Below are positions 1-64,000 of a DNA stretch of 64,000 nucleotides, in pieces. Made by a program: the position numbers and the translations under genes. This DNA comes from Caenimonas soli (lineage in GTDB: Bacteria > Pseudomonadota > Gammaproteobacteria > Burkholderiales > Burkholderiaceae_C). A model generated the notes under the pieces. The model did not search any database. It was not told where the DNA came from and was given only the letters and a program-made list of their open reading frames with translations. The DNA is taken from contig NZ_JABJVV010000004.1 of NCBI RefSeq assembly GCF_013155545.1, forward strand, positions 124,001-188,000. Reading direction: 5' to 3'. The first letter of the stretch is position 1. Each line of letters begins with the position of its first letter.

Positions 1-2
1 CA

Positions 3-800
3 GAACTCGTTGTGAGAAACTTTTACGGAAGGCTCAAAGTCGTCCGCGGCGGAACAGGAGAAGAAGCGATCCGGGTTCTGAAGCACGGCGAAATCGTCCA
101 TGGCGGGCAATTCACCACGCCCAAGCGGCAACGCGAGGCCACGGCTTACTTCGTCCCCGAGAGTGGTGTCGGCCGTGCCTTGCTCGCCCTGCAGAACGAA
201 AGGCCCATGAGGGTGGGCATTATCGGTCTTGGCGTGGGGACGCTGCTGACCTACGGCCGGACCGGCGATTATTTCCGCATGTACGAGATTGACCCCCTCG
301 TGGTGGATGTGGCGAGATCCCACTTCAGCTATCTGGACCTGACTGCCGCTCGCTCCGATGTGATCCTGGGGGATGCCCGACTCAGTCTTGAAAAGGAGGA
401 GTCGCAACAATTCGACTTGCTTATCGTGGATGCCTTTACCGGGGATGCGGTGCCAATCCATCTGCTGACGCGGGAGGCATTCCTCAATTATCTGAAGCAC
501 CTGAAACCTGGCGGCGCGCTCGCTGTTCACGTCTCCAACAGGTACCTGAATCTCGATCAGGTCGTGAAAGCCGCCGCAGACAGCATTGGTTATGGCGCTT
601 CTCTGGTGCTGCCGAAGAAAACCGATCGTCGAGTCGTCGAGTCGAAGTGGGTTTTGATGAGTGCCGATCCCAGCTTCTTCGACAAGGCTGAAATCAAGGA
701 GGTTGCCAGGCAGATTGCAATAGACCCCGGGGTGCAAGTCTGGCGCGATGACTACAGTTCGCTGCTGAGCGTGCTCAAGTGGAGCAGCGAGAAAAAGTGA
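3..800 (+). CDS. spermidine synthase-like methyltransferase-fold protein, 5' partial
   Basis: The frame is open to the left edge of the window (codons Glu-Leu-Val precede the GTG at 12), so this is probably the C-terminal part of a longer protein. The visible 262 residues carry a Rossmann-type nucleotide-binding pattern (VGIIGLGVGTLLTYG near residues 68-82), an acidic strand end (YEIDPLVVDVA) and a later FDLLIVDAFTGDAVP motif, as in spermidine synthase and related SAM-fold enzymes. The RNFYG start of the domain resembles the junction in fused membrane/spermidine-synthase-like proteins, where an integral membrane half precedes the catalytic domain; that is inference because the upstream part is outside the window. 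Polyamine synthesis is not assured: such fusions are often functionally unassigned. It converges with the next gene, with 16 bases between the stop codons. Confidence 0.72.
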   Translation, partial: ELVVRNFYGRLKVVRGGTGEEAIRVLKHGEIVHGGQFTTPKRQREATAYFVPESGVGRALLALQNERPMRVGIIGLGVGTLLTYGRTGDYFRMYEIDPLVVDVARSHFSYLDLTAARSDVILGDARLSLEKEESQQFDLLIVDAFTGDAVPIHLLTREAFLNYLKHLKPGGALAVHVSNRYLNLDQVVKAAADSIGYGASLVLPKKTDRRVVESKWVLMSADPSFFDKAEIKEVARQIAIDPGVQVWRDDYSSLLSVLKWSSEKK

Positions 801-816
801 GCGCCGGAAGAGGCGC

Positions 817-1179
817 TTAGCGGCGATAAGGATTGCTGGGCGCGCGGTCGCGCCAGTTCGGCACGCCGTCGCCGTCGCGATCACGATCGTAGCGATCCGC
901 GATGCCGTCGTGGTCGCGGTCGCGACGCGACCAGCCGTCGCGATGGGCCCAGCGGTCGCCACCGCCGCGCCAATACTGGCCATGCACCCAGACATGGCGG
1001 TTGCCATCCCATTCCCAATGGCCCGGCACCCAAACGGCTTGCGGCGGGGGCGAGTAGTAATAGGCGGGCGGAGGCGCGACGTATACCGAGTCGTGGGCCG
1101 AGGCTGGCGTGGCGATCAGCGCTGCACCGCAACCGAGCCCGACGGCAGCGGCGGCCGAGATCCAGATGCTCTTTCCCAT
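817..1179 (-). CDS. exported YXWGXW-type protein with a C-terminal calcium-type repeat
   Basis: A 120-residue protein with a signal peptide (Lys-containing start, hydrophobic run, ATPASAHDS cleavage region). The middle is Tyr/Pro-rich (AYYYSPPPQ) followed by the WVPGHWEWDGNRHVWVHG repeat typical of the YXWGXW family of small exported proteins of unknown function. The last 30 residues are dominated by Asp, Arg and Gly in a DxDxDGxxD pattern (DRDHDGIADRYD, then DRDGDGVPNW), which resembles thrombospondin type 3 calcium-binding repeats. A clear ribosome site (AGGAGG) lies just upstream of the ATG at 1179. Function unknown; a cell-envelope location is inferred from the signal peptide. Confidence 0.8.
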   Translation of the reverse strand: MGKSIWISAAAAVGLGCGAALIATPASAHDSVYVAPPPAYYYSPPPQAVWVPGHWEWDGNRHVWVHGQYWRGGGDRWAHRDGWSRRDRDHDGIADRYDRDRDGDGVPNWRDRAPSNPYRR

Positions 1180-1417
1180 AGCAACCTCCTGTGCGTGATT
1201 TCATCATTGGCGACGCACGTAAAGCCGTTGTGGTCCGAGTGCTAACAGTGTGTGAAGACCTGCGCGTTCAGTAAGGCTGGGCAGTCCTACACCATGCCTG
1301 GGCAGGCCGTCCTACACCGCCACCCGGCGGATTCCGACATGCCTGCTCAGTTCGGCTGCTCAAGATCAAGTACTCGCCTGCGATCAGTCGGAGCGGGCAC
1401 CTTGCAGGGGAACCCAC

Positions 1418-2200
1418 ATGAAATGCGTCAGCGTTAGCGTCGTAGCCGCCGCGTCGGCCATGCTGTGGACCGCCGCAGCCACGGCAGTAACCGAGACCAA
1501 GACGGCGCCTCCGCGCCCCGCATTCTTCGCCGCAGCGGCAGCCGTCAACATCAAACCAATGACGCTGGAGCATCGCGAGGAACGGCGATTCCTCAAGGAT
1601 GCGGCGGCTGCCAGCCGTTTCCAGGGCGACGCCGCGCGCATGGCGCTGAGCAAGTCCAACGACGCCGGCGTGCGCTCCTTCGCCGCTGCGCAGGTCAACC
1701 ATCAAGCCGCCGCCACGACCACGTTGCAGCACATGCTGCATGTGCGGGGCATGGCGCCGCCGATGCTCGACAATGACCAGAGAAAAACGCTCAACCGGCT
1801 GGGCAAGTTGAATGGCAGGAAGTTCGACCGCGAGTTCATGGAAGAGGTGGCCCTGAAGAGCCAGCAGCAGGAGGTCGAGCACTATGAGAAGGCCAGCCAG
1901 ACGGTGAGGGATCCGGCCCTCAAGGCGTGGATTGACCAAACCCTCCCGACGCTGCGCTACCACCTCGCCACAGCCGAGCGAAGCACGCCGGCCGAGGTCA
2001 AATCGGCAAAACCGGTTGCGCCTGCGAAAGCTGTCGCGGCGCAGCCCGTACGTCAGGTGGCGGCGCAGCCCGTTAACAAGGCCACGCAGTCCATGGGCGC
2101 GGGGCCGGCGAAGCTGGGCATGCAGCAGCCGGGTGGCACCATGCAACTGGGCGTGACGAAAGCCGTCGCAGCCCGTCCTATCGCGTCGAATAGCCGGTGA
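1418..2200 (+). CDS. DUF4142 (ferritin-like fold) exported protein
   Basis: 260 residues beginning with a hydrophobic signal segment (VVAAASAMLW). Residues about 50-190 match the DUF4142 pattern: an RFLKDAAAASRFQGDAARMAL helix, a VRSFAAAQVNHQAA segment, and a final WIDQTLPTLRYHLATA helix, which correspond closely to the second DUF4142 protein at 7935-8525. The family is predicted to fold as a four-helix bundle; its role is unknown, though it is common among envelope stress proteins. The C-terminal 70 residues are an Ala/Pro/Val/Gln-rich tail containing a short repeat (VAAQPVRQVAAQPV), absent from the second copy. The stop overlaps the end of the convergent DUF4019 gene by 23 bases. The start is supported by GGGG about 8 bases upstream of the ATG. 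Confidence 0.8.
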   Translation: MKCVSVSVVAAASAMLWTAAATAVTETKTAPPRPAFFAAAAAVNIKPMTLEHREERRFLKDAAAASRFQGDAARMALSKSNDAGVRSFAAAQVNHQAAATTTLQHMLHVRGMAPPMLDNDQRKTLNRLGKLNGRKFDREFMEEVALKSQQQEVEHYEKASQTVRDPALKAWIDQTLPTLRYHLATAERSTPAEVKSAKPVAPAKAVAAQPVRQVAAQPVNKATQSMGAGPAKLGMQQPGGTMQLGVTKAVAARPIASNSR

Positions 2201-2672
2201 CGCGCCATTTGCCGTCGCCTTCGCGTACGGTGGTCACCACTTCCTGCAGTTCCTTCTTGTCGAATTTGGACAGGAAGATGACGCTCACATACTCGCCGTC
2301 CGGCCGGCCTTCCAGCGTGGTCTTGTAGGACGAGTTGGCCGGGGCGCGCTCAACGAAAGTGCCCAGGGGTTCGCGCACCTTCGGGACGCCGTCCATCCAG
2401 GCGGCAAGAGGCACGGAACTGCGGAACATGGCGCTGGATGTTTCCCAGGCCCGGCCCCAGTCGCGGCGGTCGAGCAGCAGCAGCCAGCCGGCAGCTGCAA
2501 GTTTCCCGGCATTTTCTTTCTCGGCGTTCGGATTTTCAGCCGAGGGGGCAGATGCGGCGGCGGCCGGCTTGGTGGGCGCTGCGGCCTGCTTGGGTGCCTT
2601 CAACTGGGCGCCCGCCGTTGCGGAGAACATGAGGGCTACCAGCGCAGCGGACAGGGAATACGAAAACTTCAT
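2178..2672 (-). CDS. DUF4019 domain exported protein
   Basis: 164 residues with a clear signal peptide (KFSYSLSAALVALMFSATAGA). An Ala/Pro/Lys-rich linker (about residues 25-50) leads to the DUF4019 domain: AAGWLLLLDRRDWGRAWE, then PLGTFVERAP and a C-terminal VREGDGKWRVTGY strand. The family is thought to be periplasmic and has no assigned function. It is convergent with the DUF4142 gene and shares its last 23 bases. No operon partner is visible. Confidence 0.78.
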   Translation of the reverse strand: MKFSYSLSAALVALMFSATAGAQLKAPKQAAAPTKPAAAASAPSAENPNAEKENAGKLAAAGWLLLLDRRDWGRAWETSSAMFRSSVPLAAWMDGVPKVREPLGTFVERAPANSSYKTTLEGRPDGEYVSVIFLSKFDKKELQEVVTTVREGDGKWRVTGYSTR

Positions 2673-2756
2673 CGGGACTCCGAATGCAAAAGGATTGCGA
2701 GAAGTCTAGCGTCCCCAAGTTCCCTGTCGGGCAGCTGTACACCTTTTACCTACCGT

Positions 2757-3647
2757 TTACCTCAGCAGTTGCCTCATCAGCCGGGCATTGACCTGGCCCT
2801 GGTCTTCGTAGTTGGTGTTGAAAAGCACGTGGACTTTGCGGGCCTTGCGCGAGACCTTGAGTATTTCGGGCTTGAGCGCGGCCAGTTCTTCGCCGGAATA
2901 CCAATAATTGAAACGGCTGGAGGACGCCGGGCCTTTGTGATTCCAGGTCTCGTAATTGCGTCCATGCAGGCGAACCAGCGCCAGCTCGGGATGCGTCACT
3001 TCCCAGACGTCGGGCACGCTGTTCGCGAAACCTTGGGGGCCGTCCACGATGGTGTGGACCACGCCCAGTTCGCGCTCGAAGGCGACGGTGCTCCCTGCAT
3101 GGGCGCCATCGAACCAGCTCTGGTTGCGAAATTCCACGGCCAGCAAGAAGCCCTCCATGCGAGCTACGCATTCCTGCACGTGGGCGTGGCCTTCGCGATT
3201 GCGCAGCAGCCAGGGCGCGAACTGGAAATGCACGGCACCGAGCTTGCCCGCCTGGCGCAAAGGCTCCAGTGCCTCGCTGAAGCGGCGCCACAACTCGCTG
3301 CGGATTTCCGCCGGTACGTCCTTGTAGTAGAGGGCCTTGGGCATGTCGGGCCCGAGCGCCTGCTGGATGTCCTTGTGCAGGACGATGGGCGAAGTCTGGT
3401 GGCCGGTGAACAACCGGAAAGCCTTGACGTTGAAAACGAAGTCTGCGGGCGTGCGCTCGGCCCATAACTGCGCATTCGATGGCGTGGGCATGCCGTAGTA
3501 ACTGGAGTCGACTTCGACGATGGGAAATTGCGTGGCGTAGTAGCGCAGCCGCGCCTCGGCGCTCTTGCATTCCTTGGGATAGAAGCGCCCGCAATCGATC
3601 AGGGTCTTGTCCGTCCAGGAGGCGGAACCTACGAGGATGTTGTCCAC
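2757..3647 (-). CDS. DUF72 (YecE-like) TIM-barrel protein
   Basis: About 296 residues from the GTG at 3647. The opening VDNILVGSASWTDKTLI, then VEVDSSYYGMP, FVFNVKAFRLFTGHQTSP, AVEFRNQSWFDG and LVRLHGRNYETWN are the conserved DUF72 blocks (TIM-barrel fold related to YecE, function unknown). The frame is open to 3716, but an upstream start would put the protein start inside the divergent helicase gene, so I prefer the GTG that directly precedes the conserved VG(S/T)ASW block. The start codon touches the LexA-type site at 3647-3662, so this gene as well as the helicase may be under SOS control. No Shine-Dalgarno is obvious; the message may be leaderless or use another start. Confidence 0.82.
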   Translation of the reverse strand: MDNILVGSASWTDKTLIDCGRFYPKECKSAEARLRYYATQFPIVEVDSSYYGMPTPSNAQLWAERTPADFVFNVKAFRLFTGHQTSPIVLHKDIQQALGPDMPKALYYKDVPAEIRSELWRRFSEALEPLRQAGKLGAVHFQFAPWLLRNREGHAHVQECVARMEGFLLAVEFRNQSWFDGAHAGSTVAFERELGVVHTIVDGPQGFANSVPDVWEVTHPELALVRLHGRNYETWNHKGPASSSRFNYWYSGEELAALKPEILKVSRKARKVHVLFNTNYEDQGQVNARLMRQLLR

Positions 3648-3662
3648 TGTATTAATATACAG
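3647..3662. promoter_or_regulatory. LexA-type SOS box
   Basis: CTGTATTAATATACAG: CTGT, 8 A/T bases, ACAG, with 6-base inverted arms CTGTAT/ATACAG. This is the classical CTGT-N8-ACAG LexA operator. It lies between the divergent DUF72 and UvrD-like helicase genes, 14 bases before the helicase ATG, in an otherwise GC-rich region. Confidence 0.75.
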
Positions 3663-3676
3663 GGGACGGACTTGAA

Positions 3677-5764
3677 ATGCAGTACCCCCAAGCGACGCCA
3701 CCCACCAACGATCCATTGGCCGAACTCAACGCGCAGCAGCGCGATGCGGCAGCGCACGGCACGGGCGAGGGCGCAGAAGACACCCGCCCTCTGCTTGTCA
3801 TCGCCGGTGCGGGATCGGGCAAGACCAATACCCTGGCGCACCGCGTCGCCAACCTGATACGCCATGGGGCCGATCCGCAGCGGATGATGCTGCTCACGTT
3901 CAGCCGCCGTGCGGCCCAGGAGATGGAGCGGCGCGTCGGCGGTGTGTTGCAGCGCGCACTGGGTTTGCCGCAAACGCAGTCGCTTCCCAACCTGCCGTGG
4001 TCGGGCACCTTCCACAGCATCGGGGCGAGGCTGCTGCGCGAGTACGCGGGGCGCATAGGCCTGGAGGAATCCTTCACCATCCACGATCGCGGCGACGCCG
4101 AGGACCTGATGGGCATGGTGCGGCATGAGATCGGCCTCTCGGAAACCAAGAACCGCTTTCCCCTGAAGGGTACGTGCCTGGGCATCTACTCGCGCGTGCT
4201 CAACACCCGCGATCCGCTGGACAAGGTCCTGCAGGACACCTACCCCTGGTGCAGCCAGTGGGAAAGCGAACTGAAAAAACTTTTCGGCGCCTATGTCGAG
4301 GCCAAGCAGCAGCAGAACGTGCTGGACTACGACGACCTGCTCTTGTTCTGGGCCGAGATGATGGCGGAGCCGACGCTGGCGCAGGAAGTGGGAGCGCGGT
4401 TCGACCATCTGCTGGTGGACGAATACCAGGACACCAATCGCCTGCAATCGGAAATCATCCTGGCGCTGAAGCCGACCGGACAGGGCGTGACGGTGGTGGG
4501 CGACGACGCGCAGAGCATCTACTCGTTTCGCGGCGCCACGGTGCGCAACATTCTCGACTTTCCGGGACAGTTCACCCAGCCGGCTCGCATCGTCACGCTG
4601 GAGCGCAATTACCGCAGCACCCAAGCCATTCTCGATGCCAGCAACGCCGTGATCGGCGAAGCGCGCGAGCGCCACGCCAAGAATCTCTGGACCGACAAGG
4701 CCTCCAGCCACAGGGCGCAGCTGCTGCTGGTTCCGGACGAGGCCGAACAGGCGCGTTGGGTGGCCGACCAGGTGCTGCGCCACCGGGAGGCGGGCTCCAC
4801 GCTCAAGAGCCAGGCCGTGCTCTTTCGCACCAGCACGCACAGTGCGGCGCTCGAGCTGGAACTTGCCCGCCGCAACATTCCCTTCGTGAAATTCGGAGGG
4901 CTGAAATTCCTGGAGGCGGCGCACGTCAAGGACATGCTCGCGGTCCTGCGCTTTGCGCAGAATCCGCGCGGGCGGATGGCGGGCTTCCGGGTCGCGCAAC
5001 TCATTCCCGGCATCGGCCAGGCCACGGCCACGCGCTTGCTCGATGCGATGGGCGAAGCGGCAGAGCCTACGCAGACCTTGCAGCAGTTCGAGGCGCCGGC
5101 GCAGGCGAAGCAGGAGTGGGCGCAATTCGTGCAGCTTTACTCGCAGTTGCGCAATCCCGATGTGGCCTGGCCCGCCGATCTGGAACTCGCCAAGGCCTGG
5201 TACCTGCCGCAGCTGGAGCGCATCCACGACGACGCGCAGGTACGCAAGCTCGATGTCGACCAGCTGGTGCGGCTGGCCGCGGGCTATGCCAGCCGCGAGC
5301 GTTTCCTTACCGAGCTGACGCTGGATCCGCCGCAATCCACCAGCGACCAATCGGGCGTGCCGCATCTGGACGAGGACTACCTGATCCTGTCCACCATCCA
5401 CAGCGCCAAGGGCCAGGAGTGGAAAGCGGTGCACGTGCTCAATGTGGTGGACGGCTGCATTCCCAGCGACATGGCGACCGGCAGTGCGGACGAACTGGAG
5501 GAAGAGCGGCGCCTGCTGTATGTCGCCATGACCCGCGCCAAGGAGCACCTGCACCTGATCGTGCCGCACCGCTTCTACGTCACGCAGCAAGGCTGCGGTG
5601 GAGACAAGCACATGTACGCCGCCCGAACCCGCTTCATCACCGAAGCCATGGCCGAGAAGTTCGAGCGCATCACCTGGCCGCAAGCGGCGCCGGGCACGGA
5701 CCCAACCCGTCCCCAGACGCCACTGCTGCAAGTGCGCGCGCGGGCTCGCGCGGCGTGGAAATAA
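3677..5764 (+). CDS. UvrD/Rep-family ATP-dependent DNA helicase (superfamily 1)
   Basis: 695 residues. The SF1A helicase motifs occur in order: Q-motif LNAQQRDA (about 17-24), Walker A AGAGSGKT (43-50), motif Ia LLTFSRRAAQEM, motif II DEYQD (248-252), motif III VVGDDAQSIYSFRGA (about 273-287), motif IV LERNYRST, motif V STIHSAKGQEW, motif VI VAMTRAKEHL. It therefore should unwind DNA 3' to 5' in repair or replication restart. At 695 residues it is close to UvrD/Rep length, but it lacks the usual UvrD C-terminal region and could be a paralogue of the main UvrD. The ATG at 3677 is directly downstream of a LexA-type box, so DNA-damage induction is likely. A REP-like element follows the stop. Confidence 0.92.
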   Translation: MQYPQATPPTNDPLAELNAQQRDAAAHGTGEGAEDTRPLLVIAGAGSGKTNTLAHRVANLIRHGADPQRMMLLTFSRRAAQEMERRVGGVLQRALGLPQTQSLPNLPWSGTFHSIGARLLREYAGRIGLEESFTIHDRGDAEDLMGMVRHEIGLSETKNRFPLKGTCLGIYSRVLNTRDPLDKVLQDTYPWCSQWESELKKLFGAYVEAKQQQNVLDYDDLLLFWAEMMAEPTLAQEVGARFDHLLVDEYQDTNRLQSEIILALKPTGQGVTVVGDDAQSIYSFRGATVRNILDFPGQFTQPARIVTLERNYRSTQAILDASNAVIGEARERHAKNLWTDKASSHRAQLLLVPDEAEQARWVADQVLRHREAGSTLKSQAVLFRTSTHSAALELELARRNIPFVKFGGLKFLEAAHVKDMLAVLRFAQNPRGRMAGFRVAQLIPGIGQATATRLLDAMGEAAEPTQTLQQFEAPAQAKQEWAQFVQLYSQLRNPDVAWPADLELAKAWYLPQLERIHDDAQVRKLDVDQLVRLAAGYASRERFLTELTLDPPQSTSDQSGVPHLDEDYLILSTIHSAKGQEWKAVHVLNVVDGCIPSDMATGSADELEEERRLLYVAMTRAKEHLHLIVPHRFYVTQQGCGGDKHMYAARTRFITEAMAEKFERITWPQAAPGTDPTRPQTPLLQVRARARAAWK

Positions 5765-5768
5765 GTAT

Positions 5769-5797
5769 TGTCATTGCGGGCCTGACCCGCAATCCAT
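5769..5797. repeat. REP-like palindromic element, short copy
   Basis: TGTCATTGCGGGCCTGACCC followed by GCAATCC forms a hairpin (TTGCGGG / CCCGCAA). It has the same TGTCAT...GGGC.TGACCCG..ATCC layout as the longer copies at 23695-23769 and 57529-57593. It sits between the convergent helicase and peptidase-hydrolase genes. Confidence 0.6.
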
Positions 5798-5802
5798 GGC
5801 GG

Positions 5803-7827
5803 CTAAGCCCGCACAGCCGACTGGCGATCGATCTGTTCGCGCCGGCTGCGCAGTGAGCCGCTGCCGTGGTGGAAGTGCAGATCGGGCGCGGGTGCAGCGA
5901 CGGGTTGCGCGGCGCCGCTTGCCAGCATGCGCGCCATCGTCGCCTTCACGGTGGCGCCATCGTCATCAAACGCTCCGTGCTCGGTAGAGCGAGAGGCCGT
6001 GATCGACCCTTCGGGATTGCTGTTGGGCGAGAACACCAGATCGGCCTGGCCACTGGTGAACAGGGCCGTCAACTCCGCGTCCGCGGCCAGCCATTTCTCC
6101 ATGCCCAGGATGGGCGTGCCGGGCCCGAAAGCGCTCTGCTCGAACGCCCGCGACACCATGTACAGGAGGGACTTGTTGTAGATTTTCGCGACGTTGTCGT
6201 CCTGCTCGGCCTTGTCGTCCAGCGCAAACAGGGCGAAGCGGCCGATGCTGCGCTCGCGCACCGCCGGCAGGTAGGCCTGCTTGAATAGCTCGGTGGTGCA
6301 CGCCGGCGCCCACAAGGTGCAGGTGTCGAGCCCGATGCCATAGCCCGTCTTGCCCTTCAGGTAGCCCGAGGCGATGGGGCCGGCGGGCGCCGTCAGCAGG
6401 CGCACCAGCGGCGCATGAAAGATCGAGCCGGCGCTGTGGCCCACCACGTGCAGCTTGAAGGGCATGCGTTTGAACAGGGCAGCCAGCTGGTCCATGGCCG
6501 CCAGCGCGCCCCCGCCGTCCAGCGTGGCGCCGAGCGCGTTTTCCTTCAACTCGTCCCACGAAGCCTTCCCGGTCAGCGAGCGCGCCAGGATCTCCAGGGT
6601 GTCGTCCAGCCGGTCGAGCAGGAAGTCCTTGGCGGCGCCCAGCACTCCTTCGGGCCTGCGCCTGCGCATCGCGTCCTGCAGGACGTTGGTGATGGTGGAC
6701 CAGTAGTCGCTGTTCCAGACGAAGCTGATGGGGTAGATGTGCGCGTCGAGCATGGCGCCGCGGTACTCCGCCAGGCGCTGGATGGCATCGCGCTCGGCCA
6801 CCAGCCCGCCGTGCGCATAGAGCAGCACGTGCTTCTCCGGCCAATCGGCCATGGCCCGCGGCATGTCGTCGTTGAAGATCTGCTGAAGCTCAACCGGCGA
6901 GGTGCCGAAGTCGCCTCCGGGCCGCAGCGCGCCGTCGTTGCCCAGGCTGACCACGTGCGGCCGCAGGTCGCTGTACGAGTAGGCGGCAGAGCGGCCTGCT
7001 CCCACTGAATGCGCGATGGCCGCCGACTCGCTCAGCCGCAGCACCACGGGCGCACCCAGCCGCGCCACCCAGACGTCGGTGCCGTTGGCCAGCCAATCGT
7101 CGTAGGAGATGCGCGCGAACCCGCCCATGCCCCAACCGGTCCCCCACGAGTTCTGGATCCAGAACCCCTCGCTGTCATAAGCGACGATGGCGAAGGCGTG
7201 GCCGCCCGAGAGCGGCGCGGGGTAGGGGATGGCGCCCTTGCTGTCCACCTGCGACCAGCCCTGGTGAACGGTGGCCGAGGCGAACAGCACGCCCACTTCG
7301 GCCAGGGCGCTGTGCATGGCCACCAGGTCGCGGTGGTTCACTCGCAGGTATGCGCCCAAAGGCCTGCGCATCGCGTCCGCCGTGCGGGCCTGCGTCAGGC
7401 CTTTGGGATCCTTGGGCCCCAGGCCGTACGGCCAGCCGTCTTCCTGGCAGACGCCGTGCTTATGCCACCCCTTCATGGCGCCGCGCGCGCTGGAGCCGCT
7501 GTAGTTCTCTCCGGGCCATTCGTCGTACCGGCGCGCCATCTCGTAGAGCATGCGCGCGCTCACTGGGGCGTTGTCGGGAACGACCTTGCGGCGTAAAAGT
7601 AAATAGTTGGCGACCGTGGCCAAGCCAAAGCCGGTGCAGGCGCCTTCTTCCCCCTGGTCCAGCAAGGGCACGCGCAACTTGCGCCAGGCGGCCAATGGGA
7701 TGTGGGTAGGTACCTCGATCAGCGTGGCCTCGAACATGCGGTCGCGGAAATCGAGCGTGTCGCGGCGAACGTTGAGCTTGCGCTCGACCTGTTTGCCGCC
7801 GCTGGCGGTGGCGATCGTGCCTGTCAT
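5803..7827 (-). CDS. papain-like (C1) peptidase fused to an alpha/beta hydrolase-like domain
   Basis: 674 residues from the ATG at 7827, which has a strong GGAGGAAG ribosome site; a longer frame to 7923 exists but lacks one. Residues about 50-260 are a C1 peptidase: the nucleophile block LLDQGEEGACTGFG gives Cys64, SGGHAFAIVAYD gives His210 and IQNSWGTGWG gives Asn226, so the Cys-His-Asn set is intact. Residues about 325-640 look like a lipase-type alpha/beta hydrolase: HVLLYAHGGL (oxyanion-type loop, 333-342), then VVGHSAGS with nucleophile Ser465; a late STEHGAF (His617) could complete a triad. There is no signal peptide or membrane segment, so the protein is probably cytoplasmic or non-classically exported. 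It diverges from the DUF4142 lipoprotein gene by 107 bases. Substrate unknown. Confidence 0.82.
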   Translation of the reverse strand: MTGTIATASGGKQVERKLNVRRDTLDFRDRMFEATLIEVPTHIPLAAWRKLRVPLLDQGEEGACTGFGLATVANYLLLRRKVVPDNAPVSARMLYEMARRYDEWPGENYSGSSARGAMKGWHKHGVCQEDGWPYGLGPKDPKGLTQARTADAMRRPLGAYLRVNHRDLVAMHSALAEVGVLFASATVHQGWSQVDSKGAIPYPAPLSGGHAFAIVAYDSEGFWIQNSWGTGWGMGGFARISYDDWLANGTDVWVARLGAPVVLRLSESAAIAHSVGAGRSAAYSYSDLRPHVVSLGNDGALRPGGDFGTSPVELQQIFNDDMPRAMADWPEKHVLLYAHGGLVAERDAIQRLAEYRGAMLDAHIYPISFVWNSDYWSTITNVLQDAMRRRRPEGVLGAAKDFLLDRLDDTLEILARSLTGKASWDELKENALGATLDGGGALAAMDQLAALFKRMPFKLHVVGHSAGSIFHAPLVRLLTAPAGPIASGYLKGKTGYGIGLDTCTLWAPACTTELFKQAYLPAVRERSIGRFALFALDDKAEQDDNVAKIYNKSLLYMVSRAFEQSAFGPGTPILGMEKWLAADAELTALFTSGQADLVFSPNSNPEGSITASRSTEHGAFDDDGATVKATMARMLASGAAQPVAAPAPDLHFHHGSGSLRSRREQIDRQSAVRA

Positions 7828-7934
7828 GTGCTTCCTCCCCAAGCTCGGCAATATGCCCCAGAAGGAAACATTTGCCAACAACCGCGAGCACAGCGCAGGG
7901 CTAAATTGGTCAGGGCCTAACAAGGGAGAAATGA

Positions 7935-8525
7935 ATGAGCAAGAATCCGGCGGCGCGGGCCGTGTTGCTTTCCAGCCTGGGGCTGGCCGCCGTCCTCGGC
8001 GCAGGTTGCGCCGGCTATCCCGGCATGCGGACCGGCATGGGGGCGGGTCCGGGTGCGCCGGCTGTCGTGGCCTCGACCCGCCTGAGCGCGGCCGAGCGCG
8101 AGTTCGCGATCAAGGCCGCCACCCAGGGTTTCTATGAAGTCGAAGTCTCCAAGCTGGCGGCGGAACGCGCGGTGAATTCGGGAGTGCGCGCCTACGCCCA
8201 GATGATGGTCAACCACCACATCCAGGCCAACAATGAGCTCGTCGCGTTGATGAGCGCCAAGGGCGTGGCCCCGCCCAAGGGCCTTGCCGCGGACAAGAAG
8301 ACCAAGCTGCACCGCCTGGCCAGCCTGCCGCCTAGCGCGGCCTTCGACAGCGGGTATGTCCGCGTCGTGGGCATAGAGGACCATCGCACGAACATCGCCG
8401 TGTTCGAAAGGGCCAAGCGCGAGACCAAGGACCGCGACCTGCTGGCCTGGATCGACAGGACGCTATTCACACTGCGCAACCACCTGGCCGCCGCGCAAAG
8501 CTTGGCCGGGACACTGGAGGGATAA
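7935..8525 (+). CDS. DUF4142 lipoprotein
   Basis: 196 residues. The N-terminus is a lipoprotein signal: positive start, hydrophobic run and lipobox LGAGC with Cys25. The rest is a DUF4142 helical domain (FAIKAATQGFYEVEVSKLA, GVRAYAQMMVNHH, WIDRTLFTLRNHLAAA), collinear with the DUF4142 protein at 1418-2200 but without that protein's repetitive tail. Probably anchored in the outer membrane and facing the periplasm; the function of the family is unknown. A ribosome site (AAGGGAGAA) precedes the ATG. It is divergent from the peptidase-hydrolase gene, so the 107-base gap should hold both promoters. Confidence 0.82.
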   Translation: MSKNPAARAVLLSSLGLAAVLGAGCAGYPGMRTGMGAGPGAPAVVASTRLSAAEREFAIKAATQGFYEVEVSKLAAERAVNSGVRAYAQMMVNHHIQANNELVALMSAKGVAPPKGLAADKKTKLHRLASLPPSAAFDSGYVRVVGIEDHRTNIAVFERAKRETKDRDLLAWIDRTLFTLRNHLAAAQSLAGTLEG

Positions 8526-8657
8526 AGGGCTGCACAAGGCATGTCCTACAGCGACGCGCAATCACAGCCGACAGAAAGCCCGCGAACCCCTCCTAGAGTC
8601 AACCTGTGGCTGGGGCACTCTGCGCCGGCCGCGAATCACTATCCAAGGAGCATCTCT

Positions 8658-8852
8658 ATGGCATCGCGTAATTCCAAGTCCTCGGCCGGCAGCGGTGGCC
8701 GTCCGGAAGCCCCCACCAAGGGTGCCAAGGCCAGCATGCAGGCCAATGAAATGAAGAGCGAACGCGCCAAGGGCAACAGCGGCGGCGCCAGCAGCAAGCG
8801 CAGCAGCATGGGCGGCGAAAAGAAGTCCAGCGGCAGCAAGAGCAGCAAGTAA
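8658..8852 (+). CDS. small Ser/Lys/Gly-rich disordered protein
   Basis: 64 residues (MASRNSKSSAGSGGRP...), composed almost entirely of Ser, Lys, Gly, Ala and Asn, highly basic, with no hydrophobic core; predicted intrinsically disordered. The ATG at 8658 is preceded by AAGGAG at ideal spacing; an in-frame ATG at 8541 has no such site, and the extra residues look non-coding. A strong intrinsic terminator follows at once, supporting a real single-gene unit. Its composition resembles small stress-induced hydrophilic proteins, but I cannot assign a family. Compare the similar small gene at 13468-13680. Confidence 0.6.
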   Translation: MASRNSKSSAGSGGRPEAPTKGAKASMQANEMKSERAKGNSGGASSKRSSMGGEKKSSGSKSSK

Positions 8853-8874
8853 GCCTTCGAGGCTCGAACAAGAA

Positions 8875-8904
8875 AGCCTGGCGCGAAAGCGGCCGGGCTT
8901 TTTT
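8875..8904 (+). terminator. intrinsic terminator after the small Ser/Lys-rich gene
   Basis: A GC-rich hairpin with a GAAA-type loop (AGCCTGGC..., GAAA, ...GGCCGGGCT) is followed directly by a run of six T. It ends the transcript of the gene at 8658-8852 and insulates the phosphatase gene at 8937. Confidence 0.8.
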
Positions 8905-8936
8905 GTGGGTTTGCCGGGCTACCTAGAATAGGTCCC

Positions 8937-9647
8937 ATGCCCCCAAATTTCAGCATCGACGGTGCCAGCAACTTCCGCGCCCTGCCGTACGTACGGCAGG
9001 GGTCCCTCTACCGCTCCGACCACCTGGGAGCCCTGGACGAAGCGGACGCCCGGCAGATCCAGTCCCTGGGCATCCGCCGCGTTCTCGATTTGCGCGGGGT
9101 CGACGAACGTGTCTCCGCCGAGTGCCTCGTCCCCGACGTCACCGTCCACTCCCTGGCCATCGAGCCCACGATCGTCCAGGTCCTGCGTGATCTCATGGCA
9201 GCCGGCCACAAGCTCACCGCGGCCGAGGTCGCGGGGCACATGCAGGACACCTATCGCGGCTTCGTGCGCCACAACTCGTACCAGTTTGCCCAACTGTTCC
9301 GGCATTTGCTCGAATCGAACGAGCCCACCGTGTTCCATTGCACGGCGGGCAAGGACCGCACGGGCTTCGCGGCGGCGCTGATCCTGCGCAGCCTGGGCGT
9401 GGGCGAAGAGGACGTGATGCGGGATTACCTGCTGACCAACGACCGGCTGCGGATGCCGGATGCTTCGCGCTTTGGCCTGGCGCCGGAGGTCGCGGCCGTG
9501 CTCTGGCGAGTGCAGCCGGAATTCCTGAAAGCCGCCTTCGAAGCCGTGGACGAGGAGTACGGCGGGCTGGAGGGGTACTTCCGGAAGGGATTGGGACTGG
9601 GGGATGCGGAGCGCAAGCGGATGAGGGATTTGTACCTCCCCTTGTAG
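8937..9647 (+). CDS. tyrosine-protein phosphatase (dual-specificity-like)
   Basis: 236 residues. The signature HCTAGKDRTG (residues 134-143; nucleophile Cys135, phosphate-binding Arg141) is the CX5R P-loop of the bacterial tyrosine phosphatase family (Y_phosphatase3 type). The N-terminal FRALPYVRQGSLYRSDHL and IRRVLDLRGVDER segments are also typical of this family. It probably removes phosphate from phosphotyrosine proteins or phosphoinositide-like substrates in the cytoplasm; no signal peptide is present. No good ribosome site precedes the ATG. The start region contains a 22-base perfect palindrome that could fold in the mRNA. No cognate kinase is nearby. Confidence 0.85.
   Translation: MPPNFSIDGASNFRALPYVRQGSLYRSDHLGALDEADARQIQSLGIRRVLDLRGVDERVSAECLVPDVTVHSLAIEPTIVQVLRDLMAAGHKLTAAEVAGHMQDTYRGFVRHNSYQFAQLFRHLLESNEPTVFHCTAGKDRTGFAAALILRSLGVGEEDVMRDYLLTNDRLRMPDASRFGLAPEVAAVLWRVQPEFLKAAFEAVDEEYGGLEGYFRKGLGLGDAERKRMRDLYLPL
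8980..9001. repeat. 22-base perfect palindrome inside the phosphatase gene
   Basis: CCCTGCCGTAC followed immediately by its exact reverse complement GTACGGCAGGG, with no spacer. It starts 43 bases after the ATG of the phosphatase gene and encodes part of ALPYVRQG. It could be a protein-binding site or an early-coding hairpin. Confidence 0.9.
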
Positions 9648-9667
9648 GCCGATTTCCATTCATGAGC

Positions 9668-9694
9668 CGCCCGGCCCCACGGCGCGGCCGGGCG
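9668..9694. terminator. GC-rich hairpin between the phosphatase and PLD genes
   Basis: CGCCCGGCC and GGCCGGGCG are perfect 9-base inverted arms around a 9-base loop. There is no T run, so it is only a possible attenuator or weak terminator after the phosphatase gene. Confidence 0.4.
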
Positions 9695-9727
9695 AAGTAG
9701 CATCGGCAGGCACTAACGCCAAGCCAT

Positions 9728-10999
9728 GTGAAGCACAAGAAGTTGATTCTCGCCACCGTCATTTTCACCATCCTCGTGGTGTTGGTCTTCATCAACTTCA
9801 GCGGGCCCGACAGGAAGGTCGAAACGGAGATTCCCCACCTGTACACGGTGGACGACCCGCAGTTCAAGCGCGCGATGGGCCTGATGTTGGGCCCGGCCAT
9901 CGTGGATGGCAACAAGGCCACCGAGCTCATCAACGGCGACGGCATCTTTCCGTCGATGTTGGAAGCCATTCGCGGCGCCAGGCGAACCATCCTCTTCGAG
10001 ACCTACATCTACTGGTCGGGCGAGATCGGCGACGCCTTCGCCGAAGCGCTGTCGGAGCGGGCGCGCAGCGGCGTCAAGGTCCACGTGCTGCTGGACTGGG
10101 TGGGGAGCGCCAAGATGGACGACGAGCTCCTGGACAAGATGAAGTCGGCTGGCGTCCAGGTGGAGAAATACCACCCTCTGCGCTGGTACAACCTGGGCCG
10201 GCTCAACAACCGCACCCACCGCAAGCTGCTCATCGTCGACGGCGCAGTGGGTTTCACCGGGGGCGTCGGCATTGCGCAGATCTGGACGGGCAACGCCCAG
10301 GACCCGGATCATTGGCGCGACTCGCATTTCCGCGTCGAAGGGCCGGTGGTGGCGCAGATGCAAAGCGTGATGCTGGACAACTGGAGCAAGACCACCGGCA
10401 AGGTGCTGCACGGCAAGGAGTACTTTCCCGAACTCAAGCCCGTGGGCACCGAGAGCGCACAGATGTTCGCCAGCTCGCCCAATGGCGGCAGCGAAAGCAT
10501 GATGATGATGTACCTGCTGGCCATCACCGCGGCCACCCGCAGCATCGATCTCTCCAGCGCTTACTTCGTTCCGGACGACGTCACGCGCAAGGCGCTGATT
10601 TCCGCTGTCCAACGCGGCGTGAAGGTGCGCATCATCACGCCCGGCAAGAACATCGACGCGGAAACGGTGCGGCGCGCATCCCGCGGCTTGTGGGGTGACC
10701 TGCTGGAGGCGGGAGTGCAGATGTACGAATACCAGCCCACCATGTATCACTGCAAGGTGATGATCGTAGACGGCCTCATGACCTCGGTGGGCTCCACCAA
10801 CTTCGATGTGCGCTCGTTCCGCTTGAACGACGAGGCCAACCTGAATATCTACGACGCGGCCTTCGCGGCGCGCCAGAAGCGGGTGTTCGAAGCCGACCTC
10901 GCGCAGTCGCGGCGCGTCACCCATGACGCCTGGAAGACGCGCCCCATCACCGAAAAGCTGCACGAGCACACTTTGGCGTTGTTCGGGTCGCTGCTTTAG
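9728..10999 (+). CDS. cardiolipin synthase-like phospholipase D family protein
   Basis: 423 residues from a GTG start. One N-terminal membrane segment (residues about 5-24, LILATVIFTILVVLVFI) anchors a protein with two HxK(x)4D motifs: HRKLLIVDG (His164, Lys166, Asp171) and HCKVMIVDG (His341, Lys343, Asp348). Two HKD motifs plus the N-terminal anchor are typical of bacterial cardiolipin synthases, which condense two phosphatidylglycerols in the inner membrane; it has one anchor rather than the two of ClsA, closer to ClsB/C-like or other PLD enzymes. No cls partner gene is present. Its substrate is therefore inferred from the family. The ribosome site is weak. Confidence 0.83.
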   Translation: MKHKKLILATVIFTILVVLVFINFSGPDRKVETEIPHLYTVDDPQFKRAMGLMLGPAIVDGNKATELINGDGIFPSMLEAIRGARRTILFETYIYWSGEIGDAFAEALSERARSGVKVHVLLDWVGSAKMDDELLDKMKSAGVQVEKYHPLRWYNLGRLNNRTHRKLLIVDGAVGFTGGVGIAQIWTGNAQDPDHWRDSHFRVEGPVVAQMQSVMLDNWSKTTGKVLHGKEYFPELKPVGTESAQMFASSPNGGSESMMMMYLLAITAATRSIDLSSAYFVPDDVTRKALISAVQRGVKVRIITPGKNIDAETVRRASRGLWGDLLEAGVQMYEYQPTMYHCKVMIVDGLMTSVGSTNFDVRSFRLNDEANLNIYDAAFAARQKRVFEADLAQSRRVTHDAWKTRPITEKLHEHTLALFGSLL

Positions 11000-11127
11000 A
11001 TTTCTACAAGTCCATGCAGGGTTAACGTTTCGCGACGTTCCTACGTCGTTCGCAGCCGAACTCCTACAAGGTTGAGGTTTGTCGCGGCGCATCCTCACAT
11101 CACAGTAGTAAAGGAGCTTGCAAAATC

Positions 11128-11964
11128 ATGAAAAGGGGGAACAGCATGGTCTACGCGTTGTTCTCCCTTGGCGTTGCAGCCGCCGTCGCCGCCGTGTACA
11201 CGGCCGCTATCGGGTATCTGTGGTTCCGGCAGGAACGCCTGCTGTTCGAGCCCACGCCGCTGCCGGCCGACCAGAAGCTGGTGGACGATGCCGACGTGCA
11301 CGAATTTACCATCGAAGTGCCTGGCGCCAGGCTTTCAGCGGCCCAGTTGCGCATGCCCGATCCGCGCGGCGTGATGTTCTTCCTGCACGGCAATTCGGGC
11401 AATCTCACCGATTGCCTGGTGGAGCTGGATGCCTTCCGCGAGGTGAATTTCGACGTGGTCATGTTCGACTACCGCGGCTATGGCAAGAGCACCGGGTGCA
11501 TCGCCAGCGAAGACCAGCTGCGCGCCGACGTGCGCGCCGTGTGGAAGGAATTTTCCAGCCAGTACGAAGGCAAGCGGGTCGTGATATCGGGCCAGTCGCT
11601 GGGGACCGCGCTGGCTGCCGGCCTGGCTGCGGAACTGTGCGCCGCGGGGCACGCCCCCGACCTCACCTTGCTTGTCTCGCCTTACAGCAGCATGCGGGCG
11701 CTGGCGGAAGAGCTGTACCCCTGGGTGCCGCGCCAGGTGCTGCGCTATCCGCTGCACACTGCCGAACACGCTGCACTCGTGCAGGGGCCCTTGATGCTGG
11801 TGCACGGCGACAAGGACGAGCTGATCGGCATCCATCACAGCCACGCGCTGCGCACAGCCGCACCGGCAGCTCAACTGTTTTGCGTGGAAGGCGCGGGGCA
11901 CAGCGATGTGCACAAGTTCCCCAGTTTCCGCAAGGCGCTGGCAGGCGCGCTGGGCTGCCTCTGA
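11128..11964 (+). CDS. membrane-anchored alpha/beta hydrolase
   Basis: 278 residues. Residues about 8-32 form a membrane anchor (ALFSLGVAAAVAAVYTAAIGYLW), followed by RQERLLFEPTPLP, the usual start of YfhR/BEM46-like hydrolases. The hydrolase core shows the oxyanion block FFLHGNSGN (about 84-92), MFDYRGYGKS, nucleophile elbow GQSLG (Ser157), HGDKDELI (Asp228 or Asp230) and GHSDVH (His258), so a full Ser-Asp-His triad is present. Function probably esterase-like at the inner membrane; substrate unknown. A ribosome site (AAAGGAG) lies upstream at 11110-11116 and a closer AAAAGGGG follows the first ATG, so Met7 (MVYALF) is an alternative start. Confidence 0.82.
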   Translation: MKRGNSMVYALFSLGVAAAVAAVYTAAIGYLWFRQERLLFEPTPLPADQKLVDDADVHEFTIEVPGARLSAAQLRMPDPRGVMFFLHGNSGNLTDCLVELDAFREVNFDVVMFDYRGYGKSTGCIASEDQLRADVRAVWKEFSSQYEGKRVVISGQSLGTALAAGLAAELCAAGHAPDLTLLVSPYSSMRALAEELYPWVPRQVLRYPLHTAEHAALVQGPLMLVHGDKDELIGIHHSHALRTAAPAAQLFCVEGAGHSDVHKFPSFRKALAGALGCL

Positions 11965-12029
11965 GTACGCGCGCCCAAGTCGCGGCAAATCCTCACACAC
12001 GGCGGAGCGCTCCAGCCCAACAATAGGGT

Positions 12030-13370
12030 ATGGAATTCGCCCTCTGGTCGGTCATCGTCGGTTTTCTGCTGGTCCTCATGGCATTGAGCGCCACGGTGTT
12101 GGCGCGGCTGCCGCTTTCCACCGCCATGCTGTACCTGATGGTGGGGCTGGCGGTCAGCCCCTGGGGGCTGGACCTGATGAGGGCGGACGTCCGGCAGCAC
12201 GCCGCGCTGCTCGAGCGGCTGACGGAGGTGATCGTGCTGATCTCGCTGTTCACCGCCGGGCTCAAACTCAGTCCCGGGCTGCGCGACCGGCGTTGGGTGC
12301 TGCCGCTGCGGCTCGCCCTGACCTCGATGGTGCTCACGGTGTTGGCTATCGCGGCGGCCGCCTACTTCTTTCTTGGCCTGCCGCTGGGCGCCTGCATCCT
12401 GCTGGGCGCCATCCTCGCGCCGACGGACCCGGTGCTGGCGTCGGACGTGCAGGTGAACCGCCCGGGCGACCGCGACCGGCTTCGCTTTGCGCTTACCGGC
12501 GAAGGCGGACTCAACGACGGCACGGCGTTTCCGTTCGTGATGCTCGGGCTGGGTCTGCTCGGACTGCATGAAATAGGTGACTTCGGCTGGCGCTGGGTAC
12601 TCGTGGATGGCCTCTGGGCCACATTTGCCGGCCTGGGTGTCGGCGCGCTGCTCGGCTTGGCCGTGGGGCGGCTGGTGCTTTATCTCCGGCGCCAGCACAA
12701 GGAGGCCGTAGGCCTGGACGACTTCCTGGCGATGGGCTTGATAGCGCTCTCTTACGGTGTTGCGCTGCTGTTGCATGCGTACGGGTTCCTGGCGGTGTTC
12801 GCGGCCGGCGTGGCTCTGCGTCAGCTGGAGCAATCGGAAGGCTCGGGCAAGGCCAGCCAGCACGCGGTAGAACGAGCCAACATCGATCCCGACCAGAGCG
12901 TCGCGGAAGCCGTGGCCGTGGATCCGCAGCACGCACCGGCGTTCATGGCGCAGGCGGTGCTGGGCTTCAACCAGCAGGTGGAGCGCATCGGCGAACTGGC
13001 CGTCGTGATCACCATCGGCGCCTTGCTGTGGTCGGTGCGTTGGCACGACGCTGTTTGGTGGTTCGTTCCTTTGCTGTTGCTGCTGATCCGCCCGGCCGCA
13101 GTGGGCCTGGGGCTGCTCAGGTCGTCCAGCTCCCGCAACCAGCGCTGGCTGATCGGCTGGTTCGGGATCCGCGGCATCGGCTCGCTGTACTACCTGTTGT
13201 ACGCCATCAACCACGGCGTGTCCGGCGAGCTTGCCGATCAGCTGACGGCATTGACGCTGTCCGTGGTCGTGACCTCCATCATCGTGCACGGGATTTCCGT
13301 GACGCCGCTGATGGCTGCTTACGAGCGGACGGTGAAGCGCCGACCCAGGGAAGCTCCTCCGGTGGACTAG
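12030..13370 (+). CDS. cation:proton antiporter, CPA1/NhaP type
   Basis: 446 residues with about 12 hydrophobic segments. TAGLKLSPGLRDRRW, the ion-site helix LAPTDPVLASDVQV (with the TDP...SD pattern typical of CPA1 exchangers) and GEGGLNDGTAFPFV identify a Na+(K+)/H+ antiporter of the NhaP branch. A hydrophilic stretch rich in Glu, Ala and Asp (about residues 270-300, with ANIDPDQSVAEAVAVDPQ) interrupts the membrane segments and is probably a cytoplasmic loop. It should help pH and salt homeostasis, fitting the stress-flavoured surroundings. It starts 65 bases after the hydrolase stop, without a clear ribosome site. Confidence 0.87.
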   Translation: MEFALWSVIVGFLLVLMALSATVLARLPLSTAMLYLMVGLAVSPWGLDLMRADVRQHAALLERLTEVIVLISLFTAGLKLSPGLRDRRWVLPLRLALTSMVLTVLAIAAAAYFFLGLPLGACILLGAILAPTDPVLASDVQVNRPGDRDRLRFALTGEGGLNDGTAFPFVMLGLGLLGLHEIGDFGWRWVLVDGLWATFAGLGVGALLGLAVGRLVLYLRRQHKEAVGLDDFLAMGLIALSYGVALLLHAYGFLAVFAAGVALRQLEQSEGSGKASQHAVERANIDPDQSVAEAVAVDPQHAPAFMAQAVLGFNQQVERIGELAVVITIGALLWSVRWHDAVWWFVPLLLLLIRPAAVGLGLLRSSSSRNQRWLIGWFGIRGIGSLYYLLYAINHGVSGELADQLTALTLSVVVTSIIVHGISVTPLMAAYERTVKRRPREAPPVD

Positions 13371-13467
13371 GACGAGGCGGGCGGATGGGCAACCTTTACA
13401 GGTGATAACAGCCGCGATTGGGCCCGCTGCTTAGAGTACGTGCTCCCATCTTTCACAGGAGTCCACG

Positions 13468-13680
13468 ATGAACCCGGGCAGCAAATCCCGATCCGGCGGC
13501 CGCGAGCCGCGTGACAGTGCCAAGGAAGTCGATACCAAGAACAAGATGACCCCCAACACCGACATGCAGGCCGAGGATGCGGGCACTCAGGAAAGCGGCA
13601 ACACCGGCCGCGGCACAGCGGCCGAGGGCGCGATGAAACAGACGAGCAAGACGAAAGCCGAGAGCGGGCGCAAACGCTGA
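13468..13680 (+). CDS. small hydrophilic disordered protein
   Basis: 70 residues (MNPGSKSRSGGREP...) rich in Lys, Glu, Asp, Gly, Thr and Ser, with no hydrophobic segment. An ideal ribosome site (ACAGGAG) precedes the ATG, and the gene stands alone between the antiporter and a lipoprotein gene. The composition resembles small desiccation or stress-induced hydrophilic proteins, but no family can be named. Same general character as the gene at 8658-8852 without obvious sequence identity. Confidence 0.55.
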   Translation: MNPGSKSRSGGREPRDSAKEVDTKNKMTPNTDMQAEDAGTQESGNTGRGTAAEGAMKQTSKTKAESGRKR

Positions 13681-13743
13681 GCATGCCCGTTTCCCGTTGT
13701 TTGCGTTCGAATTTCTAACAACCTCTCTCTTAGGAGTTTCCTG

Positions 13744-14031
13744 ATGAAGACGTCTCTGACTCAATGCGCCGCCGCAACCCTGGCCGTCGTCGCCGCGCTC
13801 TCGCTGAGTGCTTGCGACAAGCGCGAGGGTACGGCCGGTTCCGGCGCCGGTACGGGCTCGAGCAGTTCCTCGAGCACGACCAGCCCGTCCGGCAGCGGCA
13901 CGGGTTCCGGTTCCGGATCGGGCAGCACGGCCGGCAGTGGCGGTACTTCGGGCAGCACCAGTTCGATGGGGGGCTCGGGCACCGGCGGCGTGACCGGCTC
14001 CACCAGCAGCACGACCACTCCGACTCGCTGA
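13744..14031 (+). CDS. Ser/Gly/Thr-rich low-complexity lipoprotein
   Basis: 95 residues. The first 24 form a lipoprotein signal (hydrophobic VVAALSLSACDK, lipobox LSAC). Almost all that follows is Ser, Gly and Thr (GTGSSSSSSTTSPSGSGTG and onward), a flexible surface-tether-like composition with no recognisable domain. The ribosome site TTAGGAG lies upstream of the ATG. Function unknown. The repetitive tail is prone to length change between strains. Confidence 0.6.
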   Translation: MKTSLTQCAAATLAVVAALSLSACDKREGTAGSGAGTGSSSSSSTTSPSGSGTGSGSGSGSTAGSGGTSGSTSSMGGSGTGGVTGSTSSTTTPTR

Positions 14032-14083
14032 TGCATACCCGCGCCCTTACCCGCTAGCGCTTCCTTTCGGTTACGCTGGCGCG

Positions 14084-15343
14084 GTGAGATTCTCGCCGCC
14101 GTCTTCCACTCGTTGTTGCATCGCCGGCGGCGGTCCGGCGGGAATGATGCTGGGCCTCCTCCTCGCGCGCGCCGGTGTCGACGTCGCCGTGCTCGAGAAG
14201 CACGGGGATTTCCTGCGCGACTTTCGCGGCGACACGGTTCACCCCTCCACGTTGCAGTTGATGCACGAACTGGGGCTGCTCGAATCCTTCCTGCAGCGGC
14301 CGCACGACAAGGCGCACGACATTCGCGCGGTCATTGGCGGCACGGAGTCGGTGATCGCCGACTTCTCGCGGCTGCGCACGCGCTGCCGCTTCATAGCGAT
14401 GGTTCCGCAATGGGAATTTCTCGATTTCCTGCGCGACGAGGCGGCGCTCTACCCGGGCTTTCAGCTCTCCATGGAAACCGAGGCGGTTGGGCTGATCGAG
14501 CGGGCAGGCCGGATCACCGGGGTGCGGGCGCGCACGACCACCGGCGAAGTCCTGATCCAGGCCGACCTGGTGATCGGCGCCGACGGCCGCAAATCCGCCG
14601 TGCGCGAAGCGGCGGGCTTGCAGGTACGCGACCTGGGCGCGCCCATCGACGTGCTGTGGATGCGCATCATCAAGCTGCGGACCGATCCCTCGGGCAGTGG
14701 CGGGCGCATAGGCACGGGGCGCTTCATGGCGATGATCGACCGTGGCACTTATTGGCAGTGCGCCTACGTGATCCACAAGGGCGGCAGCGAGGCCATCCGC
14801 GAGCGCGGGCTCGACGCGTTCCGCGCCGACATCGTGGCGCTGGTGCCGCTGTTCGCCGATCGCATCAAGGCCCAGGTGGCCAGTTGGGACGACGTCAAGC
14901 TCTTGAGCGTGAGCGTGGACCGTCTGACGCGGTGGTGGCGTCCCGGCCTCTTGTGCATCGGGGACGCAGCCCATGCGATGTCGCCGATCGGTGGCGTGGG
15001 GATCAACCTGGCGATCCAGGACGCCGTGGCGGCGGCGAACGTGCTGGCGGAACCGCTTGCGGATGCGCGGGTTTCGGCGGAGAGACTCACGCCGCTGTTG
15101 GCCAAAGTGCAGCGGCGCCGCATGCTGCCCACGCGCCTGACGCAGGCAGTACAGGTGGCGGCCCAGAGCCGGTTGATCAATCCGCTGCTGGACAGCACGC
15201 AGCCGCCGCAGGTGCCGTGGGTGCTCAAGCTGCTGGACCGCTGGCCGGCGCTGCGCGCCTTGCCGGCGTACGCCGTGGGCGTCGGCGCGCGGCCGGAACA
15301 TGTGCGTTCACCGGAGCTCACGCGGCCCGCCATGCCGCATTAG
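14084..15343 (+). CDS. FAD-dependent monooxygenase (PHBH/UbiH fold)
   Basis: 419 residues from a GTG. The N-terminal CCIAGGGPAGMMLGLLLARAG is the FAD dinucleotide-binding motif (GxGxxG, residues about 15-20); LIQADLVIGADGRKSAVRE is the DG motif and LLCIGDAAHAMSPIGGVGIN is the second FAD motif (GD...P). This is the class A flavoprotein monooxygenase family (p-hydroxybenzoate hydroxylase, UbiH). It should hydroxylate an aromatic or related substrate with NAD(P)H and oxygen in the cytoplasm; the substrate cannot be told from the neighbours. No membrane segment. It is followed after 28 bases by an adenosine deaminase-family gene, possibly co-transcribed. Confidence 0.85.
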   Translation: MRFSPPSSTRCCIAGGGPAGMMLGLLLARAGVDVAVLEKHGDFLRDFRGDTVHPSTLQLMHELGLLESFLQRPHDKAHDIRAVIGGTESVIADFSRLRTRCRFIAMVPQWEFLDFLRDEAALYPGFQLSMETEAVGLIERAGRITGVRARTTTGEVLIQADLVIGADGRKSAVREAAGLQVRDLGAPIDVLWMRIIKLRTDPSGSGGRIGTGRFMAMIDRGTYWQCAYVIHKGGSEAIRERGLDAFRADIVALVPLFADRIKAQVASWDDVKLLSVSVDRLTRWWRPGLLCIGDAAHAMSPIGGVGINLAIQDAVAAANVLAEPLADARVSAERLTPLLAKVQRRRMLPTRLTQAVQVAAQSRLINPLLDSTQPPQVPWVLKLLDRWPALRALPAYAVGVGARPEHVRSPELTRPAMPH

Positions 15344-15371
15344 AGCGGCCGCAGTTCGGTACGATGGCGCC

Positions 15372-16433
15372 ATGCCGACGCTGCCCGACTTCCTGCGCGC
15401 CATCCCCAAGGCCGAGCTGCACTGCCACCTGCTGGGCACGGTGCGGCGCGAAACGTTTGCCGAACTGGCGCGGCGGGAGAAGGCGCCGCTGAGCGCCGAG
15501 GAAATCGAGGCCTTCTACACGCGTGGCGAGAAACCGGTGGGGGTGCTGCGCGTGCTGCGGGCGCTCGATGCATGGCTGCTGCGCGGCCCCGACGACCTGC
15601 ACCGCATCACTTACGAATACCTGCAGGACGCGGCCTCGCACAACGTGCGCCACGCCGAGTTCTTCTGGAATCCGACCGGTACCGTGGGCCAGTCCGGGAT
15701 GGCGTATCCGCTGGCGCAACAAGCCATCCTGCGGGCGGTTGCAGATGCGCAGGTGGACTTCGGCATCACGGCACGCCTGGTGCCCGCCATCGACCGGGAG
15801 GCCTCGCCCGAGGCGGCGGTGGAAATGGTCCGATGGGTCCTCGCGAATCGCCGCGAGGAGGTGCCCGGCATCGGCATCGACTACCGCGAGGTGGACCGGC
15901 CGCCGGAGCTGTTCGCGCAAGCCTATGCCGATGCCCGCGCCGGCGGGCTGAAAACCACGGCGCACGCCGGTGAGTTCGGCATGCCCTGGACGAACGTGCG
16001 TACGGCTGTGGAACTGCTGGGGGTCGATCGCATCGACCACGGTTACACGGTCATCGACAACCCGGAATTCGCCGCCCGCTGCGCCGAGCGCGGCATCGTC
16101 TTCACGGTGGTGCCGACCAATTCGTACTATCTGCGCACCCTGGCGCCCGAACGCTGGGCGCTGGACCACCCGATACGCCGCATGCCCGGGCTGGGCCTGC
16201 GCATCCACCCCAATACCGACGACCCCACGCTGCACCATGTGACGCCCACGCAAGCCTGGCACATGATGGTGCGGGACTTCGGCTTTGGCCTGGACGACCT
16301 GCGCGGCTTCATGCTCAACGGCATCGACGCGGCCTGGATCGACGAGGGCGAACGGCGAAGCATGCGCGCCGAATGGGGCGCGCGCTTCGACAGTCTGCGT
16401 GCCGGCATGGAATCTGCAACTGGAGCCTCATGA
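15372..16433 (+). CDS. adenosine deaminase-family protein
   Basis: 353 residues from the ATG at 15372; the frame is open further upstream but the conserved start PDFLRAIPKAELHCHL sets the beginning. Zinc and catalytic motifs are in place: HCH (His17, His19), HAGEFG (metal His and catalytic Glu region), RIDHGYTVID (third His) and NTDDPTL (Asp pair). It belongs to the COG1816 adenosine/adenine deaminase family, which converts (aminated) purines to hypoxanthine derivatives; HLLGT replaces the usual HLDGS/HLxGS. The stop overlaps the start of the Bug receptor gene (ATGA), so translation is coupled and a shared role in purine-like compound uptake and use is inferred. Confidence 0.84.
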   Translation: MPTLPDFLRAIPKAELHCHLLGTVRRETFAELARREKAPLSAEEIEAFYTRGEKPVGVLRVLRALDAWLLRGPDDLHRITYEYLQDAASHNVRHAEFFWNPTGTVGQSGMAYPLAQQAILRAVADAQVDFGITARLVPAIDREASPEAAVEMVRWVLANRREEVPGIGIDYREVDRPPELFAQAYADARAGGLKTTAHAGEFGMPWTNVRTAVELLGVDRIDHGYTVIDNPEFAARCAERGIVFTVVPTNSYYLRTLAPERWALDHPIRRMPGLGLRIHPNTDDPTLHHVTPTQAWHMMVRDFGFGLDDLRGFMLNGIDAAWIDEGERRSMRAEWGARFDSLRAGMESATGAS

Positions 16434-17413
16434 TGTTCAAACGAATCGCCCTGAGCCTTGCCGCCGCCGCCGGCCTGGCTGGCCCTGGGGCCGTCCAGGC
16501 CCAGGCGCCGTGGCCGACGGCCAAACCCATCACCATCATCGTGCCCTTCAGCGCGGGCGGCAGCGTCGATGTATCGGCCCGGCTGGTGGCGCAGAAGCTG
16601 TCCGAACGGCTGAAGCAATCGGTCGTGGTCGAGAACGTCACGGGCGCCGGCGGGACCATCGGCGTGGCCAAGGCCGTGAACGCCGCGCCGGACGGCTACA
16701 CGCTCGTCATGGGAGCCGACAGCCCGGTGGCGATCGCCCGGCTCGTGAATCCGGCCGCGGTGAAGTACGACACCTTGAAAGACCTGGCTCCGGTCGGTCT
16801 GGTGAATACCGCGCCCATGGTTCTCGTGGCCCGGCCCGGCCTGCCGGCCAATACGCTGGCCGAGGTGCTGAAGCTCGCCAAGGAGCAGCCGGGCAAGCTC
16901 AGCTACGCCACCTCGGGCATAGGCACCGTCTTGCACCTGGCGATGGAATTGATCAAGGACCAGGGCAAGGTGTTCATCACCCACGTGCCCTACCGCGGCG
17001 GCGCGCAGATCGTTACCGATGTGGCCGGCAACCAGGTGGACCTGGCGGTGCTGGTCAGCGTCACGGCCACGCCGCAGATCCAGGCGAAGAAGATCAAAGG
17101 CATCGCCGTGACGGACGACAAGCGCCTGCCCGCGCTGCCTGAAGTGCCGGTGGTGGCCGAGACGCCCGGCTTCAAGGGCTTCGACGTGGTGGCGTGGACC
17201 GGCCTGTTCGCTCCGGCGCAGACCCCGCCCGCCGTGGTGGAGCGGTTGAACCGCGAACTCAACGCGGTGTTGAGCTCGGACGAGGTGCGGACCAAGATGC
17301 AGGAGCAGGGCGCGATCGGCGGCAGCGGCAGCCCGGCGGAGTTCGCGCGCTTCGTGCAGCGCGAGCAGGAACGCTATGCCCGCATCGTCAAAGCCGCGAA
17401 TATCAAAGAGTAG
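16430..17413 (+). CDS. Bug-family periplasmic solute receptor (TctC-like)
   Basis: 327 residues from the ATG at 16430, with GGAG upstream; the second ATG at 16433 is also possible. Signal peptide to about AVQAQA, then the Bug hallmark WPTAKPITIIVPFSAGGSVD and VENVTGAGGTIG loops, and PYRGGAQIVTDVAGNQVD. Bug proteins bind carboxylates, amides or nicotinate-type small molecules for tripartite tricarboxylate transporters. No TctA/TctB membrane genes are in the window, so it is an orphan receptor, as is common in Burkholderiales. The 4-base overlap with the adenosine deaminase gene is the best hint to ligand class. Confidence 0.9.
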   Translation: MMFKRIALSLAAAAGLAGPGAVQAQAPWPTAKPITIIVPFSAGGSVDVSARLVAQKLSERLKQSVVVENVTGAGGTIGVAKAVNAAPDGYTLVMGADSPVAIARLVNPAAVKYDTLKDLAPVGLVNTAPMVLVARPGLPANTLAEVLKLAKEQPGKLSYATSGIGTVLHLAMELIKDQGKVFITHVPYRGGAQIVTDVAGNQVDLAVLVSVTATPQIQAKKIKGIAVTDDKRLPALPEVPVVAETPGFKGFDVVAWTGLFAPAQTPPAVVERLNRELNAVLSSDEVRTKMQEQGAIGGSGSPAEFARFVQREQERYARIVKAANIKE

Positions 17414-17422
17414 GGCAGACGC

Positions 17423-18310
17423 CTAGCCTTTTTCCACCGGGCGCTTGGGGTCGCTGCACCATTCGCTCCAGCTGCCCGCATACAGCGCCGTGGGGCCCAG
17501 GCCGGCCACTTCCATCGCAATCAAGTTGGGCAGGGCGCTGACGCCGCTGCCGCAATGATGTACGACCGTGGCCGGGTCACGACCGGCGAGCAGCTGTTCG
17601 AATTCAGCCTTGAGCTGGTCCGCGGGCTTGAACTTGCCGTCGGGGTCTATGTTCTGGGTGGACGGGCGGTTCAACGCTCCGGGAATATGGCCCGCCACGG
17701 GGTCGAACGGCTCCACCTCCCCCTTGAAGCGCGGGTTGGACCGCGCATCGACGACGGTCTGTCCGCCCTTGCCGAGCCTTCTGAGCACGTCCTTGGTGGT
17801 GGCGAGCGAACGCAGCTCGCGGCCGAGCGCGAAATTCGACTGGAAGTGCGACGGCTCTTCGCGACCGCTCAGCTCAGCGCCCGCGGCTTCCCAGGCTTGC
17901 AGGCCGCCATCGAGTACAGCCACCGCCTCGTGGCCGGCCCACTTGAGCATCCACCACAGCCGGCCGCAATAGTTGGCGCCGTTGCGGTCGTACACCACGG
18001 CCTGCATCTCGTTGGAGAAACCCACGCTCGACAGCCACATCGCGAACTTCTCGCGGCTGGGCAGCGGATGGCGCCCGCCCGATGCTGCGTCGGGATGCGG
18101 ATGATGCTTGCCATCGGGGTCGATCACGCCTTTGTCGCTCAAGTCCGTGTCGAGGTTGGCATACACGGCGCCGGGAATGTGCGCCTTGCGATACTGCTCT
18201 TCGCCCGCCGCCGGATTCATGAGGTCGAAGCTGCAATCGAAGATCATCAGCGGGGCGCCGCTGGCCTGCAGGGATTTGAGCTGGTCGACGGAGATGAGCG
18301 TGCTGTACAT
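17423..18310 (-). CDS. 3-mercaptopyruvate/thiosulfate sulfurtransferase, two rhodanese domains
   Basis: 295 residues from the ATG at 18310. Two rhodanese-like domains: an inactive N-terminal one (LMIFDCSFDL, AVYANLD, QAVVYDRNGANYCGRLWWML) and a catalytic C-terminal one (QTVVDARSNPRF, GHIPGALNRP, VVHHCGSGVSA with nucleophile Cys253). The CGSGV(S/T)A loop is the form found in mercaptopyruvate sulfurtransferases (SseA type) rather than thiosulfate-specific rhodanese. It moves sulfur from 3-mercaptopyruvate to a thiol acceptor or cyanide in the cytoplasm. It follows the DMT transporter gene after 28 bases on the same strand, probably as one unit. Confidence 0.88.
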   Translation of the reverse strand: MYSTLISVDQLKSLQASGAPLMIFDCSFDLMNPAAGEEQYRKAHIPGAVYANLDTDLSDKGVIDPDGKHHPHPDAASGGRHPLPSREKFAMWLSSVGFSNEMQAVVYDRNGANYCGRLWWMLKWAGHEAVAVLDGGLQAWEAAGAELSGREEPSHFQSNFALGRELRSLATTKDVLRRLGKGGQTVVDARSNPRFKGEVEPFDPVAGHIPGALNRPSTQNIDPDGKFKPADQLKAEFEQLLAGRDPATVVHHCGSGVSALPNLIAMEVAGLGPTALYAGSWSEWCSDPKRPVEKG

Positions 18311-18338
18311 GCGCAGAATTATCCTGCGATTGCGCTCG

Positions 18339-19235
18339 TCAGTGTTCTTCGGCCGGCGCACTGGGCACGGCCCGCGACCGCAGCACTGTGGCGGCGACGC
18401 CGCTGGCGACGATCAACGCCATCCCGGCCCAGCCCGACGGTGTGATGGTGTCGCCGAACAACGTGACGCTGTAGATGGCGCCGAACACGATCCCGAAGTA
18501 CTGCAGGCTCGCCACCACCAAGGTAGCCCCTTGCCGGTAGGCCCGCGTCATGCACAGCTGGCCCAGCGAGGCCAGGATGCCCACCGGCAGGAGCCACAAG
18601 GCGTGCTTCCAGTCCCAGGGCGAAATCCCGGTGATGGCCATCCCGATGGCGCCGGCCACGGCTGAGCCGGCGGCGAAATAGAACACCGTACGTGAGTCGG
18701 GCTCGCCCAATTTGCCGAGTGCCATCACCTGCATGTAGGCGAAAGCGGAGATGAGGCCCGACATCAGGCCGACGACGCCGGCGAAGACCTGGTTCTGCTC
18801 TATCGTGGGCCGCAGCATCATGATGACCCCGGCAAAACCGGCGAGCACGCTGAGGACCAGCGGGCCTTGCCTGGGAGTGGCGGAGCCGGTCCGCGGATTC
18901 CAGGCGAGGAGGGCGCCGCCCACCAGGAAGGCCGCGACCCAGACGCTGCTCATGTAGTTCAGGGTCATGGCGGTGGCCAGCGGAAGCCAGGCGATGGCGT
19001 AGAACCATGCCCCCATCGAAATCACGCCCACTATGCTGCGCCACGCGTGCATGCCGGGATACTTCGTTGCCAGCGCCACGCCCCGCTGGCGCGCCAGCAG
19101 CCACATGAAGACCATGCCCAGCACGCCGCGGTAGAACACCAGTTCGGAGCTGTTGAACCAGGCCGAAGCGTACTTCACGCACACCGCCATGGTGGCGAAG
19201 AGCAACGAGCCGAGAACCATCCATAAGGCCTGCAT
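18339..19235 (-). CDS. EamA/DMT-family transporter
   Basis: 298 residues with about ten hydrophobic segments arranged as two EamA repeats (first about 5-140, second about 150-285; the second ends IVFGAIYSVTLFGDTITPSGWAG). The proline-glycine-rich segment junctions are typical of the 10-TMS drug/metabolite exporter family, which includes amino acid and metabolite exporters. Substrate unknown. Placed between a Rieske oxygenase gene (33 bases upstream) and the sulfurtransferase gene (downstream), all on the minus strand, so a transcript with one or both is plausible. Confidence 0.85.
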   Translation of the reverse strand: MQALWMVLGSLLFATMAVCVKYASAWFNSSELVFYRGVLGMVFMWLLARQRGVALATKYPGMHAWRSIVGVISMGAWFYAIAWLPLATAMTLNYMSSVWVAAFLVGGALLAWNPRTGSATPRQGPLVLSVLAGFAGVIMMLRPTIEQNQVFAGVVGLMSGLISAFAYMQVMALGKLGEPDSRTVFYFAAGSAVAGAIGMAITGISPWDWKHALWLLPVGILASLGQLCMTRAYRQGATLVVASLQYFGIVFGAIYSVTLFGDTITPSGWAGMALIVASGVAATVLRSRAVPSAPAEEH

Positions 19236-19268
19236 CAGTCAGGCCGTTTCGCGCCGGGACTCATCCCC

Positions 19269-20420
19269 CTACGCGTAGTAGCGGGCGGCGTTGGCGCCGA
19301 TGGCGTCGCGGTACCACTCGTGGAAGTGCTGCATGCCGTCTTCCATCGGGCTCTGGTAGGGGCCGACCTCGTTGTCGCCACGGCGCATCAGGGCCTTGCG
19401 GCCCGCGTCCATGCGCAGGGCGATCTCGTCGTCTTCGACGCAGGTTTCCATGTAGGCCGCCTGCTGGGCCTCCACGAATTCGCGCTCGAAAGCGGCGATC
19501 TCTTCCGGGTAGTAGAACTCCACCATGTTCATGGTCTTCTGCGGCCCCATCGGATGCAGCGTGGACACCGTGAGCACGTGCGGATACCACTCCACCATGA
19601 TGTGCGGGTAGTAGGTGAGCCAGATTGCGCCGTACTTGGGCTGCTTGCCGTCGCGGTATTGCAGCAGCGCGTTCTGCCAGCGCTCGTACACCGGGCTGCC
19701 GGCTTTGCCCAGGCGGTTGGCCACGCCCACGGTCTGCACCGAGTAGTTGTCCTTGAACTCCCAGCGCAGGTCGTCACAGGCCACGAAGCTGCCCAGGCCC
19801 GGGTGGAACGGCCCGACGTGGTAGTCCTCGAGATAAACCTCGATGAAGGTCTTCCAGTTGTAGTTGCACTCGTGCATCTCCACCCGGTCGAGCACCATGC
19901 CTGTGAAATCGAGGTCCGCGCGCGGGCCCATCCCGGCCAGCTCGGCCTGGATGTTCCTGCCATTGGCCTCGAACAGCAGCCCGTTCCATTCCTGCAACTT
20001 GTAGTTGTTGAGGTTCAGGCATGGGTCTTCGGGGAAATGCGGCGCGCCCAGCAAGGTGCCCGCCGGGCTGGCGCTGCCCCCGCTGTAGGTCCAGCGGTGT
20101 AGAGGACACACGATGTTGCCTCCCGAGGCCGGGTTCGATTGCATCGAGCCGCGGCCCTTCAGGATCACCGCCTGGCGATGCCGGCAGACATTGGAGATGA
20201 GCTCGACGCCGCGTGGCGTGCGCAGCAATGCGCGGCCCTCGCCCTCCTGGGGCAGGGCGTAGTAGTCGCCGTGGTTCGGAACGGAAAGCTGGTGCCCCAC
20301 ATAGCGGGGCCCTTGCTGAAAGATGGCTTCCATCTCGCGCCGGAAAAGCGCCTCGTCGAAGTAACTGGAAACTGGTAGTTGGCTTGCGGCCTGCTGCAGT
20401 TGAAGACTTAAATCAGACAT
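19269..20420 (-). CDS. Rieske non-heme iron oxygenase, alpha subunit
   Basis: 383 residues. The Rieske [2Fe-2S] ligands are CRH (Cys79, His81) and CPLH (Cys105, His108). The mononuclear iron site is LEDYHVGPFHPG with His201 and His206. This is the architecture of ring-hydroxylating oxygenase alpha subunits and of related demethylases; the active-site spacing (ExxxxHxxxxH) is that of the quaternary-amine or phenoxybenzoate-type branch rather than naphthalene dioxygenases, but I cannot name the substrate. No reductase or beta subunit is next to it, so electrons must come from a partner elsewhere. It is divergent from the xseB operon across a 224-base gap in which I see no gene. Confidence 0.87.
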   Translation of the reverse strand: MSDLSLQLQQAASQLPVSSYFDEALFRREMEAIFQQGPRYVGHQLSVPNHGDYYALPQEGEGRALLRTPRGVELISNVCRHRQAVILKGRGSMQSNPASGGNIVCPLHRWTYSGGSASPAGTLLGAPHFPEDPCLNLNNYKLQEWNGLLFEANGRNIQAELAGMGPRADLDFTGMVLDRVEMHECNYNWKTFIEVYLEDYHVGPFHPGLGSFVACDDLRWEFKDNYSVQTVGVANRLGKAGSPVYERWQNALLQYRDGKQPKYGAIWLTYYPHIMVEWYPHVLTVSTLHPMGPQKTMNMVEFYYPEEIAAFEREFVEAQQAAYMETCVEDDEIALRMDAGRKALMRRGDNEVGPYQSPMEDGMQHFHEWYRDAIGANAARYYA

Positions 20421-20644
20421 GGGTGACCTGACCTAGAGACTCCCCCTATTAAGGGGCAGGGAAGCGCTATATCCGTGGATTCGCGCAGGAAGGTGTAAAG
20501 AGCAATGAGCGGGGTGGCCCGCCGGATGGAGGGGAAGGGGATTGTACCCTTGGGCTTGAGTTGAGGGCGTTGTACGGGCTATCAAGTCCGCATTGCGCGA
20601 GCCCTGCCAGTGCCGTCCCCTAGAATTGAGGGTTTTGCACGTTC

Positions 20645-20878
20645 ATGATCATGCCCAAGCCCCCCTTCCAAACCCCGGCCAGCTATGAAGCTGCCCTGGA
20701 AGAGCTTGAGCAGCTCGTCAGCCTTATCGAGTCGGGCCAGTTGCCCTTGGACCAGCTGCTGACCGGTTACCAGCGGGGCGCCGAACTCTTGCAGTTCTGC
20801 CGCGACCGGTTGCAGGCCGTGGAAAACCAGATCAAGGTGCTGGACGAGGGCACGCTCAAGCCGTGGACGCAGGAGTGA
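20645..20878 (+). CDS. xseB: exodeoxyribonuclease VII small subunit
   Basis: 77 residues, the usual XseB length. [30 protein letters not shown] then [19 protein letters not shown] is the standard XseB helix pair. It binds the large subunit XseA, which is not in the window, to form the nuclease that degrades single-stranded DNA. Two close ATG codons (20645 and 20651) are possible starts. It leads the conserved xseB-ispA-dxs operon and overlaps the ispA start. Confidence 0.93.
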
Positions 20879-21762
20879 ATTTCAATCTGGGGGCCTGGAG
20901 CGCCGCTCGCCTGGACCGCGTGGAGCAGGCATTGTCCGAGTGGGTGGTGGCCGATGCGCCGGCCGGCCTGGGAGAGGCCATGCGCTATGCCGTGCTCGAC
21001 GGCGGCAAGCGGCTTCGCCCGCTGCTGGTGCTGGCGGCCAGCGAGGCCGTCAATGGAAACGAGGCTGCGGCATTGCGCGCCGCCTGCGCGACCGAGCTCA
21101 TTCATGCCTATTCGCTGGTGCACGACGACATGCCCTGCATGGACAACGATGTCTTGCGCCGGGGCAAGCCCACGGTCCACGTCAAGTTCGGCCAGGCCCA
21201 GGCTTTGCTGGCAGGCGACGCGCTGCAGGCCCTGGCTTTCGAGTTGCTCGCCCCCGAGGATGCAAGCATCCCGGCGGCGATCCAGGCGGCCTTGTGCCGG
21301 CTGCTGGCGCGCGCGGCGGGCCACGCGGGCATGGCCGGCGGCCAAGCCATCGACCTCGCCAGCGTCGGACGCGCGTTGACCGAAGCCCAGCTACGCGAGA
21401 TGCATCGGCTCAAGACCGGCGCGCTGCTCGAAGGCAGCGTGATGATGGGTGCGGCCTGCGGCGACGCAACCGCAGCGCAGCTCGCGGCCTTGCGTGTGTA
21501 CGGCTCGGCGATGGGATTGGCGTTCCAGGTGATCGACGACATCCTGGATGTCACCGCCGATTCGGCGACGCTGGGCAAGACGGCCGGCAAGGACGCGGCC
21601 CAGGACAAGCCCACCTACGTTTCCCTGTTGGGCCTGGAGCGCTCGCGCACCTATGCGCAGCAACTGCTGGCCCAGGCCCTGCAGGCGCTCGCGTCCAGTA
21701 GCTTGCGCGACACACAAGCTTTACAGGCGCTGGCGATGATGGTCGTGAATCGGGACAATTGA
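20863..21762 (+). CDS. ispA: farnesyl diphosphate synthase
   Basis: About 299 residues. The two aspartate-rich prenyltransferase motifs are DDMPCMDND (residues 88-96) and DDILDVTAD, with GGKRLRP substrate-binding Lys/Arg just before the first; this matches the short-chain all-trans synthases that make farnesyl diphosphate from DMAPP/IPP. The start is GTG either at 20863 or at 20875; the second overlaps the xseB stop (GTGA) and is equally credible. The gene is the second member of xseB-ispA-dxs. The product feeds ubiquinone, undecaprenyl phosphate and hopanoid synthesis. Confidence 0.93.
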
Positions 21763-21778
21763 CGGAAAACGGATAGCG

Positions 21779-23665
21779 ATGGCCACCTTGCTGGAAACGA
21801 TCAACGACCCCGCGGACTTGCGCAAGCTGCCGCGTGCCCAGCTGCGCACGGTGGCGGACGAGCTGCGCGCCTTCGTGCTGGACAGCGTGTCGCGCACCGG
21901 CGGCCACCTCAGCTCCAACCTCGGCACGGTGGAACTGACCATTGCCCTGCACTACGTCTTCAATACGCCGTACGACAGGCTGGTGTGGGACGTGGGCCAC
22001 CAGACCTATCCGCACAAGATACTGACCGGCCGGCGCGATCGCATGAGCAGCCTGCGCCAGCTGGGCGGCCTCTCCGGCTTCCCCCAGCGCAGCGAAAGCG
22101 AGTACGACACATTCGGCACGGCCCATTCGTCCACCAGCATTTCCGCGGCGCTGGGCATGGCCCTGGCCGCGAAGCACAAGGGCGAGAACCGCAAAGCCGT
22201 GGCCATCATCGGCGACGGCGCGATGAGCGCGGGCATGGCCTTCGAGGCATTGAACAACGGCGGCGTTGCCGATTGCGACTTGCTGGTGGTGCTGAACGAC
22301 AACGACATGTCGATCAGTCCGCCGGTGGGCGCGCTGAACCGCTACCTGGCCCAGCTCATGAGCGGCCAGTTCTACGCGGCAGCCAAGAACGTTGGCAAGA
22401 ATGTGCTGAAGGTTGCACCGCCCCTGTTCGAGCTGGCCAAGCGCTTCGAGGAACACGCCAAGGGCATGGTTGTGCCGGCCACGCTGTTCGAGAAGTTCGG
22501 CTTCAACTACATCGGGCCGATCGACGGCCACGACCTGGAATCGCTCATCCCCACGCTGGAAAACATCAGGCACCTGAAGGGGCCGCAGTTCCTGCACGTG
22601 GTGACCCGCAAGGGCCAGGGCTACAAGCTGGCCGAGGCCGACCCGGTGGCCTATCACGGACCGGGAAAGTTTGACCCGGCTGTGGGCCTGGTCAAGCCGG
22701 CCACACCTTCCAAGCTCACCTTCACGCAGGTGTTCGGCCAGTGGCTTTGCGACATGGCGGAGAAAGACGAGCGCCTGGTCGGGATCACGCCCGCCATGCG
22801 CGAAGGCTCCGGCATGGTGGAGTTCGACAAGCGCTTCCCCAAACGCTACTTCGACGTGGGCATCGCCGAACAGCATGCCGTGACCTTTGCCGGCGGTCTG
22901 GCCTGCGAAGGGCTCAAGCCCGTGGTGGCGATCTACTCCACCTTCCTGCAGCGCGGCTACGACCAGCTCATTCACGACGTGGCCCTGCAGAACCTGCCGG
23001 TGGTGTTCGCGTTGGATCGCGCGGGCGTGGTCGGCGCGGACGGGCCCACGCATGCGGGGGCCTATGACATCCCCTATCTGCGTTGCATCCCCAACGTCAG
23101 CGTGGCCTGCCCCGCCGACGAGAACGAATGCCGCAAGCTGCTCACCAGTGCCTTCGAGCAGAACCATCCTGTGGCCGTGCGCTATCCGCGCGGTGCCGGC
23201 GTCGGCGTGGCGGTCGAGCGGGGGCTTGAATCCCTGCCGTTCGGCAAAGGCGAAGTGCGGCGCGAAGGCAAAGGCGTTGCCATCCTGGCCTTCGGCACCT
23301 TGCTGTACCCGGCCCTGGCCGCCGCCGAGCGGCTCAATGCCACGGTGGTGAACATGCGTTGGGCCAAGCCCCTGGACATCGAGTTGCTGCTGCAGGTGGC
23401 GGCGCGGCATGAAGGGCTGGTGACGGTGGAAGAGGGCGCCGTGATGGGCGGCGCCGGCAGCGCCGTCGGCGAGGCCCTCCACGCCGCAGGCGTGGCCAAG
23501 CCCGTGTTGCAACTGGGCCTGCGCGATGAATTCATCGCGCACGGCGATCCTGCCAAGCTCCTCGCGCTGCAGGGGCTGGATGCGGCGGGGATCGAAGCCT
23601 CGGTGCTGCAACGCTTCGGCGATCTGGTCGAACGCACGCCGCCGGCACTCAAGATCGTCGGCTAG
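21779..23665 (+). CDS. dxs: 1-deoxy-D-xylulose-5-phosphate synthase
   Basis: 628 residues, full length. The thiamine diphosphate motif [16 protein letters not shown], the N-terminal [21 protein letters not shown], the [15 protein letters not shown] loop, and the C-terminal RYPRGAGVG and [12 protein letters not shown] blocks identify Dxs. It condenses pyruvate and glyceraldehyde-3-phosphate in the first step of the MEP pathway. It starts 16 bases after ispA and ends the xseB-ispA-dxs operon; a REP-like element follows 29 bases beyond its stop. Confidence 0.96.
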
Positions 23666-23694
23666 AAGTCAGACGCGTAGCGGGCAGCCTTGCT

Positions 23695-23769
23695 TGTCAT
23701 GCCGGACTCGATCCGGCATCCACCGCGTAGGCGCGCCAACATGGATCCCGGGTCAAGCCCGGGATGACG
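23695..23769. repeat. REP-like palindromic element, long copy
   Basis: Two hairpins, GCCGGA-ctcga-TCCGGC and ATCCCGGG-tcaag-CCCGGGAT, bounded by TGTCAT and ATGAC, with a variable middle. The same element occurs in inverse orientation at 57529-57593 and as a short version at 5769-5797. It lies just after dxs. Confidence 0.82.
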
Positions 23770-23972
23770 GGCCCTTCTGTCGGACTCGAGGCCGACACTT
23801 CGGTTCCTGAAAGTTTGCTGACGGCGTCGACGACACTAAAGATTGCGCAAGGGAAAACCCCTGAATACCTAAGTGCTTCGCTTCCTAGAATGGCTGCAGA
23901 TTGCGACAAGCATTTAGTTGTCACCGATCTTCGTCTCTCAGAAGTTTTATCCATTAGCAGAGGAGCGCATCC
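23770..23972 (+). promoter_or_regulatory. leader region before the first DctP gene
   Basis: About 200 bases without a credible gene, AT-richer than its surroundings, between the REP-like element and the first DctP gene. It holds a small inverted repeat GGGAAAACCC (23851-23860) followed by TGAATACCTAAG, and ends with a ribosome site (AGAGGAG) before the ATG. It probably carries the promoter of the first receptor gene; I cannot place the -35/-10 boxes with confidence. Confidence 0.4.
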
Positions 23973-25052
23973 ATGGATCGTCGATCACTCATTAAAAACG
24001 CCGGTATCGCCGGTGTGCTGGCAGCGGGCGTGGCCCCGGCCGTGCACGCACAAGCGGCAGTTCGCTGGCGCCTGGCATCCAGCTTCCCCAAGTCGCTTGA
24101 CACGATATTCGGCGCGGCCGAAGTGTTCGCCAAACAGGTCAAGGCCATGTCGGGCGGCAAGTTTGAAGTGTCCGTGCACGCGGCCGGCGAGTTGATGCCG
24201 GCATTCGGCGTGGTCGATGGCGTGCAGCAGGGCACCATCGAGGCTGCGCACACCGCTCCCTATTACTTCTTCGGCAAGAACGAGGCCTTCGGCCTGGGCT
24301 GCGCCATTCCCTTCGGCCTGAACAGCCGCCAGATGTCGGCCTGGATGTATGAAGGCAACGGCATGAAGCTGATGCGCGAGTTCTACGCCAAGTACAGCAT
24401 GATCAATTTCCCCGGCGGCAACACGGGCGCCCAAATGGGCGGCTGGTACCGTAAGGAAATCAAGTCGCTCAAGGACGTCAAGGGCATGAAGATGCGTATC
24501 GGCGGCTTCGGCGGCAAGGTGCTTGAGCGCATCGGCGGCGTGCCCCAGAACATCCCCGGCGGAGAAATCTACCAGGCGCTGGAAAAAGGCACCATCGACG
24601 CGGCCGAATGGGTGGGCCCGTACGATGACCAGAAGCTGGGCTTCAACAAGGTCGCTCCGTACTACTACTACCCCGGCTGGTGGGAAGGCGGCCCGCAGCT
24701 CGATTTCTTCATCAACCAGAAGGCCTTCGATGCCCTGTCGGCGGAGAACAAGGCCATCGTGGAGTCGGCATCTGCCCACGCCCACGTGGTGATGCAGGCC
24801 AAGTACGACGCCTTGAACCCCGCTGCCCTGAAGCAGCTGGTGGGCGCCGGCACCAAGTTGCGTCCGTTCCCGCAGGACGTGATGGCTGCTGCTTTCAAGG
24901 AAGCGATGGGCCTGTACGAAGAGCTCAATGGGAAGAACGAGGACTGGAAAAAGATCTACGGCGACTACTCCAAGTTCCGCGCCGATCAGAACTTGTGGTT
25001 CCGCTTCACCGAAGCCACCTTCGACCGCTTCATGCAATCGCAGAAGTTGTAA
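23973..25052 (+). CDS. TRAP transporter periplasmic receptor DctP, 2-oxoacid (TakP) type, copy 1
   Basis: 359 residues. A twin-arginine-like signal (DRRSLIKNAGIAGVLAAG, cleavage near VHA-QA) suggests Tat export of a folded receptor. The mature part has the DctP features YYFFGKNEAFGLG, NTGAQMGGWYRKEI (Gln154), MRIGG (Arg175), DAAEWVGPYDD (Trp213) and YYYPGWWEGG. As I recall, Gln154, Arg175, Trp214 and Glu240 hold sodium and a 2-oxoacid in Rhodobacter TakP, and here the residues sit at nearly the same numbers, so a 2-oxoacid such as pyruvate is the inferred ligand. It is the first of three tandem paralogues, each with its own ribosome site and terminator, facing a convergent TRAP permease pair. 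Confidence 0.9.
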   Translation: MDRRSLIKNAGIAGVLAAGVAPAVHAQAAVRWRLASSFPKSLDTIFGAAEVFAKQVKAMSGGKFEVSVHAAGELMPAFGVVDGVQQGTIEAAHTAPYYFFGKNEAFGLGCAIPFGLNSRQMSAWMYEGNGMKLMREFYAKYSMINFPGGNTGAQMGGWYRKEIKSLKDVKGMKMRIGGFGGKVLERIGGVPQNIPGGEIYQALEKGTIDAAEWVGPYDDQKLGFNKVAPYYYYPGWWEGGPQLDFFINQKAFDALSAENKAIVESASAHAHVVMQAKYDALNPAALKQLVGAGTKLRPFPQDVMAAAFKEAMGLYEELNGKNEDWKKIYGDYSKFRADQNLWFRFTEATFDRFMQSQKL

Positions 25053-25069
25053 ACAACTTGCCTATGTGA

Positions 25070-25096
25070 AGGGCCCCTGCGGGGGCCCTTTTCTTT
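25070..25096 (+). terminator. intrinsic terminator after DctP copy 1
   Basis: AGGGCCCC-tgc-GGGGGCCCT hairpin followed by TTTTCTTTT, 17 bases after the stop. Confidence 0.85.
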
Positions 25097-25231
25097 TGGG
25101 TGTCAATTTCCTGACACGGCCGCGCATACGCAGTTCTTCGTAAGTGGCTTGAAAGGCTTTAGAGTGCGGGCCGTCGCATCATCGCGCGGCGTCCATACGC
25201 ACTGCAGCCCTAGAACTTACAGGAGATATAC

Positions 25232-26311
25232 ATGGATCGTCGTTCCCTCATCAAGAATGCCGGCATCGCCGGCGTGCTCGCGGCCGGAGTCGCGCCTGCC
25301 GTGCATGCACAGGCAGCGGTGCGTTGGCGCCTGGCCTCGAGCTTCCCGAAGTCGCTCGACACCATCTATGGCGCGGCGGAAGTGTTCGCGCAGAAGGTCA
25401 AGGCACTCTCGGGTGGCCGGTTCGACGTTTCGGTGCACGCCGCCGGTGAACTGATGCCCGCCTTCGGCGTCGTGGACGGCGTCCAGAACGGCACCGTGGA
25501 AGCCGCGCACACGGCCCCCTACTATTTCTTCGGCAAGGACGAGACATTCGCCATCGGCGGCGCCATTCCTTTCGGCTTGAACAGCCGTCAGATGAGCGCG
25601 TGGACTTATGAGGGCAACGGCTTGAAGCTGATGCGCGAGTTCTATGCCAAGTACAACATGACCAGCTTTCCCTGCGGCAACACGGGCGCGCAAATGGGCG
25701 GCTGGATGCGCAAGGAAATCAAGAGCGTCGCCGACCTGAAGGGCCTGAAGTTCCGCATCGGCGGCTTCGCCGGCAAGGTGCTGGAGCGCCTGGGTGGCGT
25801 GCCGCAGAACATCCCCGGCGGCGAAATCTACCAAGCCCTGGAAAAAGGCACGATCGATGCAGCTGAATGGATCGGGCCCTACGACGACCAGAAGCTGGGA
25901 TTCAACAAGGTTGCGCCTTTCTACTACTACCCCGGCTGGTGGGAAGGCGGGCTGCAGCTCGACCTGTACGTCAACCAGAAGGCCTACGACGCATTGTCGG
26001 CCGAGAACAAGGCCATCGTTGAAATGGCCAGCACCTTCGCCCACGTGGAGACGCAGGCCAAGTACGACGTGAAGAACCCCGGTGCACTCAAGCAGTTGGT
26101 GGGCTCGGGCGCCAAGCTTCGCCCGTTCCCGGCCGATGTGATGGCTGCGGCGTTCAAGCAGTCGATGTCCCTGTACGATGAGATTTCGGCCAAGAACGAG
26201 AACTGGCGCAAGGTGTATGCCGACTACCAGAAATTCCGCTCGGACCAGAACCTGTGGTTCCGTTTCACCGAGGCGACCTTCGATCGCTTCATGCAGTCGC
26301 AAAAACTGTAG
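25232..26311 (+). CDS. TRAP transporter periplasmic receptor DctP, 2-oxoacid type, copy 2
   Basis: 359 residues, the same length as copy 1 and very similar throughout, including an identical Tat-like signal (MDRRSLIKNAGIAGVLAAGV). The pocket residues NTGAQMGGW (Gln154), FRIGG (Arg175) and DAAEWIGPYDD (Trp213) are kept. Differences cluster in surface helices and in loops such as TYEGNGLKLM and SFPCGN. It has its own ribosome site (ACAGGAGAT) and its own terminator, so it can be expressed apart from copies 1 and 3. It is likely a recent duplicate serving the same permease with a related 2-oxoacid. Confidence 0.9.
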   Translation: MDRRSLIKNAGIAGVLAAGVAPAVHAQAAVRWRLASSFPKSLDTIYGAAEVFAQKVKALSGGRFDVSVHAAGELMPAFGVVDGVQNGTVEAAHTAPYYFFGKDETFAIGGAIPFGLNSRQMSAWTYEGNGLKLMREFYAKYNMTSFPCGNTGAQMGGWMRKEIKSVADLKGLKFRIGGFAGKVLERLGGVPQNIPGGEIYQALEKGTIDAAEWIGPYDDQKLGFNKVAPFYYYPGWWEGGLQLDLYVNQKAYDALSAENKAIVEMASTFAHVETQAKYDVKNPGALKQLVGSGAKLRPFPADVMAAAFKQSMSLYDEISAKNENWRKVYADYQKFRSDQNLWFRFTEATFDRFMQSQKL

Positions 26312-26332
26312 GGCAAAGCTCTAAGCTCATGC

Positions 26333-26359
26333 AAAAAGCCGCACACTGTGCGGCTTTTT
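26333..26359 (+). terminator. intrinsic terminator after DctP copy 2
   Basis: AAAAAGCCGCAC-act-GTGCGGCTTTTT, a perfect stem with flanking A and T runs; it can work on both strands. Confidence 0.88.
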
Positions 26360-26475
26360 GTTTGGTCAGTGCTTCCTCTTAAGTACAAGCACTGCATGTG
26401 CGTGCCAGCCTTTTGCAAGCTTCGCGATCCCAGGCGCAGCATTATCCGCGGCACCAATAACAGGAGTACTCATCC

Positions 26476-27558
26476 ATGGATCGTCGTTCCCTTATCAAGA
26501 ATGCCGGCATCGCCGGCGTGCTGGCGACCGGCATTGCACCCGCCGTACACGCGCAGGCTGCAGTTCGCTGGCGGCTGGCTTCGAGTTTCCCGAAGTCGCT
26601 GGACACCATCTTCGGCAGCGCCGAAATGTTCTCCAAGACCGTGCGCGCGCTGTCGGGCGGCAAGTTCGAGGTGTCCGTCCATGCGGCGGGTGAGTTGATG
26701 CCCGCTTTCGGCGTGGTGGACGGCATCCAGAACGGCACCATCGAAATGGCGCAAACGGCGCCTTACTACTTCACGGGCAAGAATTCGATATTCGCTTTCG
26801 GCTGCGCCGTGCCCTTCGGGCTCACGGCCCGCCAGATGGACTCGTGGATGGAGCACGGCAACGGCCGCAAGCTGATGGACGCGTTCTACGCCAACTACAA
26901 CATCAAGAGCCGCAGCGCCGGCAACACCGGCACGCAGATGGGCGGCTGGTACCGCAAGGAAATCAAGGGGCCGGGCGACCTGAAGGGTCTGAAGATGCGC
27001 CTGGGTGGCGGCCTGTTCGGCGAGGCCATGGCCAAGCTGGGCGTAGTCGCACAGAACATGCCTGCCGGTGACGTGTACCAGGCGCTCGAGAAGGGCACGC
27101 TCGATGCGACAGAATTCGTGGGCCCCTATGACGACGAGAAACTGGGCTTCAACAAGGTGGCCCCGTTCTACTACTACCCCGGTTGGTGGGAAGGTGGTGC
27201 GGAGCTGGAGTTCTTCGTCAACACCAAGGCCTATGCGGCGCTGTCGCCCGAGAACCAGGCCATCGTCGATGCCGCGACCAGTGTGGCGGCCCGTGACATG
27301 ACCGCGAAGTACGATGCGCTCAACCCGGTGGCGCTGAAGCGCCTGGTGGCCGCCAAGACCCAGCTGAAGGCCTTCTCCAAGGAACTGATGGATGCGGGCT
27401 ACAAGGCTTCGATGGAAGTCTTTGCCGAGCACGAGGCGAAATCACCCGAGTTCAAGAAGATCCACCAGGACATGCGGGCCTTCCAGCGCGACCAGCTGCT
27501 GTGGGCGCGCTTCTCCGAATTCCGCTATGACAGCTACATGAGCACCGTCAAGTTCTAA
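26476..27558 (+). CDS. TRAP transporter periplasmic receptor DctP, 2-oxoacid type, divergent copy 3
   Basis: 360 residues, one longer than the two upstream copies, and the most divergent of the three after a shared signal sequence. Gln154 (NTGTQMGGW) and Arg175 (MRLGG) are conserved, but the pocket segment reads DATEFVGPYDD, with Phe214 where copies 1 and 2 have Trp. The loop GGGLFGEAMAKLGVVAQNMPAGD also differs from GGFGGKVLERIGGVPQNIPGGE. This predicts a changed ligand preference within the same fold. It has its own ribosome site (CAGGAG) and shares a bidirectional terminator with the convergent permease operon, which may be the membrane partner of all three receptors. Confidence 0.9.
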   Translation: MDRRSLIKNAGIAGVLATGIAPAVHAQAAVRWRLASSFPKSLDTIFGSAEMFSKTVRALSGGKFEVSVHAAGELMPAFGVVDGIQNGTIEMAQTAPYYFTGKNSIFAFGCAVPFGLTARQMDSWMEHGNGRKLMDAFYANYNIKSRSAGNTGTQMGGWYRKEIKGPGDLKGLKMRLGGGLFGEAMAKLGVVAQNMPAGDVYQALEKGTLDATEFVGPYDDEKLGFNKVAPFYYYPGWWEGGAELEFFVNTKAYAALSPENQAIVDAATSVAARDMTAKYDALNPVALKRLVAAKTQLKAFSKELMDAGYKASMEVFAEHEAKSPEFKKIHQDMRAFQRDQLLWARFSEFRYDSYMSTVKF

Positions 27559-27572
27559 GCGTTCGCCCAAGA

Positions 27573-27617
27573 AAAATGCCCCGGCCCGCATCGCTGCGGC
27601 AGGGGCATTGTCTTTTT
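27573..27617. terminator. bidirectional terminator between DctP copy 3 and the TRAP permease
   Basis: AATGCCCC...GGGGCATT arms enclose a second small GC stem; a T run follows on the plus side (TCTTTTTT) and, read on the minus strand, GGGGCATTTTTC. Both converging genes end here. Confidence 0.78.
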
Positions 27618-27641
27618 TGGGGGGGCTCGAACCCCCCTCGG

Positions 27642-29420
27642 TTACTTCTTGTCGGCGGGCGGCTGCTTGAACAGCTCGTCCATCTCTTTGTCGGTGTCCG
27701 TTTGAGTTCCGGGTGCCGCGCCCGGGTCGGGCAAGGCGCCGGCCTCCGGCAGCTTTCCGGGTGAATCCTGGCGCAGCATGTCGCCCTCCATCTGGATGCG
27801 TACTTTCTCCAGGTCCACCTTCTCCGCCTTGTCCAGCCCGCTCGAGACGATTCCGGGGAAGCCGATGATGAGGCCGACCATGATGATCTGGATCAGCACG
27901 AAGGGTACGGCCCCCCAGTAGATCTGCATCGTGGTGACGGGCGGGATCATCTTGCCGGTGACGCGGTCCTTGTATTCCTTATCGGGCGCCACGCTGCGCA
28001 GGTAGAACAGCGCGAAGCCGAAGGGCGGGTGCATGAACGAAGTCTGCATGTTCACGGCCAGCAGCACGCCGAACCACACCAGGTCGATGCCCAGCTTTTC
28101 GGCCACCGGCGCGAGCAGCGGCACCACGATGAAGGACAGCTCGAAGAAGTCGAGGAAGAAGGCCAGCACGAAGATCAGGATGTTGACCACGATCAGGAAG
28201 CCCAGCTGACCGCCCGGCAGGCCTGACAGCAGATGCTCCACCCACTTGGGCCCGTCCACGCCCTGGAACACCAGGCCGAAGATGGTGGCGCCGATCAGGA
28301 TGAACACCACGAAGCACGACAGCTTGGTGGTGGTGTTCAGTGCCTGGCGCAGCAGCGAGAAGCTCAGGCGCCTGCGCGCCAGAGCCATCACGATGGCGCC
28401 CAGGGCACCCATGGCTCCGCCTTCAGTCGGGGTGGCGATGCCCAGGAAGATGGTGCCCAGCACCAGGAAGATCAGCAGCAGCGGCGGGATCAGCACGAAA
28501 GTCACGCGCTCGGCCATGCGCGACAGCAGGCCCATGCGGGTCACCTTGTTGATCAGCGCGATCAGGAACGCGAACAACACGCCGGCACACATGGACACCA
28601 CGATGGTTTCGTCGGTGGCGACGGTGTCCACTTTCGTGCCCGTCCACCAGCTGACGACAGCGGCGTAGTTTTTCCCCAGGGTGACGGCCAGGGCCGTCGA
28701 AATCACGGTCAGCGCCAGCAGCGATGGCAGGCCCGCCTTGCCGCTGTCCTCGCGAATGGTCCGGGCTTCGAGCGGCAGTGCCGGAACCCAGTGGGGCTTG
28801 ATAAACGCGAGGATGACGACGTAAAGCGCATACATGCCCGTGAGGATGAAGCCGGGAACGAACGCGCCCTTGTACATATCGCCCACGCTGCGCCCCAACT
28901 GGTCGGCCAGGATGATCAGCACCAGCGAGGGCGGGATGATCTGTGCTAGCGTTCCCGAAGCCGCGATCACGCCCGTCGCCAGGCGGCGGTCGTAGCCGTA
29001 GCGCAGCATGATGGGCAGGGAGATGAGGCCCATTGAGATCACCGATGCCGCGACCACGCCCGTGGTGGCAGCAAGCAGGGCGCCCACAAAAATCACCGCC
29101 AGGGCCAAACCGCCGCGCACCGGACCGAACAGCTGGCCGATGGTGTCGAGCAGGTCTTCGGCCATGCCGCTTCGCTCCAGGATCAGCCCCATCAAGGTGA
29201 AGAACGGAATGGCAAGCAGCGTATCGTTCTGCATGATGCCGAAGATGCGCAGCGGCAGGGCCTGCAGCAGCGATTCGGGCAGGACGTTGAGCTCGATGCC
29301 GATGATGGCGAAGAACAGGCCGCAGGCGCCCAGGCTGAAGGCCACCGGGAAGCCGAACAGCAGGAAAACGATAAGGCCCGCGAACATGATCGGGGCCAGG
29401 TTTGCAATGAAGAACTCCAT
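27642..29420 (-). CDS. TRAP transporter large permease (DctM)
   Basis: 592 residues with more than 12 hydrophobic segments. Family landmarks are PFFTLMGLILERSGMAEDLL, the loop TTGVVAASVISMGLISLP, a GTLAQIIPPSLVLIILADQLG segment and MQTSFMHPPFGFALFYLRS. It is longer than the usual 430-residue DctM because of a central insertion (about residues 210-300) and a hydrophilic Asp/Pro/Lys-rich tail, which is the large form seen with TakP-type receptors. It should drive sodium-dependent uptake of the ligand delivered by the convergent DctP receptors. The small subunit gene lies 23 bases upstream in the same operon. Confidence 0.92.
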   Translation of the reverse strand: MEFFIANLAPIMFAGLIVFLLFGFPVAFSLGACGLFFAIIGIELNVLPESLLQALPLRIFGIMQNDTLLAIPFFTLMGLILERSGMAEDLLDTIGQLFGPVRGGLALAVIFVGALLAATTGVVAASVISMGLISLPIMLRYGYDRRLATGVIAASGTLAQIIPPSLVLIILADQLGRSVGDMYKGAFVPGFILTGMYALYVVILAFIKPHWVPALPLEARTIREDSGKAGLPSLLALTVISTALAVTLGKNYAAVVSWWTGTKVDTVATDETIVVSMCAGVLFAFLIALINKVTRMGLLSRMAERVTFVLIPPLLLIFLVLGTIFLGIATPTEGGAMGALGAIVMALARRRLSFSLLRQALNTTTKLSCFVVFILIGATIFGLVFQGVDGPKWVEHLLSGLPGGQLGFLIVVNILIFVLAFFLDFFELSFIVVPLLAPVAEKLGIDLVWFGVLLAVNMQTSFMHPPFGFALFYLRSVAPDKEYKDRVTGKMIPPVTTMQIYWGAVPFVLIQIIMVGLIIGFPGIVSSGLDKAEKVDLEKVRIQMEGDMLRQDSPGKLPEAGALPDPGAAPGTQTDTDKEMDELFKQPPADKK

Positions 29421-29443
29421 CTTTTATTCCTCGTTCTTTTAGT

Positions 29444-30040
29444 TCAGGCCTTGCCTTCGCGCTCGGCGAGGCGTCGGATGGATTCAGCGAGTTCTTCTTC
29501 GGCCGTCTTCTCGATTTTCTTGGCCGTGGGATCGTCGATCAGGCCCTTGAGGAATGCGACGCGCTTGATCAGTTCCGAGAAGCCCTGCAGCATGAGCAGT
29601 CCGAAGCCCAGCGGCATCATGATGTACACGGGCCAGCGGATCAGGCCACCGGCGTTGGAGGACATCTCCCCGGAGCGAAGGCCCTGGAGGAAGAACGGCG
29701 TGCCATACCAGAGGATGGCCAGGCAGACGGGAGTGAGGAACAGCGTAAAGCCGATGATGTCGATCCAGATCTGGCCGCGCTTGGACAGGCGGCTGGAGAT
29801 GACGTCGATCTTCACGTGTTCGCCATTCAGCAGTGTGTAGCCGGCGGCCAGCAGGAAAGCGGCCGCGAACAGATACCACTGCACCTCGAGGAAGGCGTTG
29901 GAGCTGTAGTTGAAGCCCTTGCGTACCGCCGCGTTGACCCCGCTGATAACCGTGGAGGCGAGGATCAACCAGATAACGTATTTGCCAATCTGGGCGTTGA
30001 GCCAATCGACGCCTTTGGAAAACTTTAGTAATGCCTGCAT
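29444..30040 (-). CDS. TRAP transporter small permease (DctQ)
   Basis: 198 residues from the ATG at 30040 (GGAG upstream); the frame extends further, but the added residues lack family similarity. Four hydrophobic segments, with the DctQ signature WYLFAAAFLLAAGYTLLNGEHVKIDV in the middle, and a charged Glu/Lys-rich C-terminus. It pairs with the large permease gene downstream. The 168-base gap to the divergent SenA-like gene includes an AT-rich stretch (30106-30180) likely to hold promoters for both. Confidence 0.9.
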   Translation of the reverse strand: MQALLKFSKGVDWLNAQIGKYVIWLILASTVISGVNAAVRKGFNYSSNAFLEVQWYLFAAAFLLAAGYTLLNGEHVKIDVISSRLSKRGQIWIDIIGFTLFLTPVCLAILWYGTPFFLQGLRSGEMSSNAGGLIRWPVYIMMPLGFGLLMLQGFSELIKRVAFLKGLIDDPTAKKIEKTAEEELAESIRRLAEREGKA

Positions 30041-30208
30041 GTTGTCTCCGTGAAGAAGTTCCCTGCGCACGCGAAGTCGATCACCGACTGATTTTTCAGT
30101 CGTTCGCCGGCCGTCTTGTAGTAAGGAAATTCTAGTGTTGACTATAAAAGCCAAGCTGACAGCTTTTTGACGGTGTATTCCCGGTGAATCGCCTAGTCAT
30201 AATGCCTT

Positions 30209-31474
30209 ATGGCCACCGTTTCACCGGACGCACCCCCTACGTCCATAGACGCGCCGGCGATGCGCAACGCCGGCCGCGAGCTGTTGTCGCTGGCATTGAT
30301 GGATGCGCGCAACCACAGCTTGCATTTGCTCTCCCACTATGAACAGGCGGCGGCGGAAGGCAAGCTGGACGTGCCTTGCCGTCCCGAACTCGAGTTGCCT
30401 CAGTGGCTGGCCGGGCATATCGGCTGGCTGGCCGAGTACTGGATAGGCCGCAACCCGCAGCGCAGCCTGGGGGCGGCCTGCCCGCCGGACGCAGTGCGGC
30501 TGGCCTCCATCGAACCGATGGCCGACCAGTGGTTCAACCCGGCCATTGCAACCCATGCGGCGCGCTGGCAGCTGCAGTTGCCCGATTTCCAGGCCATACG
30601 GGCCTACCTGCTCGACACGCTGGAAAGCACGCTCGAGCTCCTGGACAAGACGGCGGAAGACGATCAGGGCTTGTACTTCTTCCGCGTCGCCCTTTTTCAC
30701 GAAGACCTTCGCTGCGAACAGCTGGTGACGATGGCCCAGACGCTCGGCCTGCCGCTCAAGCTGGCGCTGCCCGTGGGTGTGCAGGCGCGCGACCCCGTGC
30801 TGGTGCCCGCCGGGCGCTGGCTGCTCGGCTCATCGCCCGGCGGCTTCGTGTTCGATGCGGAGAAGTGGGCGCACGAGATCGACGTGCCCGAGTTCGAGAT
30901 CGACGCCCAGCCGGTGAACTGGGGCCAGTACGTGGAGTTCGTCGACGATGGTGGCTACGACCGCCCCGAGCTCTGGTTGCCGCAGGGCTGGGAATGGCTG
31001 CAGCGCGAGGCCGACCAGGAGGGCCGGCGCGGGCCACGCTACGTGGAGCAGATCGGATCGGCGAGCGGCGCCGTCATGCGGACGCTGTTCGGCAAATCCT
31101 CGCGGATGTCCTCCAGCCAGAGCGCAATGCATGTGACCTGGTGGGAGGCCGACGCCTGGGCGCGCTGGGCGGGTCGGCGGCTGGCGACCGAGGTGGAGTG
31201 GGAGATGGCTGCGCACACCGCCTCGCGCCGGGGTTTCCGCTGGGGCGATGTGCGCGAGTGGACCGCCAGCACCCTGCGGCCCTGGCCCGGTTTCGAGCCC
31301 GATGCCTGGAGCGAACACACCGACCTGGCCGCACAACCGCGCCTCGGCCTGGCCCGCGTGCAACGGGGCGGATCCTTTGCGGCGCGTTCGCGGATGAAGC
31401 ATCCGAAGTTCCGGGGCTTCGCACTGCCCGACCGCGACGATGGCTTCGTGGGTTTCCGTACCTGCGCGCTCTAG
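30209..31474 (+). CDS. senA: SenA/EgtB-like non-heme iron enzyme (selenoneine synthase family) with an altered metal site
   Basis: 421 residues: an N-terminal DinB-like domain (about 20-185) and a C-terminal FGE-sulfatase-type domain (about 195-421) ending RVQRGGSF...RGFALPDRDDGFVGFRTCA. This is the layout of EgtB and of SenA, which joins a seleno- or thio-sugar to hercynine; blocks such as LLSLALMDARNHSL, LAGHIGW, FFRVALFHED and MAQTLG point to the SenA branch. The usual metal motif HxxxHxE reads His164-Glu-Asp-Leu-Arg168-Cys-Glu170: the second His is Arg (codon CGC, one base from CAC). His70 and His164 remain. No senB or senC gene is nearby, so it is an orphan. Its stop shares CTAG with the convergent regulator. 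It could be active with another ligand set or be a decaying copy. Confidence 0.72.
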   Translation: MATVSPDAPPTSIDAPAMRNAGRELLSLALMDARNHSLHLLSHYEQAAAEGKLDVPCRPELELPQWLAGHIGWLAEYWIGRNPQRSLGAACPPDAVRLASIEPMADQWFNPAIATHAARWQLQLPDFQAIRAYLLDTLESTLELLDKTAEDDQGLYFFRVALFHEDLRCEQLVTMAQTLGLPLKLALPVGVQARDPVLVPAGRWLLGSSPGGFVFDAEKWAHEIDVPEFEIDAQPVNWGQYVEFVDDGGYDRPELWLPQGWEWLQREADQEGRRGPRYVEQIGSASGAVMRTLFGKSSRMSSSQSAMHVTWWEADAWARWAGRRLATEVEWEMAAHTASRRGFRWGDVREWTASTLRPWPGFEPDAWSEHTDLAAQPRLGLARVQRGGSFAARSRMKHPKFRGFALPDRDDGFVGFRTCAL

Positions 31475-32577
31475 CGAGCCGGAAGGTCCCACCAAGGCAA
31501 CTGCCTGCGCAAGCTGAGCACCTCGCCGCAGGCACTGGCCTCGTATCCCGGCAAGGCCGCGAGCTTCGCCTGCCACGCGCCGCTGCGCAGCACGTCAAGC
31601 AGGGCCCCGACGGGCGGCTCGTCCAACGCCGCCTTGAGGCACACGAGGTAATAGTCCTCCTTGAGCAACGGGACGAAATCCAGCCCGCGTGAACGCGCCG
31701 CGGCCTCGATGCCCAAACCGGCGTCGGCCGCGCCGGAGGCCACTGCCTGCGCCACGGCGGCGTGAGAGGGTTCGGTGTTGCCGTAGCCCGTGATATCGCC
31801 GGGAGTCAGCCGCGATTGGGCCAGCAATTCCTCGAACAGCACCCGCGTGCCGGTGCCCAGTGCGCGGTTGGCAAAGCGCGCTCGCGATCGGGCCAGATCG
31901 CCGATCGAGGCCAGGCCCAAGGGGTTACCGCGCGCCACCATCAGGCCCTGGCTGCGGCGGGCAAAACCAATCAGCTTGTGCAGGCCCGGTTTGAGCAGCG
32001 GCTGGTACGCGCGTTGCGCCAGCGATCCGGCGGCGGGTTGCGGCGGCGTGTGAAAGCCCGCCACCGCGCAGCGGCCCTCGTTGAGTGCGCTGATCGCGTC
32101 GACGCTGCCGCAGAAGCGGACGTCCAGGTGCAACTGCGCGTTGGAGGCCGCATGTTCGCGCAATGCGGCCAGCGCATCATCGTGGCTGGCGAAGAGGGTG
32201 AGCACATGGGCCGCCGGATCGAACGCCACGGCGAAGGCGCGTTCCAGGTCCGCATGCAGCGACTCGATCTGCGGGGCCAGCCGTGCCTGGGCCTGGCGCT
32301 CGGCCCACAGCAGCTTGTCGCCGAAGGGCGACAGGCGGGCCGGCTGGCCTTTGTCCCAGACGATCAGCGGCTGGCCGAGTGCGGTTTCCCAGCGCTTGAG
32401 CTCGCCCCAGACGTGGCGGTAAGACAATCCCAGTGCCTTGGCCGCAGCGGAAATCGAGCCGCTTTCCCTGACCGAATACAGCAGGTCCATCAAGGCGTTT
32501 CGGATCAGCCGATCGCCTTGCTGCCCGTTCCAAGTGTAGGAAAGTTGGATCTTGCGCACGCGCCGAGTATGTCGCAC
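31471..32577 (-). CDS. ModE/LysR-type HTH fused to a periplasmic-binding-protein-like domain, regulator of the tungstate transporter
   Basis: 368 residues from GTG 32577, or 362 from GTG 32559, which I find equally likely. Residues about 25-90 are a ModE-like winged HTH (LMDLLYSVRESGSISAAAKALGLSYRHVWGELKRWE). Residues about 120-350 are a type-2 binding-protein fold (VAGFHTPPQP, ARGNPLGLASIGDLARSRARFANRALGTGTRVLFEELL, DAGLGIEAAARSRGLDFVPL) like that of molybdate/tungstate or MocR-type sensor proteins. It is divergent from tupBCA across about 80 bases, so it most likely senses the oxyanion (or a molybdenum cofactor-related ligand) and controls that operon. The 4-base convergent overlap with the SenA-like gene is CTAG. 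Confidence 0.83.
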   Translation of the reverse strand: MRHTRRVRKIQLSYTWNGQQGDRLIRNALMDLLYSVRESGSISAAAKALGLSYRHVWGELKRWETALGQPLIVWDKGQPARLSPFGDKLLWAERQAQARLAPQIESLHADLERAFAVAFDPAAHVLTLFASHDDALAALREHAASNAQLHLDVRFCGSVDAISALNEGRCAVAGFHTPPQPAAGSLAQRAYQPLLKPGLHKLIGFARRSQGLMVARGNPLGLASIGDLARSRARFANRALGTGTRVLFEELLAQSRLTPGDITGYGNTEPSHAAVAQAVASGAADAGLGIEAAARSRGLDFVPLLKEDYYLVCLKAALDEPPVGALLDVLRSGAWQAKLAALPGYEASACGEVLSLRRQLPWWDLPAR

Positions 32578-32655
32578 GGACTGCCGCTATGCACGCCGCT
32601 TCATAGCTCGTGATTCCGAATAGGCCTTGGCGCGGCCAGCGGCTAGCATCGCTGC

Positions 32656-33390
32656 GTGAATACGTTTTCGCAGAGTGCCGCCACGGCTTTCCAGCTCATA
32701 GCCGGGGCCGACCCGCTTCTATGGTCCATCGTGACGCGCTCGCTGGCCGTCAGCGCCACGGCCTGCGTGCTGGCTTGTGCCGCAGGCCTGCTGCTCGGCG
32801 CCTGGTTGGGAGTGGCGCGCTTTGCCGGGCGCGGCGCCATTCTCGCGTTGCTCAATACGGCGCTGGCCCTGCCGTCGGTGGTGGTCGGCCTGGTGGTCTA
32901 CCTGCTGCTGTCGCGTTCCGGGCCGCTGGGCTTTCTCGGCTGGTTGTTTTCTTTCAAGGCCATGGTGCTGGCCCAGGCCGTGCTGGTGCTGCCGGTGGCC
33001 GCGGCTCTGACGCGGCAGGTGGTGGAGGACGTCGATCGCGCCAATGGCGAGCAACTCCGCTCGTTGGGCGCGGGCCCCGCCATGCGCAGCCTGCTGCTGG
33101 CCTGGGACGAGCGCTACGCGCTGCTCACCGTGGTGATCGCCACGTTCGGCCGGGCCATCTCCGAGGTCGGCGCCGTGATGATCGTGGGCGGCAATATCGA
33201 AGGCTTCACACGGGTGATGACCACGGCCATCGCGTTGGAAACCAGCAAGGGCGACCTGCCGCTGGCGTTGGCGCTGGGCATCGTCTTGCTGGGGGTGGTG
33301 CTGGCGCTCAATGCCCTGATCGCGCTGGTGCGGCGTTGGCGCCTCGGGAGGGACGACCGGGTGCCGCTGCTGGAGGGAGCGCGCGGATGA
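32656..33390 (+). CDS. tupB: tungstate ABC transporter, permease
   Basis: 244 residues from a GTG, with about five to six membrane segments. The cytoplasmic EAA-type loop reads AEQLRSLGAGPAMRSLLLAW region (EQLRSLGAGP) followed by GRAISEVGAVMIVGGNIEGFTRVMTTAIALETSKGDLP, the hallmark of TupB/ModB-type permeases. Imports tungstate (or molybdate) with TupA and TupC. Its stop overlaps the ATPase gene start (ATGA). Confidence 0.86.
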   Translation: MNTFSQSAATAFQLIAGADPLLWSIVTRSLAVSATACVLACAAGLLLGAWLGVARFAGRGAILALLNTALALPSVVVGLVVYLLLSRSGPLGFLGWLFSFKAMVLAQAVLVLPVAAALTRQVVEDVDRANGEQLRSLGAGPAMRSLLLAWDERYALLTVVIATFGRAISEVGAVMIVGGNIEGFTRVMTTAIALETSKGDLPLALALGIVLLGVVLALNALIALVRRWRLGRDDRVPLLEGARG

Positions 33391-34088
33391 GTGGCCTGAT
33401 GCAACTAAAAACCGTGGACGTGTATTTCGGCGCCGTCACGGCGCTGGGGGGTGTGGACTTGCGTGTGGCGGCCGGCGACCGGCTGGCGCTGGTCGGCGCC
33501 AACGGCAGCGGCAAGAGCACCTTGCTGCGCGTGTTGCACGGGCTGCTGGCGCCCAGCAGCGGCTCCGTATTGCGCGACAGCGCGGCGCGCCAGGCCATGG
33601 TGTTCCAGCGTCCCTACATGCTGATGACCAGCGCGCTCAACAACGTCGCCCTGGGTCTGTGGATTCGGGGCACGCCGTGGCGACAGGCCAGGGAGCGGGC
33701 TCTGCTGGCGCTTGGCCGCGTGGGACTGGGCGAAGTCGCGATGCGGCCTGCGAGAAGGCTTTCCGGCGGGCAGCAGCAGCGCCTGGCGCTGGCGCGGGCC
33801 TGGAGCCTCAAGCCTCATGTCCTGTTTCTGGACGAGCCCACTTCCAGCCTGGATCCCCATGCCAAGCGCGAGGTGGAATCGCTGCTGGCTGAATTCGCGC
33901 AAGACGGCATGACACTGGTCTTTGCCAGTCACAACCTCGGGCAGGTCAGGCGGCTGGCAACGCGCGTGGTGTACCTGGAGCAAGGACGCGTGCTGGCCGA
34001 CCTGCCGGTGCACGAATTCTTCGACGGCCCGCTGTTGGCGCGCACTTCGCGCGAGGCCGATCTCTTCCTCAAGGGGGAATTGGCATGA
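33387..34088 (+). CDS. tupC: tungstate ABC transporter, ATPase
   Basis: 233 residues from the ATG at 33387 inside the tupB stop. Walker A GANGSGKST (37-45), signature LSGGQQQRLALARAW, Walker B HVLFLDEPTSSLDP and H-loop VFASHNLGQ are complete. It energises the TupB permease from the cytoplasmic side. The frame is open upstream to 32610, but that part lies inside tupB and is not coding. Overlaps tupA by ATGA. Confidence 0.9.
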   Translation: MSGLMQLKTVDVYFGAVTALGGVDLRVAAGDRLALVGANGSGKSTLLRVLHGLLAPSSGSVLRDSAARQAMVFQRPYMLMTSALNNVALGLWIRGTPWRQARERALLALGRVGLGEVAMRPARRLSGGQQQRLALARAWSLKPHVLFLDEPTSSLDPHAKREVESLLAEFAQDGMTLVFASHNLGQVRRLATRVVYLEQGRVLADLPVHEFFDGPLLARTSREADLFLKGELA

Positions 34089-34876
34089 AATGGATAGCCG
34101 CGCTGGTCTTGGGGACCACGCTCGCCGGAGCACAGGCGCAAACGATCACCATGGCCTCGACCACGTCCACCGAGCAGTCGGGACTGTTCACCCACCTCTT
34201 GCCCGAATTCAAGAAGGCGAGCGGTCTGGACGTCAAGGTGGTGGCCGTGGGAACCGGCCAGGCCATCGACATGGCGCGGCGCGGCGATGCCGACGTGCTG
34301 TTCGTGCACGACCAGGTGGCCGAGGAGAAGTTCGTGGCCGATGGCTTTGCCGTCAAGCGCTATCCGGTGATGTACAACGACTTCGTGCTGGTCGGTCCCA
34401 AGGGCGATCCGGCAGCCACCCGGGGCAAGGACATCGGCGCGGCGTTGAAAAAGATTGCCGCCGCCAATGCGCCGTTCATCTCGCGCGGGGATAAAAGCGG
34501 CACCCACGCGGCCGAGCAGCGTTACTGGAACAATGCCGGCCTGGCCGCGAACAAGGGTACGGGCTACAAGGAGTGCGGCTGCGGCATGGGCCCGGCGCTG
34601 AACATCGGCGCCTCGTCGGGGGCCTATGTGCTGACCGACCGCGGTACCTGGCTGAATTTCAAGAACCGCGCGGATCTGGCCGTGCTGGTGCAAGGGGACA
34701 CCAAGCTGTTCAACCAGTATGGCGTGATGGCGGTCAACCCCGCCAAACATCCGCACGTGAAAGTCGCGGATGCGCAGAAGTACGTGGACTGGGTCACGGG
34801 ACCGGCCGGCCAGTCCGCCATCGCCGGCTACAAGATCGGCGGCGAGCAGCTATTCTTTCCCAACGCCTTGAAATGA
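34085..34876 (+). CDS. tupA: tungstate ABC transporter, substrate-binding protein
   Basis: 263 residues with a signal peptide (ALVLGTTLAGAQAQ). The mature start ITMASTTSTEQSGLFTHLLP is the TTTST(Q/E)xSGL oxyanion loop that separates TupA (tungstate) from ModA; RGDKSGTHAAEQRYW and GTGYKECGCGMGPALN are the other conserved loops. It delivers tungstate in the periplasm to TupBC. The next gene, on the other strand, starts a molybdo-hydroxylase cluster, suggesting that the transporter serves the supply of metal to such enzymes. Confidence 0.88.
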   Translation: MKWIAALVLGTTLAGAQAQTITMASTTSTEQSGLFTHLLPEFKKASGLDVKVVAVGTGQAIDMARRGDADVLFVHDQVAEEKFVADGFAVKRYPVMYNDFVLVGPKGDPAATRGKDIGAALKKIAAANAPFISRGDKSGTHAAEQRYWNNAGLAANKGTGYKECGCGMGPALNIGASSGAYVLTDRGTWLNFKNRADLAVLVQGDTKLFNQYGVMAVNPAKHPHVKVADAQKYVDWVTGPAGQSAIAGYKIGGEQLFFPNALK

Positions 34877-34889
34877 CATGCGCCGCGAA

Positions 34890-36014
34890 TTACCGGCCCT
34901 TTTTTTGCCCAAGCTTGCGGTACACGGTGGCCCGGCTGATGCCGAGCACGCGCGCCGCCTGCATGACATTGCCACGCGCCTCGTCCACGGCCTTGCGGAT
35001 CAGCGCAGTCTGCAGATCCTTCAGCGGCAACCGCTTGGCGTCCAACGCAAGTTGATCGTCCGGCGTGCCGCAGGGCACCGCCAGGACCTGGAGCGTCAGG
35101 CCCGACCAGAGCGGCACTTCCATCGGGCCCTTGCGGCCGGCGGCATCGAACAGCATCTCCCAGGGCATGGCGAACAGGTCTGCGCAATGCTGCGCAGCAG
35201 CAGCGGGGGCCGCGAGCTGCGAGATCATTTGGCGGGCTGTCGGGTTGGCCGAGGCCAACCGGCCATCACCGTCCAGGCAGACCAGGCCGTCACCGTCACC
35301 GCCCATGGTCCGGCCCGGCCAATTGACGCGCAACAGCAGGGCGTGCGGCCGGGCGAGCGCCAGCGCGTTCTCGATGCTGCGCGCCCACTGCGACACCAGA
35401 TGCTTGAGCTCTGGGCGCTCGGCGGCATCGATCCCCGTCAGGTCCAGCATCCCGACGCATTCGCCTTCGGGGCCGAACAGCGGCGCACCCGCGCAGCTGT
35501 ACATGCCCGTGTCGTCGAAAAAATGTTCGCCGCGGTGCAACCAGACGGGCCGCAATTCGGCCAGCGCCGCGCCGATGGCGGTGGTGCCCACGGCCCGTTC
35601 GGACAGGTCCACGCCGATGCGCGTGATCAGATGGGCACGGGGATCGCCGCGGTCGATCAGTCCATTGACGTCGATGACCACGCCCTGTGCGTCGGTCAGG
35701 ATCGCAAAGTAGCGGCTATTCGCAATGGCACGGCCGAGTTTCTCGAGCACCGGTCGCGCGGCCTGCAGCAATGCGTGATTGGCTTCCTCGGTGCGGCGTG
35801 CCGCCTGCGCGGGGATCACGTCGAACGCCAGGCGTTGATCCGGGCGCTGGCCGTTGGCCAGGCAACGGTGCCAGGAGCGCTCGATCCAGCCGAACTCGGG
35901 GCCACTGTCCAGCATCGCTTCGCCAGCGTGGCGGCCCTCCACCAGCACGGCGCGACGCGCGAGGCCGATTTGCCGCAGGCGTTGCTCGGCAGGCGGAGGG
36001 AGGAGGGTGTTCAT
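34890..36014 (-). CDS. GAF plus Fis-type HTH regulator, lacking an AAA+ domain
   Basis: 374 residues from the ATG at 36014. The N-terminal two-thirds resemble AcoR-type sensors: IERSWHRCLANG, ILTDAQGVVIDVNG, a GVDLSERAVGTTAIGAALAELRPVWLHRGEHF GAF block and APLFGPEGECVGMLDLTGID. The C-terminus is a Fis HTH (LIRKAVDEARGNVMQAARVLGISRATVYRKLG). The central sigma-54 AAA+ ATPase domain (GAFTGA motif) found in AcoR is absent, so it cannot act as a normal sigma-54 activator and is probably a simple ligand-responsive DNA-binding protein. Divergent from the coxS-type operon, which it likely controls. Confidence 0.85.
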   Translation of the reverse strand: MNTLLPPPAEQRLRQIGLARRAVLVEGRHAGEAMLDSGPEFGWIERSWHRCLANGQRPDQRLAFDVIPAQAARRTEEANHALLQAARPVLEKLGRAIANSRYFAILTDAQGVVIDVNGLIDRGDPRAHLITRIGVDLSERAVGTTAIGAALAELRPVWLHRGEHFFDDTGMYSCAGAPLFGPEGECVGMLDLTGIDAAERPELKHLVSQWARSIENALALARPHALLLRVNWPGRTMGGDGDGLVCLDGDGRLASANPTARQMISQLAAPAAAAQHCADLFAMPWEMLFDAAGRKGPMEVPLWSGLTLQVLAVPCGTPDDQLALDAKRLPLKDLQTALIRKAVDEARGNVMQAARVLGISRATVYRKLGQKKGR

Positions 36015-36102
36015 GACTGTCCAGCGGTGGCGGGAGTTTGAATCAGTCGCACAAGTACCTATTGTTCCATTTTGAGAATTTCGTGGGTTGCCGTTCGGCG
36101 GA

Positions 36103-36118
36103 CTAGGGTTTCGCCTAG
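36103..36118. promoter_or_regulatory. inverted repeat between the GAF-Fis regulator and the molybdo-hydroxylase operon
   Basis: CTAGG-gtttcg-CCTAG, followed by a run including TATTCGGCCGAA, in the 160-base divergent gap. The symmetry and position fit an operator for the Fis-type regulator or a core promoter element for the 36175 operon. Confidence 0.45.
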
Positions 36119-36174
36119 GTATTCGGCCGAAGCGGGGTTCACAATGATTCGCGGCACTTTCCAGGAGACAAGCC

Positions 36175-36669
36175 ATGCAGGTGCAATTCAAAGTGAACGG
36201 CAAAGACAGGTCGCTCGATGTCCCTCCCAACACATTGCTCGTGCACGCGCTGCGCGAGCACCTCCACTTGACCGGAACCCACGTCGGCTGCGACACCGCT
36301 CAATGCGGCGCCTGCACCGTGATGGTCAACGGGCGCGCCATCAAATCGTGCAATACCCTGGCGGTGCAGCACCAGGGCGCGGAAGTCACGACCATCGAAG
36401 GCGTCGCCGCGGCAGATGGGACCATGCATCCGATGCAGGCGGCCTTCAAGGAATGCCATGGCCTGCAATGCGGTTTCTGCACGCCGGGCATGGTGATGAG
36501 CGCGATCGATCTGTGCGAGCACCACCCCGACGCCAGCGAGGCCGAAGTCCGCGCCCTGCTGGACGGCAACATGTGCCGTTGCACGGGCTACCAGAACATC
36601 GTCAAGGCGGTCCAGATGGGCGGCAAGGCCATGAGCGCCGCTGCTTCCGTCGCCACCGCCAGCGCTTGA
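36175..36669 (+). CDS. molybdenum hydroxylase small subunit, 2 x [2Fe-2S] (CoxS-like)
   Basis: 164 residues, the normal length. The plant-type [2Fe-2S] ligands [11 protein letters not shown] (residues about 43-53) and the second cluster CGFCTPGM with CRCTGY are all present. It passes electrons between the molybdenum subunit and the FAD subunit. AGGAG precedes the ATG. First gene of a seven-gene operon; the next gene starts 14 bases after its stop. Confidence 0.93.
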
Positions 36670-36683
36670 AAAGGGAGAGCATC

Positions 36684-39128
<2,445 letters not shown>

Positions 39129-39146
39129 AACAGGAAGGAACCGATC

Positions 39147-39953
39147 ATGTATGCCTTTACCCTGGAACGTCCCTCCACGTTGGCCGACGCCGCCCGGCTC
39201 ACCGCTGCCGGCGCCAAGCCCTTGGCCGGGGGCCAGACACTGCTGGCCTCGATGAAGCTGCGCCTGTCGCAGCCCGGGCAACTGGCCGACCTGGGCGCCA
39301 TCAAGGAACTGTCCGCCGTCCGCAAGGACGGCAATACGCTGATCGTCGGCGCCATGGCGCGCCACTGCGAGGTCGGAGAAAACGCCGAGGTTCGGGCCGC
39401 CTATCCCGCACTGGCAGACCTCGCAGCGCACATCGGCGACCGCCAGGTGCGAGCACTCGGCACCATCGGCGGTTCGGTCGCCAACAACGACCCGGCCGCC
39501 TGCTACCCGGCCGCGGTGCTGGCCTCGGGTGCGACAGTGATCACGAACAAGCGGGAGATCGGCGCCGACGACTTCTTCCAGGGCATGTTTGCCACCGCGC
39601 TGGAGGAGGGTGAACTGATCACCGCGATCCGCTTCTCGATCCCGAAGCGGGCGGCCTACGAAAAGTTTCGCCAGAAAGCCAGCAACTTCCCGCTGATCGG
39701 CGTGTTCGTCGCGCAGTTCGACAGCGGCAAGCTCAATGGCCAGGTGCGGGTGGCAGTCACCGGGGGTGGCAACGGCGTGTTCCGCCACGCCGGACTGGAA
39801 GACGCGCTCACCCGCAGCTTCACGCCCGCCGCGGCGGAGGCGGTGAAGATCGATGCTGAAGGGTTATCGAGCGACCTTCATGCATCAGCGGAATACCGCG
39901 CCAATCTCATCAGCGTGATGGCGCAGCGCGCCGTCGCCAAGGCCTTGGCCTGA
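39147..39953 (+). CDS. molybdenum hydroxylase FAD subunit (CoxM-like)
   Basis: 268 residues. PLAGGQTLLASMKLRLSQPGQLADLG is the first FAD-contact block and RALGTIGGSVANNDPAACYPAAVL the second (TIGGS loop). This subunit takes electrons from the iron-sulfur subunit. AGGAAGG lies upstream of the ATG. Third gene of the operon; the gene order S-L-M is the CoxMSL set in rearranged order. Confidence 0.93.
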   Translation: MYAFTLERPSTLADAARLTAAGAKPLAGGQTLLASMKLRLSQPGQLADLGAIKELSAVRKDGNTLIVGAMARHCEVGENAEVRAAYPALADLAAHIGDRQVRALGTIGGSVANNDPAACYPAAVLASGATVITNKREIGADDFFQGMFATALEEGELITAIRFSIPKRAAYEKFRQKASNFPLIGVFVAQFDSGKLNGQVRVAVTGGGNGVFRHAGLEDALTRSFTPAAAEAVKIDAEGLSSDLHASAEYRANLISVMAQRAVAKALA

Positions 39954-39960
39954 GCCCGAG

Positions 39961-40880
<920 letters not shown>

Positions 40881-40884
<4 letters not shown>

Positions 40885-42080
40885 CCGTGCAGCTGGGCGA
40901 TGCCCGCAGTGGCAAGCTGGCCGGCAACATCACGGGGTTCGGGCGTGCCTTGCGCCGCGCCGGCGTGCGCATGGACAGTGCGCGCATCGCGCTGGCCCAG
41001 CAAGCCGCGCAACTGGTGGGCGTGGCGAGCAAGGCCGACCTGGGCGCCGCGCTGGAGGCCGTGCTGGTCAGCCGCGAGCAGGACCGTGGCGTCTTTCGAG
41101 AGCTGTTCGACGCGTACTTCCGCGATCCCGAGGTCGCCAGCAAGTTGCTGGCGCAACTGCTACCCAGCGCCGAAGGCAAGGCCGAGCCGGACAAGCGCAG
41201 GCCGCGCGTGCGCGAGGCGCTGTCGCCGCAGCAGTCCCTCGGCCGGCAGGCGCCGAAGATGCAGGACAAGGAAGTGGATTTCGACGCGGCGATGACGGCC
41301 AGCGACCTGAGTGTGCTCAAGCATGCGGACTTCAATGCCCTGAGCGCTGCCGAATATCACCTGGTCGAGCGGCTGGCACGCGATGTGGCCTTGCCCGTGC
41401 CCTGCGTCGCGGGGCGGCGCACCCGGCCGGGCTGGCGTGGCGGGCAACTGCATTGGGCTGGGATCATGCGCCATGCCGCGCGCACCGGCGGCGAACTGCT
41501 GCAGTTGCGCCGGTTGCAACGGCACGAGGAGCCTTTGCCCCTGTTGGTCCTGGTCGATGTGTCGGGCTCGATGGAGCGCTACGCCAGGCTGCTGCTGGCC
41601 TTTCTTCACGCCGCCACCCGCGATGTCTACGGCCGCAAGGGCCGGCGCGATGTGTTCGCATTCGGCACCCACCTCACGGACCTGACTCTGGCGTTCCGCC
41701 GGGCCGACACCGACGACATGCTGGCCGCCGCGAGCGCCGCCATCGACGATTTCGCGGGCGGCACGCGCCTGGGTGAATCGCTGGCCGGCCTGCGCAGGCA
41801 CCATGCCAGGCGGCTGATCGGCGGCCGCACCCTGGTACTGCTGATCACTGACGGGCTGGACACGGGCGAGCCGGAGGTGCTTTCCGACGAGCTGGACTGG
41901 TTGCGGCTGCACAGCCGGCGCCTGCTCTGGCTGAATCCGTTGTTGCGTTTCAGCGGCTATGCGCCGGTGGCGCGCGGCGCGGAGGTGCTGCACCGGCAGG
42001 CGCACGGCATGCTGGCGGTGCACAATCTCAGCAAGCTCCAGGACCTGGCAGCCAGTCTCGCCGCCGTCATGAGGAATTAG
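40881..42080 (+). CDS. VWA-containing CoxE-like protein
   Basis: 399 residues. The VWA domain is at the C-terminal half: LLVLVDVSGSMERY is the metal-site DxSxS, and LVLLITDGLDTGEP is a later VWA block. The N-terminal 150 residues match the CoxE pattern (FRELFDAYFRDPE). Starts are TTG 40881, which overlaps the previous stop as TTGA, or GTG 40887. CoxE pairs with the MoxR ATPase CoxD as a maturation factor. The protein is soluble. Confidence 0.88.
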
Positions 42081-42086
42081 CAGATC

Positions 42087-42671
42087 ATGGAAATGCAAGG
42101 CAACCGCGCCCTCGCAGTCACCCAGCAACAAGCCTGGGAGGCGTTGAACAACCCCGAAGTCCTCAAGGCCAGCATCCCTGGTTGCGACAAGGTGGAATCG
42201 ACGGGGAACAATCAGTATGTGGTGGCGGTCGCAGTGAAGGTCGGCCCGGTGGCGGCGAAGTTCGCGGGCAAGATCACCTTGACCGACGTCAACCCGCCGG
42301 AAAGCTACACCCTGGGTTTCGACGGGCAGGGTGGGGCGGCGGGTTTCGGCAAGGGCCAGGCGCAGGTGAAGCTCACTCCCCAGGGCAACGGCTGCGAACT
42401 CAACTACAAAGTGGGGGCGCAGGTGGGCGGAAAGATTGCGCAGATGGGCCAGCGCCTGGTCGACGGTGTGGCGAAGTCCATGGCCGAGGATTTTTTCCGG
42501 CGCTTCGACGAGGAGATGCAGCGGCGCCACCCCGAAGCTTATGCAGCCGCAGCCGTAGCTGCAGCGCCCGCGGCGGCTGAACCGGCGACGACAGGCAAGC
42601 CGATCCCTGTCTGGTTGTGGGTCGTGGGCGCCGTGTTGGTGGTGGCTCTGCTCTTTTGGTGGTTGCGCTAG
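42087..42671 (+). CDS. coxG: CoxG-like protein (SRPBCC fold, C-terminal membrane anchor)
   Basis: 194 residues: a SRPBCC/START-like domain (about 1-145; AWEALNNPEVLKASIPGCDKVE is the CoxG start), an Ala/Pro linker and one C-terminal membrane helix (VWLWVVGAVLVVALLFWWLR). CoxG anchors the hydroxylase to the inner membrane in aerobic CO oxidisers. It keeps the operon order S-L-M-D-E-G. Confidence 0.9.
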   Translation: MEMQGNRALAVTQQQAWEALNNPEVLKASIPGCDKVESTGNNQYVVAVAVKVGPVAAKFAGKITLTDVNPPESYTLGFDGQGGAAGFGKGQAQVKLTPQGNGCELNYKVGAQVGGKIAQMGQRLVDGVAKSMAEDFFRRFDEEMQRRHPEAYAAAAVAAAPAAAEPATTGKPIPVWLWVVGAVLVVALLFWWLR

Positions 42672-42677
42672 GACGAT

Positions 42678-43730
42678 ATGGAAAATCTCGACGTCATGGT
42701 TCTGCGTACGCTGCGCGACTGGCGGTCGGCGGGCAAGCGCGCCTTGCTGGCGACAGTGGTGCGCACCTGGGGCTCGTCGCCGCGCCCGATCGGCTCGATC
42801 ATGGCTCTGTGCGAAGACGGCGCCGTGGTGGGGTCGGTCTCGGGTGGCTGCATCGAGGACGACCTGATCTACCGCTACAGCGGCGCTGCGCAGATCCTTC
42901 CCACGGGCGCCCCTGTCTTCGTGAAGTACGGCATCACGGCCGACGAGGCACACCGCTTCGGCCTTCCCTGCGGCGGCACCCTGGAGTTGCTGCTGGAGTT
43001 CAACCCAGACGCGTCCGCGCTCGCCGAAATCGTGGCCGCCCTGGAGCAGGGACGATTGATGCGGCGAACCGTGAGGCTCTCTGATGGCGCGGCGACCCTC
43101 ACCGAGGCGACGTCGCCCAGCGCATTGAGCGTCGATGCGACCGAACTGGTGAATGTGTTCGGCCCGGAATACCGCATGTTGCTGATCGGTGCCGGCCAGC
43201 TGACCGAGTACCTGGCCACCATGGCCCTTTTCAGCGGCTTTGCCGTCACAGTGTGCGATCCGCGCGAGGAATACCGTGGCGCCTGGAGCGTGCCCGGCGT
43301 CACGGTGCTGGCCGACATGCCGGACGACGTGGTGACGGCGTTCAAACCCGATCGTCGCAGCTGCGTGGTGGCGCTAACGCATGATCCCAAGCTGGACGAC
43401 CTGGCGTTGCTGGAGGCGTTGAAGAGCGAGGCCTTCTACGTGGGCGCGATCGGCAGCCGCCGCAACAATGAAGCCCGGCACCAGCGCATGATCGAGCACT
43501 TCGGCGAAACCCCGGCGTCGTTGGCCCGGCTGCGCGGCCCGATCGGCATCTACATCGGGAGCAAGACCCCGCCCGAGATCGCCGTGAGCGTGATGGCGGA
43601 AATTCTCGCGGTGAAGAATGGAGTGAAACTGCCGCGCGATATGGATGTGGCCCAGGCCAAGAACGGCCTGGCGGTGCCGGCCAACAATCCCGGCGATCTG
43701 GCTTGCGCTGTGTTGCCGCAGGCGGGCTGA
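42678..43730 (+). CDS. XdhC/CoxI-family cofactor maturation protein
   Basis: 350 residues. The N-terminal LATVVRTWGSSPRPIGSIMAL and VSGGCIEDDLI blocks, plus the Rossmann-like segment LIGAGQLTEYLATMALFSGFAVTVCDPREE and ALTHDPKLDDLALLEAL, are the XdhC signatures. XdhC-family proteins bind the molybdenum cofactor and insert it, sulfurated, into xanthine dehydrogenase-family enzymes. Last gene of the operon, 6 bases after coxG, and it ends near a convergent TRAP receptor gene. Confidence 0.92.
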   Translation: MENLDVMVLRTLRDWRSAGKRALLATVVRTWGSSPRPIGSIMALCEDGAVVGSVSGGCIEDDLIYRYSGAAQILPTGAPVFVKYGITADEAHRFGLPCGGTLELLLEFNPDASALAEIVAALEQGRLMRRTVRLSDGAATLTEATSPSALSVDATELVNVFGPEYRMLLIGAGQLTEYLATMALFSGFAVTVCDPREEYRGAWSVPGVTVLADMPDDVVTAFKPDRRSCVVALTHDPKLDDLALLEALKSEAFYVGAIGSRRNNEARHQRMIEHFGETPASLARLRGPIGIYIGSKTPPEIAVSVMAEILAVKNGVKLPRDMDVAQAKNGLAVPANNPGDLACAVLPQAG

Positions 43731-43749
43731 ACCGCCCGCGGCTGCGCGC

Positions 43750-44715
43750 TTACTTGCGGAAGTTGTCGACCAGGGCCTGACCCTCGGGGCCGGCCTTCTC
43801 GATCCATTCCTTGAGCATCACGTCGCCGATTTTCTTCATGTCGGCCTTCAGCTGCCCAGAAGGCGGCAGGATGTTCATGCCATTGGCCTTGAGTTTCGCG
43901 AGCGTTTCGTCGTTGGCCTTCTTGCTTGCCGCCAGACCCCGAGTCTCCGCGTCTGCCGCAGCCTTCAGCAAAGCCTGCTTGGTGGGAGCGTCGAGAGCAT
44001 CAAAGGCGGCTTTGTTGACGAGGACCACGTTCTTCGGCAACCATGCCTGTGTGTCGTACCAATACTTCAGGTGCTCATAAGTCTTGGTGTCGAAGCCGGT
44101 GGACCCGCTGGACATATAGCTTTCGACGACGCCTGTCGCAAGTGCCTGGCTTAGTTCAGCCGCTTGCACCGTCACGGGGATAGCTCCCACCATTTCGGCG
44201 ATCTTCGCCGTCTGGGGGTTGTATGCGCGCCATTTCACGCCCTTCAGATCAGCTGCCGAGTTGAGCGGCTTCTTCGCGTAGATGCCCTGCGGCGGCCACG
44301 GCACAGCGTAAAGGGCGAGCATGCCCTGTTCGCCGAGTTTCTTGTCGAGAAACGGCTTTTGTGCGCGCCAGAGTTTCACCGATGCGTCGTAACTGTCGGC
44401 CAGGAACGGCAAAGCGTCGGCACCGAAGATCGGCCATTCGTTGCTGAAGTTGGAGATCAGTATTTCCCCGATCTGTGCCTGGCTGCCTTGCACGGCGCGC
44501 TTGATCTCGGGCGCCTTGAACAGCGACGCGTTGGCGTGCACCTGGATCTTGAGCTTGCCGCCGGTCGCCTTGTCCACGTCGCTGGCGAACTGCACCAGGT
44601 TTTCGGTGTGGAAGTTGCCGGCCGGATAGGCAGCCGGCAGGTCCCACTTGACCTGAGCCGAAACCTGGTTGGCCAGCGCGAGGGCGGCCGCGAAAAAGGC
44701 GTACTTGAGTTTCAT
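43750..44715 (-). CDS. TRAP transporter periplasmic receptor DctP, orphan copy
   Basis: 321 residues from the ATG at 44715 (CGGAG upstream; the GTG at 44715+6 is less likely). Sec-type signal ends near QVSAQV. The mature protein begins KWDLPAAYPAGNFHTENLVQFA and is closely collinear with the receptor at 47328-48344 (shared FKAPEIKRAVQGxQAQxGEIL, TVQAAELxQAxATGVVE, QAWLPKNxVLVN). This is the DctP branch to which, as I recall, the Bordetella pyroglutamate-binding DctP6/DctP7 belong. It has no permease partner of its own and is divergent from the racemase-family gene by only 23 bases. Confidence 0.88.
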   Translation of the reverse strand: MKLKYAFFAAALALANQVSAQVKWDLPAAYPAGNFHTENLVQFASDVDKATGGKLKIQVHANASLFKAPEIKRAVQGSQAQIGEILISNFSNEWPIFGADALPFLADSYDASVKLWRAQKPFLDKKLGEQGMLALYAVPWPPQGIYAKKPLNSAADLKGVKWRAYNPQTAKIAEMVGAIPVTVQAAELSQALATGVVESYMSSGSTGFDTKTYEHLKYWYDTQAWLPKNVVLVNKAAFDALDAPTKQALLKAAADAETRGLAASKKANDETLAKLKANGMNILPPSGQLKADMKKIGDVMLKEWIEKAGPEGQALVDNFRK

Positions 44716-44738
44716 AGTCACTCCGGGACAATGGGGTT

Positions 44739-45491
44739 ATGAACAGTGGGCAGAGAATACGTGCAAATCCCGCGCCAGCGGATTCGGTTTTACCCCCGGT
44801 GAAAGCGGCGGCGCGAGTGGGGTTCCTAGGCGTGTTGATGCTCGACACCCGGTTTCCCAGGCCGCCCGGTGACATCGGCCACCCGGACAGTTTCGGCGTG
44901 CCGGTTCGGCATTTGGTGGTTCGCGGTGCGTGGCCGCGAACGATCGTCGCCAGCGCGCAGGCCTTGCGCTCCGGTGGGATGCTTTCGGCCTTTTGCGAAG
45001 CGGCGCGCGAGTTGGAACGCGCGGGCGCACACGCCATCACGACCAGTTGCGGCTTCCTGGTCCTGCTGCAGCGCGAGTTGCAAGAGGCGGTGCGGGTACC
45101 CATGGTGACCTCCAGCCTGCTCCAGCTACCCGGCTTGCTCGAGCGTCAGCAGCAGGTCGGGGTGCTCACCATCAGCCAGGCCCACCTCGGGACGGAGCAT
45201 CTGCTGGCGGCAGGCGTGCCGTCTGGGCGGCTGGCCGACGTGATCGTGCAGGGCGTCGATCCGGCCGGCGAGTTTGCGAGCGCGATCCTCGGCAACCGCA
45301 CCGACATGAACTTGCAGCAAGCGCAGGCCGACGTCGTGGCTGCGGCGTTGGCGCTCAAGGCTCGGGCACCTGACCTGCGCACCGTGGTGCTGGAGTGCAC
45401 CAACATGCCGCCTTACGCGAAATCAGTGCACGAAGCCACCGGTTGGGAGCTGCGTTCCCTGCTCGATCACTTTTCCACGCCCATCACGTAG
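44739..45491 (+). CDS. aspartate/glutamate racemase-family protein
   Basis: 250 residues. Opening RVGFLGVLMLDTRFPRPPGDIGHPDSFG and the two cysteine blocks TTSCGFLVLL and VVLECTNMPPY place it in the Asp/Glu racemase superfamily, which uses paired cysteines to invert or open cyclic alpha-substrates (also hydantoin racemases and maleate isomerases). Both Cys are present, so the fold should be active. Its position between the orphan DctP and a TRAP operon beside an oxoprolinase/hydantoinase gene suggests racemisation of glutamate, a hydantoin or 5-oxoproline. The end overlaps the convergent permease gene by 25 bases. An internal GTG at 44799 is an alternative start. Confidence 0.83.
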   Translation: MNSGQRIRANPAPADSVLPPVKAAARVGFLGVLMLDTRFPRPPGDIGHPDSFGVPVRHLVVRGAWPRTIVASAQALRSGGMLSAFCEAARELERAGAHAITTSCGFLVLLQRELQEAVRVPMVTSSLLQLPGLLERQQQVGVLTISQAHLGTEHLLAAGVPSGRLADVIVQGVDPAGEFASAILGNRTDMNLQQAQADVVAAALALKARAPDLRTVVLECTNMPPYAKSVHEATGWELRSLLDHFSTPIT

Positions 45492-46777
45492 TTGGGCAAC
45501 CACGTCACGATCTGCGGGAAGAGGGTGACGAGGGCGATGCAGAGGACCAGGCAGCCGAAGAACGGGATGGCGGCGCGTGCGATGGTGTTGCTGTCCTTGC
45601 CCGTCATGTTTTGAAGCACGAACAGGTTGAAGCCCACCGGCGGCGTGACCTCGGCGATCTCCACCAGCAGCACGATGAAGATGCCGAACCAGACCAGGTC
45701 GAAACCGGCCTTCTGGATCATCGGCAACACCACCGCCGCAGTGAGCACGATCATGCTGATGCCGTCCAGCGCCGTGCCGAGCACGAGGTAGACGAGGACC
45801 AGGCACGAGATAAGCGCGTAGGGCGACAGGTGCATGCCATTGACCCATTCGGCCAGCTCGCGCGGCACGCCGGTGAAGGCCATGGTCTTGGTGAGGAAGG
45901 CGGCGCCGGCCAGGATGAACATGATCATGCAGCTGGTGCGGGTCGCGCCCATCAGACCGTCCCAGAAATTGCGCCAGGTGAGCGAGCGGCCCCAAGCGGC
46001 GATCGCCAGCGAGCCGGCGACGCCGTAGGCCGCGCATTCCGTAGCGGTGGCGTAACCGCTGACCAGCACCCAGACGATGAAGACGATGAGAGAGCCACAG
46101 GGAATCAGGTTGCCGCTCTTGCGGATCTTCTCCCTGAAACTGGAGGGCGGATCGGCGGCCGGAACCTTGGACGGGTTGCGGATCGACCACCAGGCGATGT
46201 AGCCCATGAACAGCACCATCAGCAGCGCCCCTGGGATGAAGCCGGCCAGGAAGATGCGGATGATGGAAGCGTCGGCCGCCACGGCGTACACCACCATGGT
46301 GATGGAAGGCGGGATCAGGATGCCCAGCGTGCCGGCGGTGGCGAGCGAACCCAGGGCCAGCTTCTCGTCGTAGCCGCGCCTCTTCAGTTCAGGCAGCGCC
46401 ACTTTTGCGATGGTGGCGCAAGTCGCCGCCGAAGACCCGCTGACTGAGCCGAAGATGCCGCAGCCCAGGATGGTGGTGTGCATCAACCGGCCGGGGATGC
46501 GGTTCAGCCAGGGCCGCAGGCCCTCGAACATCTCCTCGCTCAGCTTGGTGCGAAACAGGATCTCCCCCATCCAGATGAACAGCGGCAGTGCCGCCAATTC
46601 CCACGAGGCGTTGCTTTCCCAGAAAGCGGAGAACAGGTTCTTGCCCGGCTGGGTGCTGACGAAGAACGCCTGCCCGACCCATCCGCAGATGGCGAGCGTC
46701 ATGGCGATCCAGACCCCGCCGGACAGCAGGACCAGCATGATGATCAGCAGGAAGAGGCCGATAGCTAGGGTTTCCAT
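45467..46777 (-). CDS. TRAP transporter large permease (DctM)
   Basis: 436 residues from the ATG at 46777, the standard DctM length; the frame extends to 46951, but the extra part overlaps the small permease. Landmarks are LFIWMGEILFRTKLSEEMFEGL, GSVSGSSAATCATIAKVALPEL and GTLGILIPPSITMVVYAV, with EVTPPVGFNLFVLQNMTG near the end. It forms a tripartite sodium-driven importer with the small permease and receptor encoded upstream in the same operon. Ends inside the last 25 bases of the convergent racemase gene. Confidence 0.92.
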   Translation of the reverse strand: METLAIGLFLLIIMLVLLSGGVWIAMTLAICGWVGQAFFVSTQPGKNLFSAFWESNASWELAALPLFIWMGEILFRTKLSEEMFEGLRPWLNRIPGRLMHTTILGCGIFGSVSGSSAATCATIAKVALPELKRRGYDEKLALGSLATAGTLGILIPPSITMVVYAVAADASIIRIFLAGFIPGALLMVLFMGYIAWWSIRNPSKVPAADPPSSFREKIRKSGNLIPCGSLIVFIVWVLVSGYATATECAAYGVAGSLAIAAWGRSLTWRNFWDGLMGATRTSCMIMFILAGAAFLTKTMAFTGVPRELAEWVNGMHLSPYALISCLVLVYLVLGTALDGISMIVLTAAVVLPMIQKAGFDLVWFGIFIVLLVEIAEVTPPVGFNLFVLQNMTGKDSNTIARAAIPFFGCLVLCIALVTLFPQIVTWLPNYVMGVEK

Positions 46778-46797
46778 GGCGTGCTCTTGTAGTAGTT

Positions 46798-47331
46798 CTA
46801 GATATCGGATGAGAAGTCGCCGTGCGCGTGCCGCTCTTCGACGGAAGTGACGTAGGTCGGCCGCGCGCCACGCGCCACCAGCACCATCTCGTCGAGTACC
46901 GCGATGAAGAACAGCCACGAGCCGACAACGAACGTGGTCTGCGGGATCCATAGCGGGATGGCCAGGAGTCCGTTGGCAATGTCATTGAATTTGTAGCTTT
47001 CCCAGGCGAACCGCGTCGCCCACCAGGCCAGGTAGCCGATGGCGAAGCAGGCGATCACGAGGGAGACGATCTCCAGCACCCGGCGCACTGGCGCCGACAC
47101 CTTCTCCAGCAGCAGGGTGACGCGCACGAAGTCGCCGTGCTTGAATGCGTGCGCCATTGCCAGGAAGGCCGCCGCAGCGCAGAGCCAAGCGACGACGTCG
47201 TTGGTGGCTCCGGTGCGCACCCCGAATTCGCGCAGGATGCTCTGGCCGATCATGAGCACGCAGATCGCGAGCACGCAAAGGGCCGCGACGGCCCCTGCCG
47301 CGAAATAGAGACCGTCCAGGAGTTTTCTCAT
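46798..47331 (-). CDS. TRAP transporter small permease (DctQ)
   Basis: 177 residues, four membrane segments, with the DctQ block VVAWLCAAAAFLAMAHAFKHGDFVRVTLLL. The start overlaps the DctP stop by 4 bases and its stop is 20 bases from the large permease start, so the three genes form one operon dctP-dctQ-dctM. Confidence 0.9.
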   Translation of the reverse strand: MRKLLDGLYFAAGAVAALCVLAICVLMIGQSILREFGVRTGATNDVVAWLCAAAAFLAMAHAFKHGDFVRVTLLLEKVSAPVRRVLEIVSLVIACFAIGYLAWWATRFAWESYKFNDIANGLLAIPLWIPQTTFVVGSWLFFIAVLDEMVLVARGARPTYVTSVEERHAHGDFSSDI

Positions 47332-48344
47332 TTTTTGGTTTCTCGGTTGGTGCCGGAGGCGAATGCCGGGGTCTTCAGGTAGGCGGCAACGATGGATTCT
47401 CCCTCAGGCCCCGCCTTTTTCTGCCAATCCTGCAGCATCGTCCACCCGAGCTGTTTCATGTCGGAGACAAGCTTGGACGACGGCTGGTGCACTTTCATCC
47501 CTTTGTCGGCCAGCATTTTCTTGGCCGCGTCGTTCCTTTCCTGGCTTAGCTTCCAGCCGCGCTCCTCGGCGGCGGCGGCGGCCTTCAGGACCGCTTCCTG
47601 CTGCGCCTTGTCCAGGGACTGGAATGCCTTGGCGTTGACCAGCACCGCGTTCTTCGGCAGCCAGGCCTGCACGTCGTAGAAGTTCTTGATGTGCTCGTAG
47701 ATACGGCTGTCCACGCCGGTCGTGCTGGAGGTCATGAAGGCTTCCACCACGCCGGTCGCCATGGCCTGGCCCAACTCCGCTGCCTGCACGGTGACCGATT
47801 GCGCAGCCATCAGCTCGCCCATCTTGGCGGTGGCCGGTGAATAGGCCCGCCACTTGATGCGCCGCATGTCGGCCATGGAATCGACCTCCTTCTTGCTGAA
47901 CAGGCCCTGCGCCGGCCACGGCACGGTGTACAGGAGCATCAGGCCCTGCTTCTCGAGGTAGCGCGAGAGGACCGGTTTCTGCGCGTCGTACAGGCTCTTG
48001 GCGTTCTTGTAGCTGGTGGCCAGGAACGGCACGCCATCGGCGCCGAAGAGCGGACTCTCGTTCTCGTAGTTGGCCAGGAGGATTTCGCCCGCCTGCGCCT
48101 GGGCACCTTGCACGGCGCGCTTGATTTCCGGCGCCTTGAAGAGGGCCGCGTTGGGATGGACCTGGATCTTGAGTGCCCCTGCGGTGGCTTTTTCAACGTC
48201 GGCCGCGAACTGAACGATGTTTTCCGTATGGAAATTGGTCGCCGGGTAGGCGGCGGCCAGGTCCCACTTTGTCTGGCTCCAGGCAGCGCCCGCCAGGGCA
48301 GTTAGGGCGACGGCCAAGGCGGCTTTCAGGGTGGAGGTTTGCAT
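47328..48344 (-). CDS. TRAP transporter periplasmic receptor DctP, 5-oxoproline-type candidate
   Basis: 338 residues, Sec signal (ALAVALTALAGAAWSQ). Mature start KWDLAAAYPATNFHTENIVQFAADV; pocket segments KWRAYSPATAKMGE and SVTVQAAELGQAMATGVVEAFM. Collinear with the orphan receptor at 43750-44715. Close in character to the DctP6/DctP7 subgroup for which pyroglutamate binding is known in Bordetella. It heads its own permease operon and is divergent from a winged-helix regulator and an oxoprolinase gene, which supports 5-oxoproline or a related cyclic amide as the ligand (inference). Confidence 0.9.
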   Translation of the reverse strand: MQTSTLKAALAVALTALAGAAWSQTKWDLAAAYPATNFHTENIVQFAADVEKATAGALKIQVHPNAALFKAPEIKRAVQGAQAQAGEILLANYENESPLFGADGVPFLATSYKNAKSLYDAQKPVLSRYLEKQGLMLLYTVPWPAQGLFSKKEVDSMADMRRIKWRAYSPATAKMGELMAAQSVTVQAAELGQAMATGVVEAFMTSSTTGVDSRIYEHIKNFYDVQAWLPKNAVLVNAKAFQSLDKAQQEAVLKAAAAAEERGWKLSQERNDAAKKMLADKGMKVHQPSSKLVSDMKQLGWTMLQDWQKKAGPEGESIVAAYLKTPAFASGTNRETKK

Positions 48345-48388
48345 CTCGGTTCCTTTCCAACGGGTTGTTGAGAAAATGCAGACAAATT

Positions 48389-48465
48389 ATCAATAAAATA
48401 TCGAGTTAACGTCTACATAGTGTTTATACCTATAGATCATCGATAAGAAATCAACAAAATATCAG
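48389..48465. promoter_or_regulatory. AT-rich control region with 16-base imperfect direct repeats
   Basis: ATCAATAAAATATCGA (48389-48404) and ATCAACAAAATATCAG (48450-48465) match at 13 of 16 positions and start 61 bases apart, about six helical turns. Inverted half-sites of the same core (ATCGATAAG near 48438, TCGATATAG near 48474) lie around them. The 165-base gap between the divergent dctP and regulator genes is markedly AT-rich against the GC-rich background, and probably binds the winged-helix regulator. Confidence 0.6.
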
Positions 48466-48509
48466 ACACTTTGTCGATATAGTGCCAGCTGAAACAACCC
48501 GGACGCACC

Positions 48510-49016
48510 ATGACAACCTCTCAAAACGCCATCGTTTCGTCATCCCACCTCGTCTCGCCGCGCAGCGCCGAAATGAGCGAACTGGAATTCGGCCTCATCG
48601 TCAGCTGGAACGCGTTCAGCCGCTGGGCCGTGCGCTGCATGGCGGCGGCCGGCGTGCCGGATCTCACCATCACCGACGTGCTGGTGCTGCACCACATCAA
48701 CCACCGCGCCCGCAACAAGAAGCTGGCCGATGTGTGCTTCGTCCTCAACTACGAGGACACTCACGTCGTGAACTACTCGCTCAAGAAGCTGGTGTCCGCC
48801 GGCCTGGCGCAGGGCGAGAAGGTCGGCAAGGAAGTGCTCTACAGCCCGACGGCCAAAGGCGAAGAGGTCGTGGCGAAGTACCGTGAGGTACGCGAGCAGT
48901 GCCTGATCGACAGCGTGGACGGCGAGATGAATCCGCACATCGGCGAACTCGCGCGCTTCCTGCGGCTGATGAGCGGCCTGTACGACCAGGCCGCGCGGGC
49001 GGCGTCCTCGCTCTAG
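48510..49016 (+). CDS. winged-helix (MarR-like, COG5631 type) regulator
   Basis: 168 residues. [42 protein letters not shown] is the dimer and first DNA-binding helices; [47 protein letters not shown] is the winged helix with the MarR-like wing. This type often sits next to catabolic or transport genes and responds to their substrate. It is divergent from the TRAP operon and 34 bases upstream of the oxoprolinase gene on the same strand, so it likely controls both. Confidence 0.86.
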
Positions 49017-49050
49017 GCAACGTTTTCATCCCATTTCACCCAAAGAGACC

Positions 49051-52000
49051 ATGCACAAGGAAAATCAGGCAATGCAAGGCACACCCGGCGCCAAGTGGCA
49101 GTTCTGGATCGATCGTGGCGGCACCTTCACCGACATCGTCGCCAAGCGGCCGGACGGCGCGCTGGTGACGCACAAGCTGCTGTCGGAGAACCCGGAACAG
49201 TACAAGGACGCCGCGGTCGCCGGCATCCGGCATCTGCTGGGCCTGAAGGCCGGGCAGCCGGTAACGCCCGATGTGGTGGATTGCGTGAAGATGGGCACCA
49301 CCGTCGCCACCAACGCCTTGCTCGAACGCAAAGGCGAGCCGACTCTGTTGGTAACCACCAAGGGCTTTCGCGACGCGCTGCGGATCGCCTACCAGAACCG
49401 CCCGAGGCTGTTCGACCGCAACATTGTTTTGCCGGAGCTGCTGTACAGCTCGGTGATCGAGGCGCAGGAGCGCGTCGGCGCCCGCGGTGAAATGCTCACG
49501 CCGCTGAACGAGGCCTTGCTCCAAGAGGAACTGGAGGCGGCCCACCAGCGCGGCCTGCGCAGCGTCGCCATCGTCTTCATGCATGGCTATCGCTATAGCG
49601 AGCACGAGCAGGCGGCCAAGCGCATTGCGCAGCAGGTTGGCTTCACGCAGATCAGCACCTCGCACGAAACCAGCCCGATGATGAAGTTCGTCAGCCGCGG
49701 CGACACGACGGTGGTCGATGCGTACCTGTCGCCCATCTTGCGGCGCTACGTCGAGCAGGTTGCGGCCGAAATGCCGGGTGTCAAGCTGTTCTTCATGCAG
49801 TCATCCGGCGGCCTCACCGATGCCCACGCCTTCCAGGGCAAGGACGCGATCCTGTCGGGGCCGGCGGGCGGCATCGTCGGCATGGCGCGCACGGCGCAGC
49901 TCGCGGGCCACGACAAGGTGATCGGCTTCGATATGGGCGGCACCTCCACCGACGTGTCGCACTACGCGGGCCAGTTCGAACGCGAGTTCGAAACGCAGGT
50001 GGCTGGCGTTCGCATGCGCGCGCCCATGATGAGCATCCACACCGTCGCGGCGGGCGGCGGCTCGATACTCGAATTCGATGGTTCGCGCTTTCGCGTCGGC
50101 CCTCAAAGCGCGGGCGCCAATCCCGGCCCGGCCAGCTATCGGCGCGGCGGGCCATTGGCCGTGACCGACGCAAACGTGATGGTCGGCAAGATCCAGCCGC
50201 GCTATTTCCCCAAGGTGTTCGGACCCAAGGCCGACGAGGCGTTGAGCTACGAAGCGGTGCAGGCCAAGTTCAACGAGCTGGCGGGCAGGACCGGCCGCAG
50301 CGCCGAAGTCGTGGCCGAAGGCTTCATCAACATCGCCGTGCAGCAGATGGCCAACGCCATCAAGAAAATCTCGGTAGCGCGTGGCTACGACGTGACGCGC
50401 TACACGCTGCAATGCTTCGGCGGCGCGGGCGGCCAGCACGCTTGCATGGTGGCGGATGCGCTGGGCATGAGCCGCGTATTCGTCCACCCGCTGGCCGGCG
50501 TGCTGTCGGCCTATGGCATGGGCCTGGCCGACCAGAACGTGATCCGCGAGCAGGCGATCGAGCTTCCGCTGGCCCCGCAGTCGCTGCCGTCGATCGCCGA
50601 GCAGCTCGACGCACTGGGCGCCGCGGCCCAGGCCGACCTGGAGCGCCAGCAGGTCAGCGCGGGCGCCGTCACCATTCATCAGCGCGTCCACGTCCGGTAC
50701 GAGGGCAGCGACTCGGCCCTGGTGGTGCCGTTCGGCGACCTGCAGACGATCATTGCGGGCTTCGAGGCAGCCTATCGCCAGCGCTTTGCCTTCCTGATGC
50801 AAGGCAAGAACATGATGGTCGAAGCGATCTCGGTGGAAGCCGTGGTCGCCGGCGATGCACCGGAGGAGCCGCGCCAGGAAATGCACGCCGTTCGTGAGCT
50901 GCCGCGCCGGGAAACGGTGCGCATGTACTCGGGAGGACAGTGGCACGACGCCGCGCTGGTGGTACGCGAAGACCTCCAGCCCGGCGACATCATTTCAGGG
51001 CCGGCGATCATCGCCGAAAAGAATGCGACGACCATCGTCGAGCCGGGTTGGGAGGCGCAGATCACGGCACTGGACCACATCGTGCTGGACCGGCGCGTCG
51101 CCCGTTCGGTGAAGTTCGCGGCCGGAACCACCGTCGACCCGGTCCTGCTGGAGGTGTTCAACAACCTCTTCATGAACATCGCGGAGCAGATGGGCCTGCA
51201 GCTGCAGAACACGGCCTACTCGGTCAACATCAAGGAGCGGCTGGACTTTTCGTGTGCACTGTTCGACCAGGAGGGCAACCTGATCGCCAACGCGCCGCAC
51301 ATGCCGGTGCACCTGGGCTCCATGGGCGAGAGCATCAAGACGGTGATCCGCGAGAACGCGGGCAAGATGTCGCCGGGTGACGTCTTCGTGCTGAACGACC
51401 CTTATCACGGCGGCACGCACCTGCCGGACGTGACGGTGATCACGCCCGTGTACCTGGGCATCGGGCATGACGACAAGCCGCTGTTCTATGTGGGATCGCG
51501 CGGCCACCATGCCGACATCGGCGGGATCACGCCGGGTTCCATGCCGCCTTTCTCGACCTTGATCGAGGAGGAGGGCGTGCAGATCAACAACGTCAAGCTG
51601 GTCGATCGCGGAACCCTGCGCGAAGCCGAAATGCTGGCCCTGCTCAGGAGCGGCACCTATCCCAGCCGCAATCCCGAGCAGAACATGGCCGACCTGAAGG
51701 CACAGATCGCCGCCAACGAGAAGGGCGTGCAGGAACTGCGCAAGATGGTCGACCAGTTCGGCCTGGACGTGGTGCAGGCGTACATGCGCCACGTGCAGGA
51801 CAACGCCGAGGAGTCCGTCCGCCGCGTCATCACTCGCCTGAAAGACGGCGAATTCACCCTGCCGCTGGACAACGGCGCGCGGATCAAGGTGGCGATCCGG
51901 GTCGATGCGAAGAAGCGCAGCGCCGAGATCGATTTCACGGGCACCTCGGAGCAGCAAGTCAACAACTTCAACGCCCCGACGGCCGTCTGCATGGCCGCCG

Positions 52001-52671
52001 TGCTCTATGTGTTCCGCACCCTGGTGGACGACGACATTCCGCTCAATGCCGGCTGCCTCAAGCCGCTCAAGGTCATCATTCCGGCCGGTTCCATGCTCAA
52101 TCCCAATCCCCCGGCTTCGGTGGTGGCGGGCAACGTGGAAACCTCGACCTGCATCACGAATACGCTTTACGGGGCGCTGGGCATCATGGCCGCCAGCCAG
52201 TGCACCATGAACAACTTCACCTTCGGCAACGAGCGCCACCAGTACTACGAGACCATTTCGGGCGGCAGCGGCGCGGGCGACGGCTTTGACGGCACGAGCG
52301 TGGTGCAGACCCACATGACCAACTCGCGCCTCACGGATCCGGAAGTGCTGGAGTTCCGTTTCCCGGTCCGGCTGGACAGCTACGAAATCCGCAAGGGCTC
52401 CGGCGGCGCCGGCCAGTGGAAGGGCGGCAACGGCGGGGTGCGCCGGGTGCGCTTCCTGGAAGACATGACGGCCAGCATCCTGTCCAACGGGCGCAAGCAC
52501 GGCGCCTTCGGCATGGCCGGCGGGCAGCCGGGCCTGGTCGGCATCAACCGCGTGGTTCGAGGCGACGGCGTCGTGGAAGAACTCGGGCATATCGGCCAGG
52601 CCGAGATGAAACCGGGCGACGTTTTCGAAGTCCACACGCCCGGCGGGGGCGGCTACGGACAGCCGGGATAG
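49051..52671 (+). CDS. fused hydantoinase A/B - 5-oxoprolinase-type protein
   Basis: 1206 residues, the length of full ATP-dependent 5-oxoprolinases. The N-terminal HyuA half starts [19 protein letters not shown] (actin-like ATP fold), with [29 protein letters not shown] and [16 protein letters not shown] blocks. The C-terminal HyuB half begins about residue 700 ([22 protein letters not shown]) and has [33 protein letters not shown] and the Gly-rich end GGGGYG. It hydrolyses 5-oxo-L-proline to glutamate with ATP, or opens a related cyclic amide. Co-oriented with the regulator and divergent from a TRAP operon; see the cluster note. Confidence 0.92.
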
Positions 52672-52688
52672 TCGGCACAATCCGGCGC

Positions 52689-53225
52689 ATGGAAGAACGT
52701 GCCCTTCTCGAGAACTACCGTTTTCTGGCCCGCTACAACCGCTGGTTCAACCAGAGGTTGTATGCGGCGTGCGAGCAGCTTCCGGACGAGGAGCGCAAGC
52801 GAGATCGCGGCGCCTTCTTCGTTTCCATCCACAACACCTTGAACCACCTGGTCTGGGGCGACCAGACCTGGCTCAGGCGGTTCGCGGCCCAGGGCGTAGC
52901 CTTCGCTTCGCTGGGTGGCGGCTTGCTGGATCTGCCCGAGGGCGCCATGCACGCGGCCGTGCTTCATGAGGAGTGGGCCTCATTGCGAACCAAGCGCGAG
53001 CAGCTCGACGAAGCCATCGAGGCATGGGTGCGCGACATGCCGGCGGATTTCCCGCTGCGCATCATGCGCTACAGCAACAGCAAGGGCGTGAAGCGCGAGC
53101 ACCCGATGTGGCAGGCGCTCACCCATTTCTTCAATCACCAGACCCACCACCGCGGCCAGGTCACCACGCTCCTGGCGCAGGCGGGCATCGACCCCGGAGT
53201 CACCGACCTGATCGCGCTGGTGTAG
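52689..53225 (+). CDS. DinB-family metal-binding protein
   Basis: 178 residues from the ATG at 52689. Helical bundle with the DinB metal ligands: SIHNTLNHLVWGDQ (first His) and THFFNHQTHHRGQVT (second and third His, H..HHRGQ). The opening ENYRFLARYNRWFNQRLY is typical. DinB-like proteins include thiol-dependent transferases and damage-inducible proteins; the role here is unknown. It starts 17 bases after the oxoprolinase stop, so it may share its transcript, and is followed by a bidirectional terminator. Confidence 0.87.
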   Translation: MEERALLENYRFLARYNRWFNQRLYAACEQLPDEERKRDRGAFFVSIHNTLNHLVWGDQTWLRRFAAQGVAFASLGGGLLDLPEGAMHAAVLHEEWASLRTKREQLDEAIEAWVRDMPADFPLRIMRYSNSKGVKREHPMWQALTHFFNHQTHHRGQVTTLLAQAGIDPGVTDLIALV

Positions 53226-53233
53226 CGGAAAAG

Positions 53234-53260
53234 AAAAAACCCGCCGAGGCGGGTTTTCTT
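53234..53260. terminator. bidirectional terminator between the DinB and HhH genes
   Basis: AAAACCCGCC-ga-GGCGGGTTTT with A and T runs on both sides; ends the DinB transcript (plus) and the HhH-protein transcript (minus). Confidence 0.85.
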
Positions 53261-53276
53261 GTGGTGCGCGAGGCGC

Positions 53277-53756
53277 TTACTTCTTGGCGCTGGCAGCGCT
53301 GGCTGCAGGCTTCGCGCTGGCGGTCGGCTTGTCGGCGGCGGCCTTGGCGTCCTTCTTCTCCGCCTTGGCTACAGCCTTTTCTTCCTTGGCGGCGGCTTTT
53401 TCGTCCTTCTTTTCGTCCTTGGCCGCAGCCTTGGTTTCCTTCTTCTCGGACTTGGCGGCGGCCTTGTCGTCCTTCTTGGTCGCCGCGGCGCCCTTGTACG
53501 CGGCGCCGTTGACGGTCAGGCCTTCGGCCGACAGCTTGGCGGCCTTGTCGTCACCGACGCCCTTGACGCGCTCGATGAAGTCTTCCCAGCTCTTGAACTC
53601 GCCCTTCTTGCGCTCCGACATGATCAGCTTGGAGGTGACCGGGCCGATGCCTTTGACGCTGTCGAGCTGAGCCTCGGTGGCCTTGTTCACGTCGACGGCG
53701 GCCATGGCCATGGAGGCGCACAGCATGAGCAGGATGGCCAGAAGTTTCTTGAACAT
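53277..53756 (-). CDS. ComEA-like helix-hairpin-helix protein with a Lys/Ala-rich tail
   Basis: 159 residues from the ATG at 53756, with a perfect AAGGAG site; frame extends upstream without family similarity. Signal peptide (LLAILLMLCASMAMAAVDV), then an HhH DNA-binding pair: VNKATEAQLDSVKGIGPVTSKLI and WEDFIERVKGVGDDKAAKLS (about 21-75). Residues about 85-159 are a Lys-Ala-Glu repeat tail (AAAKSEKKETKAAAKDEKKDE), like histone H1-type tails. ComEA binds DNA in the periplasm for natural transformation; the long tail is extra, and this could be a ComEA relative rather than the competence protein itself. No other com genes are in the window. Confidence 0.85.
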   Translation of the reverse strand: MFKKLLAILLMLCASMAMAAVDVNKATEAQLDSVKGIGPVTSKLIMSERKKGEFKSWEDFIERVKGVGDDKAAKLSAEGLTVNGAAYKGAAATKKDDKAAAKSEKKETKAAAKDEKKDEKAAAKEEKAVAKAEKKDAKAAADKPTASAKPAASAASAKK

Positions 53757-53826
53757 GGATTTCTCCTTGGGTTGATGGGGACCTTTGACTAACGCAAGCC
53801 GGGCAGCGCGGTTGACCGTGCCGACC

Positions 53827-54834
53827 CTAGGCCGAAAGCTCAGCCATGTATTTACCGACCCCAGTTTGTACATCAGCAAAAGCGTGGTCGCAGCCGGCGG
53901 CGCGCAGCGCGCCCAGGTCGGCCTGGGTATAGCACTGGTATTTGCCGCGCAGTGCGTCGGGGAACGGAACGTACTCGATCAAGCCGGCCGCGGCTGCGGA
54001 CGCCGTGTCGAAAGGCGGGGTTGAGCCGCGCAGCGCATTGACCACCGCCGTCGCCACATCGTTGAACGGCTGGGCCCGGCCCGATCCCAGGTTGAAGATG
54101 CCCGATTTTTCGGGGTGGTCCAGGAACCACAGGTTCACGGCGACCACGTCGTCGATGAAGACGAAATCGCGTTTCTGCTCGCCCGGCCCATAGCCGCCGT
54201 ACTCGCCGAACAGCTTGACCTTGCCTTCGGTCTTGAACTGGTTGAACTGGTGGAAGGCCACGCTGGCCATGCGCCCCTTGTGCTGCTCGCGTGGGCCATA
54301 GACATTGAAGTAGCGGAAGCCGGCCACCTGGCGGCCTTTGCGGGACTTGGCGCGGTTGAAGTCGTTGCCCAATTCGCGCCGCATCCTCTGGTCGAATAGC
54401 AGCTTGGAGTAGCCATAGACGTTGAGCGGCCGCTCGAACTCGGGGGCTTCGCGGAACGTGTCCGAGCCGCCATAGGTCGCCGCCGAAGATGCATAGAGCA
54501 GGCGGGCGCCGCGCTCCTGGCAAGCATTGAACAAGCCGCACGACAACGTGTAGTTGTTGTCCATCATGTACTTGCCGTCGGTTTCCATGGTGTCGCTGCA
54601 GGCGCCTTCGTGGAAGACGGCTTCGACCTTGCCGAAGTAGCCCTCGGCGAACAGGTCGTAGAACATGTCGGCGTCCACGTAATCGGCGATTTTCAGGTCG
54701 GCGAGGTTGCGGAACTTGTCGCCCTGCGTCAGGTCGTCGACGGCGATGATGTCGTCGATGCCACGCGCGTTGAGGCCCTTGACGATGTTGCTGCCGATGA
54801 AACCCGCAGCGCCGGTGACCACCATGCGTGTCAT
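53827..54834 (-). CDS. rfaD: ADP-L-glycero-D-manno-heptose 6-epimerase
   Basis: 335 residues. Extended SDR fold: [22 protein letters not shown]-binding start, ASSAATYG (Ser region) and [12 protein letters not shown] with Tyr/Lys catalytic pair, [22 protein letters not shown] substrate loop. Converts ADP-D-glycero- to ADP-L-glycero-D-manno-heptose, the last step of heptose precursor synthesis for LPS core. Its start overlaps the rfaE1 stop by 4 bases. Confidence 0.96.
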
Positions 54835-55760
54835 GAAAAGAGCTCCTCGTACGAAACGGTGGCGGTGCCGAACTTGCCCACGACGATGCCGCCCGCCTTG
54901 TTGGCCAGCGGCATGGCATCGCGCAGGCCCATGCCCGCGCCGACCAGCGCGGCCAGCGTGGCTATCACCGTGTCGCCGGCACCGGTCACATCGAAAACCT
55001 CGCGCGCCTGGGCTTCCACATGGGAATCGCCCTGCGCATCGAACAGCGTCATGCCATCCTCACCCAGCGTCACCAACAGGGCGTCGAGCTTGAGCGCCTC
55101 GCGAAGATTTTGCGCCTTGGCACGCAGCTCATCGGTGTCGCGCCAGCTCCCCACTACCTGCTGCAACTCGGCGCGGTTGGGCGTGATGACGGTGGCGCCG
55201 CTGTAGCGCGAATAGTCCGAACCCTTGGGATCGACCAGCACTGATTTTCGGCCCGCTCGGGCGGCGGCGATCATGGTGCCGATGTGGGCCAGACCGCCCT
55301 TGCCGTAGTCGGAGAACAATACCGCGTCGTGTTTCGGTGCGAGGAGCGCGAACGTTTCGTTCTGCAGGGCCAGCGCCTCGTGGTCGGGTTCGTTCTCGAA
55401 GTCCATGCGCAGCAGCTGCTGGTGGCGGCCGATCACGCGCAGCTTCACGGTGGTCTTCAGGCCCGGGTCGCGCTTGAGGTGTGTGGCGATGCCGGTTTCG
55501 CGCAGCAAGGCCTCCAGCCGGTGCCCTGGCTCGTCATCGCCCACGACGCCAAGGAAGCTGGCCTGCGCGCCCAGCGTGATCACGTTGTAGGCGACGTTGG
55601 CGGCGGCGCCGATGCGTTCTTCCTCGCGCGTGACCTTGACCACGGGAACGGGTGCCTCGGGCGAGATCCGCTCCACCGCGCCGTGCCAATAGCGGTCGAG
55701 CATCGCGTCGCCGACCACCAGCACCCGCGACTTCGCCAATTGTTGCTTGCTCAAACTCAT
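54831..55760 (-). CDS. rfaE1: D-glycero-beta-D-manno-heptose-7-phosphate kinase (RfaE domain I only)
   Basis: 309 residues from the ATG at 55760. A PfkB/ribokinase fold: [16 protein letters not shown] start, [27 protein letters not shown] and catalytic [19 protein letters not shown] (GAGD). The nucleotidyltransferase half present in the fused HldE of enterobacteria is absent, so the split RfaE1 arrangement is used and the second domain must be encoded elsewhere. Phosphorylates heptose-7-phosphate. Operon with lapB (upstream) and rfaD (downstream), both by 4-base overlaps. Confidence 0.94.
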
Positions 55761-56890
55761 AGTTCCTCCACCCGGCGGGCGGGATAGCTGTCCCAAGCCT
55801 GGCAGCCGGGGCATTGCCAGAAGTGCTGCTTGGCCTCGAAGCCGCACGCCGCGCAACGATAGCGCGTCAGAGGCTTCACCGCATGGTCCAGCGCACTTTG
55901 CACATGGGGATGAAATTGCTCGTGCTCCAGCTTCTCGCCCGCCAGCCATTTGGTGGCCGCGACCAGCGATGGCTCGCGTTCGAGGTGCTTCACATACCAT
56001 TCCCTGGCCACGGTGGCGTCCGGCTCGAGTGCGACGATGCCTTCCAGCACGTCCAGCGATGGCGACAGCTCGTAGCTGGTGAGCAGGATCTCCATGGCCT
56101 GGGCTTGCTGGCCGGTGGCCAGGGCGGCTTCTGTCAATGCCTTCGAAACCAGCGGAATGGAGGCCGGCGCCGAATGCGCCAGCCGCGACAGTGTGTCCAG
56201 GGCCCCGGCGGCATCGCCGGCGCGTCGCTGCAGTGCCGCCAGCTCGATGCCGGGGCGGGCGGCGGCCGGCGCAATCTTGATCGCCTCGCGCAGCAGCTGC
56301 TCTGCTTTCTCCGGTGGGGCCGCGGCGGCCTGCTCGCACAAGTAATGCGCCAGGCGCGCCGTGAAAGTGCCGTGGCCCGATGCATCGAGTTTCTTCGCGA
56401 TTTCCGAAGCCTGGCCCCAATCGCGGGTGCGCTCGTAGATTGCCAGCAGCGCGAGCAAGGCCTGGCTCTCGTAAGCCGTGCCCTCCAGCTTGCGCAACGC
56501 TTCCTCCGCGCGGTCCAGCAGGCCGGCCTTGAGGAAGTCCAGGGCCAGCGCATGCTGGGCGCGATGGCGATCGGCGCGGCTCAAGTCGCCGCGCGAGAGC
56601 AGGTGCTCGTGGACGCGAACGGCGCGCTCGTATTCGCCGCGCCGGCGAAACAGGTTGCCCAGGGCGAAGTGCAGCTCGGAAGTGTCCGGGTCTTTCTGAA
56701 CGGCCTCGATGAAGGCGTCGATGGCCTGGTCCTGCTGTTCGTTCAGCAGGAAATTCAGGCCGCGAAAGTAGGCCTTGGGAGCCTGGCGGTTCTCGATGCG
56801 CAGCTGGCGCAGGTCCAGGCGCGAGGCCAGCCAGCCCAGCACGAAGGCGATGGGCAGGCCCCAGAGGACCCAGCTCAGGTCAAAGTCCAT
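55757..56890 (-). CDS. lapB: lipopolysaccharide assembly protein LapB (YciM)
   Basis: 377 residues. One N-terminal membrane segment (WVLWGLPIAFVLGWLASRLDL), then TPR repeats (residues about 45-330; AFIEAVQKDPDTSELHFALGNLFRRRGEYERAVRVHEHLL is one unit), then a rubredoxin-like zinc knuckle CAAC...CPGC (YRCAACGF, WQCPGCQAW). LapB tunes LPS amount by guiding LpxC to FtsH. It overlaps lapA and rfaE1, giving lapA-lapB-rfaE1-rfaD as a unit. Confidence 0.94.
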   Translation of the reverse strand: MDFDLSWVLWGLPIAFVLGWLASRLDLRQLRIENRQAPKAYFRGLNFLLNEQQDQAIDAFIEAVQKDPDTSELHFALGNLFRRRGEYERAVRVHEHLLSRGDLSRADRHRAQHALALDFLKAGLLDRAEEALRKLEGTAYESQALLALLAIYERTRDWGQASEIAKKLDASGHGTFTARLAHYLCEQAAAAPPEKAEQLLREAIKIAPAAARPGIELAALQRRAGDAAGALDTLSRLAHSAPASIPLVSKALTEAALATGQQAQAMEILLTSYELSPSLDVLEGIVALEPDATVAREWYVKHLEREPSLVAATKWLAGEKLEHEQFHPHVQSALDHAVKPLTRYRCAACGFEAKQHFWQCPGCQAWDSYPARRVEEL

Positions 56891-57161
56891 GCTGGGAGGG
56901 TCCGGCGTCCGGGGGGAACTGCGTCGTCATGCCTTCGTGGGCGCGCCGGGCTGCGGCACGGTGCCTCAGCCACCGCGGCACCATGCCCAGGGCGCCGATG
57001 GCCAGGCCCAGCGCGAACGCGGCGAGCACGACCAGCACCAGGGGCGCGCGCCAGAGCGTGCCGAAGAAGAAGTGCACCGTCACATCCTGCTGGTTGTTCA
57101 GTGCAAAAGCGAACAGGGTAAAAAAAATGGCTGCCTTGAGCAGCCACATGAGGTATTTCAA
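56880..57161 (-). CDS. lapA: LapA-domain protein
   Basis: 93 residues, two membrane segments (residues about 7-20 and 38-60), with the LapA core FALNNQQDVTVHFFFGTLWRAPLVLVVLAAF. Pairs with LapB in LPS assembly control. It overlaps lapB and follows ihfB after 42 bases. Confidence 0.92.
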   Translation of the reverse strand: MKYLMWLLKAAIFFTLFAFALNNQQDVTVHFFFGTLWRAPLVLVVLAAFALGLAIGALGMVPRWLRHRAAARRAHEGMTTQFPPDAGPSQHGL

Positions 57162-57203
57162 ATCAAGTCTTCCTCAGTGGGAAGGCTGATTCTAGCGACA
57201 GCG

Positions 57204-57515
57204 TCAGGGCTTGCCCTCGGCCTCGATTTCGGCCGTGCGCTGATCCACCGCCTCACGCAGCGCCTTGCCCGGCTTGAAGTGGGGTACGCGCTTCTCGGGG
57301 ATATGGACGCTTTCGCCGGAGCGCGGGTTGCGGCCCATGCGCGGCGGGCGCCGGTTGATCGAGAAACTGCCAAAACCGCGGATTTCGATCCGATGCCCAC
57401 GCACCAGCGCGTCGCCCATGGCGTCAAGAATGGTCTTGACGGCATATTCGGCGTCGCGGTGCGTCAGCTGGCTGAAACGCGCGGCCAGTTCTTCGACGAG
57501 ATCACTACGAGTCAT
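57204..57515 (-). CDS. ihfB: integration host factor subunit beta
   Basis: 103 residues. The HU/IHF fold ([33 protein letters not shown]) and the DNA-bending arm [29 protein letters not shown] are standard. It makes the heterodimer with IhfA, which is not in the window. Usual place after rpsA; a REP-like element lies between the two genes. Confidence 0.96.
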
Positions 57516-57528
57516 AGGGCCTTGGGGT

Positions 57529-57593
57529 TGTCATCCCGGGCTTGACCCGGGATCCACGCGGCTGCATGGATGCCGGATCGAGTCCGGCATGAC
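57529..57593. repeat. REP-like palindromic element, long copy (inverse orientation)
   Basis: TGTCATCCCGGGCTTGACCC followed by GGGATCC, then a spacer and TGCCGGATCGAGTCCGGCATGACA. Its reverse complement matches 23695-23769 in both hairpins, with only the spacer differing. It sits between rpsA and ihfB, so it is transcribed inside an operon. Confidence 0.85.
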
Positions 57594-57605
57594 AGTCCTT
57601 TGCTC

Positions 57606-59300
57606 TTATTTCTCGGTGTTATCCAGCTTGGCGCGCAGCAGGGCGCCCAGGCTGGTGGTGCCGGCGTTCTCGCGAGCGGATTGCTGCGAGAGGTTCGACA
57701 TCTGTTCCTGCTGGTCGGCCATGTCCTTGGCCTTGATGGACAGCTGGATGTTGCGGGTCTTGCGGTCGATGTTCACGACCACGACCGTCACTTCGTCGCC
57801 TTCCTTCAGCACGTTGCGGGCATCTTCCACGCGGTCGCGGGAGATTTCGCTGGCGCGCAGGTAGCCCAGGATTTCCTGGCCCAGGTCGATCTCGGCGCCC
57901 TTGGGGTCGACGGTCTTGACCTTGCCCGAAACCACGGAGCCCTTGTCGTGCACGGACACGAAGGTCGTGAACGGGTCGGCGTCCAGCTGCTTGATGCCCA
58001 GGCTGATGCGCTCGCGGTCCACGTCGACGGCCAGAACGATGGCTTCGACTTCCTGGCCCTTCTTGTAGTTGCGCACGGCGGCTTCGCCGGTCTCGTTCCA
58101 GGACAGGTCGGACAGGTGCACCAGGCCGTCGATGCCTGCTGCCAGGCCGACGAACACGCCGAAGTCGGTGATCGACTTGATCGGGCCCTTGACGCGGTCG
58201 CCGCGCTTGGTGTTCTGCGCGAATTCCTGCCAGGGGTTGGCCTTGCACTGCTTCATGCCCAGGCTGATGCGGCGCTTGTCTTCGTCGATCTCGAGGACCA
58301 TGACTTCGACTTCATCGCCGAGGGACACGATCTTGGAGGGGGCGACGTTCTTGTTGGTCCAGTCCATCTCCGACACGTGCACCAGGCCTTCGATGCCGGG
58401 CTCGAGTTCCACGAACGCGCCGTAGTCGGCGATGTTGGTGATCTTGCCGAACATGCGGGTGCCTTGCGGGTAGCGGCGGTTCACGCCCATCCACGGGTCG
58501 TCGCCCATCTGCTTCAGGCCCAGGGACACGCGGTTCTTCTCGGTGTCGAACTTGAGGATCTTGGCGGTGATTTCCTGGCCGGCCTGAACGACTTCGCTCG
58601 GGTGGCGGACACGGCGCCAGGCCATGTCGGTGATGTGCAGCAGGCCGTCGATGCCGCCGAGGTCCACGAACGCACCGTATTCGGTGATGTTCTTGACGAC
58701 GCCGCGGACGACGGAGCCTTCCTTCAGGGTTTCCATCAGCTTGGCGCGCTCTTCGCCCATCGAAGCTTCGACCACGGCACGACGCGACAACACCACGTTG
58801 TTGCGCTTGCGGTCCAGCTTGATAACCTTGAACTCCATGGTCTTGTTTTCGTACGGCGTCAGGTCCTTGATCGGACGCGTGTCGATCAGCGAGCCGGGCA
58901 GGAAGGCGCGGATGCCGTTGACCAGGACCGTCAGGCCGCCCTTGACCTTGCCGCTGGTGGTGCCGGTGACGAATTCGCCGGACTCCAGGGCCTTCTCAAG
59001 GCTCATCCAGGATGCGAGGCGCTTGGCCTTGTCGCGCGACAGGATGGTGTCGCCGTAACCGTTTTCGATGGCGTCGATGGCCACCGAGACGAAATCGCCC
59101 ACCTGGACTTCGATTTCGCCCTTGTCATTCTTGAACTCGTCGATCGGCACATACGCTTCGGACTTGAGGCCGGCGTTGACGACGACAAAGCTGTGTTCGA
59201 TACGCACCACTTCGGAAGTGATCACTTCGCCGGTGCGCATTTCAGAGCGCTGCAGCGATTCCTCGAACATCGAGGCAAAAGATTCCATGGATTCAGACAT
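57606..59300 (-). CDS. rpsA: 30S ribosomal protein S1
   Basis: 564 residues from the ATG at 59300, with AAGGAA upstream; an earlier ATG at 59315 adds five unlikely residues. Six S1 repeats (first after about residue 20: [29 protein letters not shown]; later ones contain [18 protein letters not shown] and [19 protein letters not shown]). Binds mRNA to the 30S subunit during initiation. Standard place between aroA/cmk and ihfB. The 172-base gap upstream is likely the rpsA promoter region; I see no other gene in it. Confidence 0.97.
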
Positions 59301-59472
59301 TCGGTTTCCTTGCACGTCGCACAGGTTTCCAGACGCAAAAGCAAAATCGCTTCAACGCGGCTGTTTCTAGGACTGGGACGGCGGTTTGTGCGGCTTGGCA
59401 CCGCGGGTTAAGTTGTTGAACCACACTGCCTGGTGCGCTGGCGCGCGAGAAGGGCGGCGTGGGCCGGAAAAC

Positions 59473-61467
59473 CTAATGGGCGGACCCAAAAGGCTGTTTG
59501 CCCTCCCACCACTGGAGCACCTGGGCCACCGATTCATCGACCGATTGACTTGAGTTATCCAGAAGGAGGGCGTCCCCGGCTGGCTTGAGTGGCGCGACTG
59601 CCCGGGACGAATCCCTTGCGTCGCGCGCTTCCAGGTCAGCGCGAAGAGCATCGATTGTAGTTGAAATTCCCTTTGAAATCAACTGCTTATGGCGGCGCTC
59701 GGCGCGTTGGGCGGCGCTCGCCGTGAGATAGACCTTCATCTGGGCGTCGGGAAAGATCACCGTGCCCATGTCGCGCCCGTCGGCCACCAGCCCGGGCAGC
59801 CGCCGGAAGCTCTGCTGCAAAGCCACCAGCGCCGTGCGCACGGCGGGCAGGGCGGACACCTTGGAGGCGTTCATGCCCGCTTCTTCGGTGCGGATGGCAT
59901 CGGTCACGTCCTGCTCGCCCAGCAGGACCTGGCCGCCCAGGAAGCGCACGGGCAGGGTTTCGGCCATCTTGCCGATGCTGTGCTCGTGGGCCGCGTCCAG
60001 CGCCAGCCCGGCCCGGACGGCGGCGAATGCGGTGATGCGGTAAAGCGCGCCGGAATCCAGGTAGTGGTAGCCGAGCCTGTGGGCAACCTGGGAGGCCAAT
60101 GTCCCCTTGCCCGAGGCGGTCGGGCCGTCGACGCAGATCACCGGAATGCGCGGCGCTGGAGTCTGCACGACCGCGAACAAGGTTTCGAAGTAGTCGGGGA
60201 AGGTCTTGCCCACGCACTTCGGGTCCTCGATGCGCACCTGCACGCCCGCCGGATTGAAGGCGGCCAAGGAGAAGCACATCGCGATGCGATGGTCGTCGTA
60301 GGTATGGATGCTGGCCGGTTTCCATTGGACAGGCGGCGTGACCGTGATGAAGTCCGGCCCTTCCACGATTTCGGCGCCCAGCTTTCGCAACTCCTTGGCC
60401 ATGGCGGCCAGGCGATCGGTTTCCTTCACGCGCCAGCTGGCGATGTTGCGCAGGGTGGTGGTGCCGTCGGCGTATAGCGCCATCACCGCCAGGGTCATGG
60501 CTGCATCCGGGATGTGGTTGCAGTCCAGGTCTATGGCCTTGAGCGGCCAGGCGCCACGCGACACCTCCAGCGAATTGGGGCCGCCGTTCACCTGCGCACC
60601 CATCAGGCGCGCGGCATCGATGAAGCGGATGTCGCCCTGGATGGAGTCCTCGCCCACGCCGGAAACGCGCAGCGGCTGGCCTTGAGCCGCCGCGATCGCG
60701 CCGAGCGCCACGAAGTAACTGGCGGAGGAAGCGTCGGCCTCCACGTGGATGCTGCCGGGGGAGCGGAAGTTGCTGCCGGCGGGAATGGTGAAGCGCTGCC
60801 AGCCTTCGCGCCGCACGGTGATGCCGAAACGGGCCAGCAGATTCAACGTGATCTCGATGTAGGGCTTGGAGATCAGCTCGCCGGTCACTTCGATCACGAC
60901 GTCCTGCTTGGCCACCAACGGCAGCGCCATCAACAAGGCGGTGAGGAACTGGCTCGAGACATCGCCGCGGACCTGGATGGGCCGGTCGAGTTTGAGCTGG
61001 GGCCGTCCGATGCGCAGCGGCGGATAGCCCTCGGTTCCCAGGTACTGGATGTCGCAGCCCAACTGGCGTAGCGCATCGACCAGGTCGCCGATGGGCCTTT
61101 CGTGCATGCGAGCCACGCCGCTCAGCTCGAACTCGCCTCCAATGACAGCCAGCGCCGCCGTCAAGGGGCGCATTGCCGTGCCGGCGTTGCCCAGGAATAG
61201 CCTGGCAGGCAGCGCCGGCGCCCGGCCGCCCAGCCCGGTGATCTCGACGGCCTTCCCGCTGTGCTTTGCGCCGCAACCTAGCGCGCGCAGGGCGTTCAGC
61301 ATGACGCGCGTGTCGTCGGAGTCCAGCAATTCGTGCACGGTGGTGGTCCCGGCGCTCAGAGCGGCCAGCAGCAGCACACGGTTGGAGATGCTCTTGGAAC
61401 CGGGCAACAGCACGGTCCCCGCGGCGCTGTCCAACGGCGGTATGTCCAGGAACTCGGTCGCGAACAT
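59473..61467 (-). CDS. aroA: bifunctional EPSP synthase / cytidylate kinase fusion
   Basis: 664 residues. Residues 1 to about 435 are Aro[64 protein letters not shown] and [15 protein letters not shown]. Residues about 445-664 are cytidylate kinase: [20 protein letters not shown] (Walker A, Asp446 region), [11 protein letters not shown] and [17 protein letters not shown]. In most bacteria aroA and cmk are separate; here no stop separates them. It joins the step making EPSP from shikimate-3-phosphate to phosphorylation of CMP. Lies between tyrA and rpsA, the usual place of both genes. Confidence 0.95.
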
Positions 61468-61489
61468 CAGGGCTTGAGCAGGGCGCTCG

Positions 61490-62362
61490 TCATTTCTTGG
61501 AGGTGCCCATGCGCCAATGCGCGCGGGTCTCGCTGGCCTGGTTGATCAGGTCTTCCAGGGCTTCGCCGTTGCCGCTCTCGATCATCAGTTCCATGGCGTG
61601 GAGCGTGCGCTGAAAGACCTTGGACTGGGCCAGCAATTCCTGCCGGTTGGCCAGCAGGATGTCGCGCCACATCTTGGGATCGCTCGCGGCGATACGGGTG
61701 AAGTCGCGAAAGCCCGGGCCGGCCAGGGAGAGGTAGTCCTTGCCGTGGTTCTGCGAAGTAATGCCGTTGATGAGCGCGAAGGCGATGAGGTGGGGCAGGT
61801 GGCTCACGGCGGCGAAGGCGGCGTCGTGGTCATCGGGCGTCATCTTCAGCACGTTGCAGCCCAGCCCTTCCCAGACTTGGACGGCTTTTTCGGCCTGAGC
61901 CGGATGCGTGCGATCGATGGGTGTCAGGATGATCTGCTTGCCCGTGTACAAGTCGGGATCGGCGTGCTCCACCCCCGACACTTCCTTGCCGGTGATCGGA
62001 TGGCAGGGCACGAACGAGCCGATGTGGTCGCGCAGCACGCGGCGGGCCGAATCGATGACGTCGCGCTTGGTGGAGCCCACGTCCATGATCAGCATGTCGT
62101 TGGTGACCAGGTGCTTGATGGCCTTGAGCGTGGCCTCGGTCGCTGAGACCGGCACCGCCAGCAACACGATGTCGGCCCCCGAAACGGCCAGCAGGGCAGA
62201 CGGCGCCTCGACGTCGATCACGCCCATGGACAACGCACGTTGCGTGGTGGACGGCGATTTGCTGTAGCCGACGACGCGTTTCACCAGACCGGCGCGCTTG
62301 AGCGCCAGGGCGAAAGAGCCCCCCATGAGGCCGCAGCCGATCAGACCAAGTTGCTCGAACAT
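61490..62362 (-). CDS. tyrA: prephenate dehydrogenase
   Basis: 290 residues. NAD-binding start [54 protein letters not shown] and [17 protein letters not shown] are the TyrA signatures. Oxidises prephenate to 4-hydroxyphenylpyruvate for tyrosine. 9 bases after pheA and 22 before aroA/cmk. Confidence 0.95.
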
Positions 62363-62371
62363 ATTTTCGTT

Positions 62372-63454
62372 TTAATCGCCGACGGGATAGGTGCCTAGCA
62401 CCTTGTAGAAGGCACAGAGGGACTGGAGATCTTTGAGCGCCGCAGCCACATGAGGCTGCGAGGGGTGGCCTTGCACGTCGATATAGAAATAGTATTCCCA
62501 CTGGCCGGATCGCGCCGGCCGCGACTCGAACCTCGTCATGGAGACACCATGCTGTTTGAGCGGGACCAGGATGTCGTGGACAGCGCCGGGCCGGTTGGGA
62601 ACGGAAACCACCAGGCTGACGCAGTCGCGGCCGGAGGCCTGCGGCGCTTCCAGGGTCTGCGGCAGGCAGATTACGGCGAAGCGTGTGCGGTTGAACGGGT
62701 CGTCCTGGATGGCGTGCGCTGCGATGTGCAGGCCGAATTCGCTGCCGGCGCGTTCCCCGGCGATGCCGGCCCACGCCGGGTTGGTGGCCGCCAGCCGGGC
62801 GCCCTCGGCGTTGCTCGACACCGCGCGGCGCTCGGCCTTCGGCAGGTGCTTGTTCAACCAGCCCTGGCACTGCGCCAGCGCCTGGGGATGGGCCAGCACC
62901 ACCTCCACGCCATCCAAGGAATTGGACAGGCGCAAAAGGTGATGGCGCACCAGCAGGCTGATCTCGCCGACGATATGAAGGGGCGAGTGCAGCAGCAGGT
63001 CGAGCGAACGCGTGACCACGCCTTCGCTGTTGTTCTCCACCGGCACCACGCCGAAATCGGCCGTGCCCGCGGTCGCCGCATGGAACACCTCGTCGAAGTT
63101 GACGCAGGGCACATGCTCGATGCTGGAGCCGAAGAACTGCACCGCGGCCTGCTCGCTGAAGGTGCCGGCCGGGCCCAGGTAGGCCACGCGCTGCGGCGCT
63201 TCCAACGCCCGGCAGGCCGACATGATTTCGCGCCAGATGGTCGCGACGTTGCTTGCCTTCAGCGGCCCCGGGTTGGCGGCCTGAAGGCCGTTGATGACCT
63301 GGGCCTCGCGGTCGGGGCGGAACACGGTCGAGCCTTCCGCGCGTTTGAGGTCCCCGACCTCGTTGGCCAGTGCCGCCCGGCGATTGAGGGCGGCCAGCAG
63401 TTCGCGATCGACGGCATCGATCTCGTTGCGCAGCTGGGCCAGGTCCTTTTTCAT
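62372..63454 (-). CDS. pheA: bifunctional chorismate mutase / prephenate dehydratase
   Basis: 360 residues. N-terminal AroQ mutase (LAQLRNEIDAVDRELLAALNRRAALANEVG, about 1-85), prephenate dehydratase (VAYLGPAGTFSEQAAVQFFG, then FGVVPVENNSEGVV, about 95-270) and a C-terminal ACT domain for phenylalanine feedback (VSVPNRPGAVHDILVPLKQHGVSMTRFESRPA). The start overlaps the gyrA stop by 4 bases. No serC or hisC gene lies between gyrA and tyrA as in some relatives. Confidence 0.96.
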   Translation of the reverse strand: MKKDLAQLRNEIDAVDRELLAALNRRAALANEVGDLKRAEGSTVFRPDREAQVINGLQAANPGPLKASNVATIWREIMSACRALEAPQRVAYLGPAGTFSEQAAVQFFGSSIEHVPCVNFDEVFHAATAGTADFGVVPVENNSEGVVTRSLDLLLHSPLHIVGEISLLVRHHLLRLSNSLDGVEVVLAHPQALAQCQGWLNKHLPKAERRAVSSNAEGARLAATNPAWAGIAGERAGSEFGLHIAAHAIQDDPFNRTRFAVICLPQTLEAPQASGRDCVSLVVSVPNRPGAVHDILVPLKQHGVSMTRFESRPARSGQWEYYFYIDVQGHPSQPHVAAALKDLQSLCAFYKVLGTYPVGD

Positions 63455-64000
63455 GCGGCCTCGTCGTTGCCGGCCGGGTCTTCCTCACCCTCGGCGGCCT
63501 GCGCGTCGTTTTCGACGATGCGCTGGAGCCCGCTCAGCTTGGAACCCTCGTCCAGGCCGATCAGGGTGACGCCCTGGGTGGCGCGGCCCAGCTCGCGGAT
63601 TTCGCTGACACGGGTGCGGACCAGGACGCCCTTATCGGTGATCAGCATGATCTCGTCGTCGGCGTGGACCAGCGTGGCGGCGACCACCTTGCCGTTGCGC
63701 TCGCTCTGCTGGATCGCGATCATGCCCTTGGTGCCGCGGCCATGCCGGGTGTATTCGGTGATGCTGGTGCGCTTGCCATAGCCGTTGGCCGTGGCCGTCA
63801 GCACGCTTTGCTGTTCGTCCTCGGCCACCAACATGGCGATCACGCTTTGTCCGGGGTCCAGCGCCATGCCGCGCACACCGCGCGCTGCGCGGCCCAGCGG
63901 CCGCACGTCATCCTCGTCGAAGCGCACCGCCTTGCCGCCGTCGGAGAACAGCATCACGTCATGCTTGCCGTCGGTCAGCGCCGCGCCGATCAGGTAGTCG
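63451..64000 (-). CDS. gyrA: DNA gyrase subunit A, C-terminal part (5' end outside the window)
   Basis: The frame is open to the right edge, so only the last about 183 residues are visible. The beta-pinwheel repeats of the GyrA C-terminus are clear: FDEDDVRPLGRAARGVRGMAL (GyrA box region), NGYGKRTSITEYTRHGRGTKGMIAI, LITDKGVLVRTRVSEIRELGRATQGVTLI. The end is an acidic tail (NDAQAAEGEEDPAGNDEAA). Works with GyrB to add negative supercoils. Confidence 0.96.
   Translation of the reverse strand, partial: DYLIGAALTDGKHDVMLFSDGGKAVRFDEDDVRPLGRAARGVRGMALDPGQSVIAMLVAEDEQQSVLTATANGYGKRTSITEYTRHGRGTKGMIAIQQSERNGKVVAATLVHADDEIMLITDKGVLVRTRVSEIRELGRATQGVTLIGLDEGSKLSGLQRIVENDAQAAEGEEDPAGNDEAA

Follow-up and report, generated by a model that had tools for sequence, protein, structure and literature searches.

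The window, i.e., the whole stretch of 64,000 nucleotides of Caenimonas soli DNA analysed here (part of the contig labelled C34), contains a gene of the SenA family, divergent from genes of a TRAP transporter and convergent with a regulator gene that precedes tungstate-type transporter genes (Table 1). SenA is an iron-dependent enzyme that couples a selenosugar with hercynine (PMC9814287, PMC10891094). The iron site of EgtB is formed by three His (PMC10903977). The initial annotation had described the product as a SenA/EgtB-like protein, intact and in frame apart from one metal-binding position. Indeed, the frame is open to its end and the FGE-type domain is detected with Pfam. The protein obtains 391.2 bits with the NCBIfam SenA model NF041186 (cut-off 420) and 180.3 bits with the EgtB model TIGR03440 (cut-off 360), i.e., it stays under both cut-offs. 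The closest solved structures by sequence (HMMER) are those of Variovorax paradoxus SenA (PDB 8ryz, 265 bits, E 8.6e-78). The predicted model (22 sequences, mean pLDDT 72.9) has the same DinB plus FGE-like fold as solved SenA (alignment with 8k5i: Z 40.5, rmsd 2.2, 374 residues aligned). The assignment to the SenA/EgtB family is right.

Table 1. Features of the locus (window coordinates). The 114-locus synteny set includes four loci of the other SenA type and counts some genomes twice; the Arg clade and the senB-adjacent rows are described in the text.
Feature	Coordinates	Strand	Evidence
dctM of TRAP transporter	27642..29420	-	Pfam DctM 333 bits; dctM-type cluster within 6.5 kb (<=6.5 kb) in 85/114 loci
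dctQ of TRAP transporter, divergently oriented, with uncertain start	29444..30154	-	Pfam DctQ 70.7 bits; conserved synteny
SenA-family paralogue, 421 aa, probably a retired SenA	30209..31474	+	ORF, ATG start; NCBIfam SenA 391 bits; 8ryz 265 bits; 8k5i Z 40.5
His70 codon, first iron-ligand position, kept	30416..30418	+	His in 89/93 Arg-clade rows
His164 codon, second iron-ligand position, kept	30698..30700	+	His in 89/93 Arg-clade rows
Codon CGC of Arg168, which replaces the third iron-ligand His of canonical SenA	30710..30712	+	Arg 82/93, His 0/93 in Arg clade; His 28/28 senB-adjacent rows
His370, aligned with presumed hercynine-pocket Tyr	31316..31318	+	Tyr 28/28 senB-adjacent rows, 18/93 Arg clade; inferred via OvsA M401Y
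Gly403, aligned with presumed hercynine-pocket Asn	31415..31417	+	Asn 28/28 senB-adjacent rows, 0/93 Arg clade; inferred via OvsA Q430N
LysR/ModE-type HTH + PBP-like regulator, convergent, 4-base overlap	31471..32577	-	Pfam HTH_1 + PBP_like over cut-off; regulator cluster in 54/114 loci
Tungstate-type ABC transporter genes (tupB ... tupA)	32656..34876	+	TupA NF041772 236 bits (cut-off 400); permease Pfam 22.1 (cut-off 26.4); synteny

The regulator obtains 37 bits with the ModE model, below the cut-off of 98.5. The scan of 30020-31600 gives no sigma-70-like promoter site and one terminator-like site, vs. 1.1 in shuffled sequences. Both transporter systems have further genes around them. Three tandem genes for DctP-type TRAP solute-binding proteins with near-identical N-termini (23973-25052, 25232-26311 and 26476-27558) lie beside dctM and dctQ, which are on the opposite strand; in this tandem (23973-27558) the binding protein is locally amplified. 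The region 34890-39128, which adjoins the tungstate-type transporter genes, carries molybdopterin hydroxylase genes for a large MoCo-binding subunit and a 2Fe-2S subunit (36175-36669), together with a GAF/Fis-type regulator (34890-36296).

Tree and synteny together identify the gene as an orthologue of the SenA genes that occupy this chromosomal place in Polaromonas and Rhodoferax. Many of these orthologues keep the three His, although Arg or Gln occurs at 168 in some Polaromonas rows, and senB directly adjoins the gene in many Polaromonas rows. At the 52 loci without nearby TRAP genes, no consistent new partner gene appears in the top clusters, and downstream only transporter genes resembling tup stand out. 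The conservation of TRAP and tup may be merely old synteny, since degraded copies of the gene (defined below) occur also without them.

The ligand motif reads H164-E-D-L-R168-C-E170. In the HMMER alignment H164 and R168 are opposite the first and the second His, respectively, of HEAMHAE in V. paradoxus SenA. The Arg at a metal-ligand position reported by the initial annotation is thus correct: H70 and H164 are present, R168 stands for the third His and the three-His iron site is incomplete. The loss of this ligand is real, but it is not the sole change, as several otherwise conserved residues are changed too, namely W349, Y370, N403 and, in the vicinity of the first ligand, E67 and Q75. Positions 370, 403 and 404 were mapped by HMMER alignment from the OvsA variant M401Y/Q430N/A431F, all three fitting one numbering offset; the hercynine-binding label of this variant is taken from the title of PDB 8ux5. 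Of the corresponding trio Tyr/Asn/Phe, the window protein (H370, G403, F404) keeps one out of three. Six positions were tracked across the family: 70, 164 and 168 (iron ligands), 370 and 403, and 349, which was picked for its conservation and has no known role. A copy is called degraded when any of the six is changed and full when all are kept.

Relatives were collected with the window protein as the reference for similarity, and removal of duplicates with an identical C-terminal core left 208 rows (205 without three EgtB-type rows). Of 211 rows, three were left out, namely a distant ORF and two pieces of a single broken gene. The named relatives among the best 80 of at least 502 related loci are mostly Ramlibacter, Caenimonas, Variovorax, Rhodoferax and Polaromonas. 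In the FastTree tree of the 208 rows, for which the motif columns were removed, the window gene belongs to a clade of 93 rows (support 93), called here the Arg clade. Residue 168 is there Arg in 82 rows, Val in 4, Ile in 3, Cys in 2, Thr and Leu in 1 each and never His; the codon is CGC in 69/93 members. It should be noted that one copy deep in the Variovorax clade (L141) comes from a contig recorded under the name "Sphingomonadales bacterium 63-6", which is possibly misbinned.

Within the genus, 36 genus mates were searched and 28 full-length orthologues were found, with Arg (25), Cys (1), Val (1) or Ile (1) at 168. The initial annotation had considered that His in all close relatives would point to a sequencing error or to strain decay; none of the 28 has His. 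Both origins are ruled out by the conservation of Arg168 in the genus orthologues (25/28) and in the clade (82/93). Far from a lone oddity, the Arg form is prevalent across Ramlibacter, Variovorax and their kin. The remaining eight genus mates comprise one frame-split copy (L043 in G014, broken into two overlapping frames), one copy across two contigs and six genomes without orthologue (three of them about 80% complete). The window-type gene is dispensable in some genus mates, since six of 36 are without it and one copy is frame-split.

The six positions were then compared between rows with and without senB beside the gene. All 28 senB-adjacent rows read HHHWYN at 70, 164, 168, 349, 370 and 403, and none of them is in the Arg clade. 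Among the 177 window-like rows counted as senB-non-adjacent (including 8 with <1200 bases upstream, for which adjacency is not judgeable), 37 keep the three His. In the Arg clade, N403 and Q75 are kept in 0/93 rows, W349 in 2/93 and Y370 in 18/93. No row keeps His168 without His70 or His164, while both other His are kept in 108 of the 140 rows without His168; thus 168 seems, from the alignment, to be the first ligand lost. When only losses are allowed on the tree, the ligand set was lost 21 times (18 with weak branches collapsed) and the six-residue set 18 or 16 times. Judging from the substitutions, the pocket can also decay ahead of the metal site; L101, L102 and L252 keep the three His with the pocket Asn replaced by Glu and the Tyr by a gap.

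The initial annotation had noticed that senB and senC partners are absent. This is true for the window but not for the genome. A contig of the same genome, C4, carries adjoining genes for SelD/SenC (29954-30883, 431.1 bits), SenB (30946-31905, 441.7 bits) and SenA (31953-33074, about 488.5-491 bits), and the second senA that was to be looked for is thus present. Its motif is intact and it obtains 502 bits with V. paradoxus SenA, vs. 265 for the window protein. Only C4:30946-31905 is over the cut-off among four SenB matches in the genome, the others being weak (C1, C2 and C3) and none being on the window contig C34. Likewise, a single SelD/SenC match, C4:29954-30883, exceeds the cut-off, and one weak match is on C19. 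It must be added that the absence of adjacent senB/senC does not by itself exclude a SenA, because intact orphan copies in other genomes are also without them. Three further genes have an EgtB-like HE[EQ]QHQE motif (L049 at C34:49k, L048 at C10:58k and L051 at C18:69k). Two neighbours were tested for each, and egtD (394 bits) was found beside the C18 copy only; its presence there indicates that the genome can probably make hercynine.

The state of the window-type copy was compared with the SenA and SenB content in 106 of 110 genomes; G308, G189, G104 and G339 were left out, the match in the last two being an other-type SenA beside SenB. The comparison also excludes additional matches of G106, G182 and G110, and part of the first-look candidates was scored. 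"Other SenA" means a protein over the NCBIfam cut-off, with the pocket checked in 13 cases. The 56 genomes with SenB distribute as follows: full copy and no other SenA, 15; full copy and another SenA, 1 (G134); degraded copy and no other SenA, 3; degraded copy and another SenA, 37. The Fisher test of this association gives p 7e-10, a value without correction for kinship; with kinship-corrected independent pairs, 4-5 are in the expected direction and 0 against (median p 0.0625), the pairs being too few. SenB is undetected in 50 genomes, of which 47 have a degraded copy and 3 a full one, and none has another SenA over the cut-off. The three full copies without detected SenB are, with G134, the exceptions to the pattern. 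G264 (R168, SenB without adjacent SenA) was considered as another one and discarded, since another SenA over the cut-off is on a different contig. The class of copies that are not full includes 14 with three His and another of the six residues changed. With the ligands alone, 24/56 SenB genomes keep the three His, 8 of these having a changed pocket and another SenA.

A sample of 20 chosen SenB loci shows the same trend. In six genomes whose window-type copy has a full pocket, SenB is present with no SenA in the 5.5-6 kb around it, which makes it likely that intact orphan copies work with a distant SenB. In 13 others an intact SenA is beside SenB and the window-type copy is degraded in 13/13, by ligand loss in 11 and by pocket change only in G102 and G233. 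The twentieth locus is that of G264, mentioned above. In G079 the SenA beside SenB scores below the cut-off. In the Arg-clade rows (Ramlibacter/Variovorax lineage) no senB is adjacent, and in the genomes searched either another, unlinked SenA is present or SenB is undetected. Of the 56 Arg168 copies in a broader set of 133, 32 are in genomes without detected SenB, some of which are complete and single-contig (G007, G331).

The SenA model itself is of little help in separating these classes. For ten proteins, its scores are 508-534 for six intact orthologues, 370 for an Arg copy, 390 for a copy with two ligands lost, 321 for a copy with three His and a changed pocket and 491 for the C4 SenA. 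In the 106 genomes, the copies over the cut-off of 420 are 19/19 with a full pocket, 9/14 with three His and a changed pocket, 10/32 with Arg168 and 9/41 with other ligand losses. The cut-off does not separate the classes, and a score below it is weak evidence, since 19/73 ligand-less copies pass. Ligand-less matches over the cut-off are found, e.g., in G151 (C1:3359425) and G252 (C2:26044).

The NG86 dN/dS was calculated on non-overlapping pairs at least 80% identical. The median is 0.1275 in the Arg clade (26 pairs, range 0.06-0.26), 0.112 in three-His copies (15 pairs) and 0.141 in copies with other losses (7 pairs). Among the 165 columns conserved at 85% or more in 65 three-His rows, 127 are still so in the Arg clade, 5 have switched to another residue and 33 are relaxed. 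In the same clade the conservation of His70 and His164 is at the 70th percentile of columns and that of Arg168 at the 59th. The full length of the gene and the purifying selection show that the window-type protein is constrained and that the gene is not a pseudogene.

Taken together, these results are probably best explained if another SenA has displaced this one, which would be retired from catalysis but still has a selected, probably non-catalytic function. The ancestral state would be a selenoneine synthase, as suggested by the Polaromonas and Rhodoferax orthologues, which occupy the same place with ordinary SenA features and, in many Polaromonas, with senB beside. In the Ramlibacter/Variovorax lineage, the genomes searched have either another, unlinked SenA or no detected SenB. 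The third iron ligand of the old SenA (His, now Arg168) is gone there, and so are the presumed hercynine residues, whose role is deduced from the OvsA variant. The joining of selenium to hercynine by iron chemistry would then be lost; the suspicion of the initial annotation that this chemistry is lost or altered is upheld as probable. Selenoneine synthesis is argued against because one ligand, the presumed hercynine Asn and mostly the Tyr are gone, and a catalysis-independent function is argued for because the catalytic residues were lost repeatedly while the protein was retained. The protein is most probably a pseudoenzyme; its DinB/FGE fold would still bind a partner or a ligand at the old cleft or close to it, in a role of binding, regulation or structure. 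The points against this explanation are the persistence of His70 and His164 (though only at the 70th percentile), the exceptions listed above, the kinship-corrected p, the failure of the SenA cut-off to separate the classes and the dispensability of the gene in some genus mates.

It is also conceivable, with a confidence short of even, that the SenA at this locus had long held a second, non-catalytic job, which survived the approximately 16-21 losses of catalysis. The Arg form would then be part of a widespread Comamonadaceae-type family of pseudoenzymes, perhaps sensing or binding a betaine, a thiol or a selenium metabolite.

A neofunctionalised metalloenzyme appears unlikely. In such an enzyme, a metal would be held by His70 and His164, possibly assisted by Glu170, Asp166 or a bound co-substrate, and another oxidation would take place on a new acidic substrate positioned by Arg168. 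The near-constancy of both His in the clade, of E165 (93/93) and of E170 (92/93) speaks for it, as do the joint switches of Q75 to A, Y359 to W and L68 to A and the almost fixed new residues A75, A68, W367 and A405. However, Arg168 reaches only the 59th percentile, since Val, Ile, Cys, Thr or Leu can stand in its place, and other lineages have Leu, Gln, Cys or Val at 168 plus other ligand losses. Moreover, E165 (47/47) and E170 (46/47) are kept where the ligands are gone, and may therefore be structural.

That the gene is a functionless relic on its way out is very unlikely. The six genus mates without orthologue, the copy of G014 in two frames and the 33 relaxed columns are in the direction of such a slow decay, but the low dN/dS over the 26 pairs, the 127 columns still conserved and the full-length open frames in a clade covering several genera oppose it. 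Finally, selenoneine synthesis by the Arg form with a distant SenB is rejected in view of the SenB-less genomes and of the pairing of degraded copies with another SenA; a SenA still working, with Arg168 substituting as ligand, is hardly credible despite its SenA fold, the SenB and egtD of the genome and the Arg168 copies that pass the SenA cut-off, given the 32/56 Arg168 copies without detected SenB, the loss of N403 in 93/93 rows and the other SenA beside SenB in its own genome.

These results have three consequences: (i) the selenoneine capacity of genomes can be over-counted, the family model accepting 19/73 ligand-less copies; (ii) the family offers a natural experiment in which an enzyme is retired repeatedly when there is a substitute or no pathway, and yet is often not deleted; (iii) a hidden second role of SenA can be tested directly in cultivable soil bacteria. 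No SenA paralogue without an iron ligand was found in the titles and abstract openings searched, a search that covers few subscription papers and is thus no proof of being unpublished.

With respect to known systems, the window protein resembles SenA (NF041186; V. paradoxus SenA 8k5i and 8ryz) by its whole-length similarity, its fold, the conserved GFR-C at the C-terminus and two of the three ligand His. It differs from SenA by the Arg in place of the third His, by the Gly and His in place of the Asn and Tyr of the presumed pocket, by a score of 391 vs. 420 and by the lack of adjacent senB/senC. The DinB plus FGE-like architecture is shared with the sulfoxide synthase EgtB and the selenoxide synthase OvsA, which are nevertheless more distant than SenA (best E 2.5e-39 for OvsA and 7.6e-38 for EgtB vs. 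8.6e-78 for SenA). A precedent for a non-catalytic FGE-domain protein is found in the OCTIN superfamily; OCTIN is described in PMC5915273 as a structural FGE-domain protein from which the catalytic cysteines are absent. OCTIN has an N-terminal region of its own, and its likeness to the window protein concerns the FGE domain.
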